From positions 1 to 27,973 of IMG/VR virus record IMGVR_UViG_3300048130_000087: a stretch of DNA of 27,973 nt. One strand, 5' to 3'. Shown here one piece after another: positions 1 to 27,973 of this stretch (position 1 is its first letter; every line of letters begins with the position of its first letter). Source of the stretch: a virus. The notes under the pieces were generated by a model. That model did not search any database, had not been told where the DNA came from, and was given only the letters and a program-made list of their open reading frames with translations. The position numbers and the translations under genes were made by a program.

Positions 1-16
1 AAAGGTTAATTTTTAA

Positions 17-436
17 AAAATTTTATCTTTTTTTTTTATTAAAAAACAACACGACGAGGGTGTAATAAGAACTAAAAAAGGTAGAAAATGTAGGTTTGAA
101 ATGTGGGAACCAAAAGATTTTGGTATTCATACACCAGAAACATTTGAAAATGCTGTAGCAAAATATGGTAAAAACAACATCAAAAGAGCATTTACTTACA
201 AGGCATTAAACAGATTAATACAGGGATCTGCTGCAGACCAGACAAAACAAGCCATTTTAAGCTGTTATGAGGCAGGTTACTTACCAAAAATACAAATTCA
301 TGATGAACTATGCTTTGACATAGAGACAGAAGATGATGTAAAAATAGTAAAAGAAACAATGGAAAAATGTATGGACTTTAAAGTACCAAGTAAAGTTGAT
401 GTTGCATTAGGAGAAGATTTTGGACAAGCTTCATAA
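17..436 (+). CDS. DNA polymerase I (family A), C-terminal fragment
   Basis: This is the end of the palm of a family A DNA polymerase, the phage replicative enzyme. The segment RLIQGSAADQTKQAI matches the conserved Pol A palm helix, and QIHDELCFD is motif C with the catalytic His-Asp-Glu. The ATG at 101 is not the true start: the same frame reads HDEGVIRTKKGRKCRF just before it, which is the family's GxIRTxxGR segment. The frame is open back to a TAA at 14-16 inside a run of A and T at the window edge. The first ~49 bases are low complexity and may be a sequencing or assembly error, so the N-terminal part is missing either way. The gene overlaps the next one by 17 bases. Confidence 0.9.
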   Translation, partial: KILSFFFIKKQHDEGVIRTKKGRKCRFEMWEPKDFGIHTPETFENAVAKYGKNNIKRAFTYKALNRLIQGSAADQTKQAILSCYEAGYLPKIQIHDELCFDIETEDDVKIVKETMEKCMDFKVPSKVDVALGEDFGQAS

Positions 437-869
437 AAATATAATTGCAGGTCAAGGTGAAGTAATATGGCCATTGTATATGGTTTTTAAAGAAAGACTT
501 CAGATTAAGAGGTTTAAAGATATAAAAGTAATTCACAATACACACGCAGACTTTAAAGCAACTGTAAGATCTGACATTGAAAAAAATGGTTTACTTTGCC
601 CATTAGTAATTGATGACAAAATGCAATTAAGAAACGGTAATCATCGTCTTAAAGCTATAAAAAAATTTGGTGACGCTAGTTTTTTTTATGTTGCTAAATC
701 AGACCAAGAGGTAAATTTTTTTTCGAGATTAAATGTTCTGTGCTGGGAGCTCCACCCTGATATGACACAACTCATGGATAAATTATGGCAAGGAAAAATG
801 AAAAAATATACAGAGAAAGTGCCTCATCTATTTACAGAGAATGTAAGATCTGTAAATGTAAAGCAGTAG
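420..869 (+). CDS. ParB/sulfiredoxin-like (Srx) domain protein
   Basis: The 149-residue product has a ParB-like core near residues 45-82: a polar segment (ATVRSDIEKNGLLCPLVID) followed by LRNGNHRLKAIKKFG, which matches the G-x-H-R nucleotide-binding box of the ParB/Srx fold. In phages such domains occur in DNA-binding, nuclease or modification proteins; which of these applies here cannot be told. Start: TTG at 420, preceded by AGGAG within the end of the polymerase gene. The polymerase neighbour suggests a role in replication or DNA metabolism. The C-terminal ~28 codons overlap the zinc-ribbon microprotein in another frame. Confidence 0.7.
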   Translation: MDKLHKNIIAGQGEVIWPLYMVFKERLQIKRFKDIKVIHNTHADFKATVRSDIEKNGLLCPLVIDDKMQLRNGNHRLKAIKKFGDASFFYVAKSDQEVNFFSRLNVLCWELHPDMTQLMDKLWQGKMKKYTEKVPHLFTENVRSVNVKQ

Positions 870-961
870 TCATAGAAAAAAAAGAATATTTTTGTGCAGA
901 GTGTGCCCTTAAAAAAGCGGGCATAAGACCCCTTACCAAATTAATGATTTCTGAAAACTAA
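785..961 (+). CDS. 58-residue zinc-ribbon microprotein
   Basis: The frame starts with ATG at 785 inside the end of the ParB-like gene and ends with TAA at 959-961. Its product has the pattern CKICKC (Cys 20, 23, 25) and CAEC (Cys 37 and 40), a C-x2-C-x13-C-x2-C arrangement typical of a treble-clef or zinc-ribbon fold. The N-terminus is Lys/Arg-rich. The region after 869 would otherwise be empty although it reads as well-formed protein, which supports the call. The function is unknown; small phage zinc ribbons often bind nucleic acid or host polymerase. The upstream AAGG is a weak ribosome site. Confidence 0.65.
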   Translation: MARKNEKIYRESASSIYRECKICKCKAVVIEKKEYFCAECALKKAGIRPLTKLMISEN

Positions 962-964
962 TAT

Positions 965-989
965 AAAAACTAGTAATTAACCAGTTTTT
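965..989. terminator. Possible bidirectional terminator between convergent genes
   Basis: AAAAACT (965-971) pairs with AGTTTTT (983-989) across an 11-base loop, with a T run on the plus strand and the matching A run for minus-strand transcripts. It lies between the converging zinc-ribbon gene and the leftward genes, and overlaps the minus-strand stop codon. The stem is AT-rich and weak. Confidence 0.4.
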
Positions 990-1162
990 TTAAAAAGCAT
1001 CTCAGCGTCTTTTACGCTTTGATCATTGATCTTAACTTTAAGATCTTTAATTTCGATATCGATCCACTTCATGTCAGGAGTAACTCTACCCTGTGACAAC
1101 GCTTGGTTGGCCCATTTGGACTCCAGCGCTAGTTTCTCGGCTATCAACTTCTGTAGTGCCAT
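977..1162 (-). CDS. Small charged helical protein, function unknown
   Basis: The 61-residue product is highly charged and probably helical (MALQKLIAEKLALESKWANQ at the start, many Lys/Asp/Glu, no Cys). It is the last gene of the short leftward group. A strong ribosome site (GAGGAG, reading leftward) lies a few bases before its ATG. Its first 26 codons lie in the 3' end of the upstream leftward gene in another frame. No family is recognised. Confidence 0.6.
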   Translation of the reverse strand: MALQKLIAEKLALESKWANQALSQGRVTPDMKWIDIEIKDLKVKINDQSVKDAEMLFKKTG

Positions 1163-1349
1163 TATCTAGCTCCTCATAAGTTAAATGGAATCGACGCATT
1201 CCACGACCGAAACCATCCGGTTTAACAGAAAACTTCTTGTCAGTAAGATTCTGTATGAAACCTTTTACCGCAGCCTCATCATTAGCAGCGTTTACGACAC
1301 TAGTAAAATACAGTCCAGCTACATAACATTGAAAGCGATATTGCTTCAT
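1086..1349 (-). CDS. Small conserved-looking phage protein, function unknown
   Basis: The 87-residue product begins MKQYRFQCYVAGLYFTSVVN, with alternating hydrophobic residues that suggest beta strands, then a basic FGRGMRRFHLTYEEL stretch. The last ~25 residues (Thr, Ser, Gly-rich) come from the region shared with the next leftward gene and look less constrained, so the folded part is probably residues 1-62. The ribosome site is weak. No family is recognised. Confidence 0.6.
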   Translation of the reverse strand: MKQYRFQCYVAGLYFTSVVNAANDEAAVKGFIQNLTDKKFSVKPDGFGRGMRRFHLTYEELDNGTTEVDSRETSAGVQMGQPSVVTG

Positions 1350-1380
1350 AAGATAATCTTATCGTAAAAGTTGTGTAAAA

Positions 1381-1611
1381 TCAAGTATTTAGTTTAGACT
1401 TGTCAACAACACACTGTATACTAAGTTGTGAAATTTGAAAGCCTTTTGAAGTCAAATTAGTCCCCATTTCATTGACTTTTTTAACTGCAGTCGTTTTGCA
1501 GTCCTCTTCTGTGTAATATATTATTGGATCTTCATTAAGATACATACATTGTTCCATCGATGTAGCTGGGTTAATTAAACATAAAACACCCATCATAAAA
1601 AATTCTTTCAT
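1381..1611 (-). CDS. Small secreted two-cysteine protein
   Basis: The 76-residue product starts with a short hydrophobic segment (KEFFMMGVLCLINPA) that resembles a signal peptide or membrane anchor. A polar domain follows with Cys at EQCMY, EEDCK and IQCVV. The layout (N-terminal leader, conserved EEDC Cys, C-terminal QCV) resembles the gene at 24068-24280, which has MSDC and QYQC in similar places. It is the first gene of the leftward group and is transcribed away from the promoter at 1637. The function is unknown; an envelope location is inferred. Confidence 0.6.
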   Translation of the reverse strand: MKEFFMMGVLCLINPATSMEQCMYLNEDPIIYYTEEDCKTTAVKKVNEMGTNLTSKGFQISQLSIQCVVDKSKLNT

Positions 1612-1636
1612 AATTTATGATATCACAAAATAAAGC

Positions 1637-1674
1637 TTGACACTTCACATGGGATTTCTTATATGCATGGGATA
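1637..1674 (+). promoter_or_regulatory. Sigma70-type promoter with two CATGGGAT boxes
   Basis: TTGACA (1637-1642), a 17-base spacer and TATATG (1660-1665) make a near-consensus promoter for the rightward operon that begins at 1686. CATGGGAT occurs at 1648-1655 inside the spacer and again at 1666-1673 right after the -10 box, 18 bases apart, as expected for a repressor or activator site on one face of the helix. AGGAG follows before the ATG at 1686. Confidence 0.75.
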
Positions 1675-1685
1675 GGAGAAAAAAA

Positions 1686-1880
1686 ATGTTAAAAAGTAAA
1701 TCAAAAATGTTCAAAGGTTTAGTTGAGAAGATAGACATTGCGCTATCAGAAGGAACTAACTTTGATGAGATTGCTGGTAAATTAAAAAATGTTCATGTCA
1801 AAGTAAGAGATGAATATGTAAAACCTTTACCAACAGATCTATGTACACAACTAGCAATGAATGAATTGGAGAGCAGATGA
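1686..1880 (+). CDS. Small protein, first gene of the rightward accessory operon
   Basis: The 64-residue product is Lys-rich and helical (MLKSKSKMFKGLVEKIDIAL), with no Cys cluster and no membrane segment. It starts 12 bases after a good AGGAG site below the promoter at 1637-1665. It ends in ATGA, overlapping the start of the membrane microprotein at 1877. No family is recognised. Confidence 0.7.
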   Translation: MLKSKSKMFKGLVEKIDIALSEGTNFDEIAGKLKNVHVKVRDEYVKPLPTDLCTQLAMNELESR

Positions 1881-1975
1881 GTGATTGGCTGTGGTTAATC
1901 GGTATCTTATTTGTTTTAACAATTATGTTTCCAAAGCTAGCTATAATTATAGGAGCATCAATATGGCTATTATAA
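1877..1975 (+). CDS. 32-residue membrane microprotein
   Basis: The frame is ATG at 1877 (sharing ATGA with the upstream stop) to TAA at 1973-1975. After the short head MSDW the product is almost entirely hydrophobic (LWLIGILFVLTIM, then a proline break, then LAIIIGASIWLL), so it should span or lie in the inner membrane. GAGAGCAG precedes the start. It overlaps both neighbours, so translation is probably coupled. The function is unknown; holin-like or superinfection roles are only guesses. Confidence 0.65.
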   Translation: MSDWLWLIGILFVLTIMFPKLAIIIGASIWLL

Positions 1976-2160
1976 AAGTAAGTGAAATGGGTTGGAAAGA
2001 AAAGCAATACGCAGCTCATCATAGATTGAGTAAAAAGATGGGTTGGGATTTCAGTGATAACAATCCTTATTTCGAAAGATTTTATATTGTACTACCTAAT
2101 CCAAGAATAAAAACAAAAGCACAAATGAAAGAGGAGTTGAAAAAACATGGATATAAATAA
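1963..2160 (+). CDS. Small basic aromatic protein, function unknown
   Basis: The product is 65 residues starting MAIIKVSEMGWKEKQYAAHH. The ATG at 1963 was chosen because AGGAG lies 7 bases upstream; an earlier in-frame start would use the membrane gene's sequence. Trp, Tyr and His residues are frequent (KMGWDFSDNNPYFERFYIVL) and the tail is Lys-rich. No family is recognised. It overlaps the next start by 14 bases. Confidence 0.7.
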   Translation: MAIIKVSEMGWKEKQYAAHHRLSKKMGWDFSDNNPYFERFYIVLPNPRIKTKAQMKEELKKHGYK

Positions 2161-2422
2161 ATTTAAATCAGTTGCAGTTAGAAAACCAGATTACGATGTC
2201 TTACAGGGACTATGTAATCAGAAGTTTAGATCTCCTGCATCAATGATCTCAAAGCTTGTAAATGAGTATGTTGAGTACCAGGCAAGTAAAAAAAAGATGT
2301 CGGTAAAAAAATATAAGGAGGAATTGTTAAATGTACGAACCTTGGAAAGTGGAAATAAATCTTTTAAAAACTCGGCTAGAGTCGGAAGAAAACACAGCAA
2401 AGTTTCTAAGAGATCAAAATAA
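2147..2422 (+). CDS. Ribbon-helix-helix-like DNA-binding protein
   Basis: The first ~45 residues fit a ribbon-helix-helix fold: a short strand (FKSVAVRK), helix A (PDYDVLQGLCNQKF), a turn with Ser-Pro and helix B (SMISKLVNEYVEYQA). Such proteins bind operators as dimers, so this could be the local regulator of the promoter at 1637; that link is inferred. After about residue 62 the frame overlaps the coiled-coil gene, and its low-complexity Ser/Lys tail is probably a by-product of that overlap. Confidence 0.65.
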   Translation: MDINKFKSVAVRKPDYDVLQGLCNQKFRSPASMISKLVNEYVEYQASKKKMSVKKYKEELLNVRTLESGNKSFKNSARVGRKHSKVSKRSK

Positions 2423-2498
2423 ATCTTTAACTGAAGAAAACACTGAATTAAAAAAGATTATTAGACAACTTAGAGAAAGATTAGGAGAGATGGAATGA
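2331..2498 (+). CDS. 55-residue coiled-coil protein in an overlapping frame
   Basis: ATG at 2331 follows a very strong AAGGAGG site with ideal spacing and the frame runs to TGA at 2496-2498. The product begins MYEPWKVEINLLKTRLESEE and continues as a charged heptad-type helix ending RQLRERLGEME. The strong ribosome site and the coiled-coil periodicity indicate a real gene, although 92 bases are shared with the end of the RHH gene in another frame. The function is unknown; oligomerisation or partner binding is likely. It shares ATGA with the next gene. Confidence 0.75.
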   Translation: MYEPWKVEINLLKTRLESEENTAKFLRDQNKSLTEENTELKKIIRQLRERLGEME

Positions 2499-2740
2499 TG
2501 AGTGATAAGGATTGTATTGACTTTGATAATTACTTAGATGATTTAAAAAAAAATGTCCGAGAGATTAAGGTAAATAATTTTATTACTTATCATGTCCACC
2601 CTCATAAAAATGGTCACGATATTATAATTGTAACTGGTGACGAGAGAGATTTAAAAAAAGTCGTTACTCAAAAATTTAAATGTCGTTGGCCTAGAAATAG
2701 AAACCCAAGAAAAAAACCCTTTACTTATGAAAAAAAATAA
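2495..2740 (+). CDS. Small basic protein, function unknown
   Basis: The product has 81 residues, with an acidic N-terminus (DKDCIDFDNYLDDLKKNV), a middle with FITYHVHPHKNGHDIIIV (several His) and an Arg/Lys/Pro-rich tail (RWPRNRNPRKKPF). The basic tail suggests nucleic acid contact. The start overlaps the upstream stop as ATGATG, and a GGAGA site is nearby. No family is recognised. Confidence 0.65.
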   Translation: MMSDKDCIDFDNYLDDLKKNVREIKVNNFITYHVHPHKNGHDIIIVTGDERDLKKVVTQKFKCRWPRNRNPRKKPFTYEKK

Positions 2741-2990
2741 CTTAAAAAAAGAAATGAAATACGGTGACCCTTATAAGATTTGTAGGAATTGCGACGGTAA
2801 TGGATATGTAAGAATTATTCCTTACTCAGAAACGCAAACTTGCAAAGAGTGTATGGGAGCAGGTCACTTTGAACAAGGTAAAACAACCACGAAACACGAA
2901 CCAGACACAAAGATATCTACGGGATATGTGTTGAAACTAATTAAAGTTTTAGAGGAGTTCATTCGTGGCAAAAAAAGAACCATTCACTAA
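2727..2990 (+). CDS. DnaJ-type CxxCxGxG zinc-finger protein
   Basis: The 87-residue product carries two CxxCxGxG motifs, CRNCDGNG and CKECMGAG, about 17 residues apart. This is the half-module of the DnaJ central zinc domain, also seen alone in many phage and plasmid proteins. It lacks a J domain, so it is not a full co-chaperone. A C-terminal helix (TGYVLKLIKVLEEFIRG) follows. An alternative start is the ATG at 2755. A protein- or nucleic-acid-binding role is inferred. Confidence 0.7.
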   Translation: MKKNNLKKEMKYGDPYKICRNCDGNGYVRIIPYSETQTCKECMGAGHFEQGKTTTKHEPDTKISTGYVLKLIKVLEEFIRGKKRTIH

Positions 2991-3240
2991 TCCATTACTT
3001 ACCGCTCTTAATATCCTAGCTAACAAGCTTACGGATAAGGAATATCGAACTGTTACAAGCTCTATGTTTCGTTTGTATATGGGCGATAAGTTAGGTTACA
3101 GAGATAGCTTTGACCCTCAATTTATGGCAGATGTTACAGCTGTGTGGCAATTTAGAAAAGAAAAAAAGACAGAAAAGAAGGCTAAGCTTTACAAATTACA
3201 GGTAGTCAAAGGTGGAAAAGATGGCAATAAATCATTATAA
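2965..3240 (+). CDS. Small protein, function unknown (GTG start)
   Basis: The product has 91 residues from GTG at 2965, with GAGGAG 8 bases upstream. It reads as a compact helical domain (PFTNPLLTALNILANKLTDK, then MFRLYMGDKLGYRDSFDPQF) with a Lys-rich C-terminus. No catalytic motif is visible and no family is recognised. It overlaps both neighbours by about 20-26 bases. Confidence 0.65.
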   Translation: MAKKEPFTNPLLTALNILANKLTDKEYRTVTSSMFRLYMGDKLGYRDSFDPQFMADVTAVWQFRKEKKTEKKAKLYKLQVVKGGKDGNKSL

Positions 3241-3430
3241 TAGATCTATGGCTAGAGATATTTTTTCTAAGGAACCTGATCAACCAAAACATAGTGGAGA
3301 GGATATACACGCAGTTATTGATGGTGTACATATTGACTATGAAAAAGCAAAAAAATCTAGACGAGATATAGACGGGACAATTTACTTTCGTGACTTACTC
3401 TCTTTCCTTATTAAAACTTATGGGCACTAG
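3221..3430 (+). CDS. Small charged protein, function unknown
   Basis: The product is 69 residues from ATG 3221 (MAINHYNRSMARDIFS). An in-frame GTG at 3212 is possible, but AAAGGTGG sits at the right distance for 3221. The sequence is rich in Asp, Lys and His and has a hydrophobic end (FRDLLSFLIKTYGH). No family is recognised. The 3' end overlaps the following gene. Confidence 0.6.
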   Translation: MAINHYNRSMARDIFSKEPDQPKHSGEDIHAVIDGVHIDYEKAKKSRRDIDGTIYFRDLLSFLIKTYGH

Positions 3431-3851
3431 CTTCGCAGCTCAATTACTATCAACTGAAGTCGAACCTGAAGAAAAACTTTGGAGAGGTGTCCTTTGTAAT
3501 GCAATTGAGGATGCAGGTCAAAGAAGCCAGGAGCGAAAACCTTCTATTTATAAGTGCGAGGCGCACGCTTGGATAATGTCCAATGTCACTGATTTTTACA
3601 CTGTCTGTTATTATGCAGGGTTTGAACCTGAGCATGTAAAAGAGAGGTATAAGATGGCGATTATGAAGGGAGATATACAGTTTTCTCCTCGTAATTTTGC
3701 TTGGAAAAAATATTCAGAACAATTTAAAAAGTATAGAAATTGTAAAGAAGTTGAATCTAAAAAATATCACCGAAAACATCTGACTCATTTAAGACATGCT
3801 GTAGATCTTTGTACTACAGTTTTTATTTCTAATTTAGTAGTTTCTATATAA
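3390..3851 (+). CDS. Conserved phage hypothetical protein
   Basis: The product is up to 153 residues from GTG 3390; ATG at 3420 (MGTSFAAQLLS) would give 143. It is mostly helical with conserved-looking aromatic and Cys residues (EEKLWRGVLCNAIEDA, then YKCEAHAWIMSNVTDFYTVC, then GDIQFSPRNFAWKKYSEQ). Proteins of this appearance occur near the early genes of marine phages as unknowns; I cannot assign a function. It is the last gene of the early operon, with a terminator 4 bases after the stop. Confidence 0.7.
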   Translation: MTYSLSLLKLMGTSFAAQLLSTEVEPEEKLWRGVLCNAIEDAGQRSQERKPSIYKCEAHAWIMSNVTDFYTVCYYAGFEPEHVKERYKMAIMKGDIQFSPRNFAWKKYSEQFKKYRNCKEVESKKYHRKHLTHLRHAVDLCTTVFISNLVVSI

Positions 3852-3854
3852 AAA

Positions 3855-3890
3855 AAAAGGGCAGCTAGAGTCTCCCCGAACTGCCCTTTT
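3855..3890 (+). terminator. Intrinsic terminator of the early accessory operon
   Basis: AAAAGGGCAG (3855-3864) pairs with CTGCCCTTTT (3881-3890), a 10-bp stem around a 16-base loop, directly after the stop at 3851. The T run forms the 3' arm. The flanking A run means it may also work for leftward transcripts. Confidence 0.85.
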
Positions 3891-4239
3891 CCAACTAACT
3901 TAGAAAGAATGATTATGAAACATAATCAAGACTTCCCATTAGTTTACAATGATTAAATAGTCAAGTCATTTTTTCCTCCTTAGTTGTCCAAAGAGCTAAT
4001 ATGAAAACTAATGATATTTAGCTCTATCAGACTATCAAACTGGTCAAAAGGGTCAAGGGAAAAGATCTACTGATCGGGATCGGTAGGTAGTTTATAATGG
4101 TTCTAAGGTACATGGGTCACGCTCCTAGGGCCAGATACAAAAAAGTAAGGTTTTATGCGGATATTCCTAAAACCAGGTATATACCCACTGCTTAGAAAAA
4201 AAATTTAAAAAAACTTTTTTGGAAAATAAGCCTTTTTTT
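3891..4239. promoter_or_regulatory. Non-coding regulatory stretch with dyads before terS
   Basis: No credible gene is seen here. The stretch contains TGATTATG-AAA-CATAATCA (3910-3928, perfect 8-bp arms) and AGAGCTAA/TTAGCTCT (3992-3999 with 4018-4025). It also holds a dyad CTACTGATC-GG-GATCGGTAG around 4067-4086 (one T:G mismatch) and a TATAAT at 4093-4098 with a poor -35. A partial CATGGG box and GCTCCTAG follow at 4111-4128. This looks like operator or packaging/origin DNA rather than protein-coding sequence. Confidence 0.5.
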
Positions 4240-4342
4240 CTAGGAGTCTAGGAGTAATTGACTATTATTAGCATATACCAACACTTATTTACTCCTAGTT
4301 TTACTCCTAGAACCAGTTTTACTCCTAGAAATATCTAGGAGT
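4240..4342. repeat. Six-copy ACTCCTAG/CTAGGAGT array upstream of terS
   Basis: CTAGGAGT occurs at 4240-4247, 4248-4255 and 4335-4342, and its complement ACTCCTAG at 4291-4298, 4303-4310 and 4321-4328. Most copies are extended to TTACTCCTAG or CTAGGAGTAA. A related GCTCCTAG is at 4121-4128. Such clustered octamers in both orientations fit a multimeric DNA-binding protein: small terminase at a pac/cos site, an initiator or a repressor. Position just before terS favours packaging, by inference. Confidence 0.7.
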
Positions 4343-4422
4343 AATAGCACTCCTTACGAGTGGGGGGTGGAAATTTTTTATTAGGGATTTATTTTTCTAA
4401 GGAAGGGGTATATAGTAAAACG

Positions 4423-4935
4423 GTGCCAAAGAAAGCAAATCAACTAAAGACTATATCTGAACTTACACCTAAACAACGTAAGTTTGTTGATATATATGTT
4501 TCCAATTATGGAGAAATTTCAAAAGTAGAGGCCGCCAAACAAGCAGGTTTCACTTCTACCAATAAATATGGACCTACTGATCAAGCTAGTAGGTTGTTAA
4601 ACCCTGACAAGAATCCACATGTCGTAAGATATTATGAAAAAAGAATGTCTCAAGAACTCGAGAAAGAGGAAAAGGACAAGCTTTTATCTTATAAACATTA
4701 CAACAGAATGAGGGAGACCTCTGAAAAAAAAGGCCAGATGACAGCAGCTATTACAGCTCAATATAGACGAGATCAAATGGCAGGTCATTTTGTGGATAGA
4801 AAAGAGATAAGCCATATAGGTTTAGAGGGCATGAACCGAGAACAATTGGAGAAGAGACTTGAGGAGCTTGAATCAAAGATTGGCGAAGCCAAAAATATTA
4901 TTGACGTCACGCCAAAAGAAACTGTTGCAGAATAG
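4423..4935 (+). CDS. terS: Terminase small subunit
   Basis: The small terminase recognises phage DNA and hands it to the large subunit for packaging. The N-terminal part (ISELTPKQRKFVDIYVSNYG, then SKVEAAKQAGFTSTNKYG) is the helix-turn-helix DNA-binding domain typical of the family. It is followed by a long charged helical oligomerisation region and a coiled coil (REQLEKRLEELESKIGEA). I chose GTG 4423 (MPKKANQLKT); the frame also allows GTG 4360, but that would add a leader unlike the family. It is separated from the large subunit by ~4 kb, whereas the two are usually adjacent. Confidence 0.85.
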   Translation: MPKKANQLKTISELTPKQRKFVDIYVSNYGEISKVEAAKQAGFTSTNKYGPTDQASRLLNPDKNPHVVRYYEKRMSQELEKEEKDKLLSYKHYNRMRETSEKKGQMTAAITAQYRRDQMAGHFVDRKEISHIGLEGMNREQLEKRLEELESKIGEAKNIIDVTPKETVAE

Positions 4936-4951
4936 ATCTTGGAATAATTTC

Positions 4952-4980
4952 TTGACAGTTTTTAACGAAGTGCATAATAG
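4952..4980 (+). promoter_or_regulatory. Sigma70-type promoter of accessory cassette 1
   Basis: TTGACA (4952-4957), a 17-base spacer and TAATAG (4975-4980) lie 50 bases before the ATG at 5032. It is one of the best promoter matches in the window. Confidence 0.75.
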
Positions 4981-4984
4981 TACT

Positions 4985-5010
4985 CTTACAACTTCGGTTG
5001 GGATTGTAAG
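4985..5010 (+). promoter_or_regulatory. Leader hairpin with UUCG loop before cassette 1
   Basis: CTTACAA (4985-4991) pairs with TTGTAAG (5004-5010). The inner CAAC-TTCG-GTTG (4989-5000) can instead form a short UUCG-capped stem. The two foldings share CAA, so they exclude each other. The hairpin sits between the promoter and the ribosome site (AGGGGG) of the gene at 5032, so mRNA stability or translation control is possible. Confidence 0.45.
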
Positions 5011-5031
5011 CGTCTTAACAAAGGGGGAAAA

Positions 5032-5361
5032 ATGAAAAGTAGAAGATTACATAGGAAAAAAACATTAGAACTTAACACAAAGTTTCCTGTTAATAAAATA
5101 GAAAGATATCCATTCGTAGAAATACACTGGCTTGATATCGTTGGAGAAACGGGTTGGCAAACATTTGATCAATTAATGAAGTCTGGACTTGGTAGAATGA
5201 TTTCTAGAGGTTGGTTAGTCTCTCGTGAAAAAGGTATAACTAGAATTTTTTGTGATTACGGTCTAAAAGATGGAAAGGAAGGCGATGAAGGTCATATTGA
5301 AACTATTGGTGGTACTACTATTATTCCTAACTCCGTCATCACTAAACTCATCAAGCTTTAA
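5032..5361 (+). CDS. Conserved-looking phage protein, function unknown
   Basis: The product has 109 residues. The core reads YPFVEIHWLDIVGETGW, then MISRGWLVSREKGITRIFCD, then GGTTIIPNSVITKLIKL: alternating hydrophobic strands suggesting a small beta-rich, SH3-like barrel. No catalytic motif is visible. AGGGGG precedes the ATG. The last ~25 codons overlap the secreted protein gene in another frame. It is the first gene of cassette 1; no function can be given. Confidence 0.7.
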   Translation: MKSRRLHRKKTLELNTKFPVNKIERYPFVEIHWLDIVGETGWQTFDQLMKSGLGRMISRGWLVSREKGITRIFCDYGLKDGKEGDEGHIETIGGTTIIPNSVITKLIKL

Positions 5362-5557
5362 TGAGCGTATAGGTGTCATTTTTATAAATTTAGATGGCAG
5401 TTACACCTTAAAATCATTCGCAATCAATCAATCTTGTGATGTTTGGTGGAAAAATAATCTCTCAATTACGGAAAGATTAAATCCAAAAGACAATGAAAGT
5501 TGGGTTGTTCACACAGTATTTAATGAACCTGTGTTAGGCAAAATTTGTAATTATTGA
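5285..5557 (+). CDS. Small secreted protein with signal peptide, nested start
   Basis: The product has 90 residues. MKVILKLLVVLLLFLTPSSL is a clear signal peptide or anchor with a possible cleavage near LNSSS. The mature part (~68 residues) has aromatic residues and two Cys (QSCDVWW and GKICNY) that could form a disulfide in the periplasm. ATG 5285 is preferred over ATG 5270 because AAGGAAGG lies just before it. The first 77 bases are dual-coding with the gene at 5032. The function is unknown; an envelope or superinfection role is possible. Confidence 0.65.
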   Translation: MKVILKLLVVLLLFLTPSSLNSSSFNERIGVIFINLDGSYTLKSFAINQSCDVWWKNNLSITERLNPKDNESWVVHTVFNEPVLGKICNY

Positions 5558-5568
5558 CCTATTAAGAT

Positions 5569-5958
5569 ATGGCTCAAAACAAAGAAACTAGGATATGGCA
5601 ACAGCTTAAAAACCTAGATAAAAATTGGCATTTTACCCGCGTAGAATCTAGCACAGTAAATGGTATTCCCGATGTTCATTGTGTCGTAAACAAGCAAGTA
5701 TTTTGGCTTGAACTCAAAGCCAACACCAGCAAGAATTGTGGTCTGTCAAAGTACCAAATCAATTGGCATATTAAATACTTGAAAGCAGGTGGTAGAGCGT
5801 ATATCTTGAATAGGCCCCTCTTGCAGGCGCCCTATGAACTTCTGGCCGTGAGCCGTGAGTCCCGTACCGCCGTCCCACTCTCCCGCCACACGGATCTTAA
5901 AACTTTAATCACCTTCGCATCCCAGCTGGGACCGCGTGGAAGCAGCCGTGAGGCCTGA
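5569..5958 (+). CDS. VRR-NUC family nuclease (PD-(D/E)xK fold)
   Basis: The 129-residue product shows the VRR-NUC core: an N-terminal helix (ETRIWQQLKNL), GIPDVHCVV with catalytic Asp35, FWLELKA with Glu48 and Lys50, then LSKYQINWHIKYLKAGGRAYIL with the family's conserved Gln63. Such phage enzymes are structure-specific or Holliday-junction nucleases acting in recombination or genome clean-up before packaging. The domain ends near residue 80. The remaining ~49 residues (from ~5809) are encoded by GC-rich DNA continuous with the repeat tract that follows and look like an acquired, possibly non-native tail. Confidence 0.8.
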   Translation: MAQNKETRIWQQLKNLDKNWHFTRVESSTVNGIPDVHCVVNKQVFWLELKANTSKNCGLSKYQINWHIKYLKAGGRAYILNRPLLQAPYELLAVSRESRTAVPLSRHTDLKTLITFASQLGPRGSSREA

Positions 5959-6230
5959 CCCCACGCCCACGCCCACACTCCCACTGCCACAACACTTTTG
6001 AACTATTAAACTCTGGCCTGGTGAGCTGGGCACTGGGATCTGGCGCTGCTGGTCAGGAAATGGTATGTTCCTACAGGGTGTGGGTATGGTTTATTTTCAT
6101 TTTCCTTTCTCGACCCACGCCCCCATTCCCATCTGCAAAGCTAACCTGCTGTCCTGAACTAAACCTTCAGGAGCTGGGCACCAGTCTGCAGCTGGAAGCT
6201 GCTGTGGATCAGGGAAAAATTTATTTGAAA
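5920..6230. repeat. GC-rich repeat tract, cassette 1/2 boundary
   Basis: This tract (overlapping the nuclease 3' end) is much richer in G+C than its surroundings. It holds TCCCAGCTGGGA (perfect palindrome, 5920-5931) and CCCCACGCCCACGCCCAC (5959-5976). Then come AGCTGGG at 6024 and 6172, GCTGCTGGTCAGGAAA (6045-6060), CCCACGCCC-N7-CATCTGCAA (6114-6138) and GCTGCTGTGGATCAGG (6198-6213). GGGTGTGGGT (6076-6085) can pair with ACCCACGCCC (6113-6122). The words recur in order at 7180-7240. The frames open here give low-complexity, repeat-derived peptides and were not accepted as genes. Confidence 0.75.
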
Positions 6231-6237
6231 GATGAAC

Positions 6238-6266
6238 TTGACATCTATCCCATCATGTCTTATCTA
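6238..6266 (+). promoter_or_regulatory. Sigma70-type promoter of accessory cassette 2
   Basis: TTGACA (6238-6243), a 17-base spacer and TATCTA (6261-6266) precede the AAGGAG site and ATG at 6293. The stretch from GGAAGCTG (6194) through GGAAAAATTT (6213) and ACTTGA to AACTAAC and AGGAGAAA is similar to 7283-7383 in front of the next cassette. Confidence 0.7.
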
Positions 6267-6292
6267 TTACATAACTAACAAAGGAGAAAGAA

Positions 6293-6373
6293 ATGAACAC
6301 AATACTTCCAGAACTAATATTTGCATTCCTATGGGTAGGTCTGCTTACAATCACAGGAGTTATCATATGGTAA
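6293..6373 (+). CDS. 26-residue single-span membrane microprotein
   Basis: ATG 6293 follows a strong AAAGGAGAAAG site and the frame ends at TAA 6371-6373. The product (MNTILPELIFAFLWVGLLTI and a few more hydrophobic residues ending in Trp) is one transmembrane helix. It overlaps the next start by 7 bases, so translation is probably coupled. The function is unknown. The excellent ribosome site and promoter argue that it is translated. Confidence 0.65.
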   Translation: MNTILPELIFAFLWVGLLTITGVIIW

Positions 6374-6708
6374 ACATTAAAAAGAACATTGAAGATAACT
6401 TCATTTGGAGAGATCCACTAGACTCTGAAGAAGCGAAAGGTAACATCGTCTACTCTTGTCCAGAGCATGGAAAAGAAACTTACTTTAAAATCAAAGCCCT
6501 TGAAAGGCAGAGAAAGATGCAGGATTACGTATACGTATGGTTCAAGCATAGAGGTCACCACGAGAAGATGTGGGTTAGGATTACCAAAGGATCTCGACTC
6601 AAGGGTGAAGGCACATTAGACAATGTACCTAAAGTACTTACTAAGCTACAGCATCGACAGATGGTGAAGTTCAAGACAGACGTGGAGGGCATCACATGGG
6701 GACGATAA
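6367..6708 (+). CDS. Small basic protein, function unknown
   Basis: The product is 113 residues from ATG 6367 (MVNIKKNIEDNFIWRDPL). Upstream in-frame ATGs lie in the promoter and membrane-gene region and were rejected. Features: YSCPEHGKETYFKIKALERQ with a Cys and His pair, YVYVWFKHRGHHEKMWVRI with many His/Trp, and a basic C-terminus. It could be a small single-strand nucleic-acid-binding fold, but no family is recognised. The base composition rises toward the 3' end. Confidence 0.65.
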   Translation: MVNIKKNIEDNFIWRDPLDSEEAKGNIVYSCPEHGKETYFKIKALERQRKMQDYVYVWFKHRGHHEKMWVRITKGSRLKGEGTLDNVPKVLTKLQHRQMVKFKTDVEGITWGR

Positions 6709-7004
6709 AAGAATGGTTAAAGGAAGGGGAACTGCACGAGCAGTTCCTTATCTCTGACATCGCGAAGCACGGCTGTAGTGGCGGAGTTCCAGGACTCACG
6801 TACTACGTAGAGACCACCGCCTTCTATAATGAGCACGAAGCTGATGTGTGGAAGCAGGTGAGGCACGCAGCGGATGCCGCTGGTGAGTCAGTCTTCTACC
6901 TGCTGGACAAGGACATCCGTGGACCCACCGCCTTCAAGAACAGTATGGTATGGTTGGCTGTTGAGATCTGCGCTCAGGAGCTGGCCGCGCAGGAGGCTGC
7001 TTGA
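6696..7004 (+). CDS. Phage protein of unknown function, GC-rich
   Basis: The product has 102 residues: a helical N-terminus (KEWLKEGELHEQFLISDIAK), a glycine turn (HGCSGGVPGLTYYVET) and a helical C-terminus with MVWLAVEICAQELAAQEAA. I know this type as an uncharacterised phage family but cannot name it with certainty. The coding DNA is clearly richer in G+C than its AT-rich neighbours, suggesting recent acquisition. The stop TGA overlaps a TTG start for the following small membrane frame, with AGGAGG inside this gene's end. Confidence 0.7.
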   Translation: MGTIKEWLKEGELHEQFLISDIAKHGCSGGVPGLTYYVETTAFYNEHEADVWKQVRHAADAAGESVFYLLDKDIRGPTAFKNSMVWLAVEICAQELAAQEAA

Positions 7005-7117
7005 TATGGTTGCTAGCTCTTCTGACGCCATTAGTGTTCTTCCCTAGGTTTGCCGGATGGACGTACATCTTTGTACTGGTGGCCCTGATCCGTGGATGCA
7101 CAGGACTTGGTCACTGA
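7001..7117 (+). CDS. Putative 38-residue membrane microprotein (TTG start)
   Basis: The frame starts with TTG at 7001 (overlapping the upstream TGA as TTGA) after AGGAGG and ends at TGA 7115-7117. The product reads M(L)IWLLALLTPLVFFPRFAG then WTYIFVLVALIRGC, two hydrophobic segments around a short Pro-Arg loop, like a small hairpin membrane protein. The spacing from AGGAGG to TTG is short (4 bases), which lowers confidence. The stop falls one base before the next GC-rich repeat. Confidence 0.45.
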   Translation: MIWLLALLTPLVFFPRFAGWTYIFVLVALIRGCTGLGH

Positions 7118-7320
7118 GCCCACGCCCACGCAGGCACTGCTCGTACGGTAACTTGTGTGAACCAAGCTACTGCCTGGCCAGCTGGGAAGAGGCTGCTGGA
7201 TCAGGAAGCTCTGTCCCCACGCCCACGAGGACATCTGCAATGTCGGGGAAAGAAGAACTCGGTCAGGAGCCCAGTGCGCAGCGGAAGCTGATGCGAGCTG
7301 GAAAAATTTTCTGAAAATAA
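7118..7320. repeat. GC-rich repeat tract, cassette 2/3 boundary
   Basis: This tract carries GCCCACGCCCACG (7118-7130), then AGCTGGG (7180-7186), GCTGCTGGATCAGGAA (7192-7207), CCCACGCCC-N7-CATCTGCAA (7216-7240), GGAAGCTG (7283-7290) and GGAAAAATTT (7300-7309). The order and the N7 spacing repeat those of 6024-6222. CTGGCCAG is a palindrome at 7174-7181. The open frame across it gives a Pro/Ser/Arg-rich peptide with no protein character and was not called. Confidence 0.75.
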
Positions 7321-7323
7321 GAC

Positions 7324-7346
7324 TTGATTACTACATGGGATATGAT
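7324..7346 (+). promoter_or_regulatory. Promoter-like element with CATGGGAT box, cassette 3
   Basis: TTGATT (7324-7329), CATGGGATA (7334-7342) and TATGAT (7341-7346) precede the AAGGAG site and ATG at 7384. The hexamer spacing is not canonical (11 bases), so the exact promoter is uncertain, but the CATGGGATA word is shared with the operon starts at 1666 and 8108. Confidence 0.45.
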
Positions 7347-7383
7347 AGGAATTAGGAAACTAACTTAACAAGGAGAAAATAAA

Positions 7384-7887
7384 ATGGGATTTGATTTATA
7401 CTCATTAGGTAATCATAAAACAGACAAAGGCGAATACTTTAGAAACAATGTTTGGTGGTGGCGAAGACTTGCTGACTTTGTATGTGAGCAAACAGGGGTT
7501 ATTACTGAAACGGATAAAGAGCATTGGCAATCTAATAGTGGGCATGAGGTAGATGAACAAACTGCAAAGCAAATTGCAAAACAATTAAAAGCTTTGATTA
7601 AGGACGGCACAGTATCCAAAGTTATCATTGAGGTAGAAAAGGAAATGGAAAAAGCCGAAAAGAATAATAAGTTCGTTGATAGATGTCACGAGATGTTGAG
7701 GGCAAAGGTAGAGAAAGAAACCGACAAAACTAATCTTGCCCCTGCTGACTATCCAAAGGACGACCACGACACTTGGGATTGGATACAAAGTAAATACTCG
7801 TACGGCTCAAGCTATCCATTTACAATGGAGAATGTTCAAGAGTTCATTGAGTTCTGCGAACAGTCAAACGGTTTCCGTATATGTTAA
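7384..7887 (+). CDS. Conserved hypothetical protein (WWWRxLADxV type)
   Basis: The 167-residue product begins MGFDLYSLGN and has YFRNNVWWWRRLADFVCEQTG, a sequence pattern of a widespread phage and bacterial family of unknown function. A long charged helix follows, then DYPKDDHDTWDWIQSKYSYG and an aromatic C-terminus (VQEFIEFCEQSNGFRIC). It is cytoplasmic and lacks a signal peptide. AAGGAG lies upstream at good spacing. As the only gene of cassette 3 it has its own promoter-like element and a GC-rich hairpin after its stop. Confidence 0.7.
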   Translation: MGFDLYSLGNHKTDKGEYFRNNVWWWRRLADFVCEQTGVITETDKEHWQSNSGHEVDEQTAKQIAKQLKALIKDGTVSKVIIEVEKEMEKAEKNNKFVDRCHEMLRAKVEKETDKTNLAPADYPKDDHDTWDWIQSKYSYGSSYPFTMENVQEFIEFCEQSNGFRIC

Positions 7888-7893
7888 GTTAAT

Positions 7894-7974
7894 ACGGTCG
7901 GCGTGGGCTAACACCCACGCCACACCCACGCCCACACCGTCGGCGTTCTTACTTAAACTAAACTTAGCTGCTGG
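7894..7974. repeat. GC-rich hairpin/repeat after cassette 3
   Basis: GGCGTGGG (7900-7907) pairs with CCCACGCC (7914-7921) across a 6-base loop, and CCCACGCCCAC follows at 7925-7935. ACGGTCGGCG (7894-7903) is nearly repeated as ACCGTCGGCG (7936-7945), allowing an alternative longer fold. GCTGCTGG recurs at 7967-7974. It could terminate cassette 3 transcription, but there is no T run. The rest up to 8143 holds only the promoter at 8080. Confidence 0.65.
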
Positions 7975-8079
7975 CCAGTTGCACCAGTACGGAATGGGGT
8001 TTCAGATAAGTCAAGCTATTTCTTTATATGTGAAGTTTAAGAGGGCTAGAAATAAAATTAAATAAATGTAAAAAACTTG

Positions 8080-8117
8080 TTGAATAAACTTTTTAATATC
8101 TTATAAACATGGGATAA
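8080..8117 (+). promoter_or_regulatory. Promoter with CATGGGAT box, cassette 4
   Basis: TTGAAT (8080-8085), a 16-base spacer and TATAAA (8102-8107), followed at once by CATGGGATAA (8108-8117). The leader AACTTAAAAAGGAGAAATG resembles that before the genes at 6293 and 7384. Confidence 0.65.
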
Positions 8118-8143
8118 CAATTAACTTAAAAAGGAGAAATGTT

Positions 8144-8488
8144 ATGAGTACAATTAAGAAAGCTAAACGACAAGTTAAAGCAACTAAAGTACAACAACAA
8201 GACATAGTGAATTTTCACTATAGTGTTGAACAAGTCAAAGCACAAAAAAAAGCTAATGACTTAATCAAACCAACTCATGTTGAGTTGTTTGAAACAATTA
8301 AATCTAATCTAATCATCATTGATAAAGTTGAGGGTATTGAGGGCTTTGCTCAATTAATCAAAAGAACAATGAAACGATTTGATGTGTCTAAGTTCAAGGA
8401 GAAATTCCCTAAGTTATATGAGGAGTTTTTAGTTGAAATGGATACTAAAGAGATTAAGATTAAAGTTCAACAAAAGGAGTTAAATTAA
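8144..8488 (+). CDS. Small Lys-rich helical protein, function unknown
   Basis: The product has 114 residues, rich in Lys, Val, Ile and Gln (MSTIKKAKRQVKATKVQQQD). The middle and end look helical and amphipathic (GFAQLIKRTMKRFDVSKFKE, then FPKLYEEFLVEMDTKEIKIK). No Cys, no membrane segment and no catalytic motif is visible. A strong AAGGAG site precedes the ATG. It is paired with the gene that follows one base later. Confidence 0.65.
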   Translation: MSTIKKAKRQVKATKVQQQDIVNFHYSVEQVKAQKKANDLIKPTHVELFETIKSNLIIIDKVEGIEGFAQLIKRTMKRFDVSKFKEKFPKLYEEFLVEMDTKEIKIKVQQKELN

Positions 8489-8489
8489 T

Positions 8490-8747
8490 ATGTCTAACTT
8501 AGTTAAAATGGTTAATACTATTATTGAGAATAAAAAGAATAGTAATGAGGTTGAACAAGCGAGTACTAACTCGCTTGATAGTGGGTTGAATTATCAATTC
8601 ATGTATAAACAATTAGAGAGTGCTGTTGAGGAGATTATCATACAGTACCCTAATGACCCTATTGTTAATGAGTTAAAACAAAAGCTTGTTAATAATTTAA
8701 GACCTATCCTTGAATTAATACGAACCGATCAAAACTTTGATCAGTAA
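8490..8747 (+). CDS. Small acidic helical protein, function unknown
   Basis: The product has 85 residues, with a Ser/Asn-rich middle and an amphipathic helical C-terminus (YKQLESAVEEIIIQYP, then VNELKQKLVNNLRPILELIR). It starts one base after the upstream stop with AAGGAG before it, so the two are co-translated and may form a complex. No family is recognised. Confidence 0.65.
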   Translation: MSNLVKMVNTIIENKKNSNEVEQASTNSLDSGLNYQFMYKQLESAVEEIIIQYPNDPIVNELKQKLVNNLRPILELIRTDQNFDQ

Positions 8748-8752
8748 GCACC

Positions 8753-8950
8753 TTAGTTGCTACCCTTCGGGGTAGCAACTGCACCTTCACCTGCCATCTC
8801 GGACACCTGACGCACCTCAATAGAGGTACCAAATCTAGAACCAAAATCAAACTTTTACACAAGATGTTGTAGCCACGCTAAGCTTTCGTGATTATAGCGA
8901 GGTTCGTGCTTTAAACTCTGTCGAATAGATGTAGTGACTGTATTTTTATT
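8753..8950 (-). pseudogene. Protein-like leftward frame with one internal stop
   Basis: On the minus strand the otherwise empty gap before terL reads, in one frame, TTSIRQSLKHEPRYNHESL, a few more residues, a TAA at 8855-8857, then KFDFGSRFGTSIEVRQVSE through to a TAA at 8753-8755. The composition is protein-like and unlike random AT-rich DNA, but no ATG, GTG or TTG with a ribosome site starts it. It could be a decayed gene fragment displaced by the cassettes. The UUCG hairpin lies inside its 3' end. Confidence 0.3.
8755..8780 (+). terminator. UUCG hairpin ending the cassette block
   Basis: AGTTGCTACCC (8755-8765) and GGGTAGCAACT (8770-8780) are perfectly complementary around a TTCG tetraloop, an 11-bp GC-containing stem. 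It starts 7 bases after the stop at 8747. There is no T run after it, so it may act as a 3' stabilising or processing element rather than a classical terminator. Confidence 0.6.
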
Positions 8951-8975
8951 ATGAGGTATAGTAAAAGGGGACCCA

Positions 8976-10451
8976 ATGCAAAAAGAATTACTGACGAACG
9001 AACAGCTTAGATTAGCTGTAGAAAAAAAATGGATTGAGCACATAAAGTTGTGCCAGGATAATTTTATATATTTTGTGAAGGAAGTTTGGCCTGAGTTTAT
9101 TTGTAGATTGGATCCTAGTCCCAAAAAGTGGGGGCACCATCAACATATAGCTTCAGAGTTTACAAAAATTTCAGATACAAAAAAAGGGAGGCTCATTATC
9201 AATATGCCCCCTAGACATACTAAATCAGAATTTGCATCCTTTTTGTTTCCTGCTTGGATGATAGGGAAGTTTCCCACACTAAAAATTATGCAGGTTTCCC
9301 ACAACGCGGAATTATCATCTAGATTTGGTTCTAAAGTTAGGAACCTTATGGAACAGAAGGAGTATAAAAATATATTCGGAGATGTTAGACTAAGAGAAGA
9401 TAGTAAGGCAAAAGGACGTTGGGAGACCAATCAAGGTGGGGAATACTTTGCAGCGGGTGTTGGCGGTTCTATCACAGGACGAGGGGCGGACTTACTTATT
9501 ATTGACGATCCACATACGGAGCAAGACGCATTATCTGAGTCTGCTATGGAACGTGCATATGATTGGTATGTATCAGGACCAAGACAACGTCTTCAACCTG
9601 GAGGCTCAATTGTAGTTGTAATGACAAGATGGGCTGAGGATGATTTAACAGGAAGATTAATCAAGGCTCAAAAAGAGCCTCGTGCTGACAAATGGAATGT
9701 AATTTCATTTCCTGCAATTTTAGATTCAGGAAAACCTGTATGGCCTGAGTATTGGGAACTAGAAGAATTAGAAAAAGTAAAAGCGTCTCTACCGATTAGA
9801 AACTGGTCTGCACAATACATGCAGAATCCGACATCAGAAGAAGGTGCAATCTTAAAACGAGAATGGTGGATACCTTGGGACAAACCTACGATGCCAAAAT
9901 TACAACATGTCATTCAATCTTATGATACTGCATTCAGTGCAAAAGAAACTGCTGACTACTCAGCCATTACTACTTGGGGAGTATTCTTTCCCAAAGAAGA
10001 TGGTAAACCTGCAATGGTGTTATTAGATGCAATGAAAGGTAAGTTTGACTTTCCAGAACTAAAAGCAATAGCCATGGATCAGTATAAATACTGGGAACCG
10101 GAGTCCGTGATCATTGAGGCTAAGGCTACAGGAGAACCACTCATGCAAGAGTTCAGACGAATGGGGATTCCTGTCATTCCATTTGTACCATCAAGGGGCA
10201 AGGATAAGCATTCACGGGTCAACGCTACCGCCCCAGTATTTGAGAGTGGCCAAATATATTATCCAGATGATGAGAAATTTGCTGAAGAAGTCATTGAAGA
10301 ATGTGCAGCTTTTCCTCACGGAGCTCACGATGACTATGTCGACAGCACCACACAAGCCGTGTTAAGATACCGTCAGGGAAACTTCATAGAACTTTTAAAT
10401 GATCATGAAGAAGAATTATATAATGTGCCGAAGGAGTACAAATATTATTAG
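8976..10451 (+). CDS. terL: Terminase large subunit
   Basis: This is the ATP-driven packaging motor and headful or site nuclease. The 491-residue product has a Walker A variant PPRHTKSE (78-85), Walker B LLIIDDP (173-179) with the acidic pair 177/178, and a coupling motif VVVMTRW (213-219). The RNase H-like nuclease domain has SYDTAF (Asp317), IIEAKATG (Glu381) and HDDYVDS (Asp452/453). All key residues are present and the length is normal. The start at 8976 follows AAAGGGGACCCA. It is the first gene of the late region; the small subunit is ~4 kb upstream. Confidence 0.97.
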   Translation: MQKELLTNEQLRLAVEKKWIEHIKLCQDNFIYFVKEVWPEFICRLDPSPKKWGHHQHIASEFTKISDTKKGRLIINMPPRHTKSEFASFLFPAWMIGKFPTLKIMQVSHNAELSSRFGSKVRNLMEQKEYKNIFGDVRLREDSKAKGRWETNQGGEYFAAGVGGSITGRGADLLIIDDPHTEQDALSESAMERAYDWYVSGPRQRLQPGGSIVVVMTRWAEDDLTGRLIKAQKEPRADKWNVISFPAILDSGKPVWPEYWELEELEKVKASLPIRNWSAQYMQNPTSEEGAILKREWWIPWDKPTMPKLQHVIQSYDTAFSAKETADYSAITTWGVFFPKEDGKPAMVLLDAMKGKFDFPELKAIAMDQYKYWEPESVIIEAKATGEPLMQEFRRMGIPVIPFVPSRGKDKHSRVNATAPVFESGQIYYPDDEKFAEEVIEECAAFPHGAHDDYVDSTTQAVLRYRQGNFIELLNDHEEELYNVPKEYKYY

Positions 10452-10459
10452 GAGAAAAT

Positions 10460-10879
10460 ATGAGTGGTAAAAAATATAAATACGGTCGAGATGAGAAAAA
10501 AAACAATATTAGAGATTTACCTAGAGGTCTACAAATAGATACAACAACAGGTGAAGGCGCAAATATTAATGAAGAAAAAATTATGGTGCCAAAGAAAAAA
10601 CCTACAAAAGCATTTATGGGCTTAGGTGTCGAAGTATATAAAAAAGCTAAAGAGAGTGGTGCAAAAGGATTAGAGTTCTTATCACCATTAGCTATGGTTG
10701 GAAGAATTGCTAAGGGTAAAAAGAAAACAGTAACAGCAGCACCTGCAACTACTTCTACAGCTACTTTGTCAAATACAGAAGGTAGTTCACAGAAAAAAAC
10801 AGGAAGTGCTAAATTACGTTTAGGTGGTGAAGTATCTTTTGGTAAAGGGTCAGATTATATAAAAGATTTGATTGACTAA
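10460..10879 (+). CDS. Lys/Thr-rich protein with C-terminal GGEV...DYIKDL tail
   Basis: The product has 139 residues: a basic disordered N-terminus (KKYKYGRDEKKNNIRDLPRG), a small helical part (PTKAFMGLGVEVYKKAKESG) and an Ala/Thr-rich linker. The end (LRLGGEVSFGKGSDYIKDLI) closely matches the end of the gene at 16724-16957. The shared tail suggests a short docking motif for a common partner. It lies between terL and the large EIQxD protein and starts after AGGAGAAAAT. A virion or assembly role is inferred from position. Confidence 0.7.
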   Translation: MSGKKYKYGRDEKKNNIRDLPRGLQIDTTTGEGANINEEKIMVPKKKPTKAFMGLGVEVYKKAKESGAKGLEFLSPLAMVGRIAKGKKKTVTAAPATTSTATLSNTEGSSQKKTGSAKLRLGGEVSFGKGSDYIKDLID

Positions 10880-10881
10880 CA

Positions 10882-13101
10882 ATGGCTGGACTAGCAGATT
10901 TACAAAAGGTTGAAACCATTGAGGATGAACCTACATCTTCTGTACCTTTAAATAAATCTGACACAGAACCTTACGACCCTTCAGCTGCTAGAGGCTTAGC
11001 AGGTATGGCTTTAGCTGGTGCCGGAGCCGTGGCTTTTAGGAACCCTATCGGTAGAGTCATTAACAAAATAGCTAATATTAAATTACCTAAGGCTCCTGCT
11101 TCACGAACCAGTCCTAAAGATGAAGTTGAAGATATTCTAGAGATAGCTCCAACTAAAATGGATAGAGGACGGGCGATGACTGTTGCTCAAAACAAACCCC
11201 AAGATGAATTAAGACAAGTTGCAATCGCTAGATCAAACGAACTTAAAAAGATAGCTTATCAAGCACCACTATCTCGTGGGGGTAAGACTAATAGAATTGG
11301 TTCTTCACTTTGGGACTACATTGCACGACACCCGATTGCAGGTGCAAGAAAAGCAGAGGAGTGGGTAAGAGATTTTAAATCAGGGGGTCCTGGATCTTTT
11401 AAAACAGGTAATCCTGATTTTAAAAACATATCACAAGCAGTTAAGAAAGAAGAACTGTGGGACTCAAACATTGCACAGTTTGATAAAAATGGAAACTTAA
11501 TAGGTGGCTTCTTAAAGGTTGCTACTGAGAAGAAGATACCATTAACTAAAATGGATTTATTATATATCGTAGAGAAAGCTCCTGTGAACAATCTAGTAAT
11601 GAGAAAGTATAAGTTCGATACTAAAATGGTTGATGAGGCTGAAGAGATTGGTAGAGACATGAACAACGCTTTAGACAACGTGAAAAATAAACTTCTATCA
11701 CAACCAACTAATATAGGATCACAAACCGAAAGTTTGATTGAAGATATTAACGTGCTTAGTGGAAGTATTAGAAAAACAAATGCTAACATGTATAATAAAT
11801 TTAGAAGTGGGGATAATGAGTATACTAACATGGACGGCTCTCCATTTGGGAACGCTATAGGTAACTTTGAATCTATCGTTAACAGAGCAAGACAATTAGG
11901 GATAGCCATTGATCCAACTGATGTAAGTAGAATAACTGAGATCGCTAAAGCGAAAGACATAGATATTTTTAGACGAATACAGTTACAAGACACACAGAAG
12001 ATGACTCCTAAGTATGGAAACTATTCTGAATATAGAATTAAAGGTGGTGATGAGTATTTTGAAAATTTAGTTTATTACCCTAAGCCTTTGCCTATGGGAC
12101 AAAAGATTGGTTCAGAATATAATAAACATTACTCAGGGGTTCCTAATCAAATTTACCATGTAAGGGGCAATGTCAGATCAACTACCAATAATCAAAAGAT
12201 TATAATGATCGATGAGATCCAAGCTGACTATGCTCAAGCATTGAGAAACAATAATCCTACAAGAGATAAAGTTGTAAACGCATTTGGATCTGAAGTAGAA
12301 TTCTTTTCATCAAATAGAAAGTTAGAAAAGATTGTTAACGAGATGAAAGATATAAGTAAAAAAGGAATTAAGGCTTCACGTGAAGATCAAAAAAGATTCT
12401 ATGATTTAAACAGTGAGTTTAAAGAACTAAGAAGTAATTCATTAAATTTGTCTAATATTACAAAGAACCAAGCTCAAGACGGTATTCCATTCTTACCTCT
12501 TTACGGAAAAGAGAACTGGGGTAGCCATGCATTAAAAAATACTATTAAGGATGCGGCGGATAGAGGGGATGTTCAATGGGTCGGTATTAGTCCTGTAGAG
12601 CATTTGCACCATGCTAAGAGAGAAAGATATTTAGGAGACATTGAGTTCTATGGTAATAGATTTGGTAAAGCAGGATTTGATAACTATAAAGTTTTCTCTA
12701 AGGCTCAAGATAAAACTGTTAAAACAGATCCAAAAAAGAAAGCAACTTTACCTGCTGAGATGGAAAGACTTGCTAAACAATATAATTCGGAAGTAAAAAC
12801 AATACCTATGGCTAAATCAGATCCTAGTAAGCCTTTTAAGGTAGTTAAAGAACTTAATAATACTAGTAAGAATTTTAAGGTAAATAAAGATCAGGCAGGA
12901 ACAGAACATATTGCAGCATTTCAAACTGAAGCGGATGCTTTGTTTTACTCAGGAAGACACGGTGGCTCAGTAGAGAAAATTATGGATGGAGATCCAAGAT
13001 TATATATGGATGTATTTGCTATAAGAATATCCCCAGATATGATTAATAAACCCTTTAAGGCTTATCAGTCGGGTGGTCTAGTCGTAAATATATTTGCGTG
13101 A
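10882..13101 (+). CDS. 739-residue phage protein with EIQxD module
   Basis: Residues ~1-60 contain a Gly/Ala-rich hydrophobic stretch (RGLAGMALAGAGAVAF) like a membrane-active segment. The middle has YRIKGGDEYFENLVYYP, then KIIMIDEIQADYAQAL (around residue 440). Later come PFLPLYGKENWGSHALKNTI and a C-terminal AIRISPDMINKPFKAYQSGG. The series GGxxYxExxxxxP, xEIQSDWxQ and xITPxMRxxxxxG is known from large phage polyvalent-type or internal virion proteins; its biochemical role is not known to me. Its place between terL and portal fits an ejected internal protein. It ends in a GG-type tail (SGGLVVNIFA). Confidence 0.75.
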   Translation: MAGLADLQKVETIEDEPTSSVPLNKSDTEPYDPSAARGLAGMALAGAGAVAFRNPIGRVINKIANIKLPKAPASRTSPKDEVEDILEIAPTKMDRGRAMTVAQNKPQDELRQVAIARSNELKKIAYQAPLSRGGKTNRIGSSLWDYIARHPIAGARKAEEWVRDFKSGGPGSFKTGNPDFKNISQAVKKEELWDSNIAQFDKNGNLIGGFLKVATEKKIPLTKMDLLYIVEKAPVNNLVMRKYKFDTKMVDEAEEIGRDMNNALDNVKNKLLSQPTNIGSQTESLIEDINVLSGSIRKTNANMYNKFRSGDNEYTNMDGSPFGNAIGNFESIVNRARQLGIAIDPTDVSRITEIAKAKDIDIFRRIQLQDTQKMTPKYGNYSEYRIKGGDEYFENLVYYPKPLPMGQKIGSEYNKHYSGVPNQIYHVRGNVRSTTNNQKIIMIDEIQADYAQALRNNNPTRDKVVNAFGSEVEFFSSNRKLEKIVNEMKDISKKGIKASREDQKRFYDLNSEFKELRSNSLNLSNITKNQAQDGIPFLPLYGKENWGSHALKNTIKDAADRGDVQWVGISPVEHLHHAKRERYLGDIEFYGNRFGKAGFDNYKVFSKAQDKTVKTDPKKKATLPAEMERLAKQYNSEVKTIPMAKSDPSKPFKVVKELNNTSKNFKVNKDQAGTEHIAAFQTEADALFYSGRHGGSVEKIMDGDPRLYMDVFAIRISPDMINKPFKAYQSGGLVVNIFA

Positions 13102-13139
13102 TATTATAAATCTGTTATAACAAATAGGAGATAATTATC

Positions 13140-13553
13140 ATGGCAAGCAAAAAAATAAAAAAAGCTATCATGGCTGGTCTTGCGGGTTACTTAGGAGCTA
13201 AAGCGCTCGGTAGTAAAACCACAGCTGCAAATGTAGATAGCGGTAGAGGTGGCAAAAGCGCAAGTGCAATGGCTAGATCAAGAGCTAATTCAAGCTACAG
13301 AGATTCAATCATGTCAGGCGGTAAAGGTGCTACAAAATCTAAAATCGGTATCGGTACAAAAGCAAAAAATGTATTTGATAAAATTATTAAAATGGGTCCA
13401 GGAAAAAATGCAACATCTAAAAAAGGTGGAACATTATCTGGAGAATATGGAAATGCTTTTGGAGATGGATTTTCTGGCGGAGCTAAAACAGGTAAAATGA
13501 TTAAAGCTAGAGGCGGAAAAATGGTTAATTTAAAACCAACTAAACTATACTAA
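13140..13553 (+). CDS. Gly/Lys/Ser-rich basic small protein, GG tail
   Basis: The product has 137 residues: basic N-terminus (MASKKIKKAIMAGLAGYLGA) with a short hydrophobic helix, then a flexible Gly/Ser/Lys region and the tail RGGKMVNLKPTKLY. The composition suggests a disordered, nucleic-acid- or membrane-binding virion component. AGGAGATAATTATC precedes the ATG. The stop overlaps the portal start (TAATG). Confidence 0.7.
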   Translation: MASKKIKKAIMAGLAGYLGAKALGSKTTAANVDSGRGGKSASAMARSRANSSYRDSIMSGGKGATKSKIGIGTKAKNVFDKIIKMGPGKNATSKKGGTLSGEYGNAFGDGFSGGAKTGKMIKARGGKMVNLKPTKLY

Positions 13554-15886
13554 TGGCTGAAATAGAGAAACAAAATGAACTTCCTGAAGAAGTTGAGACA
13601 GAAGAAGTAGACGTAGAAGTTGAGGGTGAAGAAGAACTTCCTGAAGAGGAAACACCAGAAGAAGATTTTTATAGAAACTTAGCTGAGGACATGGATGACC
13701 GAGTTCTTGGTCGAATGTCTTCTCAATTAATTCAAGATTATAAAAGAGATAAAGTTTCAAGATCGGATTGGGAACAGGCTTACACTCAAGGTTTAGATTT
13801 ACTTGGATTCAAGTATGTAAATAACACTAGACCGTTTCAAGGTGCAAGTGGTGTTACCCATCCGCTCTTATCAGAAGCTGTAACACAATTTCAAGCGCAA
13901 GCTTATAAAGAATTATTACCAAGTGACGGACCTGTGAGAACATCTGTTGTTGGTGCACAAACAAAAGAAGTTGAAGATCAAGCAACTAGAGTTAAAGATT
14001 TCATGAACTATATGTTGATGGAAGAAATGGAAGAATACACACCAGACACAGATCAACTATTATTTTATTTACCCCTTGCAGGATCTGCATTTAAAAAAAT
14101 TTACTACGATGAAATTAAACAAAGAGCAGTTGCTAAGTTTGTACCTGCTGAAGATCTAATTGTTCCATACTACGCAACCGATTTAAAAGATTGTGAAAGA
14201 ATTACACATCTTGTTAAAATGTCAGAGAACGATGTTCTTAAACAACAGAAAGCTGGGTTTTATAGAGACGTTGAATTAATTGCAAAACAGGCAGAAAAAA
14301 GTCCAATACAAGATAAACTCAATGAGCTAGAAGGTGTAAAACCTGCTGGAGAAAAAGAATATCAATATAACATTTTAGAAATGCACATCGACTTGAACTT
14401 AAATGAGTTTGAAATGGAGAATGCAGAGAAAGAAGTTAAACTTCCCTATGTCGTTTCAATCGACGAAGGTTCAGGAGAGATATTATCTATCTACAGAAAC
14501 TATAATCAAGATGATGACACTTATACTAGAAAAGAATACTTTGTTCATTACAAGTTTTTACCTGGTTTAGGGTTCTATGGTTTTGGTTTAATTCATATGA
14601 TCGGTGGATTATCTAGATCTGCTACGCAAGCATTAAGACAATTACTTGATGCGGGTACATTAGCTAACTTACCTGCTGGATTTAAGTCTAGAGGAATAAG
14701 AATTCGTGATGATGATCAACCTTTTCAGCCTGGAGAGTTCAGAGATGTTGATGCACCTGGTGGAAATATTAAAGATCAGTTTCAAATTTTACCTTTTAAA
14801 GAGCCAAGTGGTACACTATTTCAACTTTTAGGTTTTGTAGTACAAGCAGGACAACGTTTTGCATCAATTGCAGACATGCAAATGGGTGAAGATGCACAAA
14901 ATAGAGCGGTTGGGACTACAATTGCTTTGTTAGAACGTGGTTCGAGGGTCATGAGCGCAATACACAAGCGATGTTACTATGCTATGAGACAAGAATTTAG
15001 ACTTTTAGCAAATGTTTTTGCTGATTACTTACCTCCTGTGTATCCATACGCAGTTACAAACGCAGATCGATTTGTGAAATTAAAAGATTTTGATGAAAGA
15101 GTAGATGTAATTCCCGTTGCAGACCCAAATATTATGAGTATGGCTCAAAGAGTAACTTTAGCAAACGAAAATTTAAAAATTGCAGCGTCAAATCCACAAA
15201 TGCACAACCTAAGAGAAGCTTACAGAAGAGTTTACGAAGCTTTAGGTACAAAAAATATTGATTCTTTGTTAAAACCAGAGATACAACCACAACCTGAAGA
15301 TCCTGCAACTGAAAATGCTAAAGCTTTACAAATGCAACCCTTAAAAGCGTTTCCCCAACAAGATCATGAGTCGCATATTGCAGCTCATAGAGCTTTTATG
15401 GCTTCAAGAATGGTTCAAATCAACCCGATGGTGTACGCTTTGTTACAAGGACATATATCTGACCACATAGCACTACAAGCACATGGTGAGGTTGGTAATT
15501 TAGTACAAGAATCTCCAGAAATGCAACAACAATCACAAATGGATCCAGACGGTTTTAAAATTTTATTTGATTCTATGGTTGCAAAACGAATTGCAGAAAT
15601 AACTATGGGGTTAGCGAAGGAAGAAGCGGGTAATCAAAAACAAGATCCTTTAGTTGCCTTAAAGCAAAGAGAATTAGATTTAAGAGCTATGGATATGCAA
15701 AGAAAAGCACAAGAAAATATGATGGATCAAGAAAGAAAAGGCATGGAATTTGAAGAACGTATTGATTTAGATAAAATGAAGTTAGAATCTGCAGAAGACC
15801 AAGCTGATGAAAGAATTAGAATTGCAGAAGAGAAGATAGATCTTAACAGGGAAAAACAGAATGAAAGTAAACAACAGAAAAGTTAG
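13553..15886 (+). CDS. Portal protein
   Basis: The portal forms the dodecameric ring at the unique capsid vertex through which DNA enters and leaves. The 777-residue product has an acidic N-terminus and then the family's core: LGFKYVNNTRPFQGASGVTH, FYLPLAGSAFKKIYYD, a DLIVPYYATDLKDCERITHL segment, and YGFGLIHMIGGLSRSATQAL. The C-terminal part (from ~residue 680) is a long charged coiled coil. The length fits the large portals of podovirus-like marine phages. Its place two genes after terL and before scaffold and capsid supports the call. Confidence 0.92.
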   Translation: MAEIEKQNELPEEVETEEVDVEVEGEEELPEEETPEEDFYRNLAEDMDDRVLGRMSSQLIQDYKRDKVSRSDWEQAYTQGLDLLGFKYVNNTRPFQGASGVTHPLLSEAVTQFQAQAYKELLPSDGPVRTSVVGAQTKEVEDQATRVKDFMNYMLMEEMEEYTPDTDQLLFYLPLAGSAFKKIYYDEIKQRAVAKFVPAEDLIVPYYATDLKDCERITHLVKMSENDVLKQQKAGFYRDVELIAKQAEKSPIQDKLNELEGVKPAGEKEYQYNILEMHIDLNLNEFEMENAEKEVKLPYVVSIDEGSGEILSIYRNYNQDDDTYTRKEYFVHYKFLPGLGFYGFGLIHMIGGLSRSATQALRQLLDAGTLANLPAGFKSRGIRIRDDDQPFQPGEFRDVDAPGGNIKDQFQILPFKEPSGTLFQLLGFVVQAGQRFASIADMQMGEDAQNRAVGTTIALLERGSRVMSAIHKRCYYAMRQEFRLLANVFADYLPPVYPYAVTNADRFVKLKDFDERVDVIPVADPNIMSMAQRVTLANENLKIAASNPQMHNLREAYRRVYEALGTKNIDSLLKPEIQPQPEDPATENAKALQMQPLKAFPQQDHESHIAAHRAFMASRMVQINPMVYALLQGHISDHIALQAHGEVGNLVQESPEMQQQSQMDPDGFKILFDSMVAKRIAEITMGLAKEEAGNQKQDPLVALKQRELDLRAMDMQRKAQENMMDQERKGMEFEERIDLDKMKLESAEDQADERIRIAEEKIDLNREKQNESKQQKS

Positions 15887-16406
15887 AAAATTACGTGGTG
15901 GAGGTATGGACATGGGTAACAAGTCCAATCAAGCTAAGAGCGCTGCCATGGGTAATACTTCTGTCGGAAGAAGAGATTCTAATTTAGGTGGTAAAACATC
16001 TACAATGAGTGGATCAGCTAACAATATTTCAAATAATCAAACAAACCAAGTAACTGCAAGAAGCGGACCTGTACAACTTCCTACTATCGGACCTCTTACA
16101 GCTGGTTTTAACGCGATTTCAAGAAGTCTATATAATAAAAAAAATTTAAAAGATGCACGTGAAGATGACATTCTTGGTGGTGAAATGTTAACTACAGGTA
16201 AAAAAACTACAGGAGCAGCAACAATAGGTAACACTGGAGGAGGTGGACAAAACCAAAGTTTATGCCCAGATGGAACTAACCCCCCGTGTAAAACACCAAC
16301 AACACAAATAAAAACACCTGCTCAAAATTTTTTAAGTGGGTTTCAATCTTATGACGACGGTGGTGAAGTTGTGATATCATCAAATGTAGATAAAAATTTA
16401 TTATGA
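15861..16406 (+). CDS. Gly/Asn/Thr-rich protein with GGEV tail
   Basis: The product has 181 residues and is largely low complexity (Gly, Asn, Ser, Thr), with RKLRGGGMDMGNKSNQ near the start and FQSYDDGGEVVISSNVDKNL at the end. A small helical part (TAGFNAISRSLYNKKNLKDA) lies in the middle, and two Cys near residue 136 (LCPDGTNPPCK) could pair. The start lies 26 bases inside the portal gene. It is one of several GG-tail proteins around the portal; the function is unknown, probably virion-associated. Confidence 0.65.
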   Translation: MKVNNRKVRKLRGGGMDMGNKSNQAKSAAMGNTSVGRRDSNLGGKTSTMSGSANNISNNQTNQVTARSGPVQLPTIGPLTAGFNAISRSLYNKKNLKDAREDDILGGEMLTTGKKTTGAATIGNTGGGGQNQSLCPDGTNPPCKTPTTQIKTPAQNFLSGFQSYDDGGEVVISSNVDKNLL

Positions 16407-16585
16407 TAAAAAATAAAAGATTAACAAAAACTACCCCACCTAAAAGTGGACCCAACTCTCAAGTACCACCTATTAAGTTAGTCACAGGTGGAATGGGTTG
16501 TGGATGTGATGAGTGTATGGAAACAAACACAAGAGGCACAAAAGGAATTCAAGTCAAAGGTTTTAACTTTCAAGGAGTAAGATAA
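16403..16585 (+). CDS. Cys-containing GGMG small protein
   Basis: The product has 60 residues, starting in an ATGA overlap with the previous gene. It has a Pro/Lys-rich head and GGMGCGCDECMETN with three Cys, which could bind metal. The ending VKGFNFQGVR parallels the ending VKGGKFEGVK of the gene at 25600-25797. The function is unknown. Confidence 0.65.
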   Translation: MIKNKRLTKTTPPKSGPNSQVPPIKLVTGGMGCGCDECMETNTRGTKGIQVKGFNFQGVR

Positions 16586-16734
16586 TGTTAAAAAAAATAT
16601 GGAAGTTTATAATCAATTCAGTAACCCCTAGCAGACAAGTTTACGAACCTAAAGTAGTTAAAAAAGACCCGTGTTGGAAACACGAAAAGTATAAAAAAGG
16701 TTGTCCAATTTGTAGGAATTTAAATGCCCAGTAG
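16585..16734 (+). CDS. 49-residue zinc-binding microprotein
   Basis: ATG 16585 overlaps the upstream stop (TAATG) and the frame ends at TAG 16732-16734. The product (MLKKIWKFIINSVTPSRQVY onward) has CWKH (Cys30, His33) and CPIC (Cys40, Cys43), a C-x2-H-x6-C-x2-C zinc site, after a basic-hydrophobic N-terminus. AAGGAG lies 10 bases upstream. It overlaps the next gene by 11 bases, filling the gap exactly. The function is unknown. Confidence 0.65.
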   Translation: MLKKIWKFIINSVTPSRQVYEPKVVKKDPCWKHEKYKKGCPICRNLNAQ

Positions 16735-16957
16735 CACTGCAAAAAAAGTTTTAGCTAATAATCCAGCTAAACAAATAAAATTTGATGAGTTGATGAAAAC
16801 TGAGTTTGATCCAAGTATGTCTTTAGAAGCTAACACTAGTAATATTTTAAGAATGTTAAGAGAAGATGATATGGGGCCTAAATCTATACCTGGTGCATCA
16901 GTAGGTGGTGAAGTCGAAATTAAAAAAGGTGGCGATTACATAAAAGATCTGTTATAA
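16724..16957 (+). CDS. Small protein with GGEV...DYIKDL tail
   Basis: The product has 77 residues: a helical region (ANNPAKQIKFDELMKTEFDP, then TSNILRMLREDDMGP) followed by the tail VGGEVEIKKGGDYIKDLL. The tail is nearly the same as in the gene at 10460-10879 while the rest differs, so only the tail is shared. The function is unknown; a common assembly partner is inferred. Confidence 0.7.
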   Translation: MPSSTAKKVLANNPAKQIKFDELMKTEFDPSMSLEANTSNILRMLREDDMGPKSIPGASVGGEVEIKKGGDYIKDLL

Positions 16958-16963
16958 CATTTT

Positions 16964-17407
16964 ATGTTTGACCAACTCTCTAAAAAAGAGCAGTTAATAT
17001 TTTTATCAGGTGTATTTGAAGGCGAGGGTTGGTTTGGTTTAAATAAACGACCTAATGGTTGGACTCCTAGTGCATGTTTAGAAGTACAAATGAGTGATGA
17101 GGGAGTTGTACATTTATTTCAAAATTATCTTGGACTAGACAATAACATTCGAAAAAGAAAGAAAAAAGTTCACGAACACCACAAAGATATTTGGAGATTT
17201 GGTGTTAAAGGTTACCGTGCTTTACAGTTTATGGAAGAGATGCTACCCTATTTATGTACAAGGAGAAAAGAACAATATTATGCCGTGGTTAAAGCTATTG
17301 GGGATGGGCCTAAAAACTGGAGCCCACCTGTATCAGAACCGTCAAAAGACAAAACAAGCGATGTCGGATGCGCAACTAATGCATGCCGAGAAGATGGCGC
17401 GAGGTGA
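16964..17407 (+). CDS. LAGLIDADG-type homing endonuclease
   Basis: The product has 147 residues. LIFLSGVFEGEGWF (residues 11-24) is a LAGLIDADG-type helix with the catalytic acidic Glu, followed by strands (PSACLEVQMSDEGVVHLFQN), a basic loop with KRKKKVHEHHKDIWRFGVKG and LPYLCTRRKEQYYAV. A single motif means it should act as a dimer. No intron or intein is visible, so it is probably a free-standing element that spreads into phages lacking it. Its last ~43 codons run out of frame through the 5' end of the holin-like gene and are Pro/Ser-rich, so the folded enzyme probably ends near residue 105. Confidence 0.8.
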   Translation: MFDQLSKKEQLIFLSGVFEGEGWFGLNKRPNGWTPSACLEVQMSDEGVVHLFQNYLGLDNNIRKRKKKVHEHHKDIWRFGVKGYRALQFMEEMLPYLCTRRKEQYYAVVKAIGDGPKNWSPPVSEPSKDKTSDVGCATNACREDGAR

Positions 17408-17666
17408 GGAAGCTTATCAGGGCAAATTATTAGAGGCTAGACAATCGGACTGGAAGGACGAGGCGGTTCTCGTAATATTAAGTTTGCCCGTAGCAATTTT
17501 GAGTTGGGCAGTCATATCAGATGATCCTACAGCGATGGACAAAGTAAAATTGTTCTTTGAGATGTTCTCGCAGCTTCCGTCCTGGTTCACAAACCTGTGG
17601 ATCCTCGTCGTGGCGAGTATTTATGGAATAAAGGGATCACAAATCTTTACAAATAGAAAAAAATAG
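17280..17666 (+). CDS. Holin-like membrane protein
   Basis: The product is 128 residues from ATG 17280 (MPWLKLLGMGLKTGAHLYQN). The amphipathic N-terminal region (QLMHAEKMARGEEAYQGKLL) leads into two membrane segments, AVLVILSLPVAILSWAVI and FTNLWILVVASIYGIKG, with a basic tail. This layout is known from putative phage holins or membrane proteins of structural operons. The earlier in-frame ATG at 17199 lies inside the endonuclease and was rejected. AGGAG lies ~14 bases upstream. The 3' half is noticeably GC-richer than its neighbours. Confidence 0.7.
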   Translation: MPWLKLLGMGLKTGAHLYQNRQKTKQAMSDAQLMHAEKMARGEEAYQGKLLEARQSDWKDEAVLVILSLPVAILSWAVISDDPTAMDKVKLFFEMFSQLPSWFTNLWILVVASIYGIKGSQIFTNRKK

Positions 17667-17679
17667 ATATAACTACTCT

Positions 17680-18240
17680 ATGATTAGAGGAGACAGTTTG
17701 GAATATGAACTACTTGAAAAATGGAGTAAAGGATTTGATTGCCAAGGTTATAAATCATGTGAGATCGGAGTTCGTGAGGGACTTGGGTCTAAGATTATTA
17801 TGGATAACATCATCAATAATTTTATTCATGTGGGTGTTGATCCTTACGGTAATTTAAATTACCAACATTATGATAACACAGGCTCATACACTTGTGATTA
17901 CACAGATGAGATGAGAGATACAATGTTAGAAGATTTTAAACCTTACAGAAATGCAGGTAAATTTTCTTTAAGTATAGAAACTGATGTTGAGTTTATGAAT
18001 ACATCAAAACATAAAGATTCTAAATTTGCCTTTATTCATTTAGACGGTCCTCATATGACAAAAGATGTCATTACTGAATCTGTCTGGTTTGCAAATAGAT
18101 CTGCACCTATCACAAGAATTATTTACGACGATTATCCAAAATACGACATGCCTTTGATTGAAAAAGTAATGGAAAAATATGGATTTAAGGAATTAGAAAA
18201 AGGCAAAAACAAAATTTGTCTAGAGAAAAATGAATCTTGA
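17680..18240 (+). CDS. Class I SAM-dependent methyltransferase
   Basis: The product has 186 residues. Motif I is CEIGVREGLGSK (Glu28-x-Gly30-x3-Gly34), followed by an acidic strand end HVGVDPYG (Asp54) for the SAM ribose. FAFIHLDGPH (117-125) and RIIYDDYPKYD (146-156) fit the TylF/Methyltransf_24-like small-molecule or sugar methyltransferases, where Asp residues can bind metal. No target-recognition domain is present, so DNA methylation is unlikely. The substrate is unknown; virion glycan or host surface sugar is possible. The stop overlaps the next start. Confidence 0.75.
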   Translation: MIRGDSLEYELLEKWSKGFDCQGYKSCEIGVREGLGSKIIMDNIINNFIHVGVDPYGNLNYQHYDNTGSYTCDYTDEMRDTMLEDFKPYRNAGKFSLSIETDVEFMNTSKHKDSKFAFIHLDGPHMTKDVITESVWFANRSAPITRIIYDDYPKYDMPLIEKVMEKYGFKELEKGKNKICLEKNES

Positions 18241-18439
18241 TCTAGATACATTAGACGCAATAAAACATTATATCAATAAACAGATTAAACAAATCAAAGA
18301 CGACATAGTGTACGGTATAGACACAATCGACAACCTCAAGTATTCTAAAGGGAAACTCAGCGCTTTAGAAACGCTGCTACAGGATCTTAAAGGCCTGCAG
18401 AGAAACGAGGAGAATGTCGATGACGATAATAACACCTGA
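18230..18439 (+). CDS. Small coiled-coil protein
   Basis: The product has 69 residues, almost entirely helical and charged (LDAIKHYINKQIKQIKDDIV, then SKGKLSALETLLQDLKGLQR), with an acidic Asp-rich end. It overlaps the methyltransferase by 11 bases and the co-chaperonin by 26. Position just before the co-chaperonin and scaffold suggests an assembly role. No family is named. Confidence 0.65.
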   Translation: MNLDLDTLDAIKHYINKQIKQIKDDIVYGIDTIDNLKYSKGKLSALETLLQDLKGLQRNEENVDDDNNT

Positions 18440-18869
18440 TTCCACTATTGTTGGAGTCAAAAAAAATGGTGAGGTACCACCAGAATCAAAAGAAAATGCC
18501 ATACCCACTGATCCAGAGGGTATTAAAAAATATCTAAGCATTATACCAAAACCAGTTGGATATAGACTTTTAGTTAGACCTTATGCAGGTCCTAAAAAAA
18601 CTAAAGGTGGAATTATCTTAACTGATACAGTGAATGACACTATTCAAATGACAACCGTAGTTGGTCTTGTTGTTGAGATGGGTGATCTTTGTTATCAGGA
18701 TAAGGAAAAATTTCCAAAAGGTCCTTGGTGTAAGAAGGGTCAATTTGTAATCTACGGTAGATATGCCGGTTCTAGATTTAAAACTAAATATGGTGAACAC
18801 CGTATTTTAAATGACGATGAAATCATCGCAACAATAGCAAAACCAGAAGATATTCTGCATTTATATTAA
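18414..18869 (+). CDS. GroES-like co-chaperonin
   Basis: The product has 151 residues. From residue 46 it follows GroES/Cpn10: PVGYRLLVRP, then KKTKGGIILTD, which is the mobile loop with the hydrophobic tripeptide Ile-Ile-Leu (67-69) that docks on GroEL, then VVGLVVEMG, KKGQFVIYG and a closing EDI near the end. It would cap host GroEL for folding of the phage capsid protein, as T4 gp31 does. Odd features are a ~45-residue N-terminal extension and an insert with CYQDKEKFPKGPWC (93-106). It sits between portal and scaffold/capsid genes. Confidence 0.88.
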   Translation: MSMTIITPDSTIVGVKKNGEVPPESKENAIPTDPEGIKKYLSIIPKPVGYRLLVRPYAGPKKTKGGIILTDTVNDTIQMTTVVGLVVEMGDLCYQDKEKFPKGPWCKKGQFVIYGRYAGSRFKTKYGEHRILNDDEIIATIAKPEDILHLY

Positions 18870-18881
18870 GGAGAACACATC

Positions 18882-19868
18882 ATGAGTGATGCAAATAAAA
18901 ATCCTGAAGTAGAAATTGATCTTGATGATGTTAAAGAAACAGATGTTAAGGTTGAAGAAACAAAACAGGAAGAATCGAAACAACCAGACTTAAATGCTGG
19001 TGAAGTTGATTTAGGTTACACTGAACACGATAGGGAACAACCCAAAGAAGATATTGCGGTTGAAGAAGTTCAAGAAGAACCTGTACAAGAAACAAAACAA
19101 CAATCAGAACCTGATAATTTAAGTGAAGTTTCTGAATCTGTTAAAAAAAGAATAGATAAACTTACTAGGAAATTTAGAGAAGCAGAAAGAAGAGAACAAG
19201 CGGCTTTGGATTTTGCTAAAGGTTTACAAAAAAAGTACGATGATACTCAAACAAAATATGATTCTACAGATGAAAAATATCTGAAAGAGTTTGATGCAAG
19301 AGTTGATGCTCAAAGAGAACAAGTTAAGAAGAAGTTGAAGGACGCAATTGAGTCTAATGATGCGGAAGCAATCATGCAGGCTAATGACGAGATGACTCAA
19401 TTAACTGTTGAAAAAGAAAAAGCTAGAATCAAGATGGCTGATAGAGAAGCTAGATTAAAACAGCTTGAAGAGCAGAAAAATGCACCAAAAGAGGAGCCAA
19501 CCCAAGAACAACAGGTTGAACAATCTGAACCTAGCGGTAAAGCTAAGGATTGGGCGACTAAAAATGCTTGGTTTGGTAATGATAAAATCATGACAAATGC
19601 AGCAATGACTGTGCACGAAGATCTAGTGGGCATGGGTGTTGATGTTGAAAGTGATGAGTACTATAATGAGATAGACAAACGAATGAAGGATAATTTCCCT
19701 CATCGTTTTGCTAGTCAAGAGCAACGAAGACCCGTCCAAAAAGTTGCTTCTGCTGGAAGATCTCAGCAGGGACGTAGATCTGTGAGACTCACCAAATCAC
19801 AGGTGGCGATTGCCAAAAAATTAGGGGTGCCACTAGAAGAATACGCTAAATTCGTGAAGGAGGTATAG
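18882..19868 (+). CDS. Scaffolding protein
   Basis: The product has 328 residues. The first ~80 are very acidic (Glu/Asp/Gln), the middle (residues ~85-210) is a long charged coiled coil, and the C-terminus is a basic helix-turn-helix-like segment (RRSVRLTKSQVAIAKKLGVP). This is the usual layout of phage scaffolds, which guide capsid assembly and leave before packaging, with the basic end contacting the capsid protein. AAGGAG precedes the start. Its position three genes before the capsid gene supports the call. Confidence 0.85.
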   Translation: MSDANKNPEVEIDLDDVKETDVKVEETKQEESKQPDLNAGEVDLGYTEHDREQPKEDIAVEEVQEEPVQETKQQSEPDNLSEVSESVKKRIDKLTRKFREAERREQAALDFAKGLQKKYDDTQTKYDSTDEKYLKEFDARVDAQREQVKKKLKDAIESNDAEAIMQANDEMTQLTVEKEKARIKMADREARLKQLEEQKNAPKEEPTQEQQVEQSEPSGKAKDWATKNAWFGNDKIMTNAAMTVHEDLVGMGVDVESDEYYNEIDKRMKDNFPHRFASQEQRRPVQKVASAGRSQQGRRSVRLTKSQVAIAKKLGVPLEEYAKFVKEV

Positions 19869-19869
19869 A

Positions 19870-20340
19870 ATGAGCGACAATGTAAAAAGAACTTCACGCG
19901 CGTCTGAAGAAAAAAAAGAAACAAGGTTAAAACCTTGGACGCCACCATCATCTCTGGATGCACCACCTGCGCCAGACGGTTATGTTCATAGATGGATCAG
20001 AACCGAAAGTATGGGTTTCCAAGATACGGCTAACGTATCTAAGAAAATGAGAGAAGGTTGGGAATTTGTGAGAGCCGAAGAGATTAAAAATCAATTAGGT
20101 GATCATGGTTATCCAATCATAGCTCAAGGAACTTACGCAGGGTTGATCGGGGTTGCTGGCCTTGTGTTGGGAAGGATACCGGAAGAGATTGCAAAAAGCC
20201 GTGCTGAGTATTTCAAAAGAATTACTCAAGATAGAGTTACCGCGGTGGACAACGATGTCATGAAGGAACAACGACCTGAGATGCCTATTAATATTAGTAG
20301 ACAATCTCGCGTAACTTTTGGTGGAGGAAACAAAAATTAA
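19870..20340 (+). CDS. Conserved virion-region protein, function unknown
   Basis: The product has 156 residues: a basic Pro-rich N-terminus (RLKPWTPPSSLDAPPAPDGY), then VHRWIRTESMGFQDTANVSK, an amphipathic middle (GLIGVAGLVLGRIPEEIAKS) and a charged C-terminus ending TFGGGNKN. The pattern is known from marine and T7-like phage structural operons between scaffold and capsid genes, but the role is not established. AAGGAGG precedes the start. I see no catalytic residues. Confidence 0.7.
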   Translation: MSDNVKRTSRASEEKKETRLKPWTPPSSLDAPPAPDGYVHRWIRTESMGFQDTANVSKKMREGWEFVRAEEIKNQLGDHGYPIIAQGTYAGLIGVAGLVLGRIPEEIAKSRAEYFKRITQDRVTAVDNDVMKEQRPEMPINISRQSRVTFGGGNKN

Positions 20341-20396
20341 TTTTTTGGTAATCACCACTACAAGTAAATGTTAAACAATAAAAGGAGAAAACAACT

Positions 20397-20975
20397 ATGG
20401 CTAATGTAGCTGAAAAATACGGTCTAAGACCGGTAAGAAAGTTAGATGGCTCTCCGTTTATTAACGCACAAAACAGATACAGAATCGCAAGTGGTTATGC
20501 TACTGCGATTTTTCAAGGTGACTTGGTAAAACCTGTTACAGGTGGTGGTATCGAAAGAGCGGTTGCTAATACTTCCGATCTAGTCGTTGGCGTTTTTAAC
20601 GGAGTGTTCTACACAGACCCTACTACTCAAAAGCCTACTTGGAAAAACTACTACCCTGGTGGAGTTGCCGCTAGTGACATCGTCGCTAACGTCATCGATG
20701 ACCCGCATGTAGTTTATTCAGTAGACTCTGATGGAGCGTTTGCTGTGGCAGACATCTTTAAAAACTTTGCAATAACAACAGGTGCAGGTAACACTTTAAC
20801 TGGAATTTCTGAAGTTCAAATGGACTTTAGTGTTTCTGGATTAACAACAAGTGGAACTGTCCTTCAAGCAATTGACGTTTCGCAAGACACGCAAAACGAA
20901 ACTGCTGGAAGCGCGAACGTGGATGTGTTAGTTAGAATTAACAATCACTTCTACGATCAAGGAACAGGAGTATAA
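20397..20975 (+). CDS. Putative capsid decoration protein
   Basis: The product has 192 residues, beta-rich with many Thr, Val, Gly and Asn (MANVAEKYGLRPVRKLDGSP, then YATAIFQGDLVKPVTGGGIE). It lacks charged helices and signal peptides. A small beta protein directly upstream of the capsid gene, with its own AAAGGAG site and a 56-base gap before it, fits a head decoration or stabilisation protein. An alternative is a minor head protein. Confidence 0.7.
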   Translation: MANVAEKYGLRPVRKLDGSPFINAQNRYRIASGYATAIFQGDLVKPVTGGGIERAVANTSDLVVGVFNGVFYTDPTTQKPTWKNYYPGGVAASDIVANVIDDPHVVYSVDSDGAFAVADIFKNFAITTGAGNTLTGISEVQMDFSVSGLTTSGTVLQAIDVSQDTQNETAGSANVDVLVRINNHFYDQGTGV

Positions 20976-20978
20976 TTT

Positions 20979-21911
20979 ATGGCTATATCAAGATCACAAC
21001 TAGTTAAAGAACTAGAGCCAGGATTGAACGCACTGTTTGGCCTGGAATATAACAGATACGACAATGAACACGCAGAGATCTTTGCTTCAGAGTCTTCAGA
21101 CAGAGCGTTTGAAGAAGAAGTAATGTTATCTGGCTTCGGCACTGCTGCTACTAAAGCAGAAGGTGCTATGGTCACTATGGACCAAGCTACTGAAGCGTAT
21201 ACATCAAGATACACTCACAATACTGTGGCGCTAGGATTCGCGATCACGGAAGAGGCTATCGAAGATAACTTATACGACAGATTAGCAGGCAGATACACAA
21301 GAGCTCTTGCAAGATCAATGGCGCAATCTAAACAAATCACAGCTGCTAACATTTTGAACAACGGTTTTGACACTGGTGGTTCATACAATGGTGGTGACGG
21401 TAAAGCACTTATGACTACTGATCACCCTTTAGCAAATGGTGGAACTTTCAGAAATGAACTTTCTACTGCTTCTGATTTGTCAGAAACTTCGTTAGAACAA
21501 GCGTTGATTGACATCGCGGCGTTCGTAGACGAAAGAGGATTAAAGATCGCTCTACAAGGTAGAAAAATGATAATTCCAAAAGAATTACAATTTACTGCTG
21601 AGAGAATCATGAAATCACCTTTATCTACAACTCCAGGTGGATCAAATGCGTTTGCGAAAAACGACATCAACGCAATGATGAACATGGGTATGGTTCCAGA
21701 AGGTTACAGAATTAACCATTTCTTAACTGATACTGATGCATTCTTCATTATGACTGATGCACCTAATGGCTTGAAGAACTTCGTAAGAAGTCCTATCAAA
21801 ACTGCTATTGAAGGTGATTTCGATACTGGTAACGTTAGATTCAAAGCTAGAGAAAGATACAGCTTCGGTTGGTCTGACCCTAGAGGAATCTTCGGTTCTC
21901 CAGGAGCGTAA
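20979..21911 (+). CDS. Major capsid protein
   Basis: The product has 310 residues and begins MAISRSQLVKELEPGLNALF. It has an E-loop-like region (EEEVMLSGFGTAATKAEGAM), a long helix with TEEAIEDNLYDRLAGRYTRA, KALMTTDHPLANGGTFRN, and a C-terminal FIMTDAPNGLKNFVRSPIKT and RERYSFGWSDPRGIFGSPGA. This matches the HK97-fold capsid families of marine phages whose proteins also carry the SDPRG-type ending. It follows scaffold and putative decoration genes, has an AGGAG site and is followed by the strongest hairpin in the late region, as expected for a very highly expressed gene. Confidence 0.9.
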   Translation: MAISRSQLVKELEPGLNALFGLEYNRYDNEHAEIFASESSDRAFEEEVMLSGFGTAATKAEGAMVTMDQATEAYTSRYTHNTVALGFAITEEAIEDNLYDRLAGRYTRALARSMAQSKQITAANILNNGFDTGGSYNGGDGKALMTTDHPLANGGTFRNELSTASDLSETSLEQALIDIAAFVDERGLKIALQGRKMIIPKELQFTAERIMKSPLSTTPGGSNAFAKNDINAMMNMGMVPEGYRINHFLTDTDAFFIMTDAPNGLKNFVRSPIKTAIEGDFDTGNVRFKARERYSFGWSDPRGIFGSPGA

Positions 21912-21921
21912 TAAGATATTT

Positions 21922-21952
21922 TATAGGGGCGTACTTTACGCCCCTATATTTA
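21922..21952 (+). terminator. Strong hairpin terminator after the capsid gene
   Basis: TATAGGGGCGTA (21922-21933) and TACGCCCCTATA (21937-21948) form a perfect 12-bp stem with a 3-base loop, followed by a short T-rich stretch. It lies 10 bases after the capsid stop and probably limits readthrough into the tail and lysis genes. Confidence 0.8.
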
Positions 21953-21973
21953 AAGTTTATAATAGGATTTATT

Positions 21974-22294
21974 ATGGGATACAAAAGCGATATACAAGCA
22001 ACTAGATCAACTGCTAACGCAGGTGCAACTGCAATCATAGAAGGCCCAATCAGATTAAGAGGAATTATTGTAGCTTCAAGCGGTGGTGGAGCTGGTGTTT
22101 TAGAATTAACAACAACTTCAAACTCAGGAACTACACTTTTATTATTAGATGTTCCTACAGGTGATGTGATTAACTTTTCTTTTCCAGAAGATGGTATTCC
22201 TTTTCCAAAAGGTATTTTTTGCAAAACAAAAACTAACGTTACCGCATACACATTACTAACTGATAAATACTCAGCTCCAGGATTAACATCATAG
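21974..22294 (+). CDS. Small beta-rich virion protein
   Basis: The product has 106 residues: MGYKSDIQATRSTANAGATA, then RLRGIIVASSGGGAGVLELT, TLLLLDVPTGDVINFSFPED and a C-terminus NVTAYTLLTDKYSAPG. The regular strands and turns suggest a jelly-roll or Ig-like fold, as in small head or tail decoration proteins. AATAGGATTTATT precedes it, a weak ribosome site. The function is inferred from position after the capsid gene. Confidence 0.65.
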   Translation: MGYKSDIQATRSTANAGATAIIEGPIRLRGIIVASSGGGAGVLELTTTSNSGTTLLLLDVPTGDVINFSFPEDGIPFPKGIFCKTKTNVTAYTLLTDKYSAPGLTS

Positions 22295-22301
22295 GTAAAA
22301 C

Positions 22302-22622
22302 ATGGACTACTATGCTGACTTAGGTATAGAGATCGATGGTTTCGCAAAAGGTGGAATGCCTGCGCGAAATAAAAAAAATTTTCGATCTACAAAATCAGGT
22401 GCAGGAATGACAAGAGCAGGTGTTGCTGCCTACAGAAGAAAAAACCCTGGATCTAAATTAAAAACAGCAGTTACAGGTACAGTTAAGAAAGGAAGTAAAG
22501 CTTCAAAAAGACGTAAGTCATATTGTGCAAGATCAGCAGGTCAAATGAAAATGCATAATGTTAATTGTAGTAAAACTCCAGACAAGAGAATATGTGCTGC
22601 AAGGAGAAGATGGAAATGTTAA
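22302..22622 (+). CDS. Basic Cys-containing protein, DUF6321-like
   Basis: The product has 106 residues, very basic. AGMTRAGVAAYRRKNPGSKL followed by SKASKRRKSYCARSAGQMKM and a C-terminal ARRRWKC is the pattern I know from the phage family DUF6321 (SFCARxxG and a final RRWKC). The function is not established; the charge suggests binding to packaged DNA. The N-terminus has a GGM element (GFAKGGMPAR) like the other GG proteins. It overlaps the next microprotein by 7 bases. Confidence 0.7.
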   Translation: MDYYADLGIEIDGFAKGGMPARNKKNFRSTKSGAGMTRAGVAAYRRKNPGSKLKTAVTGTVKKGSKASKRRKSYCARSAGQMKMHNVNCSKTPDKRICAARRRWKC

Positions 22623-22753
22623 GTTGGTTGAAAAAGATATTAGGTATTGATAAACTAGAATACAAAATTAGACTGCTAGAAAGAAAAAATTATTGGAGAG
22701 AAAAATATAAACATGTCTTATCTGAATGCAAACATACCTCCAATATACTGTAA
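22616..22753 (+). CDS. 45-residue basic helical microprotein
   Basis: ATG 22616 lies 10 bases after AAGGAG and the frame ends at TAA 22751-22753. The product (MLSWLKKILGIDKLEYKIRL onward) is an amphipathic basic helix with Trp at position 4 and one Cys near the end. It overlaps both neighbours. It may be membrane-attached by the LSWLKKILG head. The function is unknown. Confidence 0.6.
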   Translation: MLSWLKKILGIDKLEYKIRLLERKNYWREKYKHVLSECKHTSNIL

Positions 22754-23450
22754 GCTTAGAAAGGAGTATTTATATGATCTTAAACAACATATGGAAGAGA
22801 GTGAAGACTGTGTTATCTTCGGTATTACATCTATCTCAGGTCGTGCGCTCTTATTCAATATCATGTTACCAAACGGTGCGTGCTACTGGCGTTTACCTAT
22901 ATCAGCATTTTATCAAAAATCTTTTGATAGATCCGACGTGCCGAATATGCAAGTACATGAATTGGAATTGTGGAATAGTTTTAGCTATTGGCCTAGTGTT
23001 ACTTGTTTTGATTGGCTGGATGGTGTAGCTGGTAAGTATCTAGGATTAGATAAAAAATTCTATCATGGAAAATATCTTTTCACGATTGATTGGGCACATC
23101 CAGACGTTAATATTTTGGACACAGAACATTCTGAAATTCCTCAAGAGCATAAGTGTGCGCATATATTGGCTCTTGATAACGGTAATTATGCAGCTCAGCC
23201 TAATAATCGTATTCTGTGGCACATTAATAGTTATACTACTGATAACAGCTGGCCAGACTATAAAGTTCAAACTACATATTGGGATGCGGAAGATAATGAT
23301 ATGGTTACAGAAGATAGTGATAAAATGTTTTATCAAATGAAAGAAAAAGAAAAATCAGTAAATGATATTCTTATGGAGGGGTATGTTGAAGAGCAAAAAC
23401 AATACGAAAATGCAGAAAAAATAAAAGCAGAGGATAAAAGTTACGAATGA
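22713..23450 (+). CDS. Conserved phage hypothetical protein, 245 residues
   Basis: MSYLNANIPPIYCKLRKEYL is followed by VIFGITSISGRALLFNIMLP, WNSFSYWPSVTCFDWLDGVA and YLFTIDWAHPDVNILDTEHS. Many aromatic residues and strands suggest a compact beta-rich fold; a charged helix with EKEKSVNDILMEGYVEEQKQ ends it. It resembles a hypothetical protein of marine podovirus-type genomes, but I cannot name a family. The start at 22713 has GGAGAG at a good distance. It may be an adaptor or peripheral virion protein, inferred from place only. Confidence 0.7.
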   Translation: MSYLNANIPPIYCKLRKEYLYDLKQHMEESEDCVIFGITSISGRALLFNIMLPNGACYWRLPISAFYQKSFDRSDVPNMQVHELELWNSFSYWPSVTCFDWLDGVAGKYLGLDKKFYHGKYLFTIDWAHPDVNILDTEHSEIPQEHKCAHILALDNGNYAAQPNNRILWHINSYTTDNSWPDYKVQTTYWDAEDNDMVTEDSDKMFYQMKEKEKSVNDILMEGYVEEQKQYENAEKIKAEDKSYE

Positions 23451-23542
23451 TAGATAGATTTATATATGCATTTTTTGAGACTCTAGACAAAGTTTGTGAA
23501 TGGATAGATAATATATTCTTTAACAAAAGGAAGAAGAAATGA
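23447..23542 (+). CDS. 31-residue microprotein, coupled by ATGA
   Basis: ATG 23447 overlaps the previous stop (ATGA) and the frame ends at TGA 23540-23542, itself overlapping the next ATG. The product (MIDRFIYAFFETLDKVCEWI, then DNIFFNKRKKK) is an amphipathic aromatic helix with a basic tail, like a peripheral membrane peptide. Exact overlaps on both sides support translation. The function is unknown. Confidence 0.55.
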   Translation: MIDRFIYAFFETLDKVCEWIDNIFFNKRKKK

Positions 23543-23694
23543 ATTTTAAATGGGATTTAAAAAAACAATTAGACGAAAAAAAGAAAGCTGAGTCTGCAAA
23601 AGCACAGCTTCGTAAAAGAAGTTTAGATTCTATTGCAAGACCAAAAGCAGTTAAGAACATCACATCTAATGATCCAAGATTACAAGGTATTTAA
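23539..23694 (+). CDS. 51-residue basic helical microprotein
   Basis: ATG 23539 follows AAGGAAGAAG and the frame ends at TAA 23692-23694, overlapping the next ATG. The product is Lys-rich and helical (MNFKWDLKKQLDEKKKAESA, then KAQLRKRSLDSIARPKAVKN) and ends ITSNDPRLQGI. It fills the gap between two accepted genes exactly. The function is unknown. Confidence 0.65.
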   Translation: MNFKWDLKKQLDEKKKAESAKAQLRKRSLDSIARPKAVKNITSNDPRLQGI

Positions 23695-24068
23695 TGTCCA
23701 CTAAACCCCTTAACATCGGAGAAGAGGCAAAGGTGCAAATGCCAATGAAGACGGTAGCTAGTTTGATTTTACTGGTCGCAATGGGAGTACTTGGGTATAC
23801 TGAGCTGACTTCTAGATTAGTATCTCTGGAGACATCAAGAGAATTATTTCAAAATGATTTGTTAAAGAAATCAGAACAAGTACCCGTGGATCAGGAACAA
23901 ATATTTTTAATTGAGGATTTGTACAAGTCTGTTGAGAAAATGGAACAGACTCAAGAAATGAACATGACTAATAAAGTTAATATAGAATTTTTAAGAGAAC
24001 AGTTAGATAAGGCATTAGCTGATATTGAAGAATTAAAAGACAAAGTTAGAGCAAACGGGGGTCATTAA
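23694..24068 (+). CDS. Membrane-anchored coiled-coil protein (lysis group)
   Basis: The product has 124 residues. After a polar head (MSTKPLNIGEEAKVQMPMK) comes one membrane helix (TVASLILLVAMGVLGYTEL) and then a long charged coiled coil to the end, outside or inside depending on orientation. This resembles putative holin or inner-membrane spanin-type proteins placed just before phage endolysins. Two genes downstream lies the M15 peptidase. The spanin assignment is a possibility only, since no outer-membrane partner is clear. Confidence 0.65.
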   Translation: MSTKPLNIGEEAKVQMPMKTVASLILLVAMGVLGYTELTSRLVSLETSRELFQNDLLKKSEQVPVDQEQIFLIEDLYKSVEKMEQTQEMNMTNKVNIEFLREQLDKALADIEELKDKVRANGGH

Positions 24069-24280
24069 TGGAGTTGATTATAGCTTTACTTATGATTGTC
24101 AACGGTGAGATTAAAGAACACAGAATACAAGAATCTATGTCTGACTGCTTGAAGGGCAAGAGGGTTGCAACGAGAACGAATAAAAATAATAATATTCAGT
24201 ATCAGTGTATAAAGTCGATGGCCGAGCTTGAGTCGAACATCGATGGTAGTAAATCAATTAAAAAATTAATATTGGAGTAA
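24068..24280 (+). CDS. Small two-cysteine protein with hydrophobic leader
   Basis: The product has 70 residues. A short hydrophobic leader (MELIIALLMIVNG) is followed by EHRIQESMSDCLKGKR and NNIQYQCIKSMAELE, with one Cys in each; this spacing is seen in small proteins before marine phage endolysins. A periplasmic, disulfide-bonded protein is likely. The start overlaps the previous stop (TAATG). It resembles the leftward gene at 1381-1611 in layout. The function is unknown. Confidence 0.65.
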   Translation: MELIIALLMIVNGEIKEHRIQESMSDCLKGKRVATRTNKNNNIQYQCIKSMAELESNIDGSKSIKKLILE

Positions 24281-24282
24281 TT

Positions 24283-24759
24283 ATGGAATTGACAAGAAAT
24301 TTTTCTCTTCAAGAGCTAATTAAATCAGATACAGCAATTAGGTTGGATATAAATAACAACCCTAATTCTGGTCAAATAGAAAAACTAAAAGCATTGTGTG
24401 AAAATATACTGCAACCGGTACGTGATCACTTCGGAAGAGTAAAAGTTACTAGCGGATTCCGTTCAGAACAGTTGTGCCTAAAAATTGGCAGCTCAGTCAA
24501 CAGCCAACATGCAAAAGCTGAGGCGGCAGACTTCGAATGTATAGGAACCGACAATGCTGAATTAGCTGATTGGATTAATAAGAACCTTCCGTATGACCAG
24601 CTCATTCTTGAGTTCTACACTCCCGGTGAACCTAACAGCGGATGGATTCATTGTAGCTATACACCTGACCAACCAAGAAAACAGTTCTTGCATGCGTACA
24701 AATCAGAGGGTAAAACAAAGTATAAACCAATAATAGGAAAGGCAGTAGATTTAGTATAA
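24283..24759 (+). CDS. Endolysin, M15-type zinc peptidase
   Basis: The product has 158 residues. It begins LTRNFSLQELIKSDTA like peptidase M15_3 (D-Ala-D-Ala or L-Ala-D-Glu cleaving) lysins. VTSGFRSEQLC leads into SQHAKAEAADF, with zinc ligands His76 and Asp83, and WIHCSY supplies the third ligand His123. It degrades host cell-wall peptide stems at lysis. No signal peptide is present, so a holin would be needed (candidates at 17280 and 23694). The length is normal for the single-domain family. Confidence 0.88.
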   Translation: MELTRNFSLQELIKSDTAIRLDINNNPNSGQIEKLKALCENILQPVRDHFGRVKVTSGFRSEQLCLKIGSSVNSQHAKAEAADFECIGTDNAELADWINKNLPYDQLILEFYTPGEPNSGWIHCSYTPDQPRKQFLHAYKSEGKTKYKPIIGKAVDLV

Positions 24760-24902
24760 TGGCTATAACAAGATCACAAATGACACAACAGGTTGATGGC
24801 AAGTTAAGAGGTGCCAAAGATGAAAAGAAAAAAGAAAAAAAGAAATTTCAAGCTAAAAAATCCAATAAAAAGAATCCTCTCGCTAGGACATTTACTGTTT
24901 AG
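24759..24902 (+). CDS. 47-residue Lys-rich small protein (overlapping frame)
   Basis: ATG 24759 overlaps the endolysin stop (TAATG) and the frame ends at TAG 24900-24902. The product begins MAITRSQMTQQVDGKLRGAK, echoing the capsid start MAISRSQL, and then becomes a run of Lys/Glu. Its 3' half (24820-24902) is shared in another frame with the ArfA-like gene. One or both may be translated; the ribosome site here is weaker (AAAGG at some distance). Confidence 0.5.
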   Translation: MAITRSQMTQQVDGKLRGAKDEKKKEKKKFQAKKSNKKNPLARTFTV

Positions 24903-24975
24903 GCCAAGAGTGGTACAATCTAAGAAGTTGTACAACAGAAAGAGGCTTAAACAGCATGACAAAACTATGTGCTAG
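24820..24975 (+). CDS. ArfA-like basic peptide (possible ribosome-rescue factor)
   Basis: ATG 24820 has AGG 9 bases upstream and the frame ends at TAG 24973-24975. The 51-residue product has a Lys/Arg head, then HLLFRPRVVQSKKLYNRKRL. This matches the core of ArfA, LFRxRVxxxKK...YxRK, which places release factor RF2 on stalled ribosomes. Related basic LFRxRV peptides are common in phages and their role there is not settled. The start of the next gene lies in its last codons. The motif is visible; the function is inferred. Confidence 0.55.
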   Translation: MKRKKKKRNFKLKNPIKRILSLGHLLFRPRVVQSKKLYNRKRLKQHDKTMC

Positions 24976-25201
24976 AGGCAAAGCGGCCGCAAAAAGAAAA
25001 TTTAAAGTTTACCCGTCTGCATATGCGAATGCATACGCTAGTAAAATATGTGCGGGAAAAATAAAAGATCCATCAGGTACAAAAAGAAAAGATTGGGGAC
25101 CTAAAAAAGCTTATCAAGGTAAATTTATAAAACATGAATCAGGTGATATTAATTTATCTAACAATGAATTGAAAAACTATTACGGTGACTTGTTAAAATG
25201 A
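24956..25201 (+). CDS. Small basic Cys protein, DNA/structural region
   Basis: The product has 81 residues: MTKLCARGKAAAKRKFKVYP, then SAYANAYASKICAGKIKDPS, then RKDWGPKKAYQGKFIKHESG. Two Cys, many Lys and the phrase YPSAYANAYASKxC are typical of a small phage family I have met only as unknown. The end (NELKNYYGDLLK) recalls the tails of the other GG proteins. It overlaps the next gene by 4 bases (ATGA). Confidence 0.7.
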   Translation: MTKLCARGKAAAKRKFKVYPSAYANAYASKICAGKIKDPSGTKRKDWGPKKAYQGKFIKHESGDINLSNNELKNYYGDLLK

Positions 25202-25590
25202 GCGAACGTGGCTCTTGCTGGCAAGGATATGTCCAAAAGGGCATGAAGAAAAAAGGTGACCGAATGGTTCCTAATTGTGTTCCTAAAGGCATGAAGTCAG
25301 GTGGACTTAATAAATGGTTTAATGAAAAATGGGTAGATATTGGTTCAAAGAAACCAGGAGGAGGATACAAAGAATGTGGAAGAAAATCTGCAAGTGGATC
25401 AAAAAGAAAGTACCCCAAATGCGTGCCTGCTGCAAAAGCAGCCCGAATGACAGAATCAGAAAAACGTTCTGCTGTTGCGAGAAAAAGAAGTAAATCTCAA
25501 GGAGTAGGTGGTAAGCCTACAAATGTAAAGACTTTTGCATCCAAAGGTGCATTTACTAAATTATATTATGGTGGTATGATAGATTACTAA
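25198..25590 (+). CDS. Basic Cys/Gly protein, DUF5872-like
   Basis: The product has 130 residues, basic. GGLNKWFNEKWVDIGSKKPG followed by KECGRKSASGSKRKYPKCVP and MTESEKRSAVARKRSK matches the WFxEKWVDI...CGR...YPKC pattern I associate with phage DUF5872; the name is not certain. An N-terminal Cys pair (GSCWQGYVQ and PNCVPKGMKS) precedes it. It ends KLYYGGMIDY, a GG tail. The function is unknown; the charge suggests DNA contact in the virion. Confidence 0.7.
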   Translation: MSERGSCWQGYVQKGMKKKGDRMVPNCVPKGMKSGGLNKWFNEKWVDIGSKKPGGGYKECGRKSASGSKRKYPKCVPAAKAARMTESEKRSAVARKRSKSQGVGGKPTNVKTFASKGAFTKLYYGGMIDY

Positions 25591-25599
25591 GGAGATATT

Positions 25600-25797
25600 A
25601 TGGACGAAGCAAAAGATTATAAAGCTTATTTAAAGGCATTAAAAAAAGCAACGGATTCTGCCAAAGATGATAAAGTGAATAAATCTTTTCTAAAAAGAAG
25701 AAAAATTTTATCTGGTGGAAATATTAAAACAATAAACCTTTCTTGCGGTGGTATGGGTATCGCTGTTAAGGGAGGAAAATTTGAAGGAGTAAAGTAA
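25600..25797 (+). CDS. Lys-rich protein with GGMG tail
   Basis: The product has 65 residues. A charged helix (KDYKAYLKALKKATDSAKDD) is followed by SGGNIKTINLSCGGMGIAVK and ends GGKFEGVK. The tail parallels the gene at 16403-16585 (KLVTGGMG ... VKGFNFQGVR). AAGGAG precedes the start. The function is unknown. Confidence 0.65.
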   Translation: MDEAKDYKAYLKALKKATDSAKDDKVNKSFLKRRKILSGGNIKTINLSCGGMGIAVKGGKFEGVK

Positions 25798-26051
25798 TGG
25801 AAAAATCAAAACAAGCTTATAAACTAGCTCAAAAAGAAAAAGGTGAGGATAGGGTAACAACCAAAGATATTAAAATGGCAAGAAAAGTAATTGATGCTGA
25901 CAGTGTCAAGAAAAAAATGTCAGGCGGTATGGCGATCGGTGGCGGAAAGAAAAACTACAAAGCAACCGGTACGCTTAATGCTAAAACAGGAAAATTAGTA
26001 GGTGGTCAAAAAAATCTACCAAAACATTTACAAAAAGCAATCTTAGCGTAA
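25797..26051 (+). CDS. Lys/Gly-rich small protein with GGMAIGGG element
   Basis: The product has 84 residues: helical N-terminus (MEKSKQAYKLAQKEKGEDRV), then KKMSGGMAIGGGKKNYKATG and a basic Lys/Leu C-terminus (QKNLPKHLQKAILA). It overlaps the previous stop (TAATG). It belongs to the set of GG proteins before the adaptor genes. The function is unknown. Confidence 0.65.
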   Translation: MEKSKQAYKLAQKEKGEDRVTTKDIKMARKVIDADSVKKKMSGGMAIGGGKKNYKATGTLNAKTGKLVGGQKNLPKHLQKAILA

Positions 26052-26058
26052 GGATGAA

Positions 26059-26730
26059 ATGGCTACATCAGAAACTACAAGTTTTAACATTACTATTGAT
26101 GAAGTTATTGAAGAAGCTTACGAAAGATGTGGCGTAAGAACTAATTCTGGTAACGATATTCGATCAGCTAGAAGAAGTTTAAATCTTTTATTTTCTGAAT
26201 GGGGTAACAGAGGTATTAACCTTTGGAAAGTCAAATCAAAAACTGAAACATTAGTTAATGGAACAGTAACCTACAATACACCAAGTGATTGTAACGATGT
26301 TCTTGAAGCTGTTGTTACTACAACAGGTGGTAACCAACAAACTTTAACTAAGGTTTCTAGATCAGAATATATTGCAATACCGAATAAGACTGAAACAGGA
26401 ACTCCTTCTCAGTATTATGTAAATAGACAAATTACACCAACTATAAGTTTATATCTGGCTCCTGATACGAGCGCCGTGACGAATATATTCTATTACTATC
26501 TTGCAAGAATTGAAGATGTAGGTGCATATACCAATACTTCAGATATGCCATTTAGATTCTTTCCATGTATGGTATCTGGATTAGCTTTCTACTTATCACA
26601 AAAGATTGCACCTGATAGAATACAAGCACTCAAATTATTATACGAGGATGAATTAAAAAGAGCATTAGAAGAAGATGGACAAAGGACATCGGTTTACATT
26701 AACCCTAACGTTTACTACCCACAAGGATAA
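26059..26730 (+). CDS. Head-to-tail adaptor/connector protein
   Basis: The product has 223 residues. IDEVIEEAYERCGVRTNSGN, RSARRSLNLLFSEWGNRGIN and a SEYIAIPNKTETGTPSQYYV segment, followed by MPFRFFPCMVSGLAFYLSQK, form a pattern common in marine phages for the connector that closes the portal after packaging. It has no membrane or catalytic motif. Its place before two further adaptor-type genes supports this. An alternative is a tail tubular protein. Confidence 0.8.
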   Translation: MATSETTSFNITIDEVIEEAYERCGVRTNSGNDIRSARRSLNLLFSEWGNRGINLWKVKSKTETLVNGTVTYNTPSDCNDVLEAVVTTTGGNQQTLTKVSRSEYIAIPNKTETGTPSQYYVNRQITPTISLYLAPDTSAVTNIFYYYLARIEDVGAYTNTSDMPFRFFPCMVSGLAFYLSQKIAPDRIQALKLLYEDELKRALEEDGQRTSVYINPNVYYPQG

Positions 26731-26732
26731 TA

Positions 26733-27077
26733 ATGGCTTACGCAAAAGGTAAATACTCACAATCAATATCAGATAGATCAGGACAAGCTTTTCCTTATAG
26801 AGAGATGGTAAAAGAATGGAATGGTTCATGGGTACACACATCTGAGTTTGAAGCAAAACATCCTCAGCTCAATCCAAAACCACACATGGCAGATCCACAA
26901 GCATTATGGAATGCTCGACCACAAAGGTCTGCACCAGTAACAGTTTATCTAGATCCTCAATATTGGGATGGTCAATTTACATCAGATGGAATGCAACCTT
27001 CTGAAAGTCCTTTAGAAGAAAATAAAAAAAGACAAGCTAATACAGAACTTGGAACAATAACAGTGGTGATATCATAA
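26733..27077 (+). CDS. Small virion-region protein (KHPQL type)
   Basis: The product has 114 residues: MAYAKGKYSQSISDRSGQAF, then YREMVKEWNGSWVHTSEFEA, then KHPQLNPKPHMADPQALWNA. Proteins of this type lie between adaptor genes in many phages; as I recall, some relatives have Cys pairs at the positions of DRSG and HTSE that would bind zinc, which this one lacks. The C-terminus is Glu/Gln-rich and ends TVVIS. The function is unknown, probably tail or neck. Confidence 0.7.
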   Translation: MAYAKGKYSQSISDRSGQAFPYREMVKEWNGSWVHTSEFEAKHPQLNPKPHMADPQALWNARPQRSAPVTVYLDPQYWDGQFTSDGMQPSESPLEENKKRQANTELGTITVVIS

Positions 27078-27739
27078 TGGCAATAACTTATTCAGATTTT
27101 TTAACACAGGTAAGGAATTATACAGAAGTAGATGACAATGTATTATCTGATCCATTAATTGGACAATTTATAAGAAACACAGAATTAGGTATTGCGGGTG
27201 CTGTCGATTACGATGAAACAAGAAAATATTCTACTTCGTCATTTACAGCAAATAAAAGATATTTAATTATGCCTGAAGATTTTTTAGTAATTAGATCACT
27301 GCAGGTATTTAGTACAATAGATCAAAGTGGTACTAGAGAGTTTATGGAAAAACGAGATACAAGTTTTATCTCGGAATACAATAGTTCAGGAGCAACAGGC
27401 AAACCTAAATATTATGCTAATTGGGATGATAAAAATGTTGTTGTAGCTCCAACTCCAGATATAGCCTATGCAGTTCAATTAAATTATATTATTGATCCTC
27501 CTAAATTTACCTCTTCAAACCCTACTTATTTATCTAAATACCAAGAATCTTTACTGCTTCATGGTGTTTTGGCAGAAACGTTTTCTTATCTTAAAGGACC
27601 AATGGATATGTACAAACTTTATAAAGATAAGTATAATGAAGAAATACAAGCGTTTGCTCTTCAACAAATGGGTAGAAGAAGACGTGCAGAATTTGATGAT
27701 GGTGTACCACGAGTTAAAGTGCCTTCACCATCACCGTAA
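27077..27739 (+). CDS. Phage adaptor/neck protein
   Basis: The product has 220 residues: MAITYSDFLTQVRNYTEVDD, RNTELGIAGAVDYDETRKYS, a central DFLVIRSLQVFS strand region, GKPKYYANWDDKNVVVAPTP and a helical MYKLYKDKYNEEIQAFALQQ. This layout (small N-terminal helices, beta middle, C-terminal helix bundle and a basic MGRRRR segment) is that of common phage neck or adaptor proteins following the head-tail connector. It starts in a TAATG overlap. Confidence 0.8.
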   Translation: MAITYSDFLTQVRNYTEVDDNVLSDPLIGQFIRNTELGIAGAVDYDETRKYSTSSFTANKRYLIMPEDFLVIRSLQVFSTIDQSGTREFMEKRDTSFISEYNSSGATGKPKYYANWDDKNVVVAPTPDIAYAVQLNYIIDPPKFTSSNPTYLSKYQESLLLHGVLAETFSYLKGPMDMYKLYKDKYNEEIQAFALQQMGRRRRAEFDDGVPRVKVPSPSP

Positions 27740-27757
27740 TATTAAAGGAGAAAAATT

Positions 27758-27973
27758 ATGGCAATAACACAAGCAGTATGTAATTCATTTAAAAAAGAAC
27801 TTTTAGATGGAGTGCATGATTTAGCGTCAGGTGGAGACGCATTTAATTTAGCGTTATATACTTCACAAGCAACTATTAACGCAGCAACTACATCTTACAC
27901 AACAGGAAATGAAGTTTCTAATTCTGGTCAATACACAGCTAAAGGTTCACAACTTCAGTCTCAACAAACATCA
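27758..27973 (+). CDS. Virion structural protein, 5' part only
   Basis: ATG 27758 follows AAAGGAG; 72 codons are present before the window ends. MAITQAVCNSFKKELLDGVH is followed by GGDAFNLALYTSQATINAAT and TTGNEVSNSGQYTAKGSQLQ. This is the N-terminal part of a virion protein family widely found after adaptor genes in tailed phages, with a beta-rich middle. The exact role (tail or head fibre) is not known to me. Confidence 0.7.
   Translation, partial: MAITQAVCNSFKKELLDGVHDLASGGDAFNLALYTSQATINAATTSYTTGNEVSNSGQYTAKGSQLQSQQTS

Follow-up and report, generated by a model that had tools for sequence, protein, structure and literature searches.

A conserved layout of lineage-variable boxes near the small terminase gene of pelagiphages, a candidate packaging-initiation site

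The terminase locus of an HTVC023P-type pelagiphage

The window, that is, the whole 27,973-bp stretch of DNA analysed here and itself a virus record, is a fragment of an HTVC023P-type pelagiphage, a phage whose host is the commonest bacterium of the ocean. Its terL (8976-10451, + strand; PHROG 38) encodes a large terminase subunit with 77% identity to the TerL of Pelagibacter phage HTVC023P and serves as the constant reference for array polarity. The gene order, running from terS through a small ORF (phrog_25889) and a VRR-type nuclease gene to terL farther downstream, is the same in MN698239 and relatives. The small ORF, which is conserved and located at 5032-5361 on the + strand, lies between the array and terS in relatives with an inverted terS.

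The terS gene occupies 4420-4935 on the + strand, starts with GTG, and has an alternative in-frame GTG at 4360. Its product scores 29.0 bits against Pfam PF03592, above the gathering cut-off of 26.1, which places it in Terminase_2, and it is annotated by PHROG as a terminase small subunit; the sequence-only reading, which had located the repeats before terS, was right on this point. In the AlphaFold model of TerS (mean pLDDT 73), residues 14-77 superimpose on the DNA-binding domain of SF6 G1P (2cmp) with a Z score of 8.0 at 1.7 Å over 56 residues. Foldseek alone returned no match to the model at E <= 0.001, and a PDB sequence search with TerS and TerL yielded no significant match. The window's TerS is a Terminase_2 protein with a modelled DNA-binding domain like that of SF6/SPP1 G1P.

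Several other elements surround this locus. Directly after an ORF ending at 3851, positions 3855-3890 form a hairpin, AAAAGGGCAG...CTGCCCTTTT, which is likely the intrinsic terminator of the upstream operon. Two small putative DNA-binding proteins, one ribbon-helix-helix-like (2147-2422) and one HTH-like (3390-3851), are encoded just 5' of the array; window-type phages have both genes in this position, and other types carry them too. Additionally, the intergenic patches at 5820-6010 and 6990-7320, with CCACGG/TCACGG-type repeats, are far richer in G+C than the rest of this AT-rich phage. Similar CCACGGTTCACGG strings occur 5' of many arrays in relatives, and AAGC/GAGC repeats occur near terS in the 027P and psg01 types, all of which have the appearance of small interspersed repeats.

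Octamer boxes and the surrounding module

An exact scan identified six copies of the octamer ACTCCTAG/CTAGGAGT within 103 bases (4240-4342), three in each orientation, with the end of the array 78 bp upstream of terS. Boxes 1 (4240-4247) and 2 (4248-4255) form the left pair in an 8-bp register, and both carry ACTCCTAG on the - strand, as does box 6 (4335-4342), so that the three read CTAGGAGT on the given strand. Boxes 3 (4291-4298), 4 (4303-4310), and 5 (4321-4328) carry ACTCCTAG on the + strand. The sole further exact copy within the window is at 17063. Since dinucleotide-shuffled windows contained on average 0.65 copies in the whole 28 kb, with a maximum of 4 and never 7, six octamers in 103 bp are not a product of chance. 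In most copies the flanking bases prolong the box, which extends to TTACTCCTAG in five of the six. A variant, GCTCCTAG, with one mismatch to the octamer, is located at 4121-4128 on the + strand; it recurs 5' of the array in many close relatives and may represent a distant seventh box. The three direct and three inverted octamers in about 100 bases reported by the sequence-only reading, together with its variant at 4121, are thus confirmed, while its interval of 4121-4342 does not describe the extent of the element, of which the array proper spans 4240-4342 and the entire module about 4178-4414.

The octamers are the recognisable part of this module of approximately 237 bp, in which outer inverted arms of 26 nt enclose an A-tract, the tandem box pair, a 35-bp gap holding the core, and the four-box cluster, in that order. 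The left arm, TATATACCCACTGCTTAGAAAAAAAA (4178-4203, + strand), runs into the A-tract and is 85% complementary to the right arm, TTATTTTTCTAAGGAAGGGGTATATA (4389-4414, + strand), with which it pairs. Arms are also found in relatives, where a left arm matches its own partner at 19.0 of 24 positions, compared with 14.6 +/- 0.9 when the right arm is shuffled. The A-/T-tract region adjoining the box pair (4196-4238, + strand) belongs to a strongly curved stretch, according to sequence and predicted curvature. Under a wedge model, the array of the window has a predicted net bend of 138.6 degrees per 120 bp (shuffle z 2.4), a value that just 0.05% of the 120-bp segments of the window reach. The array is likewise predicted to be the most curved stretch of the HTVC023P genome, and in window-type genomes it ranks among the most curved DNA, with predicted values that are high and exceed those of shuffles in most. 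In most other types, predicted curvature is raised without exceeding that of shuffles; in HTVC027P-type genomes, the prediction usually places the array above most of the genome in curvature, though not beyond shuffled sequence.

The conserved core, ATACCAACACT (4275-4285, + strand), lies in the gap between the box pair and the cluster and was recognised as a motif with the consensus A[TA]A[TC]CAA[CT]..., shared by arrays whose boxes are unrelated. In 32 gap sequences, which were picked to represent distinguishable array types, with boundaries set by the analyst and some types related to one another, the common motif in either orientation reached a score of 238.7, compared with 151.8 +/- 3.9 for shuffled gaps, and the window's copy is among its two top-scoring members. 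The core resembles the 5' half of an IHF site, from which we infer a possible IHF role. Clean pair-gap-cluster geometry was recovered at 131 loci with 86 distinct gaps, 27 of which contain an exact WATCAANNNNTTR, the sequence used as the IHF-site test, and the exact matches shown come from related 027P-type arrays. The mean number of mismatches to WATCAANNNNTTR is 1.55 in the 86 distinct gaps versus 2.28 +/- 0.08 after shuffling, and the window's own gap has 3. No paper on IHF in SAR11 was found in the open-licence literature; of 58 alphaproteobacterial genomes drawn, a set in which the SAR11 host was not identified, 35 encode an IhfA-like protein scoring above the cut-off.

The array in relatives and the turnover of its boxes

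A comparison of the array in relatives, which the sequence-only reading had proposed as a check, supports the conservation of its layout. Loci were fetched for the TerS of the window (80), the TerS of psg01 (32), and three further TerS types (up to 80 each), leaving 243 with a complete terS after de-duplication. The pair-core-cluster layout is kept at the same syntenic place in nearly all relatives examined; at window-type loci, the array occupies the homologous place upstream of terS in almost all. Genomes usually carry one array, and stray box copies are few. In the 027P type, the boxes keep almost constant distances from the core, at -29 and -21 on one side and +22, +33, +43/44, and +53/54 on the other. 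The same scan found no multi-copy box adjoining terS in the more distant phages DSL-LC04 and CRP-902. Additionally, a 7.5-kb contig in a Maricaulis MAG (L436, NZMJ01000072.1) encodes a TerL 74% identical to that of the window and is probably a mis-binned pelagiphage contig.

The polarity of the array is tied to terL, with the order of pair, core, and cluster relative to this gene remaining the same whether terS is forward or inverted. 023Pt_psg01 and HTVC027P have an inverted terS on the far side of a small ORF, and an array with unrelated boxes is found at the syntenic place. In relatives of the HTVC027P and psg01 types, the array lies toward the 3' end of the inverted terS, separated from it by another gene, and the distance between array and terS in inverted-terS relatives is roughly 0.3-1.6 kb. 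Examples of an inverted terS displaced past the phrog_25889 ORF, with array orientation unchanged, are L088 (MN698241.1, 15254-15781) and L089 (MW574966.1, 14383-14916).

The letters of the boxes are uniform within an array and completely replaced between lineages. Box types, assigned by repeated k-mers and by eye into classes whose member loci are not independent, include CTAGGAGT, CTAGGAAA, TGTTACA, TGTCTCA, TGCTTCA, TGGAACA, TGGCACA, CTACTACC, and others. Loci with a TerS at least 87% identical to that of the window have CTAGGAGT boxes, and those with a TerS 59-71% identical have CTAGGAAA-type boxes in nearly all cases, with degenerate copies in a few. The boxes of psg01 are TGGCACA and those of HTVC027P are TGTTACA/TGTTTCA-like; in the TG-NNN-CA box of the 027P type, the middle is TTA, CTA, TCT, or CTT. 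A further terS group shows TGTTACA, TGTGACA, TGGAACA, CTACTACC, CTACATT, GGTACAA, and others. One 61.5-kb relative (G009, locus L038) is a mosaic, in which most genes are closest to CTAGGAGT-type phages and the boxes are CTAGGAAA; terS and a PD-(D/E)XK nuclease gene are among those that lean least to the CTAGGAGT side.

Because the boxes are homogeneous within an array, a sequence-specific reader is implied. A model in which a TerS helix reads the octamer was at first backed by two findings: boxes switch from CTAGGAGT to CTAGGAAA along with the TerS clade, and two changes in the recognition region distinguish TG[CT]TACA- from TGTCTCA-type loci. It is contradicted, however, by near-identical TerS DNA-binding domains located beside unrelated boxes. 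TerS residues 1-60 differ at one position between L302 (CTACTACC) and L311 (TGGAACA), and likewise at one position between L284 (TGGAACA) and L315 (TGTTACA). Such pairs argue that TerS recognises shape or spacing or, alternatively, works with a second sequence reader.

Four other candidate readers were rejected. The phrog_25889 protein is up to 95.7% identical across box classes, the C-terminal part of the primase is nearly identical, as judged by eye, in CTACTACC versus GGTTACA genomes, and the reading segments of the ribbon-helix-helix protein and the HTH-like protein of 3390-3851 are constant across box classes. The PD-(D/E)XK nuclease is a tentative candidate, whose alleles follow box class best, clustering with class and tracking it partially, although proteins 47% identical share TGGAACA boxes. 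The nuclease gene adjoins the array in inverted-terS phages (L088, 14026-14739) and lies far from it in HTVC023P (L086/L087, 58699-59439), and its partial tracking may be explained by linkage to the neighbouring array. None of the genes compared across box classes followed the box sequence convincingly.

One account of this pattern, which we regard as doubtful, is that a separate phage protein of fast-changing specificity reads the boxes, whose letters would change together against a constant geometry, core, and TerS, making the array a lineage barcode for the start of packaging (or replication). If true, relatives infecting the same cell would each handle their own DNA, and the specificity of the boxes would amount to self-recognition among the most abundant phages of the ocean.

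Proposed packaging initiation, rival explanations, and known systems

The interpretation starts from what is established here, namely the anatomy of the module, its conserved place and polarity, the curvature predicted in the window's clade, and the identity of TerS. The same layout with changed letters in hundreds of relatives suggests a landmark where DNA packaging, or possibly copying, starts. Our favoured reading, to which we give about an even chance from the sequence comparisons, is that the array is a packaging-initiation (pac-like) site whose boxes flank a bendable core, as in the pac sites of SPP1 and P1. This reading best fits the data because the array is always near terS, is usually single, has boxes on both sides of a conserved core, is predicted to be strongly curved in the window's clade, and has a polarity tied to terL. 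Of the pac/cos option raised by the sequence-only reading, it is the pac half that these features favour.

Under the pac-like reading, packaging of phage DNA would begin at the array acting in cis. Bending at the A/T-tract and the core, perhaps aided by a host bending protein such as IHF, would join the tandem pair to the box cluster, and the resulting nucleoprotein complex with the small terminase ring would place the large terminase where it first cuts the concatemer and would set the packaging direction. TerS would respond to the shape and spacing of the site instead of the letters of the octamer, which is what measurements on SF6 TerS showed, or would work with a second sequence reader. 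Every biochemical step of this model, including the cut site and the box-reading protein, is one that we infer.

The main, more tentatively held alternative is that the array is the phage replication origin, with iteron-like boxes around an AT-rich or IHF-like core that a phage initiator would melt or remodel. It corresponds to the origin iterons listed by the sequence-only reading and fits most of the facts: there is usually a single site per genome, which is AT-rich and curved and has an IHF-like core between its boxes, the array stands at the boundary of replication and virion genes, and a box specificity independent of TerS would suit an initiator. The core itself fits packaging and replication alike and does not discriminate between them. 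However, an origin leaves the persistent closeness to terS unexplained, and an initiator was not found, the primase, ribbon-helix-helix, and HTH-like candidates being constant across box classes; GC skew shows no switch at the array, being positive nearly everywhere and following gene direction, which makes it a weak, uninformative test. An operator or activator site for the late region or for terS transcription is improbable. A long intergenic region at the early/late junction and the frequency of multi-box operators with both orientations would accommodate it, but the array lies 3' of the inverted terS genes of the HTVC027P and psg01 types, which makes a terS operator unlikely and also weakens the repressor array once considered for these octamers. 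Furthermore, the boxes are grouped in a single array and do not recur at other promoters, a lone operator would hardly need so elaborate a pair-core-cluster geometry, and the expression clusters of HTVC027P are discontinuous (PMC12753301).

The arrangement of boxes, bend, and boxes would also be expected of a cos-type site, in which lambda cosB-like boxes and an IHF site lie by the nick site and virion ends are fixed, and of 30 resolvable upstream contig ends, 5 lie in the 250 bp preceding terS, whereas an equal length farther out holds about 1.3. These five ends are scattered (16, 63, 88, 166, and 232 bp before terS), as for assembly breaks at repeats, and the contig ranges of the fetched loci show no clustering at a single position near terS. 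Near-complete contigs of 58.7-62 kb start and end at many phases and run through the array without a fixed end, a pattern that headful packaging with permuted, redundant ends would leave and that circular assembly alone could also yield. A cos site is very improbable. Least credible of all is an attP with core and arm-type integrase sites, whose outline of an IHF-like core with flanking arm-type boxes is similar: such a site is unlikely because no tyrosine or serine recombinase (PF00589/PF00239) was found in HTVC023P, HTVC027P, psg01, the window, or three contigs of about 60 kb, control genomes being positive, and the phage group is described as lytic (PMC12753301).

The way in which small terminases select viral DNA is still unsolved, and a search of open-licence papers for pac covariation or octamer repeats by terS yielded nothing on these phages. 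These pelagiphages provide a large natural experiment, combining a fixed architecture and TerS DNA-binding domains that hardly vary with ten or more box alphabets and with terS genes in inverted orientation. This set separates shape- or spacing-based from letter-based recognition and poses a concrete hunt for the missing reader.

Among known systems, iteron-type origins resemble the pelagiphage array in placing short repeats of either orientation next to an AT-rich segment, but here no initiator gene was found beside the array or tracking it. In lambda cosB (R3-I1-R2-R1), terminase-binding repeats have an IHF site between them, much as the pelagiphage boxes flank an IHF-like core; lambda, however, has fixed cohesive ends at cosN, of which the pelagiphage contigs give no sign, and its box motif differs. 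The pac site of P1 consists of seven hexamers in two groups (HEX4 and HEX3) with an IHF site (PMC10028697), and the pelagiphage boxes likewise form two groups with a putative bend site, the role of IHF here being suggested by the motif alone. Unlike the pelagiphage boxes, those of P1 read TGATCR, contain Dam methylation sites, and lie inside pacA, and TGATCR matches no pelagiphage box class.

A close parallel is offered by the best-studied case, the Bacillus phages SPP1 and SF6 with their TerS, G1P. The SPP1 pac is arranged as pacL-pacC-pacR around terS (PMC6316719), and the pelagiphage module similarly has groups of repeat boxes flanking a central segment near terS, bent DNA (here predicted only), and a TerS whose DNA-binding domain adopts the same fold. 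SF6 lacks the boxA repeats of SPP1 and carries different ones, yet either terminase can stand in for the other, and pac boxes are hardly preferred by the DNA-binding domain of SF6 TerS (PMC4737164); box letters thus turn over between SPP1 and SF6, as in pelagiphages, while the terminase is conserved. The pelagiphage site differs in being wholly intergenic, in surrounding a conserved core with six near-identical 8-mers of both orientations, in a box turnover that is far more extensive, and in a terS that may be inverted and displaced.
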